Assembly: GCA_014238905.1 (NCBI GenBank)
Contig: JABAAE010000012.1
Location: 1-64,000 of the forward strand
Source: Planctomycetota bacterium
Lineage (GTDB): Bacteria > Planctomycetota > Planctomycetia > Pirellulales > Pirellulaceae
Length of the DNA stretch: 64,000 bases
Reading direction: 5' to 3'
How positions within the stretch are numbered: position 1 is the first letter of the stretch; each line of letters opens with the position of its first letter. Under the pieces are notes generated by a model that saw only the letters and a program-made list of their open reading frames with translations, was not told the DNA's origin and did not search any database. This document shows positions 1-64,000 of this stretch, one piece after another. The position numbers and the translations under genes are program-made.

Positions 1-646
1 CGGCCGTCAGCCATAAACCCTGGTTGAGGCTGGCCTGTTCGGTGGAATCCAGATAGGACGCCAGTGTCTGTGTCTGTGTCTGTGTCTGTGTCTGTGTCTG
101 TGTCTGTGCATCGGGAATAAGCCATGGGGCGGACGGCGATCTTGAGGCTGCCAGATAAAGTCTTGGCCGCTGATTCGGTATTCCAAATCGAGTCGGGCAG
201 GTGGTGTATTGATACGTCGAAAAATGGGATTGCTTCAAGGCGTTTAGAAAGAGACCATGCATTTGCGATCCGTCAAAACCGGCGACGTTCTCAAAAAAAA
301 CAATTCTTGGCTGAGACTGTTTTGTTGCCAGAGGAATCAACTCGCAAAGGCGCTTTAACGCTAGGGATCTGGGGTCCACATCGTCGCGTTGTTTTCCGCG
401 GCGGGTAAACGGTTGGCAAGGTGCTGAAATCCACCAGACGTCAGCTTGCCATTTCAACAGGTCATCCAAAGTCAATGACTCAATCGATTTGACGAGATAG
501 GGGTGAGGGAAAACAGACCGGTATACCTGTCTTGCATTCTGGTTGATGTCGATGGCGGCTACGACTTGCCCTAAGGCACCAAAGGCTTCGGCTGCCCCGC
601 CAATGCCGGCGAAAAATTCCAAAATTCGTGGCTTTTCATTCTTCAT
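1..646 (-). CDS. DNMT2-like C5-cytosine methyltransferase, partial (runs off left edge)
   Basis: Translating leftwards from the ATG at 646 gives 215 residues with no stop before the window edge, so the C-terminal target-recognition part is missing. FFAGIGG (residues 11-17) is the SAM-binding motif I and PCQPFT (76-81, Cys77) the catalytic motif IV; FFENVAGF (117-124) and GIPNQRPRLY (155-164) are further family motifs. The PCQPFTRRGKQ followed by DPRS resembles the DNMT2/TRDMT1 tRNA-C38 methyltransferase signature more than restriction methyltransferases, which usually have PPCQ.FS. Residues 181-194 are (Gln-Thr)7 encoded by a hexanucleotide repeat. The start sits ten residues before motif I, as in DNMT2. 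The enzyme class is clear; a tRNA rather than DNA substrate is inference. Confidence 0.85.
   Translation of the reverse strand, partial: MKNEKPRILEFFAGIGGAAEAFGALGQVVAAIDINQNARQVYRSVFPHPYLVKSIESLTLDDLLKWQADVWWISAPCQPFTRRGKQRDDVDPRSLALKRLCELIPLATKQSQPRIVFFENVAGFDGSQMHGLFLNALKQSHFSTYQYTTCPTRFGIPNQRPRLYLAASRSPSAPWLIPDAQTQTQTQTQTQTQTLASYLDSTEQASLNQGLWLTA
65..106. repeat. Hexanucleotide microsatellite (tgtctg)x7 inside the methyltransferase gene
   Basis: Seven perfect tandem copies of tgtctg on the + strand. On the coding (-) strand they read CAGACA, i.e. (Gln-Thr)7 in frame. A 6 bp unit changes length without changing frame, so copy-number variation would only lengthen or shorten the Gln-Thr linker. 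Confidence 0.97.
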
Positions 647-883
647 TTTCTTCGATCCAAATCCCGGCGGTAAGGACGTCTCTATTTCAAGGCTGTGCTT
701 AACGATAAATCCTTTAGCTACTCTTCGGTAAACCGATGGGGCCGACCGCGAAATCGATTGGGAGCTCTTGTTCTCCGCTACCCCCAACATCGGCAAATGG
801 AACCGGGCCGGCTGATGGAATGTCGACTCTGCTTTTTATGCCTTGGCATTGGGCATCGTTTAAGAATCGCTGGTGCGGCGAAT

Positions 884-1690
884 TCATGTTGCGGAGATCA
901 GTATTTCCCCTCGCCCTCCCTCCAGGAAATCGCCATGATACAGATCAACCGTCCCCGGTATTTTCATCGGATAACCGTTGTCGGTGAGTTGCTGCTGTAA
1001 AACGGTAAGGACACTTAACTGTTGGCGGCAAGCGTAACGAAAAGTCGGTAACAATGTTGGTGCATTGGGCCCAAAAAATCCGATCGTTCCTCGCCGCATT
1101 CCGGCTCCATGGCGAATTCCCGCGTCACCAAAAATCAGCAAGGTACCTGCGAGCATGTTAAATCCCGCCAAGTCACCGGCACTACCGACAGCAATCAGAC
1201 CACGCCGCATGGTATGGCCCACTTCGTTTCCCGCTTTTCCTTCTATCAGGATGGAGCCGCCGATCATTCCAATCGGACTGCCCCGGTATGCCGAGCCAAC
1301 AAGGTGGCCGGCGTTTCCTCCAACCCGGATCAGGCCTCCCTGCATTTCGGCACCGACCCAGTCCGAGCAGTCCCCGCTGACGGTGATTTGTCCGCCCGAC
1401 ATTTCGCTGCCTAAATGACGACCGCATTGACCTTCGATCCAGATTTCACCAGCTTCCATTTTGGCACCAATCCAATGGACTTTGGAAAAATCTCCCTTCC
1501 AGCGATGAACTTGGTCAGCAGGATTTCCGCTGACTCGAAAAAAATCACCAACCTGACATTGTTGTTTACCATGGAAAATCAATTCTTTCTGAATTTCCAT
1601 CAGCGATTTTGCTTCAAAAAGATCCGGCCGCAGGTTTTCCACCTCCAAGGGGACTTCTGGGGAATGCAGCAACTCGATTTCAATTGCCAT
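884..1690 (-). CDS. fhcC: Formylmethanofuran dehydrogenase subunit C (FhcC/FwdC family)
   Basis: 268 residues made of glycine-rich repeats of the type G..MxxGxIxVxGDxG (for example GRHLGSEMSGGQITVSGD), the right-handed beta-helix shared by FwdC/FhcC and the glutamate synthase alpha C-terminal domain. Length and a free-standing single domain favour FhcC. In bacteria the Fhc complex acts in tetrahydromethanopterin-linked C1 oxidation, and planctomycetes are known to carry this pathway. The ATG at 1690 has GGAA seven bases upstream, so it is preferred over the TTG at 1696. fhcA, fhcB and fhcD are not in view. The neighbour transcribed away from it is mobA, which makes the cofactor used by the catalytic subunit of this enzyme class. 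Confidence 0.82.
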   Translation of the reverse strand: MAIEIELLHSPEVPLEVENLRPDLFEAKSLMEIQKELIFHGKQQCQVGDFFRVSGNPADQVHRWKGDFSKVHWIGAKMEAGEIWIEGQCGRHLGSEMSGGQITVSGDCSDWVGAEMQGGLIRVGGNAGHLVGSAYRGSPIGMIGGSILIEGKAGNEVGHTMRRGLIAVGSAGDLAGFNMLAGTLLIFGDAGIRHGAGMRRGTIGFFGPNAPTLLPTFRYACRQQLSVLTVLQQQLTDNGYPMKIPGTVDLYHGDFLEGGRGEILISAT

Positions 1691-1995
1691 GATCAAATTC
1701 CATTCTAATTGTACTTTTGAGAGTGTATTCTAGATCAAGCGGCTCTCGATGAAAGCGGCAAGAAAGGGTGAATCATATTGTCAAGCGTCTGATTGGTGTA
1801 TTATTCTCTCAGGCGAAAGGAAGTACGGATTACTGGATTGCCCTTTTTTTCGTCAAGATCATGAGATGAAAGTCAGCACTTTACATCCGGAAAATATATT
1901 GTCAGGGATCTCACTGGCTTTTTTGGCGGGTGGGATGGGACTCCCTTGGTTCTATCGGGATTTTTCTGTTTTCAATTGAAATAATCGGCGGAACA
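1691..1995. other. Divergent intergenic region between fhcC and mobA
   Basis: 305 bases between the two divergent starts. It must hold both promoters, but no convincing -35/-10 pair or palindrome stands out. The open frames here lack family resemblance and a good ribosome-binding site. Confidence 0.5.
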
Positions 1996-2661
1996 ATGGA
2001 TTCAACCGGCACATTGCCAAAGACGCCTGATTTACAGCGAGGTCAACGCTCGGTCGGAGGTGTCATCCTGTGTGGCGGTAAGAGTCACCGAATGGGGACT
2101 TCTAAGGCACTGCTTCCGTTTGGTGACGAGGTGATGCTGCAACGGGTTGTCAGAATTCTTCAGTCCGCCCTTGATCCTGTGGTGGTCGTAGCAGCAGAGG
2201 ACCAACCGTTACCGGAATTACCCTCAGATGTCACTGTTTTGATCGATTCCTATCCGGAGAAAGGCCCCCTCGCAGGTCTGTTTTGCGGTTTGCAGCATTT
2301 GCATTCGTTGCAGGTTCCGTTGGCATTCGCAAGTGCCTGCGACACGCCTTTCCTGCTGCCCGGATTTATTGACTACTTGTTGTCCAAAATGACCGATCAG
2401 GATGAAATCCTCCTTCTGCAGGAAGGTGAATTTCAGCACGTTCTTTCGGCCTTCTACCGCACTCATGTGTATCGTACGGCTGAAAAGTTAATCATGTCTG
2501 ATCGACTTCGCCCTATTTTTCTGACTGCTGAACATTTAACCCACCAACTGAACGTAGATCAAATGCGAGCGGTCGACCCCGACCTTGTCTCCCTTCAGAA
2601 CCTGAATACGCCGTCTGATTATGAAAAGGCGTTACAGAGAATGCGGACTTCCCAAAAATGA
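1996..2661 (+). CDS. mobA: Molybdenum cofactor guanylyltransferase MobA
   Basis: 221 residues. The nucleotidyltransferase signature LCGGKSHRMG (25-34) is followed by KALLPFG, matching the family pattern LCGGxSxRMGxxKAxL. SYPEKGPLAGL and the metal-binding ACDTPF are also present. MobA transfers GMP from GTP to molybdopterin to make the guanine dinucleotide cofactor. The ATG at 1996 is chosen because it leaves a normal N-terminal distance to the motif; an in-frame ATG at 1930 would add 22 hydrophobic, unlikely residues. It is divergent from fhcC, whose complex needs a molybdopterin (or tungstopterin) guanine dinucleotide cofactor. Confidence 0.88.
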   Translation: MDSTGTLPKTPDLQRGQRSVGGVILCGGKSHRMGTSKALLPFGDEVMLQRVVRILQSALDPVVVVAAEDQPLPELPSDVTVLIDSYPEKGPLAGLFCGLQHLHSLQVPLAFASACDTPFLLPGFIDYLLSKMTDQDEILLLQEGEFQHVLSAFYRTHVYRTAEKLIMSDRLRPIFLTAEHLTHQLNVDQMRAVDPDLVSLQNLNTPSDYEKALQRMRTSQK

Positions 2662-2689
2662 AAAAAATCGCCGTCGGATTATGAAAAGG
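2609..2689. repeat. 21 bp direct repeat pair flanking the mobA stop
   Basis: A 21 bp sequence at 2609-2629, inside the last codons of mobA, recurs at 2669-2689 just past the stop with one mismatch (t to g). The copies are exactly 60 bp apart start to start, but the intervening sequence is not duplicated. Confidence 0.85.
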
Positions 2690-2834
2690 AAGCGGGACGT
2701 CGTTTCTGTTGCCGCGAATAGCGTTCCCGCTGATTGGCGAAATAACGATGGCTTGGAAGCAGGCCGACTGCGTCGTCGAGTTTCCTGTTGCCGGTTTGAT
2801 CCCGATCCCGTTTGGCTCTGTGAACTCTCCTCGA

Positions 2835-4478
2835 TCAAAGCATCGGAAGGATGAACAAAACGTACAGAATTGCGATGGTGATTTGAATGATTGCGAAAAG
2901 GAATGCCGCCTTGACGAAGCCGGCGAACGACAGTTTCAAGCCATGTTTGTGCATGATGGTGACAGCCACTAACGTCGAAGCAGATCCAATCGGAGTGATG
3001 TTGCCACCAAGGTTAGCCCCAAAAATAACGCTCCACCAAAGCGAAGACGTGCCCTCGGCACCGAGTTGCTGCAGGATTTTGGCCAACATCGCGGCCAGGG
3101 GGATATTGTCAGTCACGCTGCTAAACGCGGCGGAACCCACCAGTAGAATTGCGGCGTCCAATTTGTTGCCGGTAGCACTAGTCACATCCTGAAGAATCAT
3201 CTGTAGGCCGGTACCAATTGAGGCCAAGACCCCCGCATGTTCCATGACGTAGATGATGGCAAAAAGGGCCATGAAGAATCCAAGCAAATCCCAATCGATG
3301 GAGCTATAGAATCGGTTGACCTCGGATTTAAAACGAATCAACATGATCGCCGCATAGGACAAGGCTACAAATCCCATTCCTAAATCAGAGACAAATGGGA
3401 TCACCGATGCGAAAGCAATTGTCAAAATAAAGAGGACCAGGACAATCGTCGAAAACCAGAAGAATGATTTGGATTCTACGCCATCATTCTCGTCGAATCC
3501 TGACACGAGTTTTCTGCCTTCGTCTTTTTCCTCGACTGTCTTCAGTCGTCCGATGTTGAACGCTTTAGCGCCCATCCATAACGTCACCAAGGTCGCAACC
3601 AAAACGTAGGGGGCGGACTTCCTGAAAAACTCCACGAAGCTGATTTCCGCTGTGGTTCCGACGATAATATTGGGAACACTGCTGATCAACGTCAACAACC
3701 CGCCAATATTGGTTAGCAAACCCTCTATGAGCAAGAACCCCAAAAGCATTTCTCGCCGCCCCAGTTTTTCGAGGGAGACAACTGTCAATGATCCGACAAT
3801 AATCATAGCGGTGACGTTGTTCAGAACGGCAGAAAAGACAACGGTCATGATTCCATAGAAAAACAGCAATCGAAGAGGGTCACCTCCAGATGCCTTGGTG
3901 ACTTTAATTGCGATCCAACTGAAAATGCCTGATTTGCTGGCAGCGTCAACGAAAAGACTTGAACCAAAAATGATCGCGATCACACCCCAGTCAATGCCCG
4001 GGATATAGACGGGCATTGAAATTTGTTCTCCATCAAGAAAAAGATGGTGGTCTTCCTCGCCACCGTCGGTGGCGGACGGATCATCTTCGGGCACTGTCTT
4101 GGCTTGAGGGTCGTCGGTTTGGGACGTGTGGTCCGCCGGTTCTTTGTCCGCAGCATTTCGATTAATCGTTATGGGACCGTCCAAATCCTCTGAGTGGTCC
4201 AGCGGTTCGATTTGAATTTCCGACTCAGTTGGGATCACCTCGGTGCTCCCGACGATGATTTTGTCGAATGTGAGTACTCCGGTTGCCGTCCCGGCAAGCA
4301 GACAAATGATGGCAAATACACCCGCGATAAGTGACTTCTTGGCATGAATTTGTTCTTCCATGGCAAGGCAGACGATCAATCCGGTCAAAAGCAATGCGAA
4401 CAGAACCGTTATCGGCCATGGTACGTCATGTTTGGCAAAAAAAGCGAATCCGGAAGCTATGACGGTGGGGTTTGGCAT
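2835..4478 (-). CDS. ArsB/NhaD (ion transporter) superfamily membrane protein
   Basis: 547 residues with about a dozen hydrophobic segments. SAVLNNVTAMIIVGSLTV and FSSVTDNIPLAAMLAKIL are the paired asparagine/aspartate-containing segments typical of the ArsB/NhaD fold, and GLLTNIGGLLTLISSVPNI is another hallmark. Family members are Na+/H+ antiporters or anion transporters; the substrate cannot be read from sequence. An acidic, His-containing loop of about 70 residues (roughly 80-150) lies between the N-terminal pair and the main bundle. The start is uncertain: ATG 4478 is preferred, GTG 4523 is possible. It is last in an operon with the universal stress protein and a small membrane protein. 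Sequence similarity to NhaD or the mammalian P protein is plausible. Confidence 0.8.
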   Translation of the reverse strand: MPNPTVIASGFAFFAKHDVPWPITVLFALLLTGLIVCLAMEEQIHAKKSLIAGVFAIICLLAGTATGVLTFDKIIVGSTEVIPTESEIQIEPLDHSEDLDGPITINRNAADKEPADHTSQTDDPQAKTVPEDDPSATDGGEEDHHLFLDGEQISMPVYIPGIDWGVIAIIFGSSLFVDAASKSGIFSWIAIKVTKASGGDPLRLLFFYGIMTVVFSAVLNNVTAMIIVGSLTVVSLEKLGRREMLLGFLLIEGLLTNIGGLLTLISSVPNIIVGTTAEISFVEFFRKSAPYVLVATLVTLWMGAKAFNIGRLKTVEEKDEGRKLVSGFDENDGVESKSFFWFSTIVLVLFILTIAFASVIPFVSDLGMGFVALSYAAIMLIRFKSEVNRFYSSIDWDLLGFFMALFAIIYVMEHAGVLASIGTGLQMILQDVTSATGNKLDAAILLVGSAAFSSVTDNIPLAAMLAKILQQLGAEGTSSLWWSVIFGANLGGNITPIGSASTLVAVTIMHKHGLKLSFAGFVKAAFLFAIIQITIAILYVLFILPML

Positions 4479-4541
4479 CACCAGTGGAATCTCAAAGATG
4501 TGACATGGACGGCCGCAAGGCACAAAAGTCGAACAAGGGTC

Positions 4542-5393
4542 TTATATCAATAAAAGGGGTGTTTGGCGAAATTCAATGGTCAAAGGATAAGCGAGGCCAT
4601 GCATCGCCAATTGTTCATCGTCCCGGGTGTGCATGACTAATAGGTCAATGTGCAGTTTGTCAACAAGTTCGCCATAATCGGAAATGGAATGCCCTAGTTT
4701 TACAATCGCTTCGACAGACACTGGAATCTCCTGCTTTTCAATTTCCTTTTGGCAGGAGTCGATGAAGTTCTGAGGATCCAACAGCAACCTTTCTGCAATT
4801 TTTTTCAGAGCAATATCCGAATCGATCTCTGGGATTTTTTCAACGACGTTAATGATTCTTCGAAATGCACGTTCGTCCTCAATATGCGTCAGATACAACT
4901 TTCCGTCGGTCGCGGTTAGCTTGAGGGCTGCTGTGACAATAGAATTGTCGCCGTCCAGATGGTCGGTAATTGCCATGACATGATGAGTCTCTTTGTGCCA
5001 TTGGAATTCAGACTCCGGATCTGGAAGCAACAGCACAGGAGCCTTGGCAACCTGGGTCAACACATCGACGTAGACTCCGAGACTAAAGGGATGATCACTC
5101 GCAGGGATATGAAGATTGCGATGGCAGCAAATCATGTCAGGTGCAAGGTGTTCTATTTTTTTGACGAGTTGATCGACGGTGCTGAAGTCACTTCCTGCGA
5201 GACTGCTCCATTGAATGGGCTCGATCTCCACTGCATTGGAAAGGAAACTCTTGACGTTGGCCTCAAACTGGCGAGTGGTCTGCTGGTCACCATCGCAAAT
5301 CGTCATCACCGACTGGATGTCCCACGATTTATATTCGAATAAGGATCTGCTGGCAGATCGGAAGATGCTCTCAAACTGATCGATCTGTGTCAT
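4542..5393 (-). CDS. Universal stress protein (UspA family, two-domain)
   Basis: 283 residues, about twice a single Usp domain. The second half ends with LVDKLHIDLLVMHTRDDEQLAMHGLAYPLTIEFRQTPLLLI-type sequence, the usual Usp C-terminal strand-helix-strand where a domain ends in 'TPLLLI'. The first half has APVLLLPDPES at the equivalent position. The ATP-binding G-2x-G-9x-G(S/T) loop is not obvious, so nucleotide binding is doubtful. It lies 24 bases after the small membrane protein and about 60 bases before the transporter, all on the minus strand, which suggests a regulatory role for that transporter. That role is inference. Confidence 0.75.
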   Translation of the reverse strand: MTQIDQFESIFRSASRSLFEYKSWDIQSVMTICDGDQQTTRQFEANVKSFLSNAVEIEPIQWSSLAGSDFSTVDQLVKKIEHLAPDMICCHRNLHIPASDHPFSLGVYVDVLTQVAKAPVLLLPDPESEFQWHKETHHVMAITDHLDGDNSIVTAALKLTATDGKLYLTHIEDERAFRRIINVVEKIPEIDSDIALKKIAERLLLDPQNFIDSCQKEIEKQEIPVSVEAIVKLGHSISDYGELVDKLHIDLLVMHTRDDEQLAMHGLAYPLTIEFRQTPLLLI

Positions 5394-5417
5394 GGTGGTG
5401 CATCGCTTAAAAAATGG

Positions 5418-5600
5418 TCACTCGGTGAAAAAAAACGCATTCACGATGCCTGCGATAAAAGCAAAATTAGAGATCGCCAGCACAGGAAAAAGGTACCCGT
5501 TTTCAGTAGTGCCATTGCCGTCGCCCGTCCAGACTGAATGATCTTCAGGCTGAATGATTTTCAGACAACGAGGGAGGGATTTCCAGAACTTCCATTCCAT
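5418..5600 (-). CDS. Small single-pass membrane protein
   Basis: 60 residues with one hydrophobic stretch near the C-terminus (YLFPVLAISNFAFIAGIVNA) and a polar N-terminus. The ATG at 5600 is preceded by AGGAGA with 11 bases spacing, a good ribosome-binding site, and the frame ends 24 bases before the stress protein. No family is recognised. It probably starts the stress-protein/transporter operon. A two-copy 16 bp tandem repeat lies within the coding region (5534-5565). Confidence 0.6.
   Translation of the reverse strand: MEWKFWKSLPRCLKIIQPEDHSVWTGDGNGTTENGYLFPVLAISNFAFIAGIVNAFFFTE
5534..5565. repeat. Two-copy 16 bp tandem repeat inside the small membrane protein gene
   Basis: ctgaatgatcttcagg at 5534-5549 is followed directly by ctgaatgattttcaga at 5550-5565 (two mismatches). 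A 16 bp unit is not a multiple of three, so a copy change would shift the frame. Confidence 0.75.
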
Positions 5601-5730
5601 GAATCCACTGGTCTCCTAATTTGCCGGGTTCTTACTCTTACCCGGTCCTACTCTTGCAGTCCCGGTCTTATCGCCTATCGCTACTGGTGACCTTCTGGAT
5701 CTGGTAATCTACCGATCCTGGAGGAAGAAG

Positions 5731-5815
5731 TGCGGGCGAGAGGATTCGAACCTCCACTCCATTAACTGGAACATGGCCCTCAACCATGCGCGTCTGCCAG
5801 TTCCGCCACGCCCGC
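5731..5815 (-). tRNA. tRNA-Leu (anticodon GAG)
   Basis: On the minus strand a 7 bp acceptor stem GCGGGCG/CGCCCGC closes the molecule. The anticodon stem CATGG/CCATG carries loop TTGAGGG, giving anticodon GAG. There is a long variable arm as in class II leucine tRNAs and a TTCGAATC T-loop. The discriminator is A; CCA is not encoded. The gene is intact. Confidence 0.95.
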
Positions 5816-5829
5816 GTCTGAAGAAGCCT

Positions 5830-5857
5830 ATTATGCGAAATTCCCTGATTCAATCAA
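5830..5857 (-). promoter_or_regulatory. Likely sigma70-type promoter of tRNA-Leu
   Basis: On the minus strand TTGATT (5857-5852) and CATAAT (5835-5830) are separated by 16 bases, and the tRNA 5' end begins about 14 bases downstream of the -10 box. Spacing and position fit a housekeeping promoter. Confidence 0.45.
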
Positions 5858-6135
5858 GCGGATCAAGAAGGAATCTGCGTCCTCAAACAGAATCTGTTTT
5901 CCTGTCCGAGATTTAAAAATTCAAAAAGACGCATTGTCAAGCAAATTCAATCCAACCCAGAATGAGACAAAGGTCCGTTGGTGCGGTCCATTTCAGTCGC
6001 TGGAGCAAGACCTAGGTGATTGGGATTGGGTAGGCTGACAATGGACGGTCGGCAATTTCAGCCCCTTATGGAGAAATCGACCCTGAGATTCTCTCTTTCG
6101 CAATACCTAGTCTTTTTTCGGATACCGCACACCAT
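5858..6135. other. Intergenic sequence between the DUF255 gene and tRNA-Leu
   Basis: About 280 bases without a credible ORF, terminator hairpin or repeat. Nothing further seen. Confidence 0.5.
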
Positions 6136-8244
6136 TCATGAACCAAAAAAATTGGCGATCGCATCAAGACCGACCAAGGGTGAGGTGCAGGCGTAGTTTT
6201 CGCAAACGTACACCGTGGGCTGGTGATCGATGGGTTCTTTGCCTTCCAATAATTGCGATGCGACCAACCCGGTTTGAACGATCGACTCAGTTTTGTGGCA
6301 GATGATTTGATTTGGAGAAAATCGCTTTTGGATTAGCGATACCACCTTGGCTCTGTTTGACTCGTCGGCACAGATCACCACCTGTCGGTTGCTGGACCCC
6401 AAACTGTCCAGGGTCGCCAGCATTTGTCCGGCCGCCTGAGGCGAGCTGTCGATCAAATCGTTCGCAGCATCCACCGTTTGTAGGGCAAGCGAGCGGTAAG
6501 TCTCGTTGCCGGTCAAATTGCTCAGTCGAACCAGGCAAAACGCCATCATGGAATTTCCACTGGGAACGCTACTGTCCTGGAATTCCTTGGTCCTTGCAAT
6601 AAGCGATTCAGCATCATTGGCTGAATAGAAAAATGCGTGGTTGTTTTCGTCGTGGAATTTCCCAATGGCTAATTCCGCCAGTCGATTAGCGTGGACGAGC
6701 CATTGCGATTTTCCATCACACTCAAAGAGCGTAATCAATGCATTGATAAAATAGGAATAGTCATCAAGGTAGCCAGCGATTTTCGCTTGACCGTGTCGGC
6801 AACACCTCAGCAAGCCGCCATCGGGGCTGACCATTTTTTCAAGGATAAATAGGGCAGCCATTTCCGCTGCAGAGGAAAATTTTGGTTCCATGAGAATCGC
6901 TCCTGCTCTTGCCATGGGAGGAATCATCAGTGAATTCCAACTGACTAGGATTTTGTCGTCCTTTCCTGGGCGGATTCGCTGATCTCGGGCCTGCAGCAGG
7001 CTGGATCGCCAGATTTGGACCTGTTCTAGGAATTCTTCGACCGACCAATCGCCGTTGGGGTTGGTGGCCGTTTCAGCGATTTCTTCCAGAGGCTGCCGCA
7101 GGTTGAGGATGTTTTTTCCCTCGAAATTACCCTCGGCAGTCACATCGTAGATACTGCAAAAAGACTTGGACGCCTCTTCTCCAATAATTAGGCTTATGTC
7201 TGAGGGGGTCCAAACATAGAATTTCCCTTCCTCGCCTTCACTGTCGGCATCTTCGGTGGAGTGGAATCCTCCCCCGGTATCGGTCATGTAGTTTAGCTGG
7301 TAGCTCAGAGTCTCCCGAATGATCTTCTCGAAGAGCGGTTTTCCGGTAATCAAGAGAGCATCCAGAAAGGCATCCATCAGGAGCCCGTTGTCGTACAACA
7401 TTTTTTCAAAATGCGGGACCAGCCATTTGGCATCTACGCTATAACGTGCAAATCCCCCGGCGAGATGATCATAAATACCCCCCAGAGCCATCTTTTCCAG
7501 ATTTAATTCCACCATTTTCATCCAGCGGGTGTCTGATGGGGGTTGGGTGTCCGCTGCGGCGGAATGGCGATGGTGTAATCGCATCAAGACCTGTAAGCCC
7601 ATGGTGTGTGGGAATTTAGGAGCTTGGCCGAATCCGCCGTTGGCAAAATCGAAATTTTCCTCGAGAGCTTTTCCTGCCTTCTCGAGGATGTCTCCCTCAA
7701 GCAATCTGCCTTCGTCGAAAGTATCTGACCGGCGGTGAAAGCTTGTATTGAGATGCTGCGTCACGTTTTTTGATTGTTCGTTGACCTGTTGTCGTCGGTT
7801 TTGGAAAGCGTCTAGCACGCTTTCCAAAACCCGGTTGAATCCTGGCATTCCACGTGAATCGGTCGGCGGCCAGTAGGTGCCGCCGAAGAAAAGATCACAT
7901 TCAGGTGTCAGAAATGCTGAAAGCGGCCATCCGCCCTGTCCACGTTGCAGGGACATGACCGCCTGCATGTAAATCTGGTCTAGGTCGGGGCGTTCCTCTC
8001 GATCGACTTTGATGCTGATATAGTTTGCGTTTAAAAATTCAGCGATTTGCGTGTTTTCGAAGCTCTCATGCTCCATCACATGACACCAATGGCAAGCGGA
8101 ATAACCGATTGAGAGGAAAATGGGTTTGTCTTGAGTACGGGCGGTGTCAAGCGCCTCCTGTCCCCAGGGATACCAATCCACCGGGTTGTTGGCGTGTTGC
8201 AACAGGTAAGGGCTTGATTCTTTGGAAAGTCGATTGGATTTCAT
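6136..8244 (-). CDS. Thioredoxin-domain protein DUF255 (YyaL / SPATA20 family)
   Basis: 702 residues. The N-terminus [25 protein letters not shown] is the family hallmark, followed by the thioredoxin-like active site SACHWCHVM. The rest is an alpha/alpha-toroid region resembling N-acylglucosamine 2-epimerase folds ([30 protein letters not shown]). The cellular function of YyaL proteins is not established. ATG 8244 is chosen because it places the family N-terminus at residue 2; a TTG at 8271 would extend it by nine residues. There is no signal peptide, so it is predicted cytoplasmic. It is divergent from ahcY. Confidence 0.93.
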
Positions 8245-8388
8245 GGGATGGGTAAATAATATGGATGTCAAAAAGGAAGCCGGTTGGTATTTTTTTGTTA
8301 TCGCTGACGAGTATTTTCGGTGTTTAGGGGATAATAGAGTCCTTTAGATATTCCAAACACTTTGGATGCCAAGTATCATCGATTCAAT

Positions 8389-8421
8389 GGGTGAGTTGAC
8401 GTAATTCACCCTTTTTTTTTT
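8389..8421 (+). terminator. Intrinsic terminator-like hairpin in the ahcY leader (possible attenuator)
   Basis: gggtgagtt (8389-8397) pairs with aattcaccc (8403-8411) over nine base pairs, one of them G-T, around a five-base loop, followed at once by ten Ts (8412-8421). This is a textbook intrinsic terminator on the + strand, yet it lies 57 bases before the ahcY start and no + strand gene precedes it; the upstream gene is divergent. It can therefore only act on transcripts heading into ahcY, as an attenuator or riboswitch platform would, unless a promoter lies between the T tract and the start codon. Confidence 0.75.
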
Positions 8422-8478
8422 GCGACTGCTGAGGGGAGTCTTCGCGGCGGTTCGTTTTTTGAGATGGAGACCAACAAA

Positions 8479-9819
8479 ATGGCACAAGTTGAAACCGAAA
8501 GACTACCCTATAAAGTAAAAGACATTTCTTTAGCCGAATATGGCCGCAAAGAAATTGAGATCGCCGAAAACGAAATGCCCGGCCTGATGGCCTTGCGGGA
8601 AAAGTATGGCGAATCCAAGCCCCTCACCGGTGCTCGCATCGCAGGGTGCCTGCACATGACCATTCAGACGGCTGTTTTGATCGAGACCCTTGTTGAACTC
8701 GGGGCTGAGGTCACCTGGAGCAGCTGTAACATTTTCAGCACCCAAGACCATGCCGCCGCGGCAATTGCTGCAGCGGGAATTCCCGTTTATGCGTGGAAAG
8801 GGATGAATGATGAAGAGTTCGATTGGTGTATCGAGCAGACTCTTCATTTTCCTTCTGGGCAGTCTTTAAACATGATTCTCGATGATGGAGGTGATCTGAC
8901 CGCCATGGTCCATGATCGGTTCCCGGAGTTATTGAACGATGTGAAGGGGATCAGTGAGGAAACGACCGCAGGAATTCATCGACTTGAAGTATTGAATCGG
9001 ACAGGAGCTTTGCGTGTTCCGGCAATTAACGTGAACGATTCGGCTACCAAGAGCAAGTTTGACAATTTGTATGGTTGCCGAGAGTCATTAGCAGACGGTG
9101 TCAAACGAGCGACTGATGTCATGTTGGCTGGCAAGGTTGCCGTGGTTTGTGGCTATGGTGATGTCGGAAAAGGCTGTGCTCACAGTCTTCAGCGTTATGG
9201 TTGTCGAGTCATCGTCACCGAAATTGACCCGATTAATGCGTTGCAGGCGGCGATGGAAGGTTTTGAAGTCACTACGATGGAGGAAGCCTGCAAAGAAGGT
9301 CGGCTCTATGTCACCACAACGGGAAATAAAGAGATCATCCTTGGTGAGCATATGGAGAAAATGCCTAATGATGCTATTCTTTGCAATATTGGCCACTTCG
9401 ACACCGAAATCGATGTCGCGTGGCTAGAGTCTCAGGTTGAATCTGGCAAGGTCAGCAAATCGGAAATTAAGCCTGCGGATATTGGGGCGGTGGATCGGTA
9501 CACGTTTGCTGAAACAGGGCGTAGTCTTCTGATTCTGGCAAAGGGCCGCTTGGTCAATTTGGGTTGTGCTACCGGACATCCCAGCTTTGTGATGAGCACC
9601 TCTTTTACCAATCAGGTTTTAGCTCAAATGGAGCTTTGGTCTAACACTGGGGGCTACGAAACTCAGGTTTACATGTTGCCCAAGCGATTGGATGAGGAAG
9701 TCGCACGATTGCACTTGGACAAACTTGGTGTGCGGTTGACGGTTTTGACGCAGGAACAAGCTGATTATATTGGTGTACCTGTCGACGGACCCTACAAGTC
9801 GGAGCACTATCGTTACTAA
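8479..9819 (+). CDS. ahcY: Adenosylhomocysteinase (SAH hydrolase)
   Basis: 446 residues, normal for the family. It reversibly splits S-adenosylhomocysteine into homocysteine and adenosine, clearing the inhibitor left by SAM-dependent methylation. Seen: substrate-binding [32 protein letters not shown], the NAD-binding [20 protein letters not shown], and the conserved C-terminus [13 protein letters not shown] 8479 has GGAG nine bases upstream, so it is preferred over ATG 8464. It is monocistronic, between a leader hairpin and a strong terminator at 9900. In this window the cytosine methyltransferase, arsS and mtaB would all use SAM. Confidence 0.97.
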
Positions 9820-9855
9820 ATCGCTATCGTTACTAAATAGCTGTCGTTACTAAAG
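9807..9855. repeat. 17 bp tandem repeat, three copies, overlapping the ahcY stop
   Basis: Unit ctatcgttactaaatcg at 9807, 9824 and 9841 (third copy 15 bp with one change). The first copy contains the last codons and the TAA of ahcY; the others carry the same TAA in noncoding sequence. Confidence 0.9.
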
Positions 9856-9899
9856 CACTCGCGAAGCTAGAACGTCAGGGCGACAATCGAATAAAAAAA

Positions 9900-9926
9900 C
9901 GGGGTCCATTGGGCCCCGTTTTTTTT
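9900..9926 (+). terminator. Rho-independent terminator of ahcY
   Basis: cggggtcc/gggccccg form an eight-pair stem around the loop att, followed by eight Ts. The stem is preceded by seven As, so it may work in both directions. Confidence 0.9.
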
Positions 9927-10092
9927 AATACCGGTTTTGGATTTACGAGACCGGTCTGGCACCTTTCATGCGGGGCAGTGGAGTACGGTTCGTTAAAGGC
10001 AGGTTGAGAGAAAACTACAATTCGTCTGGATGGAAACGCATCGTGTCATACAATAGGTTGACCCCAATCACTACATTCAGGAATTTGGAATA

Positions 10093-12171
10093 TTGTCCGA
10101 CGATCAGGAAACCAGAGATTTTGATGATGGCTCTGCGGACGAATCTGAATTCACGCTTGAGGCGGTGGATGGGATATGGCAGCAGCTCACGTCCGACCGC
10201 ACCGATCCGACCCTAACGTTTGAGTCTCAGGGTCAGACGCCCTCATTGGATGCTCACTATGAGGTTCCGACCCGACGGCTTTCGACCGATGATTCTCTCG
10301 TCGCCGATTACAACATCGGGTCAAAAATTGGTGAAGGTGGCATGGGAGTGGTCTTTGATGCCAATCAAGCGGCACTTGATCGCACGGTGGCCATCAAAAT
10401 GCTTAAGACGGAAAACCGCACGGAGGCCCAACGAGACAAGTTTCTCGCCGAGGCGATGTTGACCGGTTCGCTCCAACATCCAAATATCATTGCTCTGCAC
10501 GATCTGGCAATCGATCAACAAGGCAATTTGTTTTACTCGATGAAAAAAATCAATGGAGAGCCATGGAGCAAAACAATCCATGCAAAGTCATTGGAGGAAA
10601 ACTTGGAGATATTTCTTCGGATTTGTAACGCGATTGCCTTTGCACATAGCCGAAATGTGATCCATCGTGACATCAAGCCGGGCAACGTCATGCTGGGGGA
10701 ATTTGGAGAGGTTCTTTTGATGGACTGGGGCTTAGCTGTCAGTCTGCCCACTGAAAGAAAATTGGAGTCCCATGAATTTCCAGGACTCGGCGGTACTCCG
10801 GCCTACATGGCACCCGAGTTGGCCCGGGGTGAATTTGAAAAATTGGGTCCCGAATCAGATGTTTACCTGCTAGGCGCGATTCTTTACGAAATCATCACTG
10901 GCAGCCCCCCTCACGTCGGCGAATCGGTAGTCGATGTGCTGCTTAAAGCTGCCAACAACGAAATACTGCCGACAAAGAAACGAGGAGAGCTCCTGACCAT
11001 TTCCGTACAAGCGATGGCAGGTGAGCCGAACTACCGGTTTTCATCGGCGATGGATCTTCGAACAACGATCCGCAGCTTCCAGACACATTCCCAAAGTATG
11101 GGATTGACGCGACGAGCCAAACGATTGGCCAAACGCGCCCACCAGAACACCGATTACAACATGTTCATCATTGCAATTAGCACGTTTCAAGAAGCGATTG
11201 ACATCTGGGCCGAAAACAAAAAAGCCATCAATGGACTTGTTCTGACAAGAAAGTATTACACCGAAGCGGCAATCAATAATGGTGACCTGGATTTGGCGGC
11301 TTCGATTCTCGAAGGCAACGACTCCATCGACCGGGTTGACGGTGATTATGCGGAATCATTGTCCAGGAAGATCTCTCAGCTCAAAGAAGATCGTGTTTCC
11401 AAAGAAAAACAGCGTGAACGAAAAATCAGGGATCTTGATAAATGGGTCAATGCATTTAATGGAAGTCCGGATCTTGTTGCGATTTCGCGGTTACGAGACG
11501 GATTGATTTATGAGGTGAATGAAGCATTCATCAAGACGCTTGGATTCTCTTCATCAGAGGTCATAGGGAAGAATTCACATCAAATCAACATTTGGGATGA
11601 TCCCCAGCATCGAAACCGGTTTGTGTACATGCTGGAATCCTGCGGGCGATGCGATGAGATGGAGACGAAAATCCGGAAAAAAAATGGCCAGCTGATCCCG
11701 GTTTCCATTTCGGCCTGCGTTCTAGGATTTGATGGCGAAACGGCCGTGATTACCCATGCGCACGACATCACCAAGCGGAAAAAAATGGAACGGGATCTTC
11801 AGCAAAGTGAGATGCGGCTTATGGAAACGCAGGAATTAGCAAAGCTGGGAACATGGGAATTTGATCTGGATTCCGAGGCGATTAGCTGGTCGGACGAAAC
11901 ATTTCGAATCGTGGGTCTTTCCAAAGAAGATGGTGAGCCTTCGCTGGAAGGGTTTCTGAGCACGTTGCATCCGGATGACATGCCCAATATGTTGACTTCC
12001 ATCAATGCCGCTCAAATAGATGGGAAACCGTATCGTATGGAGGTTCGACACCGTCAAGCGGATGGTAAATACAAGACGGTATTGGCAACCGGCAAGCCAA
12101 AATTTGAAAACGGGAGAATTCGATTGATTTTTGGATCGGTCATGGATATTACCGAATTCAGGCGGCCATAA
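10093..12171 (+). CDS. Hanks-type Ser/Thr protein kinase with C-terminal PAS domains
   Basis: 692 residues. After an acidic N-terminal region comes a kinase domain with a glycine loop (IGEGGMGVVF, 79-88), catalytic Lys102, HRDIKPGN (191-198), DWG (211-213) in place of DFG, and APE (240-242). A helical repeat-like segment (about 340-450) and two PAS/PAC modules follow (about 455-575 and 585-690; FSSSEVIGK, LGTWEFDLDSEAISWSDE). The protein stops right after the second PAC (MDITEFRRP), with no histidine kinase, GGDEF or other output domain. No transmembrane segment is visible, so it is likely cytoplasmic. The start codon is TTG with AGGA ten bases upstream. PAS ligands and kinase targets are unknown. 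Confidence 0.9.
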   Translation: MSDDQETRDFDDGSADESEFTLEAVDGIWQQLTSDRTDPTLTFESQGQTPSLDAHYEVPTRRLSTDDSLVADYNIGSKIGEGGMGVVFDANQAALDRTVAIKMLKTENRTEAQRDKFLAEAMLTGSLQHPNIIALHDLAIDQQGNLFYSMKKINGEPWSKTIHAKSLEENLEIFLRICNAIAFAHSRNVIHRDIKPGNVMLGEFGEVLLMDWGLAVSLPTERKLESHEFPGLGGTPAYMAPELARGEFEKLGPESDVYLLGAILYEIITGSPPHVGESVVDVLLKAANNEILPTKKRGELLTISVQAMAGEPNYRFSSAMDLRTTIRSFQTHSQSMGLTRRAKRLAKRAHQNTDYNMFIIAISTFQEAIDIWAENKKAINGLVLTRKYYTEAAINNGDLDLAASILEGNDSIDRVDGDYAESLSRKISQLKEDRVSKEKQRERKIRDLDKWVNAFNGSPDLVAISRLRDGLIYEVNEAFIKTLGFSSSEVIGKNSHQINIWDDPQHRNRFVYMLESCGRCDEMETKIRKKNGQLIPVSISACVLGFDGETAVITHAHDITKRKKMERDLQQSEMRLMETQELAKLGTWEFDLDSEAISWSDETFRIVGLSKEDGEPSLEGFLSTLHPDDMPNMLTSINAAQIDGKPYRMEVRHRQADGKYKTVLATGKPKFENGRIRLIFGSVMDITEFRRP

Positions 12172-12242
12172 ATACTTAAATGATTTTCGAATCGATGACC
12201 TCTGAAGAGTTCTTCAAACACCAACCATAGAAATTCCGCGGT

Positions 12243-13025
12243 ATGACCCATTCTTTACCGAATCCAGAATCCATGATTGTCATCCCCGCACGGATGCATT
12301 CGACTCGTCTGCCTAAAAAAATGTTGTTGAGCGAAACCGGAAAACCACTGATCCAACATACGTATGAAGCTGCCTCAAGTGCTCGTTTTTCCCAGCGGAC
12401 GGTGGTGGCGACAGATCATCAAGATATCGTGCGGGCTGTGGAGTTGTTCGGAGGGAACGTGGAATTAACGGATCCAGATGCTCCCAGCGGAACCGATCGC
12501 GTTGCCGAGGTCGCCGGCCGTTATCCGGATGTGGATATCATTGTCAATGTTCAGGGCGATGAGCCTGAAATATCTGGTTTGGCGATCGATTTAGTCATCC
12601 AGCTTTTGGCAGAGGATTCCACGGCAATGATGGCCACTTTGGCGACGCCTATCCATGATCGAAATCAGGTCGAGGATCCCTCCTGCGTCAAAGTTGTATT
12701 TGATAATAAACAAAACGCAATGTACTTCAGTCGCAGTCCCATTCCATTTCCCAGAGACGGATTTGAAAGATGGGAAAATGCCGAGAAGCCGGGAGGTATT
12801 TGTGGGAATTACTTTCAACATATTGGGATTTACGGCTACCGGAGGGAGTTTTTGGAGAAATTTTCCCAACTGGGGATCAGCTCCCTGGAAGAAATTGAAA
12901 ATCTCGAGCAACTTCGAGTTTTACAGTGTGGATATCGTATCAAGATTGCGACAATCGCTGAGCCAACTATAGGAATTGATACGGTTGCTGATTACCAGGC
13001 ATTTGTCAAAAGATGTCGTTGCTGA
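12243..13025 (+). CDS. kdsB: CMP-Kdo synthetase (3-deoxy-manno-octulosonate cytidylyltransferase)
   Basis: 260 residues (250 if the ATG at 12273 is used). IPARMHSTRLPKK near the N-terminus is the CTP-binding signature, followed by VVATDHQDI, NVQGDEPEI and SRSPIPFPRD, all conserved in KdsB. It activates Kdo for transfer to lipid A in Gram-negative outer membranes, so this organism makes a Kdo-containing lipopolysaccharide or a related glycan. Neither start has a clear ribosome-binding site. pyrG follows 241 bases later on the same strand; it makes the CTP used here. Confidence 0.92.
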   Translation: MTHSLPNPESMIVIPARMHSTRLPKKMLLSETGKPLIQHTYEAASSARFSQRTVVATDHQDIVRAVELFGGNVELTDPDAPSGTDRVAEVAGRYPDVDIIVNVQGDEPEISGLAIDLVIQLLAEDSTAMMATLATPIHDRNQVEDPSCVKVVFDNKQNAMYFSRSPIPFPRDGFERWENAEKPGGICGNYFQHIGIYGYRREFLEKFSQLGISSLEEIENLEQLRVLQCGYRIKIATIAEPTIGIDTVADYQAFVKRCRC

Positions 13026-13266
13026 TAAGATGCCCTAGGCAGAATGCGAACGGATTCGTTAGCTGATTCTTCGATGATTCAAACGGATTTGATGGTATAC
13101 CCGAGCGTTGAAAACGCCGGCAATGGCTTGCCAAATTGCCATGGTATCCGCTAAGGCATTCTGCCAACGCCAGTTTGGACTCCTCGGATTTCCCCACTTG
13201 GTGGTAGGGATTTTTAGGATCATTGATTTTCAAACGAATCCCCTTAAGGGACTCGACAAGCATTTC

Positions 13267-14964
13267 ATGACAAAACACATTTTCGTGACAGGCGGCGTTG
13301 TCAGTTCACTCGGAAAAGGTCTGACCAGTGCATCCATTGGAATGCTCCTAGAACAACGGGGTCTTTCAGTCAGAATGCAGAAATTGGACCCCTACATCAA
13401 TGTTGATCCAGGCACGATGAGCCCTTATCAGCATGGTGAGGTGTATGTATTAGACGATGGCAGCGAAACAGATCTGGATCTTGGTCATTACGAGCGGTTT
13501 ACAAACAGTCCGCTGACCCGTGACGCCAACTATACCACGGGCCAAATTTATCTTTCTGTGATCGAAAAAGAACGTCGGGGTGAATTTCTGGGCAAGACTG
13601 TTCAGGTGATTCCTCACATTACCAATGAAATCAAGGATTGCATTCACAAATTGGGACATGACGACGTGGATGTGGTGATTACTGAAATTGGTGGAACGGT
13701 TGGTGATATTGAAAGCCAGCCTTTCCTGGAAGCCATCCGGCAGTTTTCGCTGGATGTGGGTAAGGAAAATTGTCTGTATGTCCACCTGACTCTGGTTCCC
13801 TACCTCAAAGCAGCTGGCGAATTGAAGACCAAGCCAACTCAGCATTCCGTCGGTCAATTACGGGAAATAGGTATCCAGCCGGACATTTTGGTTTGCCGAA
13901 CGGAAAAATCCATCAGCTCGGAGGACCGTGACAAAATTGCCTTATTTTGTAATGTGCCCAAGGAGGCGGTGATTGAAGAAAAAGACACTGATTTTTCAAT
14001 CTACGAAGTCCCGTTAAGTCTGGTGGAGCACAATTTTGACAAGCTGGTCGTCAAACGATTGGGGCTGAAATGTGATGATTTGGACCTCGGTAAATGGCGT
14101 GACCTGATCCATCGCATGCGGAATCCAAAGCACGAGATCAGCATTGCTGTGGTTGGTAAGTATGCCGAACATAAAGACGCCTATAAGTCAATTTATGAAT
14201 CGATTGATCACGCCGGTATTCACCACAATGCTCAAATCAGGATTGGCCGGATTCTAAGTGAAGATGTTGAATCCGAGGGGCCGGAGCGGTTACTGAGTTC
14301 TTACGATGGGATTTTGATTCCTGGAGGCTTTGGTGAACGAGGAGTAGAAGGGAAAGTCGAGGCGGTACGTTTTGCTCGCGAAAAAGAAATCCCGTTTTTC
14401 GGAATCTGCCTAGGGATGCAATGTGCTGCCATTGAGTTCGGCCGCAATGTTGTTGGTTTGGCAGAAGCAAACTCGACCGAATTCGAAAAAAACACACCTC
14501 ATCCGGTCATTTGCCTCCTTGATGAGCAGCAAAATATTACAGAAAAAGGGGGGACGATGCGGTTGGGAGCCCAGACGGCTCACCTTGTTGAGGGAGGGAT
14601 TGCCCACTCCTGCTACCAAAGTCAGTCTGTTTCTGAACGGCATCGCCATCGTTATGAATTCAATAATGTCTATCGTAACCAGTTTATCGCTAACGGATTG
14701 AAATTCAGTGGCTTAAGTCCTAACGAGGCATTGGTTGAAATCATCGAACTGGCAGATCATCCCTGGTTTCTCGCGGTTCAGTACCATCCGGAATTTAAGT
14801 CCAAGCCGACCCAAGCCCAACCCCTTTTTGTAGGCTTTGTAGAGGCGGCAATTCAGCGTCACCATCTCATTCGATCAAAAGAGGGAAGGCGTGGAGAAAA
14901 TACTGAGGAAGATTCCTCGCAGCCGGAATCGGCCTCCGAGACGTCGATTACCGACTCTAATTGA
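13267..14964 (+). CDS. pyrG: CTP synthase
   Basis: 565 residues. It starts [18 protein letters not shown], the canonical N-terminus, so an in-frame ATG at 13108 is rejected. The synthetase domain shows [13 protein letters not shown] and [10 protein letters not shown]. The glutamine amidotransferase domain has GGFGERG, the nucleophile motif FGICLGMQ and the HPEF triad end. It converts UTP to CTP with glutamine and ATP. The C-terminal 30 or so residues are an acidic, Glu/Ser-rich tail beyond the usual end. It lies downstream of kdsB in the same direction. Confidence 0.97.
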
Positions 14965-15176
14965 TTGCAGCCGGTTAGGAATCCGCCGATCGCAAGCGGT
15001 AGGTCAAAAGATGTTTTGCATCGTAGCTCCGCAACAGGAATTTCAGATCCGACAATAGTCGGGGACTTGTCGACCCAGTTTGCTTAAAACGACGTTTTTC
15101 CAGCTCAGCTTACGGATTCGACCCGAATGCAAATATTTGGGTTACTGTTATCTTAAGGGGCCTTAACGGTCAGCGA

Positions 15177-15236
15177 CTTGCATTGTTTTGAAGAGCCTTG
15201 CATTGTTTTGAAGAGCCTTGCATTGTTTTGAAGAGC
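15177..15236. repeat. 20 bp tandem repeat, three perfect copies
   Basis: Unit cttgcattgttttgaagagc at 15177, 15197 and 15217, identical in all three copies. Confidence 0.97.
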
Positions 15237-15557
15237 GTGGAGCAAGCGGTATGGCATGTCTGCCAAGTTAACCCACGGTGCAGAAAATAGTTTCGATGAG
15301 TTTGTGAAGGTTGTGGACTTTGGACCGCGCTGATCTTCGGACAGCGATTTTGGCAGAAGACGACTCATCAATTTCTGCGACAAGCTTGGAAAGAGGTTTT
15401 GGCAATGCCGGTTTTTGCTATCGACCTTTTCCAATAAAACTACAATCAGAATGACGGTCGCTGACGTTTCGAAGGCAATCGCATCAACAATCAGACGTGC
15501 AGTGGTATTTCCATCACGATTTTTCTTGATGATCCATCAAATGGCCACCGGGGAATG

Positions 15558-15605
15558 AATAGATCGCAATAACAATAGATCGCGATAACAATAGATCGCA
15601 ATAAT
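15558..15605. repeat. 16 bp tandem repeat, three copies
   Basis: Unit aatagatcgcaataac at 15558, 15574 and 15590, with single-base differences in copies two and three. Confidence 0.93.
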
Positions 15606-15707
15606 AAAGGGATCCTCTATGCCGAGAGACTGTCACAGCCCACCGTTGTTGACCACTGTTTTTGACCACCTTGGGCCATGGTCGTCGACAAATTTTTGCT
15701 TTGCCAG

Positions 15708-15755
15708 ATGCTACCGGATATTGCCAATGCTACCGGATATTGCCAATGCTACCGG
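15708..15755. repeat. 19 bp tandem repeat, two and a half copies
   Basis: Unit atgctaccggatattgcca at 15708 and 15727, then a ten-base partial copy at 15746. Confidence 0.93.
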
Positions 15756-15831
15756 CAATGGAGAGGCGCCTCGTTTTCGATGAAGTCCTCAGGATCGCCG
15801 GCGGCTATTTACAATTTTCTGCGGCTTGGGC

Positions 15832-17604
15832 CTACTGTTGAGGAGGTCTGCCTCCGCCCCCTGGACGGCCGCCACCGCCTGACCGCATCTTCTCAAAGGC
15901 TTTGGTCATCTCGTCTTTTGAGATGCCACCATCCTTGTTACTGTCCATGCTGTCTACTCGAGATTTCAAAAAGCTGGGGATTTCGTCCCCTTTCAGGACT
16001 CCATCACTATCCTTGTCCATTCCACTAAACATGGCTGACATGTCGCGACCCCCACCTTTGGAGCCACTGCCACCATATTTTTTCTTGTAATCGGTCTTGG
16101 TGGCCTCGCCGCCACCTCCGGGAGTCTTCTTGGATTTCTTTTGGACAGGCCCTGCGGTTGGGTCGACTTTAGGCGCCTTTGAGGTGTCGCCAAATTTCGT
16201 TACCTTATCGCTGGAGCTCTCACCTTCATCCTCGGCATCGCCTCTGGCTTCGGGAATCACTGCTCTGGGATTCATGACCACTACATCTGCTTGCGTTAAA
16301 CCATCTTTGACGATAACGAAGTTCTCATCAGAAGCACCCAGCGATAACGGTCTCTTTTCGAAATCTCCGCCAAGGTCGACCCAAGAATAGAAATTGCCAC
16401 CTTTTTCGACTACAGCAGCAACAGGAATTTTGAGTTTGTCTTTTTCGTGAGTCACCAGGATGGTCGCTTCGGCGGTCATACCGGGTTTCAGGCCGGTTTG
16501 TTCGCCGTCAATTCGAACGATCGTTGAATATTCCTGTACTTTTGCGGCCATGAATGAGCCCTGCTCCGGTTGATTGGCAACAAATTCGACTCGGCCTTTA
16601 AGATCTTGGCCCTGCACCCGGACGATTGCTCTCAACCCAGGCTCCAACATCTCAACTTTTGACTCGTGCACTTTGACGTTGACCTGCATCTGCGAAAGGT
16701 CCGGCAATTTGATGATTGCTTGACGTTCCCGCACAGTTGCTCCCTCTTCGATGGTGGCAGTCTGCTGCCCCCATCGACTCTTCGAGTTGGCATAGACCAC
16801 CATTCCGTCTTGCGGTGCATAGACGATACAGTTTTTCTTTTGGGATTCAAGTTTCGTCAGCTTGTTACTTTCCAATTCGAAAGAGCGTTCCTCTGAAATG
16901 CGTTTTGCATCGGCGGTCACGACCTTACTCTCCAGGTCTTCCAGCATTTTCTTATAGGTGTAGTCCTGAAGAATGCTCTTGGCCGCTTTTGCCGCCTCAG
17001 CCTCGAGGTTTGACCGCTTGACAGCAAATTTCTGAGCTGCCAATTCGAGTTCGCTTAGGTAGCCTTTGCGGAACATCTTTTCCGAGTGTTCGAGTGAATT
17101 TTCGGCATTGGAAAGGTTTTCGTCGGCGATGGTGATCTGGGTGTCGGCATCGGTCATTTCCTTTTTGAAAATACCGTTCTTGTACTCGTCTACCGAGATG
17201 ACGGCGACTTTGTAGTCGTTTTCAGCTTGGATTTTGCTGGCCTTGGCTGTCTCCAGGACGTTTTGTTGGGCAATGATCTGATCCTCAAGAGTCGAGGAAT
17301 CGAGTTCGATAATCTTATCACCCTTTTTGACGTTTTCACCATCATCAATGATCCACAGAATCGAACTCCCGCCGGCAACTTCACATTTGACTTCCACATT
17401 GGCCGCACTTTCCAGCGTTCCATCTTCGGTGACGGTCACCAGCAGGTCGCCTTGGACGACTGGTTCTGTAATAACAAACTGGTTCGTCCCACCGCTGCCC
17501 ATTGAGATCAGGCTGTCCTTGAAGACCAGCACCAAGATCACAGCGATTACAACAACGGAAAGGAGGACAGCGGTTACGTAACCGGATCGGTGCTTTCGAA
17601 ACAT
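15832..17604 (-). CDS. Membrane-fusion (HlyD/MacA-type) efflux adaptor with C-terminal EF-hands
   Basis: 590 residues. The N-terminal membrane anchor (about 8-30) is followed by a barrel-sandwich/lipoyl half-motif (VKKGDKIIELDSSTLEDQI), a long coiled-coil hairpin (about 110-260), the second lipoyl half (VYAPQDGMVVYA) and beta-barrel domains (LKPGMTAEATILV, LKIPVAAVVE). This is the layout of adaptors joining inner-membrane pumps to TolC. After a Lys/Gly-rich linker come two EF-hand loops, DKDSDGVLKGDE (530-541) and DSNKDGGISKDE (554-565), and a Gly/Pro tail. No pump gene is adjacent. Calcium binding is inferred from the loops. Confidence 0.88.
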   Translation of the reverse strand: MFRKHRSGYVTAVLLSVVVIAVILVLVFKDSLISMGSGGTNQFVITEPVVQGDLLVTVTEDGTLESAANVEVKCEVAGGSSILWIIDDGENVKKGDKIIELDSSTLEDQIIAQQNVLETAKASKIQAENDYKVAVISVDEYKNGIFKKEMTDADTQITIADENLSNAENSLEHSEKMFRKGYLSELELAAQKFAVKRSNLEAEAAKAAKSILQDYTYKKMLEDLESKVVTADAKRISEERSFELESNKLTKLESQKKNCIVYAPQDGMVVYANSKSRWGQQTATIEEGATVRERQAIIKLPDLSQMQVNVKVHESKVEMLEPGLRAIVRVQGQDLKGRVEFVANQPEQGSFMAAKVQEYSTIVRIDGEQTGLKPGMTAEATILVTHEKDKLKIPVAAVVEKGGNFYSWVDLGGDFEKRPLSLGASDENFVIVKDGLTQADVVVMNPRAVIPEARGDAEDEGESSSDKVTKFGDTSKAPKVDPTAGPVQKKSKKTPGGGGEATKTDYKKKYGGSGSKGGGRDMSAMFSGMDKDSDGVLKGDEIPSFLKSRVDSMDSNKDGGISKDEMTKAFEKMRSGGGGRPGGGGRPPQQ

Positions 17605-18008
17605 TTTATTCCTGAAGTGAAATAGCGTTACACAATGGGCAGGGGATGATCGTCGTGAAACGACTATCTGATGGCGTACTTAATAAACAATTTAGAATCG
17701 AGATCGGACCGCAAAAAATCTAGGTTGGTAAATCGATTCAGCCGTATTCTACTTGTTATTGTCGGTGGCTTAGAGCCATCTTTATTTGTTTACGGCAAAA
17801 TCGAGCTAAAATTTTGGTTCAAAATGCGTAATCGCCCTATTTTTAAACGGTTCTCAGCAAATGAGCCAAAAGTCAGTTGTTTCGTGGAGCCAAACAGCCA
17901 ACTCGAAGGAATTGTCACATCCTCGTTTTTCGGCTACATCTGGGGGTTGGATTCAATCCGGGCAAAAAGGGGGGGCATTATCATAAATATCAGAACCGAG
18001 ATCATCCA
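17605..18008. other. Divergent intergenic region, efflux adaptor / polX
   Basis: 404 bases, AT-rich near the middle. It must hold promoters for both flanking genes; no clear operator or small gene is seen. Confidence 0.5.
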
Positions 18009-19769
18009 ATGAATAACGCACGAATTGCGGTGAAATTGGAACAACTCGCCGATTTACTCGAATTTCAAGGCTCCAATCCGTTTCGTTTGCGGGCGTATCG
18101 CACTGGAGCTCGCCTGATACGCGACCTTGGCGAGCCGGTTGCAGCGATTCTCAATGATACCGAGCGAAAATTGACTGATATCCCGGGTATCGGAAAGGGC
18201 GTTGCTGAGAAATGCATCGCCATCCTGGAGACCGGGGAGCTCCCACAGCTTCAGGCGATTTTGGAAGAAATCCCGGCATCGGTTCTCGATTTGTTGAGGA
18301 TTCCCGGATTGGGGCCCAGGAAAGCTGCGGTCTTGTTTAATAAGCGGAATATCCAAAACTTGGACCAATTAAAAGCTGCTTGTGAAGCTCAGGAAATCAG
18401 AAATTTAGAAGGTTTTGGGGAGAAGAGCGAGCAGACTATTCTGGCGGGAATTGGGATCGCAGCGGCAGCCAACGAGCGCATTTATTGGCGAGACGCCGAC
18501 CAACTGGCAGGTGATTTACGTTTGCACTTTTCTGGATGTGCGGGCGTTCATCAGTTTGAATTCGCAGGAAGTTATCGCCGGGGTAAGGAAACCGTTGGCG
18601 ATCTGGATATTTTAGTGGATTCCCAGCAGGGAGAGGTTGCCATGGATCGCCTTGCGGATTTCCCAGAGTTGGAATCGGTTATTGGGCGGGGGAAAACCAA
18701 AATGTCGATTCGGCTGCACAACGGATTTCAAATCGATTTGCGGGTTGTTCCCAGTGAGTCCTTTGGAGCAGCACTTCAATATTTTACCGGTTCAAAAGAT
18801 CATAATGTGGCGGTCCGGGGGCGAGCTAAGCAGTTAGGGCTGAAGGTCAATGAATGGGGAGTATTCCGAGAGGTTGATGACATCTCGGTGGCAGGCAGCT
18901 CGGAAGAAGAGGTTTATGCTGCCATCGATCTACCTTGGATCCCACCAGAATTGCGTGAGGCTCGCACGGAAATCGAGTTGTCTGAAGCCAACCAACTGCC
19001 GAAGTTGATTTCCCTGAGTGAAATTCGTGGTGACCTTCATATGCACACGACGGCGACTGATGGTAAGGCGACATTGCAGGAAATGATCACCGCTGCCCGG
19101 TCGAGAGGGTTAGAGTACATTGCGATCACCGACCATTCCAAACGCGTTGCCATGGCAAACGGTTTGGACGAGAACAGGCTCCTGCAACAATGGGCTGAAA
19201 TCGATGAAATCAACATGTCATTGCCCCAAGGGTTTGTTGTACTCAAAGGAATTGAGTGCGATATTCTCGAGCCGGGCGGCATGGACCTTCCCAACGACGT
19301 TCTGGAACAGGCAGATTGGGTATTGGGAGCAATACACTACGGTCAAAACCAGTCGGTGCAACAGATCACAGATCGGCTTCTCGGTGCTATAGAAAATCCC
19401 CATGTGCATTGCATTGCTCACCCGACGGGACGGTTGATCAATAAACGGGAACCTTACGACGTCAACATGGATCAGGTCTTTGCGGCTGCTAAAAAGCACG
19501 ACAAAGTTCTGGAGTTAAATGCCAACCCGGCCCGATTGGACCTTAACGATGTTTATTGTGCGGCAGCTCAATCAGCCGGAATCCCCATTGCGATCAACAC
19601 CGATGCTCATAGTCTCGGTGGCCTTGATGTCATGAAATACGGGATCAACCAAGCACGACGGGGGGGCTTAACCGGTTTTGACGTGGTTAATTCGTGGTCT
19701 TTGGATACCTTTTTGAAGAAGCTGGGGCGAGTTTCACCAAGCCAAGGTCCTCGTTCTGGGGCCAACTAG
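18009..19769 (+). CDS. polX: DNA polymerase X with PHP exonuclease domain
   Basis: 586 residues, as usual for bacterial PolX. Helix-hairpin-helix elements (LTDIPGIGKGVAEK, LLRIPGLGPRKA) lead to the polymerase active site GSYRRGKETVGDLDIL (Asp198, Asp200) and the third Asp at 243 in FQIDLRV. The C-terminal PHP domain starts at about 341 with DLHMHTTATDG, then ITDHSK, KGIECDI, AIHYG, IAHPTGR and NTDAHS, so all metal ligands appear intact. Known PolX enzymes fill gaps in base-excision repair and have 3'-5' exonuclease activity from PHP. The ATG at 18009 matches the family N-terminus. Confidence 0.95.
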   Translation: MNNARIAVKLEQLADLLEFQGSNPFRLRAYRTGARLIRDLGEPVAAILNDTERKLTDIPGIGKGVAEKCIAILETGELPQLQAILEEIPASVLDLLRIPGLGPRKAAVLFNKRNIQNLDQLKAACEAQEIRNLEGFGEKSEQTILAGIGIAAAANERIYWRDADQLAGDLRLHFSGCAGVHQFEFAGSYRRGKETVGDLDILVDSQQGEVAMDRLADFPELESVIGRGKTKMSIRLHNGFQIDLRVVPSESFGAALQYFTGSKDHNVAVRGRAKQLGLKVNEWGVFREVDDISVAGSSEEEVYAAIDLPWIPPELREARTEIELSEANQLPKLISLSEIRGDLHMHTTATDGKATLQEMITAARSRGLEYIAITDHSKRVAMANGLDENRLLQQWAEIDEINMSLPQGFVVLKGIECDILEPGGMDLPNDVLEQADWVLGAIHYGQNQSVQQITDRLLGAIENPHVHCIAHPTGRLINKREPYDVNMDQVFAAAKKHDKVLELNANPARLDLNDVYCAAAQSAGIPIAINTDAHSLGGLDVMKYGINQARRGGLTGFDVVNSWSLDTFLKKLGRVSPSQGPRSGAN

Positions 19770-20001
19770 GGAGTCAGTCCCCCCCAGATTTATTAGGTTT
19801 TCACAATGTAATTTATTTTTTTACCGGAAAAATTCTGGAAATGACGATACGGTCTTGAACGGTCTCTGATCCAGATTGTTTCGGTAATGCAAATTCCTTA
19901 TTTTCTAATGATTGATTGCCGGTATTTTTTTGGTTATCTTTTTGTTAATCATCAAAAGAACGTTATCTAGCCCTAACCAACACTTCAGGAGATAAATACG
20001 T

Positions 20002-21369
20002 ATGTCAAAACGACAAGATCGCCGTAAATTCGTCAAATCAACGGCCGCCCTCGGTGTCGGCTATTGGGCTGCTGGCGGAGTGACTGCAAAAGCAAGTAGC
20101 TCATCCTTGGAAGAAGTGCGATTCGGTTGTGTCGGCGTCGGCGGCAAAGGATCGAGCGATTCAGGTGATGCCAACAAATTTGGTAAAGTCGTAGCCATTT
20201 GCGATATTGACGACAAGACGATGAACAAAGCCAAGGCCCGTTTTGACGAGCCGAAAGCTTACAACGATTATCGTGAGATGATCGAAAAAGAGGCTAAGAA
20301 TATCGATGCCGTTACCGTTAGCACGCCCGATCATAACCATGCCATGGCATCGGCGTTAGCAATGCGGGAAGGACTGCATTGTTTTACACAGAAGCCTTTG
20401 ACCCACTCGATCTATGAAGCTCGAATGCTGGGTGATATTGCCAAGGAAAAAAACCTGGTCACTCAGATGGGTAACCAAGGGACAGCCGGAAATTGTTTAC
20501 GAGCTTCGGCGGCTTTGATCAAGTCTGGCGTTGTGGGTGACCTCAAAGAAGTTCACGTCTGGTCCAACCGACCGGTCTGGCCGCAGGGTGATTTCAAGCC
20601 GAAAGAGATGCCCGCTCCTGATCATGTGCACTGGGATCTTTGGATTGGACCTGCCAAGAAGCATTATTTCTCAAATGAAATACACAACTTCAAATGGCGT
20701 GGATTTTGGGATTGGGGAACTGGCGCATTGGGTGACATGGCATGCCATACACTCAATATGTCATACATGGCAGCAGATTTGGCGTTTCCCACATCGGTTG
20801 TCGCTCAGAATCCAGGGCACAATGGATATACCTATCCGGGTTGGTCGATCATCGACTTTGAGTTCCCAGCCACCGCGTCTCGACCGGGTGTCAAAATGGT
20901 TTGGTACGACGGAAAGAAATTGCCACCGGCAGAAGTCCGAGCAGGAGCACCTTCCAATGCTTCCAGTGGTGCCATGGTGATTGGAACCAAAGGTAAATTC
21001 TATTCGCCCGGCGACTACGGTGGTGACGAAAAGAACACCGGAACGATTATCGACGGCAAGTTTACCAACTGGAAAGATTGTGGTCGCGCCAAGTACACGC
21101 GGTCCCGCGGTCACTTTCAGGAATTCGTTGATGCGATCAAGGCTAGCAAGCCGGAAGAGGCGATCTCGAACTTCCCCAATTATGCTGGCCCTCTGACGGA
21201 GACCATTCTCTTAGGCAACTTGGCTGTTTACGCCAATGGAACCAAGGTGGAGTGGGACGCTAAGAATCTTAATATCACCAATAGCGGCAGTTTCAAGCCT
21301 GGCGTTGGTGACAAGCTGAACGAAATTGTGAAACATACCTATCACAATGGTTACAAGCTGGAAGCTTAG
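20002..21369 (+). CDS. Tat-exported Gfo/Idh/MocA family oxidoreductase
   Basis: 455 residues. The N-terminus has a twin-arginine signal (DRRKFVKS, then an Ala/Gly-rich hydrophobic stretch), so the protein is probably exported folded with its NAD(P) cofactor. The Rossmann start VRFGCVGVGGKG and AICDIDD follow, then STPDHNHA and the conserved EKP-like QKPLTHSIYEA, as in Gfo/Idh/MocA dehydrogenases. Planctomycetes carry many such paralogues, thought to act on sugars; the substrate is unknown. The ATG has AGGAGA ten bases upstream and a strong terminator follows. Confidence 0.93.
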   Translation: MSKRQDRRKFVKSTAALGVGYWAAGGVTAKASSSSLEEVRFGCVGVGGKGSSDSGDANKFGKVVAICDIDDKTMNKAKARFDEPKAYNDYREMIEKEAKNIDAVTVSTPDHNHAMASALAMREGLHCFTQKPLTHSIYEARMLGDIAKEKNLVTQMGNQGTAGNCLRASAALIKSGVVGDLKEVHVWSNRPVWPQGDFKPKEMPAPDHVHWDLWIGPAKKHYFSNEIHNFKWRGFWDWGTGALGDMACHTLNMSYMAADLAFPTSVVAQNPGHNGYTYPGWSIIDFEFPATASRPGVKMVWYDGKKLPPAEVRAGAPSNASSGAMVIGTKGKFYSPGDYGGDEKNTGTIIDGKFTNWKDCGRAKYTRSRGHFQEFVDAIKASKPEEAISNFPNYAGPLTETILLGNLAVYANGTKVEWDAKNLNITNSGSFKPGVGDKLNEIVKHTYHNGYKLEA

Positions 21370-21430
21370 AAAATGTCAGATGATTTCTGGCGATAATTCT
21401 CGTCAGGAAAAATTCAAAGATGATCAGAAA

Positions 21431-21464
21431 CGCCCCGGTTTGATAAAAACCGGGGCGTTTTTTT
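21431..21464 (+). terminator. Rho-independent terminator after the Gfo/Idh/MocA gene
   Basis: An eleven-pair perfect stem cgccccggttt/aaaccggggcg with loop gataa-type sequence, followed by seven Ts. Confidence 0.95.
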
Positions 21465-21514
21465 GTCCATTCGGCTCGTCTTGGATGTAACAATGCTTCG
21501 GACTGGGTCGCTAT

Positions 21515-21546
21515 GATGGCTGGGCGAGATGATGGCTGGGCGAGAT
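21515..21546. repeat. 16 bp tandem repeat, two copies
   Basis: Unit gatggctgggcgagat at 21515 and 21531, identical, followed by a three-base partial copy. Confidence 0.9.
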
Positions 21547-21617
21547 GATCCGTCAGGGAGATCGCTAATCAGGCAAGCGCAGCTTGACAACCGTTGGCAG
21601 CGAATGGAAATCGGGTT

Positions 21618-21770
21618 TCAGTTTCCGTCTTCATCTGGAATTGGCTCGAGCATTCGATCCCAATCGACGTCAAATTCGCTACCGCAGTTGTCACAAGTGA
21701 TCAGATCGTGTTGATCCCATTGAAGTCGTTCACTGCACTCGGGGCAGCAATCGTCATTTACGAACTTCAC
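21618..21770 (-). CDS. 50-residue zinc-ribbon protein
   Basis: A short frame starting at GTG 21770, preceded by a perfect AGGAGG seven bases upstream, which decides the start. The product has CPEC (residues 9-12) and CDNC (26-29), a two-knuckle zinc ribbon, and an acidic C-terminus. No specific family is recognised; small zinc ribbons of this kind are common in planctomycetes. It is transcribed away from the lipoprotein gene and toward the oxidoreductase terminator. Its ribosome-binding site and paired CxxC motifs make it a real gene despite its size. Confidence 0.75.
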   Translation of the reverse strand: MKFVNDDCCPECSERLQWDQHDLITCDNCGSEFDVDWDRMLEPIPDEDGN

Positions 21771-22088
21771 GGAGATTCCTCCTCATTTCCGCTGTATGGT
21801 GATTTTTTGGGAACTGAAATTGTTGGGACCTTGGCAGGTTAAACCGCACCGCTCAACACCATGTGGATCCTACTCCATTCTGGTTTCACAACCCTATCCA
21901 TTGAAAATCGAGAATGGATTGGAAGTCAGTCCTGCAAATCGACTCAACTCCCAATGGGCCCCCAGCTACTGGTTCATACGTTCGGCAATACCTGTTCGGT
22001 TGACGCCCCCGTAACTTTCAATTTTCAATGTCGCTGATTCTACTTGATTCATTCCATTTCGTCGCCACACGGACGGCACTTTTTATTG
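21771..22088. other. Intergenic sequence between two small minus-strand genes
   Basis: 318 bases with no credible complete gene. The part next to the lipoprotein stop (22046-22088) continues an open, Cys-containing reading frame described under findings. Confidence 0.45.
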
Positions 22089-22340
22089 TCACGTACGACA
22101 GGGACTAGCCGCTTGGCGGTTCCTGGTAATGGAAAATTTTTGAGGCGGTTGCACGGACTTGGTTTGCAGAACTAATTCTTCGGTATCTGACTGCGTGGCT
22201 GTCGCAGATTTTTCTGGGGGTAGGGGATCCCCTCCCAAGAGTGATGTTTTTAAACTCGGCAACGTGATCGTTTGGCAACCTGAAAGAAAAACGATCCAAA
22301 CCAAGGTCAGTTTAAATCCCGTTTTTTTGGATTGACGCAT
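22089..22340 (-). CDS. Small lipoprotein
   Basis: 83 residues. A Lys-rich N-terminus, hydrophobic stretch and lipobox LSGC (Cys at about 21) mark a lipoprotein exported through Sec and lipidated. The ATG at 22340 is preceded by AGGAG with five bases spacing, so a longer start at 22364 is rejected. The mature part is short, polar and rich in Ser/Thr/Pro, with no recognised domain. The frame near its end may be shifted (see findings). Confidence 0.7.
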   Translation of the reverse strand: MRQSKKTGFKLTLVWIVFLSGCQTITLPSLKTSLLGGDPLPPEKSATATQSDTEELVLQTKSVQPPQKFSITRNRQAASPCRT

Positions 22341-23143
22341 AATTGCTCCTGATGTTTTTTTCAAAGCGATCCGGCTAATGGTGTTGCACCGTTAACGTCG
22401 GTTTGTCGCGAGCCCTAACACCCATGGATGGGCCCATTTAACAAGGGACGTTTTGTCCTTCGTTTCTCTCTCGGATGCTGTATTGAGTCGTTGGAAACGC
22501 AGGGTCCACTCGCACGCAGGATCCCTGTCGCCGGTAAATAGCAGCGATTTGCTGTTTTGTCTATCGCAAATTAATTTAGGGCCGTCTGGGGTTGGGGGAC
22601 GGCGGTTGGGTGTGATGTCCCCAGGTAGACCAATCGCCTCTTTTGATTTCCTTGGAATTTGTCAGCTGAAGGACGTTGTCGATATGCCAAAGACAAAAAG
22701 ACTTATGCTTTTTTTTAGAAAACCAGCCAGGCCAACAAGGGCAAGATTCTGGTGCAGCTGAGACAGGCAAATCACTGCTGAATGAGCCCAATCCCCAAAT
22801 TATCAACGCGTTGGTTGTCAGAGCTGAAGCGGCTCGGTTGAGGCTGGTTTAGCGATCTCACCGGTTTTGATGCGGCACGAAATGGACCTGGGCCTTGGGA
22901 GTGTAAAGGGCTGATAGGTTGGCGGTCGTAAAAGTTGGCCGGCGTTGAAGTTAGTGGCCGTAATCTTGGTGCATTCGATCTTTCTCCGAATTTGGATTGG
23001 AATCGCTGCAATTCATGGGAAGCCAACCACCGCTGGACGCTCCCTTGTTCAGAATGAGAATCTCGATTAGAACGGGGGTCGACCGCCTCACTCGCGATTT
23101 CAGTATCCCCATTTCGGCGGCGATTGTTTCTGATGGAATTGCA
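22341..23143. other. 803 bp stretch without a supported gene
   Basis: Lies between the divergent lipoprotein and arsS. Several open frames exist on both strands, but none has family resemblance, a ribosome-binding site or protein-like composition. It contains the promoters for both genes; none is evident by eye. Confidence 0.45.
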
Positions 23144-24193
23144 ATGGCAAAAGCTCCCGCACTGACCCTGCTTCGTCGTGGTTCGGATTTGGCATCCGGC
23201 ACATCTCAATTGGATATTTTGAATCAAGGGAAACAGACTCCCCGGTTCGAAAGTTGTCTACAGAAAAGCGGGTTGGAAACGCTGCGGGCAGAATCGATTG
23301 AAATTCTGCAGGTGAACGTTGGCAAGTTATGTAATATGACGTGTCAACATTGTCATGTTGATGCAGGCCCTGACCGCAGAGAAATCATGACGCGGGAGAC
23401 GATTGACCATTGTCTTTCGGCGATCGACCAGTGCCAGATCTCCACTGTCGACCTGACCGGCGGTGCGCCAGAGATGAATCCGGATTTTTGTTACTTTGTC
23501 GAACAGGCCAAATCTCGAAATTGTCATGTGATTGATCGTTGCAACCTGACGATTTTACTGGCAAATGGATTCAAGCATATTCCGGATTTCTTAGCCAAAC
23601 ACAATGTTGAGGTGGTTGCTTCACTACCATGTTACCTGGAGGAAAATACTGATTCACAGCGAGGAGACGGGGCGTTCCAGGCCTCCATCAGGGCTCTGAG
23701 GATTCTCAATGAATTGGGATATGGTTATCCAGGAACGAATCGTCAATTAACGCTGGTTTATAATCCAGTGGGAGTCAATTTGCCGCCGGACCAAAAGGCT
23801 CTTGAGGAACAGTATCGGGAAGTCTTGCGAAGAGATTTTTCGATTGAGTTTAATCAGCTATTCACGATCACTAATATGCCCATCAGTCGTTTTCTCGAGT
23901 ACCTCCTCGACCAGGGGCAGTATGAGCAATACATGGAGACATTGGTGGATGCCTTCAATCCTGCTGCGGTTGCCGGTTTGATGTGTCGGGGATTGATTTC
24001 CGTCGGATGGGATGGACGGCTTCATGATTGTGATTTCAATCAAATGCTCGAACTGCCGCTGGATACCAGTTGTCCGCAAACAATCGTTGATTTTGATGCT
24101 GAGGCACTATCCAAACGTCCAATCGCGACCAATCAGCACTGTTTTGGTTGCACCGCAGGATCCGGTTCGGGATGCTTGGGAGCGACGCTCTAG
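23144..24193 (+). CDS. arsS: Arsenosugar biosynthesis radical SAM protein ArsS-like
   Basis: 349 residues. The radical SAM cluster motif C63-x3-C67-x2-C70 lies in LCNMTCQHCHVDAGPDR, followed by TGGAPEMNP, DRCNLT and SLPCYLEEN. The C-terminal DUF3641 region has CRGLISVGWDGRLHDCDFNQML and HCFGCTAGSGSGC. These match ArsS, proposed to attach the deoxyadenosyl group to dimethylarsenic species on the way to arsenosugars. Some family members have selenocysteine in the C-terminal cluster region; here it is Cys. ATG 23144 has GGA six bases upstream and matches the family N-terminus. No arsM or other ars gene is in view. Confidence 0.88.
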   Translation: MAKAPALTLLRRGSDLASGTSQLDILNQGKQTPRFESCLQKSGLETLRAESIEILQVNVGKLCNMTCQHCHVDAGPDRREIMTRETIDHCLSAIDQCQISTVDLTGGAPEMNPDFCYFVEQAKSRNCHVIDRCNLTILLANGFKHIPDFLAKHNVEVVASLPCYLEENTDSQRGDGAFQASIRALRILNELGYGYPGTNRQLTLVYNPVGVNLPPDQKALEEQYREVLRRDFSIEFNQLFTITNMPISRFLEYLLDQGQYEQYMETLVDAFNPAAVAGLMCRGLISVGWDGRLHDCDFNQMLELPLDTSCPQTIVDFDAEALSKRPIATNQHCFGCTAGSGSGCLGATL

Positions 24194-24336
24194 ATTGGTA
24201 ACCGTTGTTGGGATGCTGGATTCTTTCAGAGAACCGGGGACATCCAGACCGCTCTGATTCGAAGATTGATGGTTCAGTCAACCGTCGCTCAGCAAAGGGT
24301 TGGCCAACTGTGAAATCTTCCACCCTGGGGACAGTG

Positions 24337-25101
24337 TCAGCTACTGCCGTTTGTTCTGTGAGCCGGGGATACGAATGCCACCAACTTGTCCTCGAGATTC
24401 CGGGGCGTTTGGCCATCCACCAGTCCAACCAGTCCGACAATCATCAATTCCCGGATCATGACCTCTTCCTGGCTACGAGTCTCTAATTTGCCCGCCAATG
24501 GGATGCAGAACAGATTGGCGATCAATGCGCCATAAAGCGTTGTTAGCAGAGCAGTGGCCATGCCGATGCCGATTTGGCTCGGATCTTCCAATGATCGAAG
24601 CATTTGGACTAATCCGATGAGAGTACCGATCATTCCGAAAGCTGGCGCGGCGGCTGCAATGGCATCCACTATTTTTTTCCCGGTTTGATGCCTTTGCTCG
24701 ATGTACATCACCTCGATTTCGAGGGTCGATTCAATTTCGTCTTTGGAGGTTCCAGCGACCACCAATTCGGTACCCCGTTTCAAGAACACATCGGAAACGG
24801 ATTCCAGTTTTTTTTCCAGCGCCAAAATGCCGTCTTTTCGAACGATCGTAGCGAATTCTTTGAATTGAACGATGCACTCATCCGGCGTTGGCAGCGGATA
24901 CATGAAGCAGTTCTTGATCACACCGAATAAAGAAAAGCACTTTTTCAGTGGGAAATTGATCAGAATTGCAGCAAAAGACCCACCCACCGTAATCATTAAC
25001 GACGGTACACTGATGAATGGAGTTAGGCTTCCACTAACGAGAATCGAGCCGACGACCAGACCAGTTCCCATTAGCAAGCCGATTATTGTTGCGATATCCA
25101 C
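24337..25101 (-). CDS. motA: Flagellar motor stator protein MotA
   Basis: 254 residues with four membrane segments. The cytoplasmic loop contains VRKDGILALEKKLESV, carrying the conserved Arg and Glu that contact FliG, and AAAAPAFGMIGTLIGLVQML carries the conserved proline of the third membrane segment. With MotB it forms the ion-driven stator. The GTG at 25101 has AGGAT upstream. No motB follows: the next gene downstream is arsS on the opposite strand. It is divergent from the fliE operon, about 830 bases away. Confidence 0.93.
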   Translation of the reverse strand: MDIATIIGLLMGTGLVVGSILVSGSLTPFISVPSLMITVGGSFAAILINFPLKKCFSLFGVIKNCFMYPLPTPDECIVQFKEFATIVRKDGILALEKKLESVSDVFLKRGTELVVAGTSKDEIESTLEIEVMYIEQRHQTGKKIVDAIAAAAPAFGMIGTLIGLVQMLRSLEDPSQIGIGMATALLTTLYGALIANLFCIPLAGKLETRSQEEVMIRELMIVGLVGLVDGQTPRNLEDKLVAFVSPAHRTNGSS

Positions 25102-25140
25102 AGTGGATAGATCCTGTTCGGAATCGGTTAACAGCTAATT

Positions 25141-25156
25141 TTGGCAAAAATGCCAA
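25141..25156. promoter_or_regulatory. Perfect palindrome upstream of motA (possible operator)
   Basis: ttggca-aaaa-tgccaa, a perfect 6+6 palindrome with a four-base centre, 40 bases before the motA start. It has the shape of a dimeric repressor or activator site. It has no T tract, so it is not a terminator. Confidence 0.4.
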
Positions 25157-25932
25157 TTCGCGTGTGACCAAATCTAGTTCATGGTTATTGCGAGGGGATG
25201 ACTGGTTATAGAATTAGCCCTTTTCTTGCCGTAAAAGACGTTTCTGGATTCGCGCGTCTTTTTCTCAACCGCTTATCAACCAGTTAGAAGATAGGTCGCT
25301 AACAACTGGGGAGATTAAAAAAAGCATGCAGTTCAACAGAGATAGCCAAAACAACTAAGCGTCGATCTTGAAAGAGTCACCGGGCCGGGGTTGCCGGCTA
25401 AAAGAGCTCGTTTTCATAACCGTTGGCCCGTGTGATCCCAGAGTTCGGTCGGCCAAACGAATGGACCATCGGTACGTCACGTCCCGGACTGTCGTGATCG
25501 ATCATCTCATCGCTTGGTCGATTTGGGGAGAGGGAACTCTCAAATCCCATGGCGATGGCGTGCGTTTTCAACCACCAGACCAACTTGGGGATTTCAGTTT
25601 GCCTTGAATTTGACTCCAGCGTTGCCGGAATCCCTTAATCGATTTTATTGGATTAAAGATCATATCTTAACTATCCGATACAAACTGTGGCGATGTATTG
25701 CTTTCACCGTTCAATGGGTGGCAACGCAAGTGGTTAATGCCGTGATAGCACCGCTGTCCGATTCGGTCTTCATTTTCAATTTAGTTCTTGAGGCGGCCAG
25801 TGAATGTCATTATTTCCAAACATGGTTGGCAACGTGGTAATCTCAGTTGGCGAGCTGCGTTAATCCCCTCGATTTGGAGAAGTCGTTCTGTTGCCAAGCA
25901 GCGATGGGTCGGCGGGAAGGACCGTTTTCTCG
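25157..25932. other. Divergent intergenic region motA / fliE
   Basis: 776 bases with no ORF that resembles a known protein. It must contain the flagellar promoter; no sigma54 (TGGC-N8-TGC) or sigma28 match is convincing by eye. Confidence 0.5.
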
Positions 25933-26250
25933 ATGAATCCAATCACTCCAATTAGTTTGAATTCAGTTCAAAGCGTTCCTGGAGTCAGTCCCGGTTCGTC
26001 CGGGCAGGTTACCCAGGGAACCACACGGAGTAACGAATTCAGTAATGTTATCAAGAAGGTTGTTAGCGAAGCGAATCAAAACCTGAGCGCCGCGGATAAG
26101 TCCATACAGGATCTTGCCAGCGGTAAATCAGACAACATGCAGGATGTTGTGATGTCGATGGCCAAAGCAGACTTGTCGTTTCGGTTTGTATTGGAGCTTC
26201 GAAACAAATTAATGGACGCGTACCAAGAGATAATGCGGATGCAGGTTTGA
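25933..26250 (+). CDS. fliE: Flagellar hook-basal body protein FliE
   Basis: 105 residues. The C-terminal part KADLSFRFVLELRNKLMDAYQEIMRMQ is the FliE signature; the N-terminus is polar and low complexity as usual. FliE joins the MS-ring to the rod. The ATG at 25933 is chosen, with GGAAGG about 12 bases upstream; an in-frame start at 25891 would add 14 residues. It is the first gene of the fliE-J operon. flgB and flgC, often upstream of fliE, are not here. Confidence 0.9.
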   Translation: MNPITPISLNSVQSVPGVSPGSSGQVTQGTTRSNEFSNVIKKVVSEANQNLSAADKSIQDLASGKSDNMQDVVMSMAKADLSFRFVLELRNKLMDAYQEIMRMQV

Positions 26251-26278
26251 TCCGGACTTCTGAGAGGACAGCATCGAG

Positions 26279-27817
26279 ATGCAGTTTTTCAAAAACCTAG
26301 GCGAGCAATTCAAAAAGTTTTGGGCTGAGAGCAATCCGGCGTCCCGAATCGGGATGATCGCGACCCTGCTGATTTCGCTTGGATTAATTATTGCTGTTGG
26401 ATATTGGTCTGCTCAACCCGACTATCAGCTTCTGGTTGAGGATATGACTGCCGAACAGTCGAAGCTCATCATTGAGGAGTTGGAAAAGAAAAACATCCGA
26501 TACAAAACCAGTACCATTGGGTCGACGATCTGGGCCGATCGAAAAAAGTTTGTTCAGGCAGAAGCTATCGCTAAACAGCATGGCGGGCAGGTACCTCAGT
26601 CGACGATTGCCAACAATATGTTTTCTGGCCCGGAAGAAAAACGACAGAATCAAATAGATGCCACCCAGAGACAACTCGAGCTGATGATCGCCAAAATCAG
26701 TGGTGTGAATTCGGCAGACGTAAAACTTACCATTGCCGAACGAAATTTTGTGCGTGAATTCCAGGGTCTTTCCAAGGCCAGTGTGCTTTTGAATCTGGCA
26801 CCAGTTGCCTCGCCACCTTCTCAGGATCTGATCGACTCGATCGCGAAAATCGTATCATTTGTTGACGGTCTTGTGCCCGAAAACGTCACGATTGTTGACG
26901 AGACAACTGGGATGAATTACACCGCGCAGGATCGCTCTACCAAGCGATTGGATCGGGAAGGGGAGTACAAACGTGCACTGGAAATTGATGGCACGGAAAA
27001 AGCGGAGTCGCTTTTGCGATCTTTGGTAGGTCCAGGGAACTACAAAGTAACGGTGACCGCCGATGTATCGGTGATGGATGTGGTTCAAACCAAAGATACC
27101 ATCATTGGGGAAGCCAAGCCTCGCAGCACTATTACACAGACCTTAAAAAATGTTGCTCCTGTGCCAGCACAGGGAATCGTGGGTACGGCAAAGAATCTCG
27201 CTCCACCGCCCAAGAAGAAGGCAGGTGATGGAACCTATGTTTCGCAAGATTTTTCGAAGGTGGATAACGAGTACGATCGACAAAATGTTGAAGAAACGAA
27301 AACGCTGGTAACGGTAAACCAGATGACGGTGGCCGTGGTTGTTGAAATTCCGCCTCCCGCCGCAGGTGGAACAGCCCTAACCAAGGTTGAAATTGAAGAC
27401 CTTGTAAAGAGTGCGATTTCGTTTGATGAAACACGTGATCGGATTACCGTACAGGTAGGTGACATTGTTGATGATCCCATTTTGGGACAAATGCTTGCTA
27501 CAACTCCCATTCCCAATGGGACGAATGATTTTCTTTTGCAGATTATTCGAAACAGCTCTTTAGGCTTAGGAGCATTGTTTGCTTTTGTCATTGGTTACTT
27601 GATGCTGAAAAAGATGAAGCCGGTTACGATTCGAGAAGTTGAACCGCAGATATCACCGGCAAGAGCTCGTTACCTTTCCGACCTGTCAAAAATTGCGAGA
27701 GAGAATCCGGAATTTCTTTCCAGAGTCGTCGCAGGTTGGATCAATGAAACACCAGCAGAAGAAGTTGGTGCGGCGGAGAGTAAGGTAAGCACTCAAAATT
27801 CCAGGGCTGCTGCTTGA
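26279..27817 (+). CDS. fliF: Flagellar MS-ring protein FliF
   Basis: 512 residues. N-terminal membrane segment (about 23-43), a YscJ/FliF ring-building domain (QPDYQLLVEDMTAEQSKLIIEEL, MFSGPEEKRQN, ISGVNSADVKL, ASVLLNL), a Pro/Lys-rich periplasmic linker, and a second membrane segment near 425-445. The short cytoplasmic tail binds FliG. GAGGA lies 12 bases before the ATG. Its stop overlaps the fliG start (TGATG). Confidence 0.93.
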   Translation: MQFFKNLGEQFKKFWAESNPASRIGMIATLLISLGLIIAVGYWSAQPDYQLLVEDMTAEQSKLIIEELEKKNIRYKTSTIGSTIWADRKKFVQAEAIAKQHGGQVPQSTIANNMFSGPEEKRQNQIDATQRQLELMIAKISGVNSADVKLTIAERNFVREFQGLSKASVLLNLAPVASPPSQDLIDSIAKIVSFVDGLVPENVTIVDETTGMNYTAQDRSTKRLDREGEYKRALEIDGTEKAESLLRSLVGPGNYKVTVTADVSVMDVVQTKDTIIGEAKPRSTITQTLKNVAPVPAQGIVGTAKNLAPPPKKKAGDGTYVSQDFSKVDNEYDRQNVEETKTLVTVNQMTVAVVVEIPPPAAGGTALTKVEIEDLVKSAISFDETRDRITVQVGDIVDDPILGQMLATTPIPNGTNDFLLQIIRNSSLGLGALFAFVIGYLMLKKMKPVTIREVEPQISPARARYLSDLSKIARENPEFLSRVVAGWINETPAEEVGAAESKVSTQNSRAAA

Positions 27818-28911
27818 TGAACCTCGAACACAACAAAAAAGTGGCGATTCTATTGAATGCCCTCGGCGATGAGGCCGTTGATCCTGCGCTTTCGCTGTTG
27901 GAGGAGGAGAAATCCAGTCAAATTCGGGCATACTTATCGGACGTCAGGAAAAACCCTCCACCCACCTATGCAATCGACAAGGTCCTTGATGACTTTGAAC
28001 GGTTCTTTAAATTTGCCATTCAGGCGGCCGGTGCGGAGAATTTTTGGTCACGATTGACCGAAGATGAAGGAAGTTTGAAATTTAATCCTTCAGCGGACGG
28101 TAACCGTAGAAAAGGTGCCACCGCTAATGGGGAATCAGATTTTCCTGCCGAAGATGAACCGGTCGATGTCGAGTACGAAGACGGATTGCAGCTTGGTGAT
28201 TCAAATCAGCCCATCAAACGATTCCGAATTTTTAAGCCGACCGAAGATGAACAGCGTGACCTGAAAAAACTACATCCAGCTCAAATCGCCGAAGCTTTGA
28301 GTGGAGAGCGGCCAAAAACAATTTCGATAGTGCTTCAATGCCTATCCAAGGCACAAAACGCCGCGGTCATCAAGTTACTTCCTGAGCACATTCATGGCGA
28401 GCTATTGGGACTGATGATTGCCGATGTATCAGTCGCGATAGAATTGAAGCGAAGGATTATTCGCACTGTGGTTGCAAAAGCTCTGACCGTTGAGCAACGA
28501 GAAGCAGAGCGGTCTAATCCGATGGATGAGATTGCAGGTATTCTTCGTGAGATGCCACGCGGGCTCCGTAATAGCATGTTGGTTCGACTTAGGGAAAATG
28601 ACGAAGAAAATGCTAACGAGCTCCAGAAACTGCTGTTCCTGTTTGAGGACATCATGCTTTACGACGATCGAAGTATTCAAAAAATCCTGGGGGAAACCGA
28701 TAAGGGACAATTGATTATTGCCCTGCAGGCTGCTGATGACGAAGTGACGGAGCGTGTTTTAGAGAATCTCTCGAAACGGGCGAAGGAATCCCTGATCGAA
28801 GAGATGGACCTGCTCGGAAAACAATCGATAGATGCTGTCGAAGAGGCACGCGCCGCAGTCACCGATGTGATTGCGACCCTCGATCAATCTGATCAATTGG
28901 AGCTGTTGTAG
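27817..28911 (+). CDS. fliG: Flagellar motor switch protein FliG
   Basis: 364 residues, longer than the usual 330-340. The N-terminal domain is followed by an acidic insertion (about 85-130, including AEDEPVDVEYEDG). The middle domain has KLHPAQIAEAL and VLQCLSKAQNAAVIKLLP. The C-terminal torque domain has LFLFEDIMLYDDRSIQKIL and LENLSKRAKESLIEEMDLLG, with the charged residues that contact MotA. It is translationally coupled to fliF and fliH by one-base overlaps. Confidence 0.93.
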   Translation: MNLEHNKKVAILLNALGDEAVDPALSLLEEEKSSQIRAYLSDVRKNPPPTYAIDKVLDDFERFFKFAIQAAGAENFWSRLTEDEGSLKFNPSADGNRRKGATANGESDFPAEDEPVDVEYEDGLQLGDSNQPIKRFRIFKPTEDEQRDLKKLHPAQIAEALSGERPKTISIVLQCLSKAQNAAVIKLLPEHIHGELLGLMIADVSVAIELKRRIIRTVVAKALTVEQREAERSNPMDEIAGILREMPRGLRNSMLVRLRENDEENANELQKLLFLFEDIMLYDDRSIQKILGETDKGQLIIALQAADDEVTERVLENLSKRAKESLIEEMDLLGKQSIDAVEEARAAVTDVIATLDQSDQLELL

Positions 28912-29552
28912 TGGGAATTGCATCGGCTCGTTACGTTCGATTCGCGAGGTCACCCCGACAGGTGTCGGTCAATTCTGTTGAAAAGTTCACACCGCAGTCC
29001 GAATACGACGCAACGATTGCCGGGCAAGTGACCAGCCAGCAGATTTTCGAGGATATTCAATCGATAGTAGGTCAAATCAACGAATCAGTTCAGGAATATG
29101 AGGATCGTCGTCAGTCGATGATTAATGAACTGCAAGCTGTCAGTATCGAAATGGCAGTTGCGGTGGCTGCGAAAATGGTCTTCAAAGAAATCAATGAAGG
29201 GGCTTCTATCGCCGAACCGATGGTCCGGCAGTTAATCGAAAGTCTCGACAATCGAATGGAATGTAAGGTTTGGTTAAATCCTGATGACATGGATCTGATC
29301 AAAGAGTTGATCCTAAAAGATGCTGGCACCGAAATCGACCATATTGAGTTCCTGATTGATCCCACGTTGGGGCGGGGTGATTGCCGCATCAATAATGGAA
29401 CGACAGAATATGTCTCATCGGTTCACCTTAAACTTGCCGAGATACGGCAGCACTTGATGGAGAGTTTGCAAGATGCTGAAGCTGAACGTCGAAGATCTGA
29501 AAACTCGCATCGCGGAATTCGAAGATTTCCAGACCGTCGGGCGACTGGATAG
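28911..29552 (+). CDS. fliH: Flagellar assembly protein FliH
   Basis: 213 residues. GTG start overlaps the fliG stop (TAGTG). The central part is a coiled coil and the C-terminal half has CKVWLNPDDMDLIKEL and FLIDPTLGRGDCRINNGT, the FliH/HrpE domain that binds FliI. Its last 27 residues (Arg-rich) come from an 80-base overlap with fliI in another frame, so this tail is probably dispensable or peculiar to this lineage. Confidence 0.9.
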   Translation: MGIASARYVRFARSPRQVSVNSVEKFTPQSEYDATIAGQVTSQQIFEDIQSIVGQINESVQEYEDRRQSMINELQAVSIEMAVAVAAKMVFKEINEGASIAEPMVRQLIESLDNRMECKVWLNPDDMDLIKELILKDAGTEIDHIEFLIDPTLGRGDCRINNGTTEYVSSVHLKLAEIRQHLMESLQDAEAERRRSENSHRGIRRFPDRRATG

Positions 29553-30789
29553 ATTTGACGGTGTATTGCACGCACGATTATCTGCCGGTATCGGCGAACT
29601 TTGCAAAATTCAACTTTCAGATTCCAGTTCTGTCCTTTCAGAAGTGATTGGATTTGACAGCGAGACAACGATGTTGATGCCACTGAGAAAAGTGGAGCAT
29701 ATGGAACCTCACGCCCAGGTTGTAGGTTTGGGTCGAAAAGCGGTCGTTCCGGTGGGGCGCAAAATGCTCGGCCGGACCTTGGATGCACTTGGAAATCCCC
29801 GTGATGGTTTGGGGGGCATTTTTCCTTCAGAATGGCGACCGGTTGAGATCACGTCTCCCAATCCACTCGACCGCCCCAACATAACCGAGCCTTTCTTGAC
29901 TGGCCAGCGTTCGATCGACAGCATGTTGACGATGGGGAAAGGACAAAGGATTGGTCTGTTTGCAGGAAGTGGTGTCGGAAAAAGCACATTGATGGGGGAG
30001 ATAGCTCAGCGTTCCTCAGCTGATATCAATATTGTAGCGCTGGTCGGTGAGCGAGGTCGTGAAGTCAAGCCATTTATTGAGAACAGTCTTGGACCAGAAG
30101 GATTGGCCAGATCGATCGTGATCGTGGCAACGGGCGACGAACCGGCGCTGGTGCGGATCCGAGCCGCCCAGACAGCGATCACCATTGCCTCCTGGTTTCG
30201 TGATCAAGGAAACGACGTCCTGCTAATGATCGACAGTTTGACACGATTGGCCATTGCCCAGAGGGAATTGGGATTGCTTCTGGGAGAGCCACCCACTGCA
30301 TCTGGGTTTCCGCCAAGTGCCCTGCAGCTTCTGGCGAATTTGATGGAACCGTTGGGTTGCACCCGAGAGGGTTCCATTACCGGTTTGATGAGCGTTCTTG
30401 TCAGCGGTGACGACAATAATGAACCGGTTTCCGATACGGCAAGGGGTATTTTGGATGGCCATATCACTCTGGATCGGCAGTTGGCAGAAAGCAACCACTA
30501 CCCGGCGATCAGTATCAGCCAGAGCATCAGTCGTCTGATAGACAGCGTCGTCGATCAGGATCACCTGCAGGCGGCCGGAAAAATAAGAAATATCATGGCG
30601 ACCTATGATCAGGTGGCTGACCTGATCCGAATTGGAATGTACCAACAGGGCAGTTCGGAAAAAATCGACGCAGCGATCATGCTTCGGGAGCAGATCGTCT
30701 CATTTTTACAGCAGCGGCCTGGTGAATTTTCTGCCTTTGAGGAGACCCGGCAACGCATTCTGGAAATCGGTGAGTTATGGAGGTATTAG
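29473..30789 (+). CDS. fliI: Flagellar type III export ATPase FliI
   Basis: 438 residues. Walker A GLFAGSGVGKST, Walker B DVLLMIDSLTRLA, the conserved GERGREV and GEPPTASGFPPS mark a rotary type III export ATPase. It unfolds and feeds flagellar substrates to the export gate with FliH and FliJ. The ATG at 29473 has GGAGAG upstream and lies inside fliH, an 80-base overlap. The C-terminal FSAFEETRQRILEIGEL is conserved in the family. Confidence 0.96.
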   Translation: MLKLNVEDLKTRIAEFEDFQTVGRLDRFDGVLHARLSAGIGELCKIQLSDSSSVLSEVIGFDSETTMLMPLRKVEHMEPHAQVVGLGRKAVVPVGRKMLGRTLDALGNPRDGLGGIFPSEWRPVEITSPNPLDRPNITEPFLTGQRSIDSMLTMGKGQRIGLFAGSGVGKSTLMGEIAQRSSADINIVALVGERGREVKPFIENSLGPEGLARSIVIVATGDEPALVRIRAAQTAITIASWFRDQGNDVLLMIDSLTRLAIAQRELGLLLGEPPTASGFPPSALQLLANLMEPLGCTREGSITGLMSVLVSGDDNNEPVSDTARGILDGHITLDRQLAESNHYPAISISQSISRLIDSVVDQDHLQAAGKIRNIMATYDQVADLIRIGMYQQGSSEKIDAAIMLREQIVSFLQQRPGEFSAFEETRQRILEIGELWRY

Positions 30790-30881
30790 CTGTTGGGTTG
30801 AGCAGTTGATGTGTTTGAAACGAAGCCATTTTCGACCTCTCGTGGTCTCAGGTAAGCAAGCGATGGAATTCAATTAAAACC

Positions 30882-31325
30882 ATGAAGAAATTTTCTTTTT
30901 CTCTCGATTCGGTTTTGAATATCGAGCAACAGCTGGACCAGATGATTGATATCCGCCTTGCCGAAGCCAAGGGACGGCTCAATGCAGCGATGGATGTTCT
31001 GGTACAAATGAAAAATGCATTTGTTGAACAGGAAGAATTGCTTCGACAGGAAGACCACCGTAGCCTGCAGGTGGTTTGCGGTTGGGATGTTTTCCAACGG
31101 CGAACGCAGATGCAGATGGAGTCTCAGACGATTGAAATTCAAAAACGACGGCGTGAGTTTCAAAACGTGCTGCATGAAAAGTTGAAGAGAAATCAGCGGA
31201 TCGAAGGACTGCGAAAGCTGGAAGAGAATGAAAAGAAGAAATTCATTACCGAACAGAACAGAAAACAGCAAGGCTTGATATTAGACGCCGTTCTGTTGAA
31301 AAAAAATCGTCGCCATAACGCCTAG
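30882..31325 (+). CDS. fliJ: Flagellar export protein FliJ
   Basis: 147 residues, almost entirely coiled coil. The start MKKFSFSLDSVLNIEQQLD matches the FliJ pattern F.L..VL..R. Rich in Glu, Lys, Arg and Gln. Last gene of the operon; fliK, flgD and flgE, which often follow, are absent because the strand changes here. Confidence 0.88.
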   Translation: MKKFSFSLDSVLNIEQQLDQMIDIRLAEAKGRLNAAMDVLVQMKNAFVEQEELLRQEDHRSLQVVCGWDVFQRRTQMQMESQTIEIQKRRREFQNVLHEKLKRNQRIEGLRKLEENEKKKFITEQNRKQQGLILDAVLLKKNRRHNA

Positions 31326-31420
31326 GTGCTCTACGTCGGCCCTGATCGATTCCAATGGTGATGTGACATGCAAATGCTTGGGAGGGGTTCGCCGGCGTTT
31401 TCTTTTGAGGGCTGAAGAGA

Positions 31421-31660
31421 TTATCTGGAATCTCGACTTCGGATCTTGAAAATCCCAATCGCGAGAACCACAGTGGAAAGAACCACCAGAATAAATGAGA
31501 AAAATGTTCCGTCTCGTCGCGCACTGCCACTGTTAAAAAGGGAGCATAATGTGGCAATTCCGATACCGCTGGCGAAGCCGAACAGCCCAATAAAAAACAG
31601 GTAAACGCCCCAAAGTTTCTGCCTTTTCCGATGATCGTTGTCTTGGTGCATTTTAGGCAT
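31421..31660 (-). CDS. Small two-pass membrane protein
   Basis: 79 residues from the ATG at 31660. A His/Lys/Arg-rich N-terminus precedes two hydrophobic segments (WGVYLFFIGLFGFASGIGIA and FFSFILVVLSTVVLAIGIF). No family recognised and no clear ribosome-binding site; a second ATG at 31651 is possible. The clean two-helix pattern supports a real gene. Confidence 0.5.
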   Translation of the reverse strand: MPKMHQDNDHRKRQKLWGVYLFFIGLFGFASGIGIATLCSLFNSGSARRDGTFFSFILVVLSTVVLAIGIFKIRSRDSR

Positions 31661-31833
31661 TGCCGAAGCAAAAGTGGAATTCGCGGTTTTGAGCTGGCAA
31701 TCTAACGGAACAAAGTCTCCGGAGAAAAATTGCCTTCCGGGATTTAGAAGTCCGAGATACTCTACCTTAGCAAGACTGATCAAGCATTTTTTTAAAAGCC
31801 AACAGAAGGATCCATCGTAGAGGATTCTGGATT

Positions 31834-32058
31834 TCAAGAAACAAAAAAAGCGGAATTCTCCATCAACATGGCTTGGAAAAACCCCTCTCCGATTTCATCC
31901 AAGCCATTTACTGCTGACAGTTTCTTCCGCTGTATCAGTAGCGAACGAAGCTTCAGTTGGTACTCTTTTATTTTTCGAAAAAATGCAAATTCTTGATTAA
32001 CCTCGGAATTGGTTGGTTTTTGGCCGGTTTTCAGTGTCTCGCGGTCGTTTTTGTTCAC
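31834..32058 (-). CDS. Possible small hypothetical protein
   Basis: 74 residues from a GTG, charged and helical (KIKEYQLKLRSLLIQRKKLS), with protein-like composition but no ribosome-binding site and no family. An overlapping + strand frame at 32009-32392 is less convincing. Treat as tentative. Confidence 0.3.
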   Translation of the reverse strand: MNKNDRETLKTGQKPTNSEVNQEFAFFRKIKEYQLKLRSLLIQRKKLSAVNGLDEIGEGFFQAMLMENSAFFVS

Positions 32059-32402
32059 ATGGTTCGTCTGGATGTTGGGGAGGGCGAATTTGGCTAGTGC
32101 TGACCATCTCCAACGCTGGAAGCGAGGTTTTTTTAGTACGAAGGAGGGGATTCACCAAGTTTTGTGGGTGGATCGCCGGCGGCGGATGGTCCGTTGGAGT
32201 GTGGTTGGGCTGACCTGGCGACGTTTCGACTTGGGGGGCCGAGACGGTTCTCTTAGCGGAATCCTTCAAAAGGTAGGGAATAACTTTGCCGCAGGAGCAG
32301 GGGAAGAAATGGCGATTTGGGGGCGTCGCTCAACTCCTGATGAAATGAGACTTTGGGATGAGTCCGTCCAGATTAGTCCGCAGAAGCGATGACTGGATCT
32401 TT
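32059..32402. other. Stretch without a supported gene
   Basis: 344 bases between a tentative small ORF and the end of sixA. One + strand frame is open through it but starts at TTG, is very Trp/Arg-rich and has no recognisable domain. Confidence 0.4.
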
Positions 32403-32894
32403 CTAGCACACCTCTTTCGGACGAAAGACATCCAGCAAGGAACAGCTTTTGGAATCCAGGTTGGGCCATTCACTCTGGGTGTTAAGAACAGCCACTGCGG
32501 CTGTTGACATGAATTCACTTCGACCTGTCAGGAGCTCTATCAATTCCTCGATTCCTGGATTGTGTCCAACCAGCATGATGGTTTCAAAAAAATCCCCCTG
32601 TTCGGCCAGTCGTTTTAAGTAAATCCCCGGCGGAGCGAGATAGAGTGAATCCTCGAAGACCACCTTGGGGGAATGATCCCACTGTTTTTGGAGTAATTCA
32701 GTGGTCATGACTGCCCGAACGGCGGTGGAACTAATGATCAAATCGGGGACTAATTTATGGCTTAGAAGGAAATTCGCCATGTCTGGAGCAGCTGCCAGAC
32801 CACGCTTATTCAAAGGTCGCTCCTTGTCTGACGCTCCCGGATGTTTCCAACTTGATTTGGCGTGGCGCATCAGAAGTAATGTTCGGTAAATCAT
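32403..32894 (-). CDS. sixA: Phosphohistidine phosphatase SixA family
   Basis: 163 residues. The histidine-phosphatase start LLLMRHAKSSW (His11) and LVGHNPGIEEL carry the two catalytic histidines. Short single-domain proteins with RHAKS are the SixA group, which dephosphorylates histidine phosphotransfer domains. The C-terminus is slightly longer than in E. coli. Which phosphorelay it serves here is unknown. Confidence 0.9.
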   Translation of the reverse strand: MIYRTLLLMRHAKSSWKHPGASDKERPLNKRGLAAAPDMANFLLSHKLVPDLIISSTAVRAVMTTELLQKQWDHSPKVVFEDSLYLAPPGIYLKRLAEQGDFFETIMLVGHNPGIEELIELLTGRSEFMSTAAVAVLNTQSEWPNLDSKSCSLLDVFRPKEVC

Positions 32895-33093
32895 TGCTTT
32901 TTCGATGGTTGCTACCTCATATCGACAAACAGCCGGTTAGGAAATTTTAACCTAAACGGGCTTTCTGTTGGCAGGAATCGACAAACGGCGAGGTCGGTTT
33001 CCTTGATAAGGCTATGGTAACCGGAATCAATAGAGGTAAAAATATGGTCAGAGCTTTCCATCTTGTTATTTAAAACTTGCCCGTGAGGAATTT

Positions 33094-34125
33094 ATGAAAA
33101 CAAAACCTGTTGACTCAAGAATTAGATTGGCATTTTCGTTGTTCACAATCATCGTGATTGCTATTTGCACGGCAGATCTGGCGATCGCAGATGATAAAAA
33201 TTCGTCTGCTTTTACCGATGAGAAAAAAGCGGGTAAGGATTTTCAGGTTCAAGGTGAATATACTGCGGAAACCGAAAATGGAATGAAGATTGGTATCCAG
33301 GTCATGGCCTTGGGTGGTGGGAAATTTGACTTGGTCGCCTATATGGGTGGCTTACCTGGCGATGGTTGGTCGCGTGGGGGAGACACCCTGAAGGCCAAAG
33401 GAAACACCAAAGGTGAAATGGTGGTTTTTGCCCCGGAATCCAACGCAGAAGACGCCGAAAAAAGAGGTCGAGCGGAATGGAAGGACGGCAGCATTACCGT
33501 TTATGATCCAGAAGGTAATAGCGTTTTGAAAGCGGACAGGGTTACTCGGAAAAGTCCGACTTTGGGAAGTAAGCCACCAGAAGGCGCTGTCATTCTTTTT
33601 GATGGATCATCAGCTGAGACTTTTGAGAATGGCAAAATGCTCGAGGGGAATTTATTGGCAGCAACCAATTGCACCAGTAAGGAAAAACTGGGCGATCATG
33701 TCTTGCATGTTGAATTTCGTACCCCTTTCATGCCGACCGCACGAGGACAGGGACGTGGAAATAGCGGAGTTTACATTGAGAGTCGTTACGAATGCCAAGT
33801 ATTGGACAGCTTTGGCCTCGACGGAAAAGACAATGAGTGCGGAGGAATTTACCAAATCAGCAAGCCTGTCGTGAATATGTGCTTTCCACCGCTTGCATGG
33901 CAGACCTATGATATTGACTATGTTGCAGCGAAATATGAAGGAGTCAAAAAAACGAAAAATGCCACCGTCACCATTAAACATAACGGTGTGGTCATCCATG
34001 ACCAGTTGGAATTGCCTCGGCAAACACCTGGCTGCAAACAGGAAGGCCCGCAAGCTTTGGGCGTCTTTTTTCAAAATCACGGAAATCCCGTCGCTTATCG
34101 AAATATTTGGGCTGTCAAAAAGTAG
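33094..34125 (+). CDS. Secreted DUF1080 protein (3-keto-disaccharide hydrolase family)
   Basis: 343 residues. Signal peptide with a hydrophobic core (LAFSLFTIIVIAICTADLAIA) and a likely AIA cleavage site. The C-terminal two-thirds is a DUF1080 concanavalin-like fold: EGAVILFDGSSAETFENG, HVEFRTPFMP, RGNSGVYIESRYECQVLDSFG, and NHGNPVAYRNIWAVK. DUF1080 proteins are greatly expanded in planctomycetes and act, or are predicted to act, on keto-sugars or bind carbohydrate. GAGGA precedes the ATG. Monocistronic. Confidence 0.92.
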   Translation: MKTKPVDSRIRLAFSLFTIIVIAICTADLAIADDKNSSAFTDEKKAGKDFQVQGEYTAETENGMKIGIQVMALGGGKFDLVAYMGGLPGDGWSRGGDTLKAKGNTKGEMVVFAPESNAEDAEKRGRAEWKDGSITVYDPEGNSVLKADRVTRKSPTLGSKPPEGAVILFDGSSAETFENGKMLEGNLLAATNCTSKEKLGDHVLHVEFRTPFMPTARGQGRGNSGVYIESRYECQVLDSFGLDGKDNECGGIYQISKPVVNMCFPPLAWQTYDIDYVAAKYEGVKKTKNATVTIKHNGVVIHDQLELPRQTPGCKQEGPQALGVFFQNHGNPVAYRNIWAVKK

Positions 34126-34216
34126 GCTGTTGACCTTTTTGATTGACCAATGGTTAAATCAATCCCGATGCTTTGTCTCGTCCGGAAATTCCTTGCCTTC
34201 TAGTCAGACGCTTGGT

Positions 34217-34281
34217 CAGTGAGCAAACGAAAATCAGTGAGCAAACGAAAATCAGTGAGCAAACGAAAATCAGTGAGCAAA
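34217..34281. repeat. 18 bp tandem repeat, 3.6 copies
   Basis: Unit cagtgagcaaacgaaaat at 34217, 34235 and 34253, then a partial copy. Head-to-tail without spacers, so not a CRISPR. Confidence 0.97.
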
Positions 34282-34316
34282 TGTCTGTCAGTGCTGGAAA
34301 GCGGCTGGTAGCGATA

Positions 34317-34361
34317 GATCTTGCTGGTGGAGATCTTGCTGGTGGAGATCTTGCTGGTGGA
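34317..34361. repeat. 15 bp tandem repeat, three perfect copies
   Basis: Unit gatcttgctggtgga at 34317, 34332 and 34347, followed by the start of a fourth copy. Lies 35 bases after the previous array and just before a terminator. Confidence 0.97.
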
Positions 34362-34382
34362 GATAAAGTGCTGAATTATAAA

Positions 34383-34420
34383 AACCCGCAGCCGATTGCT
34401 CGGCTGCGGGTTCTGTTTTC
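34383..34420 (+). terminator. Terminator hairpin after the DUF1080 gene
   Basis: A perfect thirteen-pair stem aacccgcagccga/tcggctgcgggtt with loop ttgc, followed by a broken T tract (ctgttttc). Confidence 0.85.
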
Positions 34421-35030
34421 TCGTTAGATCAGGAGATCCACGAGGATGGATGGCGTGCCTTATCGGCAGCCCGCCGGATGCCCTTAGGCAGCGCCACCTC
34501 GTTGGCTGTTACAGACATTTTGCACAGAATCACCTCCTTTCAAAATCAAGGAATCGCTTCGATCCGGTTGCCAATAGATTGGATCGACTTGCGACAAATT
34601 GTGTTACTCGCATGCGTATGCGAACGTCAACTCAATAATGGCCAAATCCAATAAAAGTTCAACCCCGATTTGCCAAATAAAGGTGAGATGGTCGGTGTGT
34701 ACAAGGGAAAAATCGCCAATTCAACAGGAAAAAGTGAAGAGCCCGAGTTGGGAGCCGACTTGGCGTTTAATTGGCCAAGTGTTTTGAACCTTGTTTGTGG
34801 CGATTTTTACTCGGTTACCGTCAGCGGAGACTTTCCATCCGATCTCTCTTGATTTTCCATTGGAAACCGGGGTCCAATCCTGGGAGATGCCCTCCGGCCA
34901 AGCGTTTATCAACGACTTATTTTCCGTCGGAAAAAAACGAGGGTCTTAAAACTCGTTGCTGACCGTATTGAAACGATTGGGTGAGCAAGGTGTGGCAAAC
35001 AGATTGGATTTGCCACATTTTCATCGCTGT

Positions 35031-36830
35031 TTATTTTGCATTCAGCTTTCTGATTTGGCTGCGATCTTCTGGTTTGACGTACGTTAGGAAACCGATCATC
35101 ATCTCTTCCCAACTTTGGTCGCCCCAACGCACCGGTTGGTCAGGGGCCGGATTAGCTGGGTTTTCCGGGCTGTTGTCAAAGTGGGCGATGCAGCGGATCG
35201 TTGTTCCCCGGGGAATCGGTTTCGGAGTTGCAAATCGATACCGGTGTTGCCAGTTAAAATCATAATCCGGAACGCTTAGTAATGTCTCTTTCTTGCCGTT
35301 GGGAAACTCGGCAATAAAGGTGAAGTCTTTGCCTCGGAAATGCATGTGCGGCATCAAAGAAATCAGCTCAACGTCTTCAGAGAAACGTTTGCTGGAAACG
35401 ACTTGGTGATTTTCAGCCCGGGCAGGGATCACAAAGTCTCGGTTCATCGCGTCCCGTTGAATGATTTCTCGATCGGGCTTTTCCTTGCAAAAGACCATTC
35501 CCACTTCACAGCGATCGGTCTCGACTTTTCCCGTGGGAGTATAATGGATTTGCCAAATCAGCTTGGCTCCAGCCGGAACTCTGAAACCCGTTCCTGCTGG
35601 GAAAACCATTGGTTCTTCACCGGGTGCGAAACCGGCAATCGCAGCCCTCCCTCTTCCTTTGGGCTGCCCTTTCGGTTGGACAAAAACAATGATGTGATGA
35701 ACAACTGACCGGTTGCCGGGCCGAGCCTCAGAGGCCTGCACCCAAACATCTTTTTTGAAATGGGTGGGGGTCACAAAGTACTTGTAATCGACCGTCCCAC
35801 TTGCCTTCACGGTGAAGGATTTTGGCATCTTGAAAATAACGTCAGGTTTTTCGATCATCCAGCCATCCACTACGGGTTTGGATTTCGGCAATTTGTTCTT
35901 GTCCCCCAAAGGAGAACCATTGTCTATCCACGCGACCAACGTATCGATCTCTGATTTGGGCATTCTCAGATCGTTGCTGAATTTGCCATGCCGGGGGTCG
36001 GCACTCCAGGGTGGCATCCGCTGCTGCTGTACGACTTCCTTGATCATTTGGGACCAGTTTTGAGAATCTTCATGTGTTTGCAAGGAAAACGGCGCGGCTG
36101 TTCCGGGGTGGTGGCAATTCACACAGCGTGTTTCCAGGATTTTAGCGATATGGGTTGAGTAGGTGATTTCCCCTTTGGGTAGGAGCGAGGATTTCCTGGT
36201 AATGATGCAGCCTAATGGTGTCGTGGTGGGCTTGGAAACCGGTTTGCCTGCAAGCAAGTCCTGTAACGCTATTTCCAGATCAAGACGAGAAGCGTTTTTC
36301 CGTTTGAAATCATAGCCAATTTTGTCGTCAATTCGACCGGAATAACGAATGTTGCGGCGGCGATCCAAGACGAATGCTTGGGGTGTGCGTTCTGCCGAAA
36401 ACAGGTCTGCTACGATCTGCTGCGAATCTACCAGCATCGGAAATTGAATTTGATAGTCCGCAGCATGTTGTGAAATTTCATTGGGCGAATCAGCAAGATT
36501 GGAATTAACGCCCAAGACTTCAACGCCGCGATCTTTGAATTTCATATGCAATTCATTCAGATAGGGTACGTAGGCATTTCCTATCGGGCACTGAGTGCCA
36601 ATAAACACCACGACCAAAAATCGGTGATGAGAAAAATCTTGTAGCCCAATTTGCTTGCCGTTTGAGTCTTGGGTGACGAAGTTGGGGATCTTTCGACCAA
36701 TAATTTCGTTGCTAACGACCGAACCGGCAGCCACGACCTGATTTTGAATTTGCGTGCTGATATCAACTGCATTTAGAAAGATCAGCACCAAGAAGAAAGT
36801 CGTTTTGGCGCGTTGGATTTGATTCAGCAT
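35031..36830 (-). CDS. Exported redoxin / cytochrome c / copper monooxygenase-like fusion
   Basis: 599 residues. A signal-like N-terminus is followed by a redoxin domain (about 45-195; FIGTQCPIGNAY, then RTPQAFVLD). A heme site CVNCH at about 235 in TRCVNCHHPGTAAPFSLQ, with RMPPW downstream, resembles planctomycete cytochrome c domains. The C-terminal half looks like the copper type II monooxygenase fold: VVHHIIVF, IHYTP, LMPHMHFRGKDF and HFDNSPENP place several histidines as copper ligands. Predicted periplasmic. Substrate unknown; domain order is clear, activity is inference. Confidence 0.85.
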   Translation of the reverse strand: MLNQIQRAKTTFFLVLIFLNAVDISTQIQNQVVAAGSVVSNEIIGRKIPNFVTQDSNGKQIGLQDFSHHRFLVVVFIGTQCPIGNAYVPYLNELHMKFKDRGVEVLGVNSNLADSPNEISQHAADYQIQFPMLVDSQQIVADLFSAERTPQAFVLDRRRNIRYSGRIDDKIGYDFKRKNASRLDLEIALQDLLAGKPVSKPTTTPLGCIITRKSSLLPKGEITYSTHIAKILETRCVNCHHPGTAAPFSLQTHEDSQNWSQMIKEVVQQQRMPPWSADPRHGKFSNDLRMPKSEIDTLVAWIDNGSPLGDKNKLPKSKPVVDGWMIEKPDVIFKMPKSFTVKASGTVDYKYFVTPTHFKKDVWVQASEARPGNRSVVHHIIVFVQPKGQPKGRGRAAIAGFAPGEEPMVFPAGTGFRVPAGAKLIWQIHYTPTGKVETDRCEVGMVFCKEKPDREIIQRDAMNRDFVIPARAENHQVVSSKRFSEDVELISLMPHMHFRGKDFTFIAEFPNGKKETLLSVPDYDFNWQHRYRFATPKPIPRGTTIRCIAHFDNSPENPANPAPDQPVRWGDQSWEEMMIGFLTYVKPEDRSQIRKLNAK

Positions 36831-37101
36831 TGGATGGTTGTTTTAACCGGAGGTTGATAGGGAATTTCACCCGATTCAAATCTTGTTGGAATCGTACGGT
36901 GGGCAGAGTGCGAATCTTTCGGGGAATCGATGGTGAAGCGAACCTGATTGCCAACAGGATCATAACTGAACTACGCTCTCAAGTCACCTCGAGACGAACA
37001 GGGCATTTGTCAAATTGTACCCCGCTGTGGTGCTGCTATTTCAATCTGAAACAACTTTGAACCTGCTTTATTTTGCCAGGTGGTTGATCGCGGAATATGT
37101 A
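36831..37101. other. Intergenic sequence upstream of the redoxin fusion
   Basis: No supported gene. Ends in a bidirectional terminator serving the TolC-like gene. Confidence 0.4.
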
Positions 37102-37133
37102 AAAAAGCCACTTCTAACTGGAAGTGGCTTTTT
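37102..37133 (-). terminator. Bidirectional rho-independent terminator
   Basis: aaaaagccacttc/gaagtggcttttt, a thirteen-pair stem including A and T tracts, six-base loop. Located 54 bases past the stop of the TolC-like gene on the minus strand. Confidence 0.9.
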
Positions 37134-37186
37134 GGTTTGCGGCGTGTTGAGCTGGCAAATAGTCTGTTGTGCGATAGGCTCGATGA

Positions 37187-40100
37187 CTACCGCTGCGTAT
37201 TAGTGGGACTTTTTAACAAATGGGCCCAGCGAAGGCGTTGGGCGGCGTTGGGCTGATCTTTTGAAGTATCGGCTCTCAGGTTTTCCTCTATCAGCGGTTC
37301 CGATTCAGATGTCGTAGCCATAGCAGGTATCCGAGCAGATCGCCGGTTGGATCGATGTTGAACCGGTACGACTTCTGAGTCTATATCGATAGTTTCCGGA
37401 GGATCGGCGAAGCTTAATTCGGTTTTTCTGTTGTCGGTCCGATTCCGTTTTTCAAACGGAACGTAGGGTGAAGAGGTGCTCAGTTTAGTCCTTGGCGAAG
37501 TCATTGTTTCTTCTTTTACCCGCCGATTTTTGGGATGATTGATCCTTATCTCGGTTTGGCCATGGTTTGTGTTTCGTTTGGCAGTTTCTATTTTACCGGT
37601 CGCTGTCCGGTGTTGCTCATCGGAATTGAATTCTGCCGAGCCTGAGGAGGCTGAATCGAAATAGTCGATGGTCCGAGTTGATTTTGGGTTTTCGGGCTGC
37701 AGGTCATTTGGGAAGACCTCTTCCTCGAATGCATCTTCCACCCAATCCTCTGGGATTTCGGGCGGAATCTGGGCGAGATCTTCGTCGTCAAGACATTCTT
37801 CTACATTAAGGGGAAGGTCAACCCATCTTCCGTTTGGATCCAATTCCATGACTCCCAAATCTCTCACCAATAACATGCGGGTGGAGTAGTAATTCAACCA
37901 AACGCTCATCAGGTTATTCTGGGTATTCCGGAGATCAGCCAAGGCAGAGGAAAGATTCTGAACATCGGTCGGACCAAAACGGTTGGGGTCGTCAGGATTG
38001 GGTGGTTCCTGAAGTTTGGCCTCGGTAACCTCAACACGACGAATGGCAATGTCAACCGCACGCCGTTGGATTTCGAGGTTCAGTTCCAACTCATTGAGGC
38101 TTCGTAGATATCGACGCATGGTTGAATTGATTCCGTCAGTTGCAGCTACAAAAGAACGCCTGGAACCCTGGTATTCAATTAGGGCACTACGATAGTTGTT
38201 TCTTTCCAGTAGCCGGGTTAACGGGGCATCAAATTGTACACCCAACCGAGTGTTGCCATTTTGGATATCAAAGCTGGCGATGTTGTCTTTGACAGTTCCA
38301 AAACCGCTGGAGGCTGTAATGGTTAAATCCGATTTGAGTCGATTGGCATTGAACTCTATCAATCGCCAGGTATCAACAAGGCTGGAACGAGCATTCTTAT
38401 AGTCCAAACGGTTTGCATAAGCGATTTTTAGTGCGCAATCGACGTCCAGTCGGATGGGGTCTTTGAGGTAAACGTTTTGCAAACGGGTTCTCGCTTGCAG
38501 AAGGACGATTTCCTGAGTGATGGCGAGGTACTGACGCATCCATACGACCATCGATGTGGCAGCACCGACATTGTCCCCTCCGTCGATTTGATCTTGGATT
38601 TCGGTGAGTTTTGCGCCAACCCCCTCCAGTCGTCCGAAGATGGGGTTCAGTTGGGATTTCCATCGCTTGGCATCATTTGTCAACCGGGCCAGATCGGTGG
38701 CGGACATCAGTGGGCTACGATTTTCAATTGCCTCATCAACCGAATTTACGTCCATTCGGATCGAGGCGTAATATTCCATTAACGCCTCGCGATTTTCTAT
38801 GACCTTGGTCAGGATGTCCATTAATTCGGTATCGGGTGATTCGGTGGTCAGATCACCTAATGCGCTTTGAAGGAGATAGATTTCGTTTTGGAATCCAGTA
38901 ACCACCGGGTCAATCAGTTGAAATCGACGAATAAACTGGTCGTCCAGATCAACACCCATGTCAGGCGGAAGACCCAATGTTCCGGTTAAATATCCTTCGA
39001 CCTGTGCTTGAAGCGAGTTCTGGGATTGCAACAGTTGGGCTCGCTGGGTTTCAATGGTTTGTCGAAACTGGTCAACCTCCACCACATCCACTACTCCACC
39101 CTCTAGATTTCCTTCCAAGAGCGAAAGAGTTCTTAATTGCAGGTCAAGGCTATCGCGTGCATTTCGATATTGCTGCAGCGATTGGAGTAAACCGATAAAG
39201 CCGCCAACATTTCCAGAACCACCGCCTGCCAAACCGGTGCCGGCTGTGCCACCTCCTCCGCCTCCGCCCCCGAAGCCCCCACCGCCGCCAAATGTTCCAG
39301 CTCCAACGCCGCCGAATCCACCGGCACCGGTGCCGGAAAATCCAGTGAGGCCTGTACCGCCAAGGAATCCACCACGTCGTTGGGGACCGGACACACCATT
39401 GGTGCCAATCGACATACCGGTAAAGAAACCTCGTCGGTAACGATAGAAAGCACGGAGATTGTTGAACAAGGCTCGCTCTACAATGGTGAGCGTCTCCAAG
39501 GCGACGACGCGGCCACCGTTTCGTAGTAGAGGCTGGACGAAAGTGAAGTTGAAAAGAGAGCCAGCAGAATCGACTGTCCCGCCCGTAAAGGAAAAGACGA
39601 AAGAATTGGCCATTCCAACGAGCAGTTGCCCCGCCGTAGCATATCTTTTCCGCAAGTCCAGGTTTTTATCAATGTTGAGGGTGTTCGATTCTCCGGCCGG
39701 CAATTTTCCAAGGTGGCTGTAACTGGTATCAGTACCGGAAAAAAACTGGGTGTCTAAATTAAACCTTTCAGCAGTGACGTCCAACGCCGAAAGGTAGAGC
39801 GTTTCGATTGAATTCTGGTAAGAAGGCGAGTGCATCCGTGCCAGTTTGAGGGAGGTATCAATATCCAAAACGATTTTTCCATCGTCGTCGATGTTGACAT
39901 ATTCCAGTAATTGTTCTCTCCAAAACGGGTTTTCAAACTGGTTGGTGATGCCATTGCGTTCCCATCCGGGCCATCCCCGTTTTCCATCGACACTCTGCAT
40001 GTACGTATTTGAATCAGGATCATCCATTGGCATGGGTGGTGAATCCGGATTTTGGTCGTAGAAGTAACGACTACGGGGATCCATTTGGATGGTGAAATTA

Positions 40101-40267
40101 TCGTACTTGAATCTCGTATTGGTCGTAGCAGCTTCCTCTACCAGCAGATCGACTTCGCGATCGGCTTCCTGCCGATAGTAACTGCGGCGATTACAACCGA
40201 TCAAAACCACCGCCATTGCCAACAATAACAGTGGTGTCCAACGTCTAATTGCGAGGTTCATTGTCAT
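37187..40267 (-). CDS. Very large TolC-like outer-membrane efflux lipoprotein
   Basis: 1026 residues, about twice a usual TolC protein. The N-terminus has a hydrophobic signal ending in the lipobox LIGC (Cys25). Two outer-membrane-factor repeats are visible: LDIDTSLKLARMHSPSYQ and, later, LDVDCALKIAYANRLDYKNARS with EVTEAKLQEPP. Between them lies a Gly-rich tract (about 299-356) and a long helical region. The last 200 residues or so form an Arg/Ser/Glu-rich, probably disordered tail. ATG 40267 is chosen because GGA lies eight bases upstream and it begins the signal; an upstream extension to 40504 is rejected. No pump or adaptor is adjacent. Confidence 0.82.
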   Translation of the reverse strand: MTMNLAIRRWTPLLLLAMAVVLIGCNRRSYYRQEADREVDLLVEEAATTNTRFKYDNFTIQMDPRSRYFYDQNPDSPPMPMDDPDSNTYMQSVDGKRGWPGWERNGITNQFENPFWREQLLEYVNIDDDGKIVLDIDTSLKLARMHSPSYQNSIETLYLSALDVTAERFNLDTQFFSGTDTSYSHLGKLPAGESNTLNIDKNLDLRKRYATAGQLLVGMANSFVFSFTGGTVDSAGSLFNFTFVQPLLRNGGRVVALETLTIVERALFNNLRAFYRYRRGFFTGMSIGTNGVSGPQRRGGFLGGTGLTGFSGTGAGGFGGVGAGTFGGGGGFGGGGGGGGTAGTGLAGGGSGNVGGFIGLLQSLQQYRNARDSLDLQLRTLSLLEGNLEGGVVDVVEVDQFRQTIETQRAQLLQSQNSLQAQVEGYLTGTLGLPPDMGVDLDDQFIRRFQLIDPVVTGFQNEIYLLQSALGDLTTESPDTELMDILTKVIENREALMEYYASIRMDVNSVDEAIENRSPLMSATDLARLTNDAKRWKSQLNPIFGRLEGVGAKLTEIQDQIDGGDNVGAATSMVVWMRQYLAITQEIVLLQARTRLQNVYLKDPIRLDVDCALKIAYANRLDYKNARSSLVDTWRLIEFNANRLKSDLTITASSGFGTVKDNIASFDIQNGNTRLGVQFDAPLTRLLERNNYRSALIEYQGSRRSFVAATDGINSTMRRYLRSLNELELNLEIQRRAVDIAIRRVEVTEAKLQEPPNPDDPNRFGPTDVQNLSSALADLRNTQNNLMSVWLNYYSTRMLLVRDLGVMELDPNGRWVDLPLNVEECLDDEDLAQIPPEIPEDWVEDAFEEEVFPNDLQPENPKSTRTIDYFDSASSGSAEFNSDEQHRTATGKIETAKRNTNHGQTEIRINHPKNRRVKEETMTSPRTKLSTSSPYVPFEKRNRTDNRKTELSFADPPETIDIDSEVVPVQHRSNRRSARIPAMATTSESEPLIEENLRADTSKDQPNAAQRLRWAHLLKSPTNTQR

Positions 40268-41012
40268 TTCAGTTTTTCCGGACTCGTCTTGCGTTCTATT
40301 CGCACCGGTTGTAGGAGGATTCCGGCACGTATGCATGGTTATCGATATAAGAATGATCCGATCTTGATTGGTCCTAGCTGTAAAACAGGTTGTAGGGGAT
40401 TTCAATTGCGTATTGGATGCGTTATTCGTAATAGTAAATCTCGCAAAAAAATACCGATTAGGGGAGCTATGACGATTACAATGAGAATTGTGGAGTTTCA
40501 GCATGCCAACGGGTGATCGCGATAGTTGTGTCCCTTCTCTCAGGACTTAAATGGCCACTTGAGGTCGGTCTATTCAAAAGTGTGATGTGCGGTCTATCGG
40601 TGACGTTGGCGGCCTTGGGGATTCAGGCATCCCGGCTCGCTGTTCCAAGAGGGGCATTAGCTAAACAACCGCATGGACAGAAGCAGAAAATTCCTCGAGC
40701 CTCCAGTCGAAGAGTCCGGTCTGAAATCATGGCTAGAGAGTGGGACTTAGCGGCGTTTCATCGGTTCGGCGTTTCATCGGTTCGGCGTTTCATCGGTTGG
40801 GCGTTTCATCGATGTGGCGGAAGCGGCAGAGATTGCCTGCGAGCAAGCAAAATCCCACTCTCCTTGTTGCCAATCCCTCTCGTTGCTTTGGGTTGTATGT
40901 TTTTAGAAACGATGTCGACACGAGTTACGCGGTATGGCTCATCTTGAATGCGTTGCTGCGGATGATATAACTCAGGACGGCGAGTTATTGCAGCCGTTCC
41001 TTTGGGGGTATC
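40268..41012. other. 745 bp stretch with one tandem array, no supported gene
   Basis: Divergent region between the TolC-like gene and the AtuA-like gene. A 144-residue frame at 40513-40947 crosses the repeat array and has no domain or family signal. Confidence 0.5.
40752..40812. repeat. 16 bp tandem repeat, nearly four copies
   Basis: Unit ggcgtttcatcggttc at 40752, 40768, 40784 (last base changed) and a partial, diverged copy at 40800. Confidence 0.95.
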
Positions 41013-41339
41013 ATGAAAAAGAAATTGATCGAATTTTCGCATGCCCGTAGCGGCGATAAGGGCAATCATGCCAATATCGGCGTGCTTGCCAATGACGACG
41101 ATGCCTACCGGTTGCTAGATCAATACTTGACGGCGGAAAAAGTGGCGGAGTATTTTAAAGCGCTCAATCCATCAAGTGTTCAGCGGTTTCCGCTGCCTGG
41201 CATCAAGGCGTTCAACTTCTTAATGAAGGACGTACTGGCTGGTGGGGGAAGTGGGTCCCTACGGATCGATTCCCAGGGAAAAACATTGGCAAGCATGCTG
41301 CTGGAAATGGAGCTTGATCTGGATCCAGAATCGTGTTGA
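41013..41339 (+). CDS. Stand-alone AtuA C-terminal-like domain protein
   Basis: 108 residues. The motif FSHARSGDKGNHANIGV is the hallmark of the C-terminal domain of AtuA/DUF1446 proteins (acyclic terpene utilisation), which also occurs as a separate small protein. GGGGG lies close before the ATG. The N-terminal AtuA domain is not adjacent. Biochemical role unknown. It precedes, on the same strand, the DUF2007 gene. Confidence 0.8.
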   Translation: MKKKLIEFSHARSGDKGNHANIGVLANDDDAYRLLDQYLTAEKVAEYFKALNPSSVQRFPLPGIKAFNFLMKDVLAGGGSGSLRIDSQGKTLASMLLEMELDLDPESC

Positions 41340-41408
41340 CCGTTACGGCAGTTTTTTCGGTAGGAAACAGTTTGGATCTGCAAGCATTTGGGGATTAGGT
41401 GAGCGAAA

Positions 41409-41840
41409 ATGAGCAATGAAAGATGTGTCTGGGTGGCGGACAGTCAGGCAATGGCATCGGTGATGGCCCATTGGCTTGATCAGGAAGGTGTTAGAACCAA
41501 GGTGCTCGACAAAACCAATCTCGGTATCTCCTACGGGATCAGTTTTTCCAAGTCGGATCCCCACGATCATGGATGGCAGGTTTGGGTGGTGGATTCCGAA
41601 GATTTGTCCAAAGCAAAAAAAATGGTATCTCGACGGACCAACGACATTTTGGACCGCAAGCTACGGATGGCGATGCTGGGGCCTGTCGATGGTCGGTGTG
41701 AGTCCTGTGGACAAGAGTCAAGCTTTGAGGGGGCGCAACGTGGATCAGTGCAGAAATGTCCCCGTTGTGGAGCCTATTTAGACGTTGCAGGAGGCGAAGA
41801 CGAATTTCAGTGGCCCACGTTTGAGGAGCACCCAAGCTAA
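41409..41840 (+). CDS. DUF2007-like protein with C-terminal zinc ribbon
   Basis: 143 residues. The N-terminal part (VADSQAMASVMAHWLDQEGVRTKV, WVVDSEDLSKAKKMV) resembles DUF2007 putative signal-transducing proteins. A zinc ribbon follows: CESCGQ at about 97-102 and CPRCG about 19 residues later. GGTGAG lies five bases before the ATG. Possible operon with the AtuA-like gene (69 bases apart). Function unknown. Confidence 0.72.
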   Translation: MSNERCVWVADSQAMASVMAHWLDQEGVRTKVLDKTNLGISYGISFSKSDPHDHGWQVWVVDSEDLSKAKKMVSRRTNDILDRKLRMAMLGPVDGRCESCGQESSFEGAQRGSVQKCPRCGAYLDVAGGEDEFQWPTFEEHPS

Positions 41841-41974
41841 GCCCGATGGATTGTGCTGAGTCCAGCGATCTCCGGTGAAGGAACGCCGCTCAATGGTTGT
41901 TAACCGCCGCGGGTTCATGTTGTTTCCTGACAATCCTCAGGGCTCTTCAGCTAAAACGCAATTTGAGGCGTCGT

Positions 41975-42877
41975 TCAGCAGGTGGCATCTAAGGATTGGG
42001 AAACGAAATCAAGATCGACAGATGTACTCCACGCTTTCCGGAGCAGTCTTAGCTCGTTAGATTCTCGCAAGAATGGGTGGTCGTTAAGTGAGGAAACGTC
42101 GCAAATGCAAAAGGGTGTGCTGACCAAAAACATCGATCGGATGGTGGGTAATTCGGAGAGATGGATTTCACGTCTTACCACAATCAAATTGTTCTCGGCA
42201 GCCAGGTTCAGGGTGAGATCCAAGCTGACTGAATGGAGAATCTCTGAAGTGGGGGGCACAACGAGTTGTCCATCGCCCATTACAAAAATAGGTGTTGCAG
42301 TGGCTGTCTCACGGAAGTGACCTGCTGGGTCAGTCAGTATGGCCGAAGAGGATGGATGACGTTGGCGGATTTCCTGTTCAGCAAGATAATAATGAAGACG
42401 ACTACGGACCTTGATATCGCGGGGCCAACAGGTGCTTGGGACTTCATGGTGTGTACTGATATGGAGCGATTGACCGTCTTTGTAAATCTCCGCCAATTGG
42501 GCAAATGGTAGTAGATAGGAATGAACACAAAAAGTGGGGCGTTGGTAATTCGTCGGACCAAATCGGGATGACGTTCCGGGTGTCGCAAAGAAACAGATGC
42601 CGAGGTCCAGTTTTGGATCAATCAGTGGGTAATTCCGATCAGCCAAATCCAGAATAATGGCACTAAGGTCGTTTCTCTCTGGGAGGTTGATATCAAGTCG
42701 ACGCAATCCGGTCAGGAACCGATTGCAATGTGCCTCTAGAAAACCGGGTCGGCCAGAAAAAGTTCTGACTTGTTCGGCGACTGTGATGCCGTGTATAAAA
42801 CCGAGATCGTTGATTGGAATTTGAGTTTTCGAGAACGCATTCCATGAACCGTTCAGATAGGTGACCGCTTCCGTCAT
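41975..42877 (-). CDS. Class IV aminotransferase (BCAT/ADCL-like PLP enzyme)
   Basis: 300 residues. INDLGFIHGITVAEQVRTF is the N-terminal fold-type IV motif, the PLP lysine is in RDIKVRSRLHYYLAEQE, and HFRETATATPIFV corresponds to the 'E.stTaNi.' motif. The family includes branched-chain and D-amino-acid aminotransferases and aminodeoxychorismate lyase; length and the absence of BCAT substrate motifs make the exact reaction unclear. It lies 82 bases downstream of the mtaB stop on the same strand. Confidence 0.85.
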   Translation of the reverse strand: MTEAVTYLNGSWNAFSKTQIPINDLGFIHGITVAEQVRTFSGRPGFLEAHCNRFLTGLRRLDINLPERNDLSAIILDLADRNYPLIDPKLDLGICFFATPGTSSRFGPTNYQRPTFCVHSYLLPFAQLAEIYKDGQSLHISTHHEVPSTCWPRDIKVRSRLHYYLAEQEIRQRHPSSSAILTDPAGHFRETATATPIFVMGDGQLVVPPTSEILHSVSLDLTLNLAAENNLIVVRREIHLSELPTIRSMFLVSTPFCICDVSSLNDHPFLRESNELRLLRKAWSTSVDLDFVSQSLDATC

Positions 42878-42959
42878 GTTCGAACTGTTTCCAAAATAGA
42901 ATCATGGTCCCCTTTTTCCGGGGCAGGCTTAAACGATGAAAACGGCCGATTTTCCAAGA

Positions 42960-44276
42960 TTAGGCGGTGTGTTGATCAGGGTCTGCTTCGGCTCGCAGAA
43001 ATGTTCCGTCATGGGATTGAATCAAGGCATTAACGATTTTTCCTGGCCGTTGAGGTCCGGCATTGATATCGCCTGATACCGGAATCCTGACCGGAGCATA
43101 TCGGCAGGATGTACCGCTGAGAAATCGCTCGCCATCACTATCGTCGATAACATTTTCTTTCAAGACACGTAGCTGCATTCCGATGAGTGAGTCAAAGTAC
43201 TGAGTCTTGGTGCGGGTTTCCAGTGCGGCCAAGATTTTTCCCCGTTCGGCTTTGACCGACTTGGGGATCTGGCCATCCATCGACGCAGCCGGTGTATCCC
43301 GCCGAGGACTAAATGGAAACATGTGAATTTTGGAAAAACCTACCTGCTGACAAACGTTTAGCGTTTCTTCGAATTCCCCATCGGTTTCTCCCGGAAAGCC
43401 CACGATGACATCGGTCGTCAATGCGGGCCGGTCCAGATGCTCCGTTACGAAATGACAACGATCAACGAATCGTTGTGATCCCCAACGCCTCTTCATTCTC
43501 CTTAAAACCGAATCACTTCCGCTTTGCAGGCAAACGTGAAGGTGTGGGCAGACTTGATCACCAAATTCCCCTAACACGTCGACCAGTTCCCGCGTGACTT
43601 CGGTTGCCTCAATACTTGAAAGGCGGACGCGGAAATCAGGGTCCAAAGCGACAATCTGGCGAACAAGATGAGAGAGTCTCATCCATTGATCTTTGGGCTT
43701 GTTCTTGTTGAAGTCCACGCCGTAGTGTCCCAGATGAACACCAGTCAAAACAATTTCCCTGTAGCCGTTGTCGATCATCCGGCGGATTTCATCCAGAATG
43801 GGCCCGGGCGGACGACTGTACATTTCGGGCCGTACTTTTGGAATGATGCAATAACTGCAGCGAAGGAGGCAGCCGTCCTGAACTTTGACATAGGCACGAC
43901 TGCGATGATTAAGTCCGGAGATACCAGTTGGAATATCAATGACACCAAATCTGCCCAGTAGATCCGGAAGTTCACGCTTATCGGTGACGACCTCAGCAAC
44001 GCCTGGTAGCTGGCGAACCTCGTCTGGTGCCCGCGTGGCATAACAACCCATCACCACCAGTCTCGCGTCGGGATTGTCCCGATGCATCCGGCGGATCACC
44101 TGGCGACTTTTTGAATCGCCTTCATTGGTGACCGTACAGGTATTAACGATACAGAGATCTGCCGGTTCATCCGCAGGCGCATCGGCGTACCCAATACCCA
44201 ACAGCCCTTCCCGTACAAATTCGGTTTCATATTGATTGACCTTGCACCCGAGGGTCACTGTTTTAACGGTCGCCAT
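42960..44276 (-). CDS. mtaB: tRNA t6A37 methylthiotransferase MtaB
   Basis: 438 residues. The UPF0004 domain has cysteines in LGCKVNQYE, NTCTVT and VMGCYA, binding the auxiliary cluster. The radical SAM cluster motif is CLLRCSYC, in QDGCLLRCSYCIIPKVRP. A TRAM-like C-terminus follows. MtaB converts t6A37 to ms2t6A37 in tRNAs. ATG 44276 is preferred over TTG 44294; it overlaps the end of clpS by 14 bases, so translation is probably coupled. Confidence 0.94.
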   Translation of the reverse strand: MATVKTVTLGCKVNQYETEFVREGLLGIGYADAPADEPADLCIVNTCTVTNEGDSKSRQVIRRMHRDNPDARLVVMGCYATRAPDEVRQLPGVAEVVTDKRELPDLLGRFGVIDIPTGISGLNHRSRAYVKVQDGCLLRCSYCIIPKVRPEMYSRPPGPILDEIRRMIDNGYREIVLTGVHLGHYGVDFNKNKPKDQWMRLSHLVRQIVALDPDFRVRLSSIEATEVTRELVDVLGEFGDQVCPHLHVCLQSGSDSVLRRMKRRWGSQRFVDRCHFVTEHLDRPALTTDVIVGFPGETDGEFEETLNVCQQVGFSKIHMFPFSPRRDTPAASMDGQIPKSVKAERGKILAALETRTKTQYFDSLIGMQLRVLKENVIDDSDGERFLSGTSCRYAPVRIPVSGDINAGPQRPGKIVNALIQSHDGTFLRAEADPDQHTA

Positions 44277-44634
44277 GACTTGCTTCTGGTTCAATTGTGG
44301 AAGACATCGATCCTTTACAACTGGCGATCAGGACGTCCCGTCCGTAGGAATGGATCTGGTCTCGCTTCAATTCGGCATGTTCCATGGTGGTGGTCAGCAC
44401 GATCGCCTTACCGTTTTGGTCCACATTCTTGGCAATACCAAACCCCTTTTCCAGCTCGTGGCCAAACAGTTCATTGAGCATTAGCATCACATATTCATAG
44501 GAATGATTGTCATCATTCCACAAAAAGACATGATATCGCGGCTGCCGCTTGGGTTTCTGGTGGTGGCGATTTTTGTTTTGGCGAGTTGTCTCAATAACGG
44601 CTTCGGCTATTGCAACATTTCCTTCGGGATCCAT
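44263..44634 (-). CDS. clpS: ATP-dependent Clp protease adaptor ClpS
   Basis: 123 residues. YHVFLWNDDNHSYEYVMLML is the ClpS signature (L.NDD.....V), followed by AKNVDQNGKAIVLTTTMEHAELKRDQI. ClpS delivers N-end-rule substrates to ClpAP. The N-terminal 30 residues are a Lys/His-rich extension. ATG 44634 fits the family length; the upstream extension to 44817 is rejected. clpA is not nearby; the gene overlaps mtaB. Confidence 0.92.
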   Translation of the reverse strand: MDPEGNVAIAEAVIETTRQNKNRHHQKPKRQPRYHVFLWNDDNHSYEYVMLMLNELFGHELEKGFGIAKNVDQNGKAIVLTTTMEHAELKRDQIHSYGRDVLIASCKGSMSSTIEPEASHGDR

Positions 44635-44903
44635 CTTTGAAACGCAATATTGGGGGTGTGATAGTTGGTAGGATAAAACACTATTATATTGGGTTTGCGA
44701 ATCCTTGGTAGTATTTGGTGATTTTTCAGAGCCAAAATTTGAATCAAACTGGACTGATTTGGCAAACTTTGTCGAAAATCTACACTCTGTTAATCTTCGA
44801 TTGCTATTGGTCCCCAAAGTAGACGCCGACAGATTGGTTAACAGCCGTTCTCAGAAATGACGTGGCCTGCGAGAAGGCCTTACTCTTATCCAACCAAAAA
44901 ATC

Positions 44904-46298
44904 ATGAATACAATCACGGAATATTTGGAATCCAACCGATCCGCTGCTGAGGCGGAACTGTTTGAGTTGCTGAGGATTCCCAGTGTGAGTACCGACAGCC
45001 AATTTGCCAATGACGTCAAAAAAGCTGGGCATTGGGTCGCAGATAAACTGACCCAACTAGGGCTTTCCACAGAAGTGATCGCCACCCGGAGGCACCCGAT
45101 TGTCTACGCGGAGAGTCCACCGGTACCCGGAAAACCGGTGGTCCTTATCTATGGGCATTATGATGTTCAACCTCCAGATCCCTTGGAAGAATGGCACTCT
45201 CCGCCGTTCGAACCCACCGTTCGCAATGGCAACGTCTACGCCAGAGGGGCCACCGATGATAAAGGCCAGCTCTACACTCACATCAAGAGTGTCGAGGCCT
45301 GGTTGCAAACGCAGGGCAGCCTTCCGGTTCAGGTAAAATTCCTGATTGAGGGGGAAGAAGAGTGCGGAAGTGGTAGCCTTTACGAATTTCTTGATGGTCA
45401 ATATGACAACGGCCGAACCGCCATGGATCGATTGAAATCCGACATTGCTGTGATCAGCGACAATAGCCAATTCGGTCCGGGACAGCCCGCAATCACCTAT
45501 GGCTTAAAGGGAATTGCGTATTTTGAACTTCGGTTGACCGGTCCTTCGCAGGACTTGCATTCCGGATCATTTGGTGGAGCGGTCACCAATCCGGCAAATG
45601 CTCTTTCGACCCTACTGGCTGCGATCCGTGATGCGAATGGGCGAGTTCAGATTCCGGGTTTTTATGAAGATGTCATCTCGCTGGACCAACGGGAGCGAAG
45701 CCAAATCGCGGCACTGCCATTTGATGAAGATCAGTTTTGCCAACAGGTTGGTGTTAAGGCATTGAGCGGGGAGGAAGGATTCTCGACACTGGAGCGCCGA
45801 TGGGCCCGACCGACATTTGACATCAATGGTCTGTGGAGCGGTTACCAAGGCGAGGGAGCAAAAACGGTTTTGCCAGCCAGGGCGGGAGCAAAGTTCAGCT
45901 TCCGATTGGTTCCCAATCAGGATCCCGACAAGATCACTCAATCACTCAAGAAAATGCTACTTGAGCTTTGTCCACCAGGAATTGAAATGGAGTTAATCCC
46001 ATTTCATTCCGGAAAAGGAATTCTTGTCCCATTGGATAGTCCCTATTTAAGGGCCGCGGAATCAGCAATCACCAGTGGCTTTGGAACCAAACCGGTTTTT
46101 ATTCGTGAAGGTGGCTCGATTCCAGTTGTTTCGTCATTTAAAGAAAAGATGGGTATCGATACATTATTGTTGGGTTGGGGTTTGAGTGACGACAATACTC
46201 ACAGTCCCAACGAGAAGTTTCACCTGGCGGATTTTCATAAGGGTGCTTTGGCAAGTGCTCATCTGATAGACCAAATTAGCAGCTTGGAAGCATTCTGA
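44904..46298 (+). CDS. M20 family metallopeptidase (dipeptidase)
   Basis: 464 residues. Metal-binding motifs: YGHYDVQPPDPLEEW, ARGATDDKGQ, EGEEECGSGS, and the C-terminal DNTHSPNEKF. A dimerisation domain is inserted (LTGPSQDLHSGSFGG). This is the M20A/M20F dipeptidase layout of cytosolic dinuclear-zinc peptidases. ATG 44904 gives the usual N-terminus; GTG 44862 is possible. Single gene, divergent from clpS. Confidence 0.93.
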   Translation: MNTITEYLESNRSAAEAELFELLRIPSVSTDSQFANDVKKAGHWVADKLTQLGLSTEVIATRRHPIVYAESPPVPGKPVVLIYGHYDVQPPDPLEEWHSPPFEPTVRNGNVYARGATDDKGQLYTHIKSVEAWLQTQGSLPVQVKFLIEGEEECGSGSLYEFLDGQYDNGRTAMDRLKSDIAVISDNSQFGPGQPAITYGLKGIAYFELRLTGPSQDLHSGSFGGAVTNPANALSTLLAAIRDANGRVQIPGFYEDVISLDQRERSQIAALPFDEDQFCQQVGVKALSGEEGFSTLERRWARPTFDINGLWSGYQGEGAKTVLPARAGAKFSFRLVPNQDPDKITQSLKKMLLELCPPGIEMELIPFHSGKGILVPLDSPYLRAAESAITSGFGTKPVFIREGGSIPVVSSFKEKMGIDTLLLGWGLSDDNTHSPNEKFHLADFHKGALASAHLIDQISSLEAF

Positions 46299-46408
46299 AT
46301 TGGGGATTGTCACCCAGCCATGTTTGCCAATCGGGCATCGGATTCAACAGGGTCCAGAAAAAAATCAACTAGTCAAATGGGCTGCCAAGGCCCCGGGGAA
46401 TAATTTAG

Positions 46409-47683
46409 ATGCTGGAACGCAAATATATACTGGCCAACGTTGAGGAGGTCTTGGAGAACTGCAGAAATCGAGGGGTGGAATGCGATGTCAACCGTCTGGT
46501 CGATTTGGAGCATCAGCGGAAGGAAAAGGATCATCAATCACAGGAATTTAACCGATTGGCCAACGAGATTTCCAAGAGGATCGGTAAAGCATCTTCTGAA
46601 GAACGGGATTCACTGAAGGAAGAGGCGCGAGTTTATCGGCAAAAGAAAGAAACTGCTGCTTCGGAATGCGAGGAGCTGGATTCGGCCATCGTTGAACTTC
46701 AAATCCGGATTCCTAACCTTTCGCATCCTTCGGCACCCGTTGGAAAGGACGATAAGGATAATCTGGAAATACGACGTGGTCAGCACTCACCTCGAACATT
46801 TGATTTTGCGATACAGGATCATGTTGAAATCGGCGAACGGCTGGACCTCATTGACTTCGAAGGCGGAGCCAAAACGACCGGGGCCGGTTTTTATTTCCTG
46901 AAGAATGAGGCGGTACTTTTGGAGATGGCTCTTCAGCATTACGCCATTTCGGAGCTGACGCGTCGCGGATTTCTACCGGTAACCACACCTGATTTGGCGC
47001 AGGATAAAATCCTGGAGGGGATTGGTTTCAATCCGCGGGGGAATGAAACACAGGTGTATAGCATTGAAAATACCAACCTATGTCTGGTGGGAACTGCTGA
47101 GATTACCCTCGGTGGACTCTATTCGGGACACACCTTTGCTGCCGATGAGTTGCCTCTAAAGCTCTGTGGTCTCAGCCATTGCTTTCGGACTGAAGCAGGG
47201 GCCGCTGGCAGGGCATCCAAAGGCCTATACCGAGTTCATCAGTTTACAAAAATAGAGATGTTTGCTTACGCTTTACCTGATCAAAGTGAGGCCATTCTCG
47301 AAGAGCTGTGTGGCATCGAGTGCGATTTGTTTGATGCTCTTGGGATTCCTTTTCGAGTTGTGGATACCTCGACCGGCGATTTGGGAGGGCCTGCCTATCG
47401 CAAATTTGATCTGGAAGCTTGGATGCCGGGGCGTGGCCAAAGCGGTGAATGGGGTGAAGTGACGTCCACTTCCAACTGCACCGATTACCAGGCTCGACGT
47501 TTGAATTGCAGGTATAAGACCAAGGGAGAAAAAGGTACGAAATTCGTCCATACGCTCAATGGGACTGCCATCGCATGCAGTCGGGCATTAATCGCGATTC
47601 TGGAAAACAACCAGCAGGCAGATGGATCGATTACCATTCCAGAAGTGCTTCAGCCGATGATGGGCAAGGATCGCATTGGTTAA
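46409..47683 (+). CDS. serS: Seryl-tRNA synthetase
   Basis: 424 residues. N-terminal coiled-coil arm (about 30-100) binds the tRNA long arm. The class II catalytic core shows GTAEITLGGLYSG, FRTEAGAAGRASKGLYRVHQF and TSTSNCTDYQARRLNCRYK, and ends VHTLNGTAIACSRALIAILEN. It charges tRNA-Ser. GGGGAA lies before the ATG. Single gene followed by a tandem array. Confidence 0.98.
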   Translation: MLERKYILANVEEVLENCRNRGVECDVNRLVDLEHQRKEKDHQSQEFNRLANEISKRIGKASSEERDSLKEEARVYRQKKETAASECEELDSAIVELQIRIPNLSHPSAPVGKDDKDNLEIRRGQHSPRTFDFAIQDHVEIGERLDLIDFEGGAKTTGAGFYFLKNEAVLLEMALQHYAISELTRRGFLPVTTPDLAQDKILEGIGFNPRGNETQVYSIENTNLCLVGTAEITLGGLYSGHTFAADELPLKLCGLSHCFRTEAGAAGRASKGLYRVHQFTKIEMFAYALPDQSEAILEELCGIECDLFDALGIPFRVVDTSTGDLGGPAYRKFDLEAWMPGRGQSGEWGEVTSTSNCTDYQARRLNCRYKTKGEKGTKFVHTLNGTAIACSRALIAILENNQQADGSITIPEVLQPMMGKDRIG

Positions 47684-47770
47684 ACGGTGCCTTTGGGAGC
47701 AATGAGCTCGGAATCACCAGGACGGCAAGAACGGCTCCGATCTCAGGATGGTCCGCCGAATACCGATTGA

Positions 47771-47831
47771 CTGGAACACAGATTGCCTGAAACACAGACT
47801 GCCTGAAACACAGACTGCCTGAAACACAGAG
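47771..47831. repeat. 16 bp tandem repeat, about 3.75 copies
   Basis: Unit ctgaaacacagactgc at 47771 (two changes), 47787, 47803 and a partial copy at 47819. Lies between serS and the Nudix gene, ending 30 bases before the Nudix ATG. Confidence 0.95.
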
Positions 47832-47860
47832 ATGACTGAATCACACCCCGGCTGATCATT

Positions 47861-48388
47861 ATGATACCACCCTTTGAGGATGTTTTTAATTATTGCCCAG
47901 TGTGCGGTACGCCGTCGCCGATGGTTGGCCAAAATCCGTTTGTTTGTACGGACTGTGATTTCCATTTCCATTTTCCACCTACGGTTGCTGTTGGTGCGCT
48001 GATCATCAACGATCAACAGGAGATCCTGTTTATTGAGCGGAGTAAAAATCCTGGCAAGGGTCTACTGGGATTGCCCGGTGGTTTTGTGGATGCCGGCGAA
48101 ACCGCCGAAGCAGCGGTCGTCCGTGAAATCAAAGAGGAAGTCGGGCTGGTGGTCCAACAGTTGGAATATTTGACGACTTTTCCCAACGTGTATCAGTACA
48201 AAGGTGTTGCCAACGACATACTGGATGTTTTTTTCGTTTCCCGAATCTCGGACATCCCCAACCTGCAGCTGCAGGCGAGTGAGGTAGTCGACGCTTTTTT
48301 CGGTGCTCCCGCTGCGGATTTTCTCAGCCGTATGGCGTTTGATTCAAACCGACTCGCTATCGAGTTTTACCAGTCCCAGCAAAGTTGA
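47861..48388 (+). CDS. Nudix hydrolase with N-terminal zinc ribbon
   Basis: 175 residues. A zinc ribbon (CPVCG at 12-16, CTDC at 29-32) precedes the Nudix box GGFVDAGE...REIKEEVGL. This resembles NudC-like NADH pyrophosphatases but lacks their N-terminal domain, so the substrate is uncertain; nucleotide-sugar or dinucleotide hydrolysis is possible. The upstream tandem array lies in the likely leader. Confidence 0.88.
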   Translation: MIPPFEDVFNYCPVCGTPSPMVGQNPFVCTDCDFHFHFPPTVAVGALIINDQQEILFIERSKNPGKGLLGLPGGFVDAGETAEAAVVREIKEEVGLVVQQLEYLTTFPNVYQYKGVANDILDVFFVSRISDIPNLQLQASEVVDAFFGAPAADFLSRMAFDSNRLAIEFYQSQQS

Positions 48389-48486
48389 AATTCCGCATCC
48401 TCGATCTTCACCTGAGCGGGCAGACTACCGCGCCGGTTTCCTCGATATTGGTGCAGGGGCGATTGAGAGTGTTGCAGGCTAGGGGT

Positions 48487-49194
48487 TCAGTTGGGTGGGT
48501 TTAGTTGTCCAGCAAATATGTCATTTGTAGATCCGGACTGGGTTTGAAGACGATTGGCAAAAAACTGTTTCCATTGGCTCACACTTAAACCAATGTTCGC
48601 GTTGGTGACTTTCTCCAACGATTTCATCGACACGTATTGCAAGGCAGGTTCGGGCTCATTGAGAACCTGTGCGAGAGCGTCTTCGGTGGCGGTGCCAGGG
48701 AAGTTGCCAAGATTGCGAATGGCACTGGCCCGTACATCCTTATCGGTATCCGATCTCAAAACACGCAATAGCTCTTGGCCTGCGGTAGGAGTCTGACGTA
48801 GCGAGATAGCATTTAACGCGGCAATCCGGACTTCAGCTTCTGGATCCTCGAGCATGCTTTTGAGAATCTGATCTGCTTTTTCGGTTTCGAATTCTCCCAA
48901 TGCATAGGCAGCATCCACTCTAAGTTGAATGATCTTTTCGTTCTCAATCATCTTGGCCAGATTTTCGGCTGCATTTTCTTTTTCGGCCGCTGATAATCCG
49001 CCCGCTGACCGCGCCAGGGCCCTTAATTTGGATTTCCTTGCATGAACGGTTTCGGCAATAGCCTCATCGGCTTTCCATTGGGCTTGGACCCAGGGAAGAT
49101 AATGCCCCGCTTTCCATAGTGGGCCTTCCGCGCACCCGCCGGCCAACGTCAGCGAAAGCATGAGAACGGAATATATCAATCGGCGATCTATCAA
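48487..49194 (-). CDS. HEAT-repeat lipoprotein
   Basis: 235 residues. Signal with Arg-Arg, hydrophobic core and lipobox LAGGC (Cys21), then HEAT/PBS-lyase-type repeats: LRVDAAYALGEFETEKAD, EVRIAALNAISLRQ, DVRASAIRNLGNFPG, ALQYVSMKSLEKV. Predicted outer-membrane or periplasmic scaffold for protein-protein binding. TTG 49194 is chosen because the ATG at 49161 would leave too short a signal. It overlaps a short upstream ORF by four bases. Confidence 0.8.
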   Translation of the reverse strand: MIDRRLIYSVLMLSLTLAGGCAEGPLWKAGHYLPWVQAQWKADEAIAETVHARKSKLRALARSAGGLSAAEKENAAENLAKMIENEKIIQLRVDAAYALGEFETEKADQILKSMLEDPEAEVRIAALNAISLRQTPTAGQELLRVLRSDTDKDVRASAIRNLGNFPGTATEDALAQVLNEPEPALQYVSMKSLEKVTNANIGLSVSQWKQFFANRLQTQSGSTNDIFAGQLNPPN

Positions 49195-49376
49195 GGCGGC
49201 ACCATGTTGTATTTTGAAATTTGGTGGGAAGATATCAAAACCGATGCTGGCCCAAAAGATCGATTCTGTTTGGAAAAGTAGGTGCTGAATTGGGAATCGT
49301 TTTCCCGGGTCTGTGCGCTGATAGCTCCGACCGCCTCATCCATGCTCTGCCAGTCTTGATTGGATTCACCAACCAA
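49191..49376 (-). CDS. Short ORF coupled to the HEAT lipoprotein
   Basis: 61 residues from TTG (an ATG at 49343 would give 50), polar and soluble. Its TGA overlaps the TTG start of the lipoprotein, the pattern of translational coupling. No family recognised. Could be a real small protein or a leader ORF. Confidence 0.35.
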   Translation of the reverse strand: MVGESNQDWQSMDEAVGAISAQTRENDSQFSTYFSKQNRSFGPASVLISSHQISKYNMVPP

Positions 49377-49978
49377 CTCAGATGAATCGGTCGAACGAAG
49401 CTTGTTGCAGATTTCTCATTTTGCCTATTCTTCCTATTTGCTCGATTAGGTTGGGTGACATGATTTGTTAAGCGGTTTTGGTAACGGTGGTGAGAGTAGA
49501 ACCTGCCAGCGAAAGCGACGATCAGGGAACCACACGAATTCCCTTGTTGGATCCCTTGGGATGTTTTGCCCCTCCCAGACGGCCCGAAAAAGAAATTAAA
49601 ATTATTGGAAGATGACTGTCTGGATGGAGGTTGTTTTGACTTCCCGAACCGAGTTTGGGGTGTCAGGCGGATGCCGCTTTCACCCACGGCGAAGGGTGAG
49701 GATGATTGGCAGGAGCATGGTAGATGCGCCGATTCTTGGGAAAAAAGTTCTCGGGGAATTTTTTTGAACGACAAACTTGTCCTGCCTGCTGTCCGCTCGC
49801 GTAGGTTGAAGCTTGAGATTTGCTACACCAAGGACGCAAAAGGACCGTTTCATGCAGCGGGCGCGTCTACTGCAAGCCAAACTCACCGTCAAGCAGGAAT
49901 GGCAGACACTTGGGTTAGCGAATAAAATCAGTGGTGGTTCTTTGGATCTTCCTTTGCATTCCCGGTCAACGAATTGCC
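49377..49978. other. 602 bp stretch without a supported gene
   Basis: Upstream of dnaE, divergent from the small ORF. Open frames on both strands (for example 49235-49774 minus, 49566-49925 plus) contradict each other and have no domain or ribosome-binding site. Confidence 0.45.
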
Positions 49979-52900
49979 ATGACTTCCCGTTCATTTGTTC
50001 ATCTGCATTGCCATAGCCATTTTAGTCTTTTGGATGGCGCGGGTTCCATTCCACGCTTGGTGGGCAGAGCAAAAGAACACGGTATGAATGCTTTGGCATT
50101 GACCGACCATGGCAATCTGCATGGGGCACTAGAGTTTTACCGGGAATGTCGAAGTCAGGATATTAATCCGATAATCGGGTATGAGGCTTATATTGCGCCC
50201 GGCGACCGGCGAATGAAATCGGGTGGCCCAGGAAAGGAATCTTCTTATCATTTGACGCTGCTCTGTCAGAATCAAACCGGGTTCAAAAACTTAATCAAGA
50301 TGGCCTCCGCGGCGAGTCTGGAGGGATTCTATTTCAAGCCGCGAATCGATAAAGAACTCTTGGAACGATATCACGAAGGAATCATTTGCCTTAGCGGTTG
50401 TGTTTCCAGCGAATTCAGTCAGTCGATATTGCGAGGTGGCAACGGCGCTGAGGAGTCGCTTCAGAAATCCCGTGAGATTGCCGAGTGGTTTGGGAAGTTG
50501 TTTGGTGATCGCTACTTTATCGAGATCATGAATAACGGTCTTGATATTCAGCGAATGCAACTGGAGGGTGCTGTCGATGTTTCCAAAGACGTCGGGATCC
50601 CGCTGGTGGCCACCAGCGATTGTCACTACGTCGACCAGTCCGATGCTGAAGCGCAGGATGTCATGTTGTGCATCAACACCGGGAGGTTTCGGACTGATAC
50701 CAATCGCATGAAGATGGAAAATGACCAGTTCTATCTTCGATCCCAGGAGGATATGTATGGTTACTTTCCGGGATTGGAGGACGCCTGTTCCCGCAGCCAG
50801 GAAATCGCAGATCGGGTGGATATCGATTTGGAATTGGGTAAACGCCATTTCCCGGTTTACGATGACTTGGCTGGGAAAACACCGGACGAGTTATTGCGAG
50901 AGTTGTGTGAAAAAGGTCTACGCGAGAGATACGCTGACGCCCCGGAAATGTACAAAGATGGCATCCTCGCCGAGGTGGTTCTAAAAAGGCTCGACCGCGA
51001 GTTGGGAGTGATCGGTAAATTGGGTTTTCCCAATTACTTCTTGATTGTATGGGACTTTGTTCGTCATTCCAGGGAGCTCGATATTCCAGCGACGGCCCGT
51101 GGCAGCGGCGTAGGAGCTCTTGTTTGCTATGCGCTCTATTTGAGCCATGTTTGCCCGATTAAATATGACTTGCTATTCGAAAGGTTCTTGGACGAAAGTC
51201 GTCTGGAAGCACCTGATATTGATATCGACTTCTGCAAGGAACGCCGGGGAGACGTGATCCGCTACGTCAAAGAAAAGTATGGTGAAGAAAGTGTGGCTCA
51301 AATTGGCACTTTTGGCACCCTGGCAGCTCGCGCGGCGATCAAGGATGTCGGCCGCGCTTTAGGCATTCCTTTGGCGAGGGTTAACCAGATAACAGGTATG
51401 GTGCCGGATGAATTGGGGATATCCCTTGATGATGCTTTGGAAAAAAGTGAGGAGTTAAAGGCAACCTATCAAAACGATGGAGAGATTCGCGAGCTACTGG
51501 ACTTGGCTCGGAAAATAGAGGGTTTGGCACGTAACGTCGGGACCCACGCGGCTGCTGTTGTAATCGGAGACAAACCGCTCACAGAATATGTCCCGCTCGG
51601 CAGGGTGAGTGGGAAAGAGGATATTATTACCCAGTGGTCGATGAATGACGTAGAGGATGCTGGCCTTCTCAAAATGGATTTTCTTGGATTAAAGAACCTG
51701 ACGGTTCTCTCCAAAGCGGTCGAGATGATAAAGCAAACCACCGGTGAACAGATCGATCCGTTAAAATTTCCTTTGGATGACAAGGAGGTCTATGCCTTGT
51801 TGCAACGTGGGGAAACCAAGGGAGTTTTTCAGCTGGAGAGTGGTGGGATCCGGGATCTCTTGCAAAAGATGAAGCCGGATCACTTCAATGATATTATCGC
51901 AACGGCTGCCCTTTATCGTCCTGGTCCGTTGGAGGGCGGCATGGTGCAGACGTATATCGACGTCAAGCATAAGCGTAAAGAGCCGGACTACGGACATCCT
52001 GTCTTGGAGGAAATCCTGTCCGAGACCAATGGTGTAATGGTTTACCAGGAACAGGTCATGAGAATCCTGAATCGTCTGGGAGGAATTCCTCTGGCTAAAG
52101 CCTATACCTGTATTAAAGCCATCTCCAAGAAAAAGGAGAAAATGATCGCCCAGAATTATGAGGCATTCATTCAGGGTGCGGTTGGGAATGGGCTTGGAAA
52201 GAAGGAAGCTGAAGATTTCTGGGGCATGATATTGAAATTCGCTGGTTACGGCTTTAACAAAAGCCATTCCACCGCCTATGCGTTGATTGCTTACCAAACA
52301 GCCTACTTGAAGGCACATTATTCGGTGGAATTCATGGCGGCTTTATTGTCGGGGGATATTCCCAACAGGAACTTTACCGGCAAAGACAAACTGGTCGAAC
52401 ATATGGAAGATTGTGTTCGCATGAACATCGAAGTTGTCCCTGCCTCGGTGAATACTTCGGAGGTTGATTTTGCTGTTGGCGATGGAAAAATCTACTTCGG
52501 CATGTCAGCAATCAAAAGTTGTGGTGATAGCGCCGCCGAGGCATTGGTCGGTGAACGAAAAGAAAACGGACCCTTTAAAGATCTGTTTGACATTTGTGAA
52601 CGGGTTGAAGCATCGTCCTGTAACCGTTCCACGTTGGAAACGCTGGTCAAGGCAGGAGCAATGGATGCCTTCGGCCATAAACGGAGCCAATTGTTGGCCG
52701 TCCTTGACCGGGCGATTCAGGCCGGTGCAAGTGCCCAAGCCGATCGGCAAAGTGGTCAAATCAGCCTTTTCGGTGAAGAGGCCAAAACCAACGAAGAACC
52801 GGTTGATATGCCGGACATGGCCGAGATGTCTGACCGCGAGAAGTCACTTGCGGAGAAAGAGGTCCTTGGATTTTATCTAACCAGTCACCCACTGGCTGAA

Positions 52901-53515
52901 TTTCGATCATCTCTTGATATGCACTGTTCCCATTCATCAGGAAATCTCGCTGGGATGAAGGATCGATCTGATGCCACCCTGGGGGGAATGGCTTCTTCGT
53001 TAAAGTTTTCTAACGTCAAGAGGGCTCGAGAACCTGGAGCCAATACCCGTTACGTGATGTTCGACTTAGAGGATCTTGAGGGTTCGGTTCGTTGCATTTG
53101 TTGGCCGACCGAGTTTGAAAGAATAGGGCATCTGATCCAGGCTGATGCCGTTTTGATCGTGGACGGAAAAGTAGACAAGCGGGGTGGTGATGAAGCTAAC
53201 CTGGTTGTCAAGGAAGTCGTTCCCATCGATCAAATGCAGGAAAGAAATACGATCGGATTGACGATCAGAATTCAGGAAGGCGAACATCAGGAAGGTGTGT
53301 TTTCAAAAATTCAGGAAATTTTGCGGGGCTACCCCGGTAGCAAGAGTGTCAGCTTTTCCATCCAGCTGAAGGATCAGACTACCGTTCAGGTCAAGTCCCA
53401 TAAAAAGGGAATTGAAATTCAACCTGAATTATGCGATCGGCTCGATGATCTCCTGGGAAAAGGGAACATCAAGCCGGTGTTTGCACGCACGCGGCCAAAG
53501 CGGGCTCGCGTCTGA
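49979..53515 (+). CDS. dnaE: DNA polymerase III alpha subunit
   Basis: 1178 residues. PHP domain at the N-terminus (HLHCHSHFSLLDGAG, ALTDHGNLHG), then the C-family polymerase: palm with SGVGALVCYALYL and PDIDIDFCKERRGDVIRYV (catalytic Asp pair), LLKMDFLGLKNL (third Asp), fingers ATAALYRPGPLEGGM and KSHSTAYALIAYQTAYLKAHY, helix-hairpin-helix and an OB domain (RYVMFDLEDLEGSVRCICWP). This is the replicative DnaE1 type. ATG 49979 matches the family N-terminus; an in-frame start at 49931 adds 16 unlikely residues. Convergent with an ERI1-like exonuclease. Confidence 0.97.
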   Translation: MTSRSFVHLHCHSHFSLLDGAGSIPRLVGRAKEHGMNALALTDHGNLHGALEFYRECRSQDINPIIGYEAYIAPGDRRMKSGGPGKESSYHLTLLCQNQTGFKNLIKMASAASLEGFYFKPRIDKELLERYHEGIICLSGCVSSEFSQSILRGGNGAEESLQKSREIAEWFGKLFGDRYFIEIMNNGLDIQRMQLEGAVDVSKDVGIPLVATSDCHYVDQSDAEAQDVMLCINTGRFRTDTNRMKMENDQFYLRSQEDMYGYFPGLEDACSRSQEIADRVDIDLELGKRHFPVYDDLAGKTPDELLRELCEKGLRERYADAPEMYKDGILAEVVLKRLDRELGVIGKLGFPNYFLIVWDFVRHSRELDIPATARGSGVGALVCYALYLSHVCPIKYDLLFERFLDESRLEAPDIDIDFCKERRGDVIRYVKEKYGEESVAQIGTFGTLAARAAIKDVGRALGIPLARVNQITGMVPDELGISLDDALEKSEELKATYQNDGEIRELLDLARKIEGLARNVGTHAAAVVIGDKPLTEYVPLGRVSGKEDIITQWSMNDVEDAGLLKMDFLGLKNLTVLSKAVEMIKQTTGEQIDPLKFPLDDKEVYALLQRGETKGVFQLESGGIRDLLQKMKPDHFNDIIATAALYRPGPLEGGMVQTYIDVKHKRKEPDYGHPVLEEILSETNGVMVYQEQVMRILNRLGGIPLAKAYTCIKAISKKKEKMIAQNYEAFIQGAVGNGLGKKEAEDFWGMILKFAGYGFNKSHSTAYALIAYQTAYLKAHYSVEFMAALLSGDIPNRNFTGKDKLVEHMEDCVRMNIEVVPASVNTSEVDFAVGDGKIYFGMSAIKSCGDSAAEALVGERKENGPFKDLFDICERVEASSCNRSTLETLVKAGAMDAFGHKRSQLLAVLDRAIQAGASAQADRQSGQISLFGEEAKTNEEPVDMPDMAEMSDREKSLAEKEVLGFYLTSHPLAEFRSSLDMHCSHSSGNLAGMKDRSDATLGGMASSLKFSNVKRAREPGANTRYVMFDLEDLEGSVRCICWPTEFERIGHLIQADAVLIVDGKVDKRGGDEANLVVKEVVPIDQMQERNTIGLTIRIQEGEHQEGVFSKIQEILRGYPGSKSVSFSIQLKDQTTVQVKSHKKGIEIQPELCDRLDDLLGKGNIKPVFARTRPKRARV

Positions 53516-53589
53516 ACGAAGAAGATGCAAGACGGCCACTAAGTCGTTGGACTCATGCAGTGAAACTTGCCGTCGTGGTTAATGGTAGC

Positions 53590-54156
53590 TTATTCTGATT
53601 GATGACGACCCTGGCCGATCAGCCATGCCAGGATTTTTGCCGTGTTCCATGCGTCGTCGACCCCACGATGCAGCGGCCCATCCAGTTGCCAGTCGAGGTG
53701 TTGGAATGCGGCATCCAGGTCCAGTTCCTTATCCAAACCAAGGGCAAGTGAAAAGAGTGTTTTCACGTTGAGATGCGTAGGGCCAAAGGGATAACGCAGT
53801 TTGTATTCATTGCAATTTCGCTGAAAATGGCTCCGGTCATAATCGCCCCAACTGGCCATGACTCTTTGACGAGACTGATATTCTTTCTCCAGAACGGCGC
53901 AGGCATTGGAAAGTGGTCGGGCTCTTTCCACCATTTCCGGTGTGATAGAAGTCAATTGGGTGCAAAATTCGCCAATATGAGACTTCATCGGTTTGACCAT
54001 GATGGCCCGTTTTTCCTCCCGCTGGAGGGTTTTGGGATCCAAAAGGCAAAGTCCCACCTCGATGATTTCACTCATTTGACCACGTGCCGGATAGCCACCC
54101 TCCCAGCAAGTTGATTCGATATCAATGACGACGATTTTATCCAGAGAGCGTGCCAT
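53590..54156 (-). CDS. DEDDh 3'-5' exonuclease (ERI1/KapD-like)
   Basis: 188 residues. Exonuclease motifs: VVIDIESTC (Asp12, Glu14), FCTQLTSITPEMV, SWGDYDRSHFQ and HRGVDDAWNTAKI, giving the DEDDh set. The FCTQLT motif places it with ERI1/KapD-type RNases rather than the DnaQ proofreader. A role in RNA 3'-end trimming is inferred from the family. Convergent with dnaE, 74 bases apart. Confidence 0.88.
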   Translation of the reverse strand: MARSLDKIVVIDIESTCWEGGYPARGQMSEIIEVGLCLLDPKTLQREEKRAIMVKPMKSHIGEFCTQLTSITPEMVERARPLSNACAVLEKEYQSRQRVMASWGDYDRSHFQRNCNEYKLRYPFGPTHLNVKTLFSLALGLDKELDLDAAFQHLDWQLDGPLHRGVDDAWNTAKILAWLIGQGRHQSE

Positions 54157-54212
54157 TCATTTTTCCGTCTGCGATTAATATAGGGAGGCAAATTGCCGGG
54201 TTCAGGATGGGG

Positions 54213-55058
54213 TCAACCGATATGGCAGTGCTCAAGCATGGCTTCGGGTGAACAGACATAGCTGGTGTAAAAAGGACCAAACTCGGCATACTTGGCACTG
54301 GCTTCGTCAAACCGCATTTTGTAAACGATTTCCATCAGGAATTCCGGATTACGGGCCCAGAGAGTGACTCCCCATTCCCAGTCTTCCAACCCACATCCGA
54401 CGGTAATGAGTTGGCTGACTTTACCCATGAATTTAATGCCACTTCGAGCATGTTCTGCCATGAGTTCATTTCGTTTGGAGAATGGCTCCATAAACCAGTT
54501 TTCACCGACATTACGTTTCTTGTTCATGGGGTAAAAACAGGTTGCTGGCCATTCTGGGAAGTCCGGTGTCAGGCGTTGACGGTTCATCACCGGTAAGCGA
54601 GCCTCGTACGCCTTCATTTTTGCATTATAGGATGGGCTGCCTTGGGATTCGCCTTCGCGGATGATTCGGTTGGAGTATTGCTCAACAGAAGGAACGTATT
54701 CCGAGATTTCTGAGAGGGATACGAATGAATAGGTTGGCACGATGGCTGGCCCTAATGCACAGGCTAGGACCGATTGATGCACTCGGTCGATTACCAAAGG
54801 ATCTGGGTCCATCAACATCAGCGAAAAATCGGCCTTATGACCGCTGACAATACTGGTTTGTAGTCGGCTACTGGCGTTTTCAGAGCCTGGATCGAGCACC
54901 TTTGCCAGTTCACCAGCGCCAGCGACCACTTGGTCAGCGGTCAGATTGGCAAGAATGGACCGATCAAAAGAATAATAATAGTGTGTGCAATGCCAGCCGT
55001 TGGTGGGGATCAGTGAAGCGGGTGCTGCCTGATCGGTCATCGAAGGTCGCTGGTTCAT
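54213..55058 (-). CDS. hemQ: Coproheme decarboxylase HemQ (chlorite dismutase family)
   Basis: 281 residues. CFYPMNKKR and WGVTLWARNPEFLMEIVYKMRFDEASAKYAEFGPFYTSY-type sequence are the HemQ signatures; heme is bound in the C-terminal half. HemQ converts coproheme to heme b in the coproporphyrin-dependent pathway, known from Gram-positive bacteria and planctomycetes. ATG 55058 is preferred to the upstream 55091. Located 56 bases downstream of the exonuclease start, same strand. Confidence 0.9.
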   Translation of the reverse strand: MNQRPSMTDQAAPASLIPTNGWHCTHYYYSFDRSILANLTADQVVAGAGELAKVLDPGSENASSRLQTSIVSGHKADFSLMLMDPDPLVIDRVHQSVLACALGPAIVPTYSFVSLSEISEYVPSVEQYSNRIIREGESQGSPSYNAKMKAYEARLPVMNRQRLTPDFPEWPATCFYPMNKKRNVGENWFMEPFSKRNELMAEHARSGIKFMGKVSQLITVGCGLEDWEWGVTLWARNPEFLMEIVYKMRFDEASAKYAEFGPFYTSYVCSPEAMLEHCHIG

Positions 55059-55579
55059 ATTGAAACTGCCTGAGGAAATAAATGTGTTCAAAAAGGGATA
55101 GTCTGTTCTAAAAGAGACTTCGCGGTGTGGACTGCCGATCCGGATTATCAGAGACGTGTCAAGATGTCTCCATTTACGCCGGCTCTTATTATCTTAACGA
55201 AGGAAGTCTTAGGGAGGAGTGGGGACACGCTGGAATCGCTGGGACAGGCCTGTCATCACATGGTCTGATGGTGGCTGAGATGGACGGAGATATCGATTTT
55301 GGTTGCCGAAAATCTAGGAATGATGCTGATGTCAGGTCAGGCTGCAATAGAAGAGATACAACCCCGATTACGAATCGCCGGTGCGAGTTGGAATTTGATA
55401 CCAAAGTCGTGTTCCTTTTCGATCTGATCGGTATTGGATAGGGATCGAAAAAATTCCCAGCGAGGCAAAATGGATGTTAGGGTAGCCTGCCAGCGGTGAA
55501 TAGGAATCCAGTATCACCAATGCGACATTTGATCATTCAGATTCACTGAGTCCTGTGAACGAATATGCGTTTCGTTCAG
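55059..55579. other. 521 bp stretch without a supported gene
   Basis: Lies between two minus-strand genes. Frames on the + strand (55127-55441) lack support. No hairpin with a T tract seen. Confidence 0.45.
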
Positions 55580-56629
55580 TTATTTCAAGGCAACCTTGTG
55601 ATTTTCGAGGTCGATTTGTTCGATAGGTTGCACTGGCCACAAGGTTGGTGGTGCGAATTCCAAAAGATCGAGCAATACCCGTATTTCAGAAATCACCCGA
55701 GATCGAGATGCATCGAGAGCACGCTGGTCTTCTTCGCTTGAGTCGGTGATTTCAAGGGAATAAAGGTCGTTAATGAGTCGATACATACTCGACTCACATT
55801 GACCGTAGTCCAATTCTGCCTGTTGGAATACGATCTCGACTCCATCGATGATTTCCATAACGAGAGTCTGCCGAACGTCGATCTGTTTCAACGTTTTCAG
55901 CTCAGCCATGATACGTTCCTTTGTGATCGTATCTCGGGCAAGTGTACCGAATGGATTACTGTCTGAAACTATCTTTGTAGGTCGTTCGGACAACTGCTGA
56001 TGACTTTTTCGACCCGCCTTATCATCTTTCCCCGTTTGTCGATCCAAAGGATGGCGGGGGTTGTCTTGTGGCAGCTCCAGTATTCTTTTTTGGCTGGCAA
56101 GTTGATGCTCGTTAAAGTAACGGCTGAACACGATATTTGGGTCGTTGCTCTTGATTGGCGGGTGGGACTGAAGCTTGGGAGCCAGCAGGATCGAGGGGTT
56201 GCCAGACCGGTTTTGGGTTAGTCGATATCTTGCCTGCACGAAGGTAGTGGGCGTGGTGACTGGCGGTTCGAACGTAATCCGCATGTTGGAGAGGGCTCTC
56301 GAGAAACTCGTGATGGCGTTCAGGAGTTTTGACTTGGCAACTCTCTTTTCTGCCAAGACGGTCTGACTGTCGGCGGGTAGAAGCGCCAACATGATGTTGG
56401 ATCGGCTCCCCGGAAGGGTCCGTCTCGGCGGGACTGGTTTCTTGATGGGATTCATCACCACCAAGTTTCGACGCGGTTGGCTGATAACGAGCGGTTGAAT
56501 CGCTGGCGCGATGATTTCGTCGTTTCGAAAAGTGGCGTCAGACTTGATCACGATTAAGCAGGCTACGAACATTACGCAGATCAGGTACGCTGCTAAAAAC
56601 ATCGGCAAACCCGACGAACGCATCTTCAT
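55580..56629 (-). CDS. Membrane-anchored protein of unknown function
   Basis: 349 residues. An N-terminal membrane anchor (MFLAAYLICVMFVACLIVI, about 10-28) is followed by a polar, Pro/Arg-rich, low-complexity region and a helical C-terminal part (KERIMAELKTLKQIDVRQTL). GGAG lies seven bases before the ATG, so the gene is probably real. No family recognised; probably the periplasm-facing part is an adaptor or structural protein. Confidence 0.65.
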   Translation of the reverse strand: MKMRSSGLPMFLAAYLICVMFVACLIVIKSDATFRNDEIIAPAIQPLVISQPRRNLVVMNPIKKPVPPRRTLPGSRSNIMLALLPADSQTVLAEKRVAKSKLLNAITSFSRALSNMRITFEPPVTTPTTFVQARYRLTQNRSGNPSILLAPKLQSHPPIKSNDPNIVFSRYFNEHQLASQKRILELPQDNPRHPLDRQTGKDDKAGRKSHQQLSERPTKIVSDSNPFGTLARDTITKERIMAELKTLKQIDVRQTLVMEIIDGVEIVFQQAELDYGQCESSMYRLINDLYSLEITDSSEEDQRALDASRSRVISEIRVLLDLLEFAPPTLWPVQPIEQIDLENHKVALK

Positions 56630-56807
56630 TTTGAAACTCCAGTCATCGACACTATCAGAACAATTTAACGTTCACTCTAAGGAGATCGGAGATAAGTGCT
56701 GTCACTTTGGAGTGAAAATCTGTTAAAAGGCGACGGTCAGGAAATTTGCCGTGGTTCGTTAGGGATATAACGAAATTGCAAAAAAAAACGTTTTCGCCGT
56801 TCTTTGA

Positions 56808-57284
56808 CTAGAACTGATGACTCGTTTCGACCGCGAATGAAAGTTTTTCCCGGACTTCGTCGGTGGCGATGGTGCGGGCCAGTTCAAAACCTGAAACGGT
56901 CAACGAAAATTCTCGGTGCATGTGATGCATCACAAAACCGCCGAGGCAGAGTCGGCGAAATCCGTCGACGAATCGAATCGTTTGTTCGGGATCTGATTTG
57001 TTCTTGAATGATAGGAAATGATCAGGTTTATGCTCGACATGGACGGATAAGAACCGATCGACAGAGTCAAACGCATTTTTTTTTCCCGCGATTTCAACCA
57101 CGCCTCGGTCTTTGGCAGCCAGCAGGATGGCCTTGGATTCCAGCGATAACTCCACGATCAGCGGTTCGAAATATGACATTGACCGACCGCAAAGACGGGC
57201 TAATCCCATAATCGTCGCCGCTCCTTCTCCGAGGTCTTCCCACTTGAGTCCCTCTTCATCATCTGTTTTAAATCGTGGCAACAT
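56808..57284 (-). CDS. Conserved-looking hypothetical protein
   Basis: 158 residues, soluble, with balanced composition and no signal peptide or membrane segment. The N-terminus (FKTDDEEGLKWEDLGEG) is acidic; HMHREFSLTVSGFELARTIA is the most distinctive part. No family recognised. 178 bases upstream of the membrane-anchored protein, same strand. Confidence 0.6.
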   Translation of the reverse strand: MLPRFKTDDEEGLKWEDLGEGAATIMGLARLCGRSMSYFEPLIVELSLESKAILLAAKDRGVVEIAGKKNAFDSVDRFLSVHVEHKPDHFLSFKNKSDPEQTIRFVDGFRRLCLGGFVMHHMHREFSLTVSGFELARTIATDEVREKLSFAVETSHQF

Positions 57285-57629
57285 TTTTGCGTAGGTGTTT
57301 GATACGGACAGGGACTGGATAAGGATCGTCTGGCTGAGGATAGTGAAAAACCGAACGATCAGACGCTTCGCGATTGTCGTGTCCGGATGATTGATCCAGG
57401 TGGATTCTCATGTGAGTTGGACTCGGTGTTTCCACAGTCTAATTGTCGACCATAAGTTGAATTCGGTGCATTTTCAATAGGACCCTGTTCACGGTGCCGG
57501 TAGTCCGGTTATTGGAGTGATGCTGACTGAGAATCCGGTGACAACGTCCACCCAATACATTTTAGGTTACCCATGTCGTATGAATCGGTGTCTATTCTAT
57601 CCGGCCAGAAGAGCAGCCAACATCGCAGG
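57285..57629. other. 345 bp stretch without a supported gene
   Basis: Nothing convincing seen on either strand. Confidence 0.45.
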
Positions 57630-58808
57630 TTACTTCCCAGCGGACCTCTTCGATAAAGTTTCAAGAACCGTCGTTGCGATCTTATTCGGATTGGTATAAC
57701 TACAGTTGGTCAGCACGACGACCCCCTTTTTTTGGGTGGGATAAAATACCATTTGTGAACGGGCTTCGGTTTGTGAGCCGTTGTGGGACACCTGAAGGAT
57801 TCCGTTGACTCGGGTGACAAATACACCCAGACCCATTCGGGTTGGCTTCCCTGATCGAGTGGGCTGTGGGGTCCACATTAGTTGTCTGCTTTTTTTGGTA
57901 ATCAAATTCGACTGCATGATGGCCAGTGTCCATTTGGCGAAATCCTGAATATTGGATTTATAGCCACCGGCCCCATGTTTCCAAGCGTTGGAATACTCGG
58001 GGGCAATTGCCACATTTTTTTCGGCGGTTCGGGTGTAGCCGGTTGCCCAGTTTTCCTGATCAGTGGTTTGCGTGTCCATGCGGAAGCTGGTCATTTGAAG
58101 CGGGTTGGTGAATTCCCGCTGGATCAGTTTCCATAGTGGTTCCTTGGCGGCACGTTGCACAGTGGCTGACAACAGCACGTAGGCATAGGAGGAATAGCTG
58201 TATGCCTCACCGGGATCCTTGATTAAGGGTGATCCGCCGAATCGATTGATCGAAAAAACGGGATCGTTTTTGCCGTAATGGAGGCGAATGGGGGGATGCA
58301 GTGGGAGGATTTTACCGTTGGAATAATGTGGAAAACCACTTTGGTGACATAAAAGGTGCCTGATAGTGACTGCATCAAGTTGGGGTGGCAATTCCGGGAG
58401 AAATTTTCGCAATCGGTCCTCCAGCCGGAGGATTCGTTTTTCTACCATTCGCATGGTGAGCAAGGCAACGACCGGTTTGGAGTTGGAGGCCCAGTTGGCG
58501 ATGGTCTGGATGGAAAACGGTTTCTGGGATGATCGATTTGAAAATCCATAACCTTTCAGATAGACGATTTTGCCGTCGTCGATCACACCCACCGCTGCTC
58601 CGACAAGATTTTGCTTTTTCATTTCAAGATTGACACCTTGATCGATCCCGCTGGCGGTTTCCACATCCAGCGAAGAAGCCGGCATCGGCAATTGTGCCTG
58701 AACCTCTCCTTGGGAATCGGGTAGGCAGCACATCCACGCCAGCAAAACCATTGCATGGAAAAAGCTGCCAAGGGAGACTGGCCGGAAAATAAAATTTCCA
58801 ACAGGCAT
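57630..58808 (-). CDS. Exported serine beta-lactamase-fold protein (class C / DUF-type esterase)
   Basis: 392 residues. Signal-like N-terminus (SLGSFFHAMVLLAWMCCLP), then the penicillin-binding fold: the SxxK motif is SNSK (Ser108, Lys111), YSYSSYAY supplies the Tyr motif, and SHNGSQTEARS the HxG motif. These proteins include class C beta-lactamases, esterases and D-peptidases; an esterase or peptidase role is as likely as antibiotic hydrolysis. The start is uncertain: ATG 58808, 58844 or 58859. Divergent from the C25 peptidase. Confidence 0.85.
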   Translation of the reverse strand: MPVGNFIFRPVSLGSFFHAMVLLAWMCCLPDSQGEVQAQLPMPASSLDVETASGIDQGVNLEMKKQNLVGAAVGVIDDGKIVYLKGYGFSNRSSQKPFSIQTIANWASNSKPVVALLTMRMVEKRILRLEDRLRKFLPELPPQLDAVTIRHLLCHQSGFPHYSNGKILPLHPPIRLHYGKNDPVFSINRFGGSPLIKDPGEAYSYSSYAYVLLSATVQRAAKEPLWKLIQREFTNPLQMTSFRMDTQTTDQENWATGYTRTAEKNVAIAPEYSNAWKHGAGGYKSNIQDFAKWTLAIMQSNLITKKSRQLMWTPQPTRSGKPTRMGLGVFVTRVNGILQVSHNGSQTEARSQMVFYPTQKKGVVVLTNCSYTNPNKIATTVLETLSKRSAGK

Positions 58809-59152
58809 CGTTTTGTCTAGCGTCAAATTCGATCGATGTAACATGTCGCCAGTTTTCATATTGGGTGAGCTTGTTAGTCGGCCAATGTAAAAAAGACAGC
58901 TGCGGCCGAGCCAACGGGCGTCGGCACCCAAGAGACACTAAGCGTGGATGGGGGGTATACCAGCAGTGACAGCATAACATCGTTGTGAAGGGTGATGTGG
59001 TCATGTTTCCAGATTGACTAACCGATTTCTCTTCACGTCGAGGCGCGGCCATCAACACTTCTCTGTTAATTACGCTTTGATTTGTTCGATCTGCCGTCTT
59101 GGTATGTCGAAAAAAGGATTGAGAGGGTGTACTGTTTTTTTTGCGTTGATTC
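58809..59152. other. Divergent intergenic region, beta-lactamase / C25 peptidase
   Basis: About 340 bases holding both promoters, partly covered if the lactamase starts further upstream. No clear operator. Confidence 0.4.
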
Positions 59153-60805
59153 ATGATCTTGTATAAGCGCACGTTTCCATTTCAGAAGGTATTCCGTAGA
59201 GTAGCCAGTGTGATTTTGCATGTTCTGGCTCTTTTGTTGACGGGTGTTCAATCCGGTCAGGCGGCAGAGACGTTTGGTAAAATCAGGATCGACACCATCG
59301 TGGTCTGCCCGGCTATTTTTCAGCATGAGATGCAGAGATGGATCGCCCATCGAGAGTCGCAGGGCCATGGCATTGTCATGGTGCAGCCGAGTAAAACCGC
59401 ATTCGATTTGCAAATCAGGATTCGCCAGTTGGCGAAAAAATATCCGGTTCGCTACCTGGTATTGGTCGGTGACTGTTATGGCCGGCCTCTCTATCGATCG
59501 CAGAGCTTACCCATCGTTCCCAGCGGACAGGTGAAAGCTAAAGTCAATGTGAAGTTTGGCTCCGAGTCGATGATCTGTACCGACAACCTTTACGCCGACC
59601 TTGATGATGATTTGATTCCTGAACTGGCGGTTGGCCGATTATCGGTGGATAGCAATGCCGAACTTCGAACGGTTGTTGGTAAAATCCTGGAATATGAAAA
59701 GAATCCCCCGCCCGGTCCGTGGCGCAGCAAAATTAATCTTGTTGCGGGTGTCGGCGGGTTTGGGACCGTGACCGACAGGGTGATTGAAACGGCCGCCCGA
59801 CAGTTGATTCTTCGAGGAATCCCCCGGGAATTTGAAACCAAATTGACATGTGCCAGCTGGCGAAGCCCTTACTGTCCAGATCCCCGCTATTTTCATGATG
59901 TGACGGTCAACAGTTTGAATGAGGGCTGTCTTTTCTGGGTCTACTTTGGTCATGGGCACATTCATCGGCTCGACTACGTTGAAACTCCGGTTTCCCGTTT
60001 CCAAATCCTGGACGTTACCCATAAACAGAAACTACGTGCTCACCGTGGGATGCCGATTGCCATGTTATTGGCCTGTTATACCGGTGCGATGGATTCATTA
60101 GACGATTGCCTCGCCGAAGAAATGCTGGAGGCAGAAGGTGGTCCGGTCGCTGTCTTTGCCGGCAGTCGAGTGACGATGCCGTATGCCATGTCGATCTTGT
60201 CACACGAAATGCTGGTTGAATTATTTTCCGGGGACAGTCAAACGCTGGGGGATCTGATCCTGAGATCAAAACGAAATATGATCGAACCCCGGCAAAACGA
60301 ACGTGACCCGACGCGGGCAGCTATTGAGGGTCTCGCTGGTATTCTCAGTCCGACACGGGATTTGTTGGCGGAAGAAAGACTGGAGCATGTCCAGCTATTT
60401 AACCTGTTGGGAGACCCGCTACTCAAGCTGCCGAAATCAAGTTCCCTGCACTTGGACGTTCCACCAAATGCCTCGTTGGGCCATACGATTCAAATTACCG
60501 GATCGTCACCTCTGTCCGGCAAGCTGTCGATTGAATTGAATTACGATCGGGCCAAGCTACCCTTCAAACCACAGGATCGAAAAGAATTTGAGTGGACCAC
60601 CGAATTTCTTGCAAGATTGCAATTGGAGTATTTATCTGCCAACTATAAGACCGTTGCAGCTCATTCCAAGGAAATTGAGGGAGGCGAATTCACAATTTCT
60701 CTTGCAATTCCTGCCCATTTAAAAAAAGGCAAATTCCAAGTCAGAGCGTTGCTTGAAAACCAGCAAGCCTTTGCTGTTGGCTGTTCGGACATCAGAATTC
60801 GATAG
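59153..60805 (+). CDS. Secreted C25-family (gingipain-like) cysteine peptidase
   Basis: 550 residues. Signal peptide (ASVILHVLALLLTGVQSGQA). The caspase-like core has YLVLVGD, a metal-binding-like Asp-rich stretch (YADLDDDLIPELAVGRLSV), and the catalytic pair His267 in YFGHGHIHR and Cys308 in LLACYTGAM. C-terminal region is beta-rich, as in gingipains, with no sorting domain seen. Predicted secreted or periplasmic. Confidence 0.88.
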   Translation: MILYKRTFPFQKVFRRVASVILHVLALLLTGVQSGQAAETFGKIRIDTIVVCPAIFQHEMQRWIAHRESQGHGIVMVQPSKTAFDLQIRIRQLAKKYPVRYLVLVGDCYGRPLYRSQSLPIVPSGQVKAKVNVKFGSESMICTDNLYADLDDDLIPELAVGRLSVDSNAELRTVVGKILEYEKNPPPGPWRSKINLVAGVGGFGTVTDRVIETAARQLILRGIPREFETKLTCASWRSPYCPDPRYFHDVTVNSLNEGCLFWVYFGHGHIHRLDYVETPVSRFQILDVTHKQKLRAHRGMPIAMLLACYTGAMDSLDDCLAEEMLEAEGGPVAVFAGSRVTMPYAMSILSHEMLVELFSGDSQTLGDLILRSKRNMIEPRQNERDPTRAAIEGLAGILSPTRDLLAEERLEHVQLFNLLGDPLLKLPKSSSLHLDVPPNASLGHTIQITGSSPLSGKLSIELNYDRAKLPFKPQDRKEFEWTTEFLARLQLEYLSANYKTVAAHSKEIEGGEFTISLAIPAHLKKGKFQVRALLENQQAFAVGCSDIRIR

Positions 60806-60833
60806 CCGGTTGTCTTAAGGGAGATCGGATCGA

Positions 60834-61262
60834 TTAGGACGCGACCGATGCAGCTAGTTCTTTGACACGCTTGACCATCGAGAAGAGTCCGTTCCTCCGG
60901 TTCGCGCTCAAATGCTGGTTCAATCCAAAGTCAGCAAAAACTTCTTCGATGTCAAATCGCAGTATTTCGGCCGGTGTTTTGTTGGAAAATGCTGCGGTCA
61001 AAATAACGATCAGCCCCTTCACGATTAACGAGTCGCTATCAGCGATGATCAACATCTTTCCAGCCTTGGGGTCAAATTCGGTCACCAGCCAAACGGTGCT
61101 CATGCATCCGTGAACCCGGTTCTCCTCAACGTGGGTGCCAGCGGGCATGGGAGTTAATTGGCGACCAAGTTCAATGATGTATTGATAGCGCTCGTCCCAT
61201 TCCTCCAAGTATTCAAACGTTTCATGCAATTCTTCAAGAGAGGGGGGGGCAGTTTCAGGCAC
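60834..61262 (-). CDS. sufE: SufE family cysteine-desulfurase-associated protein
   Basis: 142 residues. The sulfur-accepting Cys53 lies in VHGCMSTVWLV, followed by SDSLIVKGLIVILTAAFSNKTP; both are the SufE signature. SufE takes persulfide sulfur from SufS for Fe-S cluster assembly. GTG start. sufS and sufBCD are not adjacent. It is convergent with the C25 peptidase, 28 bases apart. Confidence 0.95.
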   Translation of the reverse strand: MPETAPPSLEELHETFEYLEEWDERYQYIIELGRQLTPMPAGTHVEENRVHGCMSTVWLVTEFDPKAGKMLIIADSDSLIVKGLIVILTAAFSNKTPAEILRFDIEEVFADFGLNQHLSANRRNGLFSMVKRVKELAASVAS

Positions 61263-61495
61263 TGGATGCTTGATTCAAAATGATTGAAGGTTGGGAGGAA
61301 AACTCCAATCTAATAAAAGATGTCTGTTTTTGACAGATGTGCAGAGGCTTGATCGATCGGATTGGTCTGGTTTGTAATTGGTTTGACTGACCGGATTAAG
61401 AAATCGGCATCTTTGATTTTTTGAGTTGATTCAATGACTGCCTCTTTGATTGGGGATAGCGAAATCCAGTGGTTTTCGGTTATCATGCCAAGTGA

Positions 61496-61569
61496 CGGGC
61501 TGTAGCGTAGTCTGGTAGCGCGCAACACTGGGGGTGTTGAGGTCGCTGGTTCGAATCCAGTCAGCCCGA
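61496..61569 (+). tRNA. tRNA-Pro (anticodon GGG)
   Basis: Acceptor stem CGGGCTG/CAGCCCG, anticodon stem CAACA/TGTTG with loop CTGGGGG, giving anticodon GGG, and T-loop TTCGAATC. Discriminator A; CCA not encoded. Intact. The sequence just downstream is a decayed region. Confidence 0.95.
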
Positions 61570-61574
61570 CTTTT

Positions 61575-61778
61575 CTACAAATCAGGCCGTTTGGCGAGCT
61601 CGTCAAACGGCTTTCTCTTTTCTGTGAAAAGACTTACTTCGCTCAAAGTACGGTTCAAATAAACCGCATCCAAGATCTCGCGACGAATCGCATTGTTTGA
61701 ACCTCGCCACAGATCGGCCGTTCCACGGGGTGCGAGGCGTAACTTCATGTTCTCAGCAAACGTCAGTTCAATCGCCAT
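61575..61778 (-). pseudogene. Short ORF, possible recombinase C-terminal remnant
   Basis: 67 residues (RREILDAVYLNRTLSEVSLF, then KRKPFDELAKRPDL) with protein-like sequence. From memory its wording resembles the C-terminal end of planctomycete site-specific recombinases, but this cannot be verified here. It ends 5 bases from tRNA-Pro, an attachment-site-like position. It starts within non-coding sequence, so it is probably a fragment. Confidence 0.35.
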
Positions 61779-62075
61779 TTGTTGATCTTCAGTCCTTTCA
61801 TTGAATTACACGAATGAGCAACCTGTCCGCCCGCCTCCTTATTGCCTCGGGACAACCCGAACTCAGCAAACAAAATCAGAAATCCGTGAAGATTTCCATG
61901 TTGCCAAAGCCGTTTCTATCGCTCGCAATCCGGATGCCGACTGCGTAATCTAAGGTATATAACTAGGTTTTCGTCGACGAAAACGAATCGCAATACCACC
62001 GTGGCGACGACGCAGAAGTGCTGATTTAGGTCGCTGAAATATCGATGCTGGTGAGATCGATCACGCTTCCAGGTT
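61779..62075. other. Decayed coding sequence
   Basis: Contains short protein-like stretches in more than one frame (for example REDFHVAKAVSIARNPDADC ending at a stop, then VFVDENESQYHRGDDAEVL before a stop) without intact starts. Consistent with broken genes. Confidence 0.4.
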
Positions 62076-62827
62076 TTGAAGACAGCAGTCATGCATGAGA
62101 AACCGTTGCCACTCACCGAGGATCTTGAGCAAGCCGTCGAAGATGAAAATACGGTCGCTGCTAAAGTGGTTTTCCATCGCTTGAACGACGAGACGATCTA
62201 TTTCTTCAATGAAGTCTATGATCGCCTGCATGAGATTGAGGGCAAGCTGACTGTCGTACTCTTACAAGGCATGAAGCAATCAGGATTCGGAAAGCTGATT
62301 TCCGATAACAGGCACTTGCATGCCGACAAGGTTTGAGAAGCGATTGAGGAAATCCATGATCTCATAAGCGGCGGGACGCGATCGGAGATCAAAGATTTCA
62401 TGGGATTCCCTTTCCCTACTTCGTGCCCAAAGCTGCATGCCATTCTCGCAGAATCCGACGGTGAGGAGATTAGCAAACAGCTAATTGAGACGATTGACCG
62501 ATTGGCAAGTGCAGCAGCCTATCGAACCAACCAGTCCGATCACCAGAGAACGATGTCGGCATTCCGATTTGTTCGATGGGGCCCAAAGCCAATCGACACA
62601 CGAGACCAGCTCATTGGATAAGTCTTCGCTTCGATTTGCTCGACGATCGGACCGCCCTTGGCGACCAATGGGAGAACCAGAATATCTATTCGGTCCTGCA
62701 GGCGACGGCCGCGTGGCTCAATGATTGAGACGATTACTATCGCAACAACGGCCAAGCTGTCGATGTTGACAAGCCGAGTTGGCAGATCGTCGCAGAACTG
62801 TTGTCAGCAGCTGCACATTACGAGTGA
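62076..62827 (+). pseudogene. Broken gene with stops and a frameshift
   Basis: A frame from ATG 62076 reads well (NTVAAKVVFHRLNDETIYFF), meets TGA at 62334-62336, and continues in the same frame to about 62600 (EAIEEIHDLISGGTRSEIKD). A protein-like reading then resumes one frame away (LDDRTALGDQWENQNIYSVL), meets TGA at 62726-62728, and goes on to another stop at 62825-62827. At least two in-frame stops and one frameshift. Parent family not recognised. Confidence 0.6.
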
Positions 62828-62874
62828 GCGGGGATCGCGCAACGTCCTCAGGTTGGACCATCAAAATCGACTAA

Positions 62875-63024
62875 CCCATCGATCCGCAGTTCTTTCTGGA
62901 TCGCGGCGAGTACCCAGCCACGTTCTTGGCAAACGGGATTTGGAATTCCGCAAAGAGGAGGAAATTCGCACTGGACCAGTTTGTTCACTTCCTTGTCCAA
63001 AGCAAAGAGTTCCGAGAGAAGTGA
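62875..63024 (+). pseudogene. Gene fragment without a start
   Basis: A 49-codon stretch beginning after a stop reads DPQFFLDRGEYPATFLANGI then FALDQFVHFLVQSKEFREK before TGA at 63022. Convincing protein sequence, no start codon, third frame relative to the preceding fragments. Probably part of the same decayed gene or of a neighbour. Confidence 0.45.
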
Positions 63025-63167
63025 TTGGAAAGGAAACGTGTCGCTAAAATCTCTGATGCCCGGTGTTGTTGCTCAACCATCAGGGTGATAATGAAAACTC
63101 AAAATGAGTCGAACTGAGCCTGGAGTTTTGTAGAGGGGTTTTTTTGTATTCCGAGATCTACCTGGCC

Positions 63168-64000
63168 ATGCTGCAATCCGTGGGTTTTTGGGCCGCTGCG
63201 GTTTCGGTGGTCTATTGCCTGGGTATTCTAAACGCTCTCCACGCGCTAATGACCGTTCGAACGTCGCAGGGAACCATTGCCTGGGCGATTGCATTGCTTT
63301 CTCTCCCTTTAGTGGCAATTCCACTCTACTGGGTGTTCGGTCGAAACAAATTCCACGGTTATCGCCAATTGTTGCGGCAGGGTCAGGAGCAGAATCAAGA
63401 GATCGTCAACCGATTGGTGGACAATTTATCTGAATTTGTTGTCCCTGTAGGTTCTCAAACAAATCCCTTTTTACATGCCCTCAATGGCTTGACCCGAAAC
63501 AAATTTATCAAAGGTAACGAGGCTCAATTATTGATTGATGGTGCCAAGACTTTTGATTCTATTTTTGCCGCCATAGAGCAGGCCACGGACTATGTATTGG
63601 TTCAGTTCTTCATCATCAAAGATGATGATATTGGGAGAGAGCTAAAACGGAGGCTCATTGCCAAGTCGCGCGATGGCGTGCGATGTTTTGTGTTGTACGA
63701 TGAAATTGGCAGCCTCACTTTGCCCCAGGCATTCATTGATGAACTGCGTCAGTCGGGTGTCGAAGTTGAGGCATTTAAAACAACAAAGGGTTTTTCGAAT
63801 CGATTCCAGATTAATTTCCGAAATCATCGCAAGATTGTGATTGCCGATGGCAAGGTTGCCTTCGTCGGAGGACACAATGTAGGCGACGAGTATCTGGGGC
63901 GAGACAAGAATTTTGGTCGTTGGCGGGATACTCATGTTCGGTTGGTTGGCCCGGTGGTGTTGCCAATCCAAATCGTGTTTTTACAGGACTGGTACTGGGC
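63168..64000 (+). CDS. cls: Cardiolipin synthase (phospholipase D superfamily), partial at right edge
   Basis: 277 residues to the window edge. Two N-terminal membrane helices (FWAAAVSVVYCLGILNALHA and IAWAIALLSLPLVAIPLYWV) are typical of ClsA. The first HKD motif is NHRKIVIADGKVAFVGGHN. The second catalytic half lies outside the window. It condenses phosphatidylglycerol or related lipids into cardiolipin at the inner membrane. TTG 63144 upstream in frame is an alternative start. Confidence 0.93.
   Translation, partial: MLQSVGFWAAAVSVVYCLGILNALHALMTVRTSQGTIAWAIALLSLPLVAIPLYWVFGRNKFHGYRQLLRQGQEQNQEIVNRLVDNLSEFVVPVGSQTNPFLHALNGLTRNKFIKGNEAQLLIDGAKTFDSIFAAIEQATDYVLVQFFIIKDDDIGRELKRRLIAKSRDGVRCFVLYDEIGSLTLPQAFIDELRQSGVEVEAFKTTKGFSNRFQINFRNHRKIVIADGKVAFVGGHNVGDEYLGRDKNFGRWRDTHVRLVGPVVLPIQIVFLQDWYW

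Follow-up and report, generated by a model that had tools for sequence, protein, structure and literature searches.

The window, a 64,000-nucleotide stretch of DNA from a Pirellulaceae genome close to Rhodopirellula and Rubripirellula, carries an ahcY gene on the + strand at positions 8479–9819. The predicted protein matches the Pfam families AdoHcyase (4e-135) and AdoHcyase_NAD (4e-76) and is annotated here as S-adenosylhomocysteine (SAH) hydrolase. This enzyme clears SAH, an inhibitory compound that every SAM-dependent methylation leaves as a by-product. An alternative in-frame ATG is present at 8464, but the start is inferred to be the ATG at 8479, where the proteins of relatives start at the matching residue and a GGAG sequence is suitably spaced. 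The gene upstream encodes a DUF255/thioredoxin-domain protein and is divergent, on the - strand, with its start near 8243. Thus there is no annotated + strand gene that requires a terminator before ahcY, as the earlier note had stated.

Another genome of the genus, G001, was used for comparison; its ahcY is 88% identical. The intergenic DNA upstream of ahcY has mostly diverged between the two, but three islands are kept. These are ATTCAATGGGTGAG..TTCACCC-T7, GTGCTGAGGGGAGTCTTCGCGG, and the ahcY start region. The features of the leader and the gene are as follows.

8351–8356, + strand: predicted -35 region TTCCAA, in ungapped register with G001 and 17 nt before the -10 box in both
8374–8379, + strand: predicted -10 box TATCAT, with TAAGAT in the same place in G001
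8387–8404, + strand: possible leaderless micro-ORF AUG GGU GAG UUG ACG UAA, overlapping the 5′ arm of the hairpin
8389–8411, + strand: terminator-like stem-loop (hairpin scan, fold z); G001 keeps 8 pairs, −11.3 kcal/mol
8412–8421, + strand: run of ten T, from the sequence; G001 has T7 in the same place
8422–8454, + strand: AGUC stem-loop with apex GGGGAGUCUUC and AGUC at 8437–8440; apex kept in G001, outer pairs covary
8466–8469, + strand: Shine-Dalgarno-like GGAG, from the sequence; retained in G001
8479–9819, + strand: ahcY, from Pfam matches, with the start placed from relatives

The GGGTGAGTTGACGTAATTCACCC stem-loop at 8389–8411 runs directly into T10, and the ahcY ATG follows 57 nt further on. 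The stem has 9 pairs plus one G-U pair that closes an ACG loop (the scan tallies 10 pairs, 4 of them G-C), and folds with −12.5 kcal/mol and z = −4.14, a value equaled by none of 200 shuffles. A base rate was obtained from 464 kb of the window's genome, with genes approximated by long ORFs. On both strands together, 26 hairpins followed by T runs are found. Only the one before ahcY has both a divergent upstream neighbor and a gene on its own strand starting approximately 64 nt downstream; in one looser parallel, also with a divergent neighbor, the distance to the same-strand ORF is 135 nt. Runs of at least ten T on either strand occur four times in the 464 kb. The nine-pair stem and T10 described in the earlier note are borne out, and the structure is genuine, rare and above chance level.

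The hairpin is kept in the sister genome, but no compensatory changes are seen in the stem between these two sequences. When 119 ahcY leaders were scanned with one rule, a T-rich terminator hairpin was found in only two, those of the window and G001. Conservation in related leaders, on which the earlier proposal depended, thus extends to the sister genome but not to the other 117 leaders, and the hairpin cannot be an ancestral control of ahcY. In the G001 leader a further hairpin, with a bulge (GTAGTCGATTCG..CGAATCGCTAC; −15.1 kcal/mol, z = −3.8), runs into T6. It lies downstream of the T7 run and ahead of the AGUC stem-loop, which results in two tandem terminator-like structures in this leader. 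A stable stem passing directly into a U run, the mark of an intrinsic terminator, is found at 8389–8421, and the hairpin with U10 is predicted most likely to act as a promoter-proximal intrinsic terminator.

The sequences TTCCAA-N17-TATCAT in the window and TTCCAA-N17-TAAGAT in G001 are in ungapped register and end 9 nt before the stem. TATCAT is a conserved -10-like box in the ahcY leaders of two related genera (g13 and g85), and TACAAT or TATACT is found in others. The TTCCAA sequence fits the -35 consensus at 3 of 6 positions, and a consensus promoter scan calls no promoter at 8351–8379 because the -35 is weak. From the conserved boxes we infer that transcription starts at about 8386–8387, 2–3 nt before the stem; a literature search gave no relevant published transcription starts for Rhodopirellula or other planctomycetes. 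A start at about 8386 would leave no room for an aptamer before the terminator, and structure in the ahcY mRNA would begin with the hairpin. The predicted start also coincides with the AUG of the micro-ORF, whose counterpart in G001 reads AUG GGU GAG UCG UAG; with two sequences compared, this conservation may be due to chance.

The second structure of the leader lies after the T run. In the window it has the form CUGCUG-A-GGGG-AGU-CUUC-G-CGGCGG with outer pairs GCGA/UCGU. G001 has an identical apex, and its outer pairs are CACG/CGUG, a compensatory change. Rhodopirellula sallentina and a Rubripirellula MAG are among about 55 relatives, spread over seven genera, whose ahcY leaders carry closely similar copies of an element with an AGUC tetraloop. 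Its full form is GCGTTCGGGG-N-GCGnACC-AG-CGGG-AGTC-CCYG-TGNTN-GGTnCGC-N-CCCCTCTGACGC, ahead of ahcY, and some genera retain the core and inner stems alone. When 28 distinct sequences are aligned, pairing is complete in the inner 4-bp stem (100% of cells) and weaker in the outer helices (~82%). Two-sided changes over the whole structure amount to 26 cells vs 11.7 in shuffles. A model made from this alignment (R1) gives strong matches at ahcY only, and weaker matches, 28 bits at most, exist. No Rfam family matches the element of the related leaders. Conserved promoter-like boxes are found upstream of it, and thus the element is probably transcribed. A possible upstream ORF starting from GTG within the element (GGGAG-N5-GTG) was considered and rejected, as it is not conserved; the codon is GCG in one leader (L004) and the frame length varies.

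The window's stem-loop shares position, the 5′ AG and GGGAGUC with this main clade. For an ahcY-leader hairpin to count as an AGUC element, its AGUC loop had to be closed by a stem of 4 or more pairs; in the window an AGU triloop fold is preferred, and an AGUC tetraloop would have just 3 pairs directly beside it. The stem-loop's fold taken alone surpasses shuffles by a modest margin only (z = −1.8 and −1.5). Model R1 gives the window's stem-loop no score, its best value in the window being 4.3 bits at 8310–8371, which is chance level. The shared features suggest that the stem-loop is probably a divergent member of the AGUC family.

AGUC-tetraloop hairpins are also found on unrelated stems in the ahcY leaders of about six further lineages. 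The stems are TTGCG/CGCAA, GTCGC/GCGAC, GCCGGG/CCTGGT, GCCGC/GCGGT, GGAA/TTCC, GCGGA/TCCGT, and GGCG/TGCC. Among 59 mutually dissimilar leaders that lack the main core, AGTC ranks first of the 256 tetraloops, with 9 leaders vs 4 for the next and a mean of 0.63. This ranking is an independent test, but AGTC had been noticed before it was made, and some of the nine leaders are from close relatives, which leaves about six independent cases. Thirteen representative hairpins show 95% of cells paired and a covariation of 0.93 vs 0.32 when shuffled and at most 0.33 when slid; they were mostly picked for having a hairpin and thus these pairing figures are partly by construction. In the window's genome an AGTC hairpin is found in 1 of 312 other upstream regions. 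The ahcY-leader AGUC hairpin looks like an undescribed RNA element.

Several minor observations concern the distribution of the hairpin. Two leaders of genus g82 (L157 and L174) each carry two AGUC hairpins about 20 nt apart, TTGCG-AGTC-CGCAA and GTCGC-AGTC-GCGAC. The single case among the 312 upstream regions, on contig C3 of the window's genome (G000) upstream of the ORF at 112558–113472, is a perfect 10-bp hairpin, AAGACGGCCT-AGTC-AGGCCGTCTT. An order-wide search for the pattern outside the clade gave five matches (G254, G330, G345, G395, and G401), which were rejected as all are within long open frames; four of these read RVLVIGGG.

The earlier note had read the terminator-like hairpin as the expression platform of an SAH- or SAM-responsive riboswitch or attenuator, in which an aptamer at approximately 8290–8388 controls the terminator. 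The gene behind the terminator-like hairpin does belong to the SAH cycle, as this reading supposes, and Proteobacteria carry SAH riboswitches before ahcY (PMC4239095). However, the conserved promoter-like block puts the predicted start 2–3 nt before the stem, the sequence at 8290–8350 is poorly conserved in G001, and the leader taken as a whole is not more stably folded than its shuffles (z = −1.4). A small hairpin, TCCAAA/TTTGGA, is indeed present at 8352–8357/8361–8366 but is not kept in G001 (TTCCAAATCATCGTG), and given the predicted start it would be promoter-region DNA. The statement that the leader holds no known SAM or SAH aptamer agrees with the Rfam covariance-model search. The SAH riboswitch (RF01057) gave no match at the gathering threshold or at a relaxed E-value in the window leader and 19 related loci, and the other SAM/SAH families of Rfam 15 gave none in the window leader or related loci. 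A search of 30 genomes for RF01057 also gave no match, but the control genomes gave none either and this result is uninformative alone. A match to rli42 (23 bits vs a gathering threshold of 80) came from an A/T-rich stretch and the terminator and was rejected as chance level. A riboswitch or attenuator of this kind is therefore not supported and appears improbable. The suggestion that the leader holds a new type of RNA may be right, but the element would be the AGUC hairpin downstream and not an aptamer upstream. The AGUC hairpin is transcribed after the terminator and thus cannot be the terminator's aptamer.

Other readings give the stem at 8389–8411 a different function. It may stabilize the ahcY mRNA against decay, in which case the U run would be incidental. 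The predicted start, which sets the stem at the extreme 5′ end, and the few G-C pairs are in keeping with such protection, but the T runs that immediately follow the stem in the two diverged genomes (T10 and T7) suit termination better, as do the second hairpin and T6 in G001; protection is considered unlikely. An insulating terminator against upstream or antisense transcription, with the true ahcY promoter at or after the hairpin, would fit the divergent upstream gene and the tandem terminator-like hairpins of G001. It would also require a promoter where no TANNNT box is found (8405 to 8462), while the conserved promoter-like block precedes the hairpin, which makes insulation quite unlikely. 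The stem is at the DNA level a perfect dyad, GGGTGAgTT-N5-AAtTCACCC, that adjoins the predicted start, and could thus be a repressor-binding operator, cf. SahR in Proteobacteria, whose operator is a 20-bp palindrome. The dyad is unlike the ATC-N10-GAT consensus common to SahR and SamR sites (PMC4239095), no further copy with 0–1 mismatch is found in either genome of the genus, and the T run is left unexplained; there is only a slim chance that it is an operator. As for the AGUC hairpin, a CsrA (RsmA) site is suggested by a GGA at the apex of many members and by the 5–8 CsrA-like proteins encoded per genome (G000, G001, G013, G036, and G209), an unusually high number. But members such as GTCGC-AGTC-GCGAC, TTGCG-AGTC-CGCAA, and GCCGC-AGTC-GCGGT carry no GGA and the conserved feature is AGUC, and a CsrA site is very improbable.

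The best explanation overall, to which we give somewhat less than an even chance, combines a 5′-proximal terminator that sets read-through into ahcY with a separate and older AGUC leader element. The ahcY mRNA of this genus would begin at about 8386 with the hairpin and then U10, i.e. with an intrinsic terminator in the first ~36 nt. Polymerases that pass the terminator would continue through the AGUC stem-loop (8422–8454) to the ribosome-binding site, and the terminator would thereby set, and possibly regulate, read-through into the gene. With this start no aptamer could precede the terminator, and any regulation would be confined to the first ~25 nt of the nascent RNA. Candidate regulators are a protein and a ribosome engaged on the leaderless AUGGGUGAG..UAA frame, which spans the 5′ arm. 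The AGUC hairpin would act post-transcriptionally, on translation or stability, by binding a partner via its loop. A further reading takes the AGUC hairpin for a novel and very small class of cis-regulatory RNA sensing the SAH cycle, through a metabolite or the AhcY protein, with a layer of transcriptional control added in this genus by one or two promoter-proximal terminators; this is doubtful, if a real possibility.

Two RNAs are known from ahcY leaders, the SAH riboswitch in Proteobacteria and the SAM-Chlorobi motif (PMC4239095, PMC2864571), the latter preceding ahcY and metK in Chlorobi (PMC2864571). The AGUC hairpin resembles the SAH riboswitch (RF01057) in being a structured RNA in the ahcY 5′ leader, but that riboswitch is known from Proteobacteria and is not matched in the window or its relatives, and the AGUC hairpin consists of one small stem-loop. 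The SAM/SAH riboswitch (RF01727) and the SAM-Chlorobi motif (RF01724) are likewise leader RNAs of SAM-cycle genes; here neither has an Rfam match, and the strong matches of the main-clade model are at ahcY only. The Rhodopirellula-1 motif is also a candidate cis-regulatory RNA from Planctomycetes (PMC2864571), but it covers Proteobacteria as well as Planctomycetes and is given without an Rfam accession in that paper. Given the Proteobacteria in its listed range, this motif is unlikely to be the same as the AGUC element. With leader-terminator transcription attenuators the ahcY leader shares a predicted intrinsic terminator between promoter and gene, but no antiterminator fold or aptamer is predicted before the terminator, the stem is at the predicted 5′ end, and the only methionine of the micro-ORF is its start. 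A literature search found PMC2864571 as the only match combining ahcY, riboswitch and Planctomycetes, and no account of ahcY regulation in Planctomycetes. Attenuation by a terminator that falls within ~36 nt of the 5′ end of an mRNA would be an unusual arrangement. A hairpin that is specific to ahcY, invariant in its AGUC loop and free to vary in its stem would be a compact and directly testable RNA recognition element.

Two further features are present at the 3′ end of ahcY. A 17-bp tandem repeat (CTATCGTTACTAAATAG, 2.8 copies, 9807–9854) spans the last codons and the stop codon and enters the 3′ flank. Beyond it, at 9897–9930, lies a strong terminator-like hairpin (AAACGGGGTCCATTGGGCCCCGTTT followed by Ts) with −17.7 kcal/mol, and the other strand scores as well.
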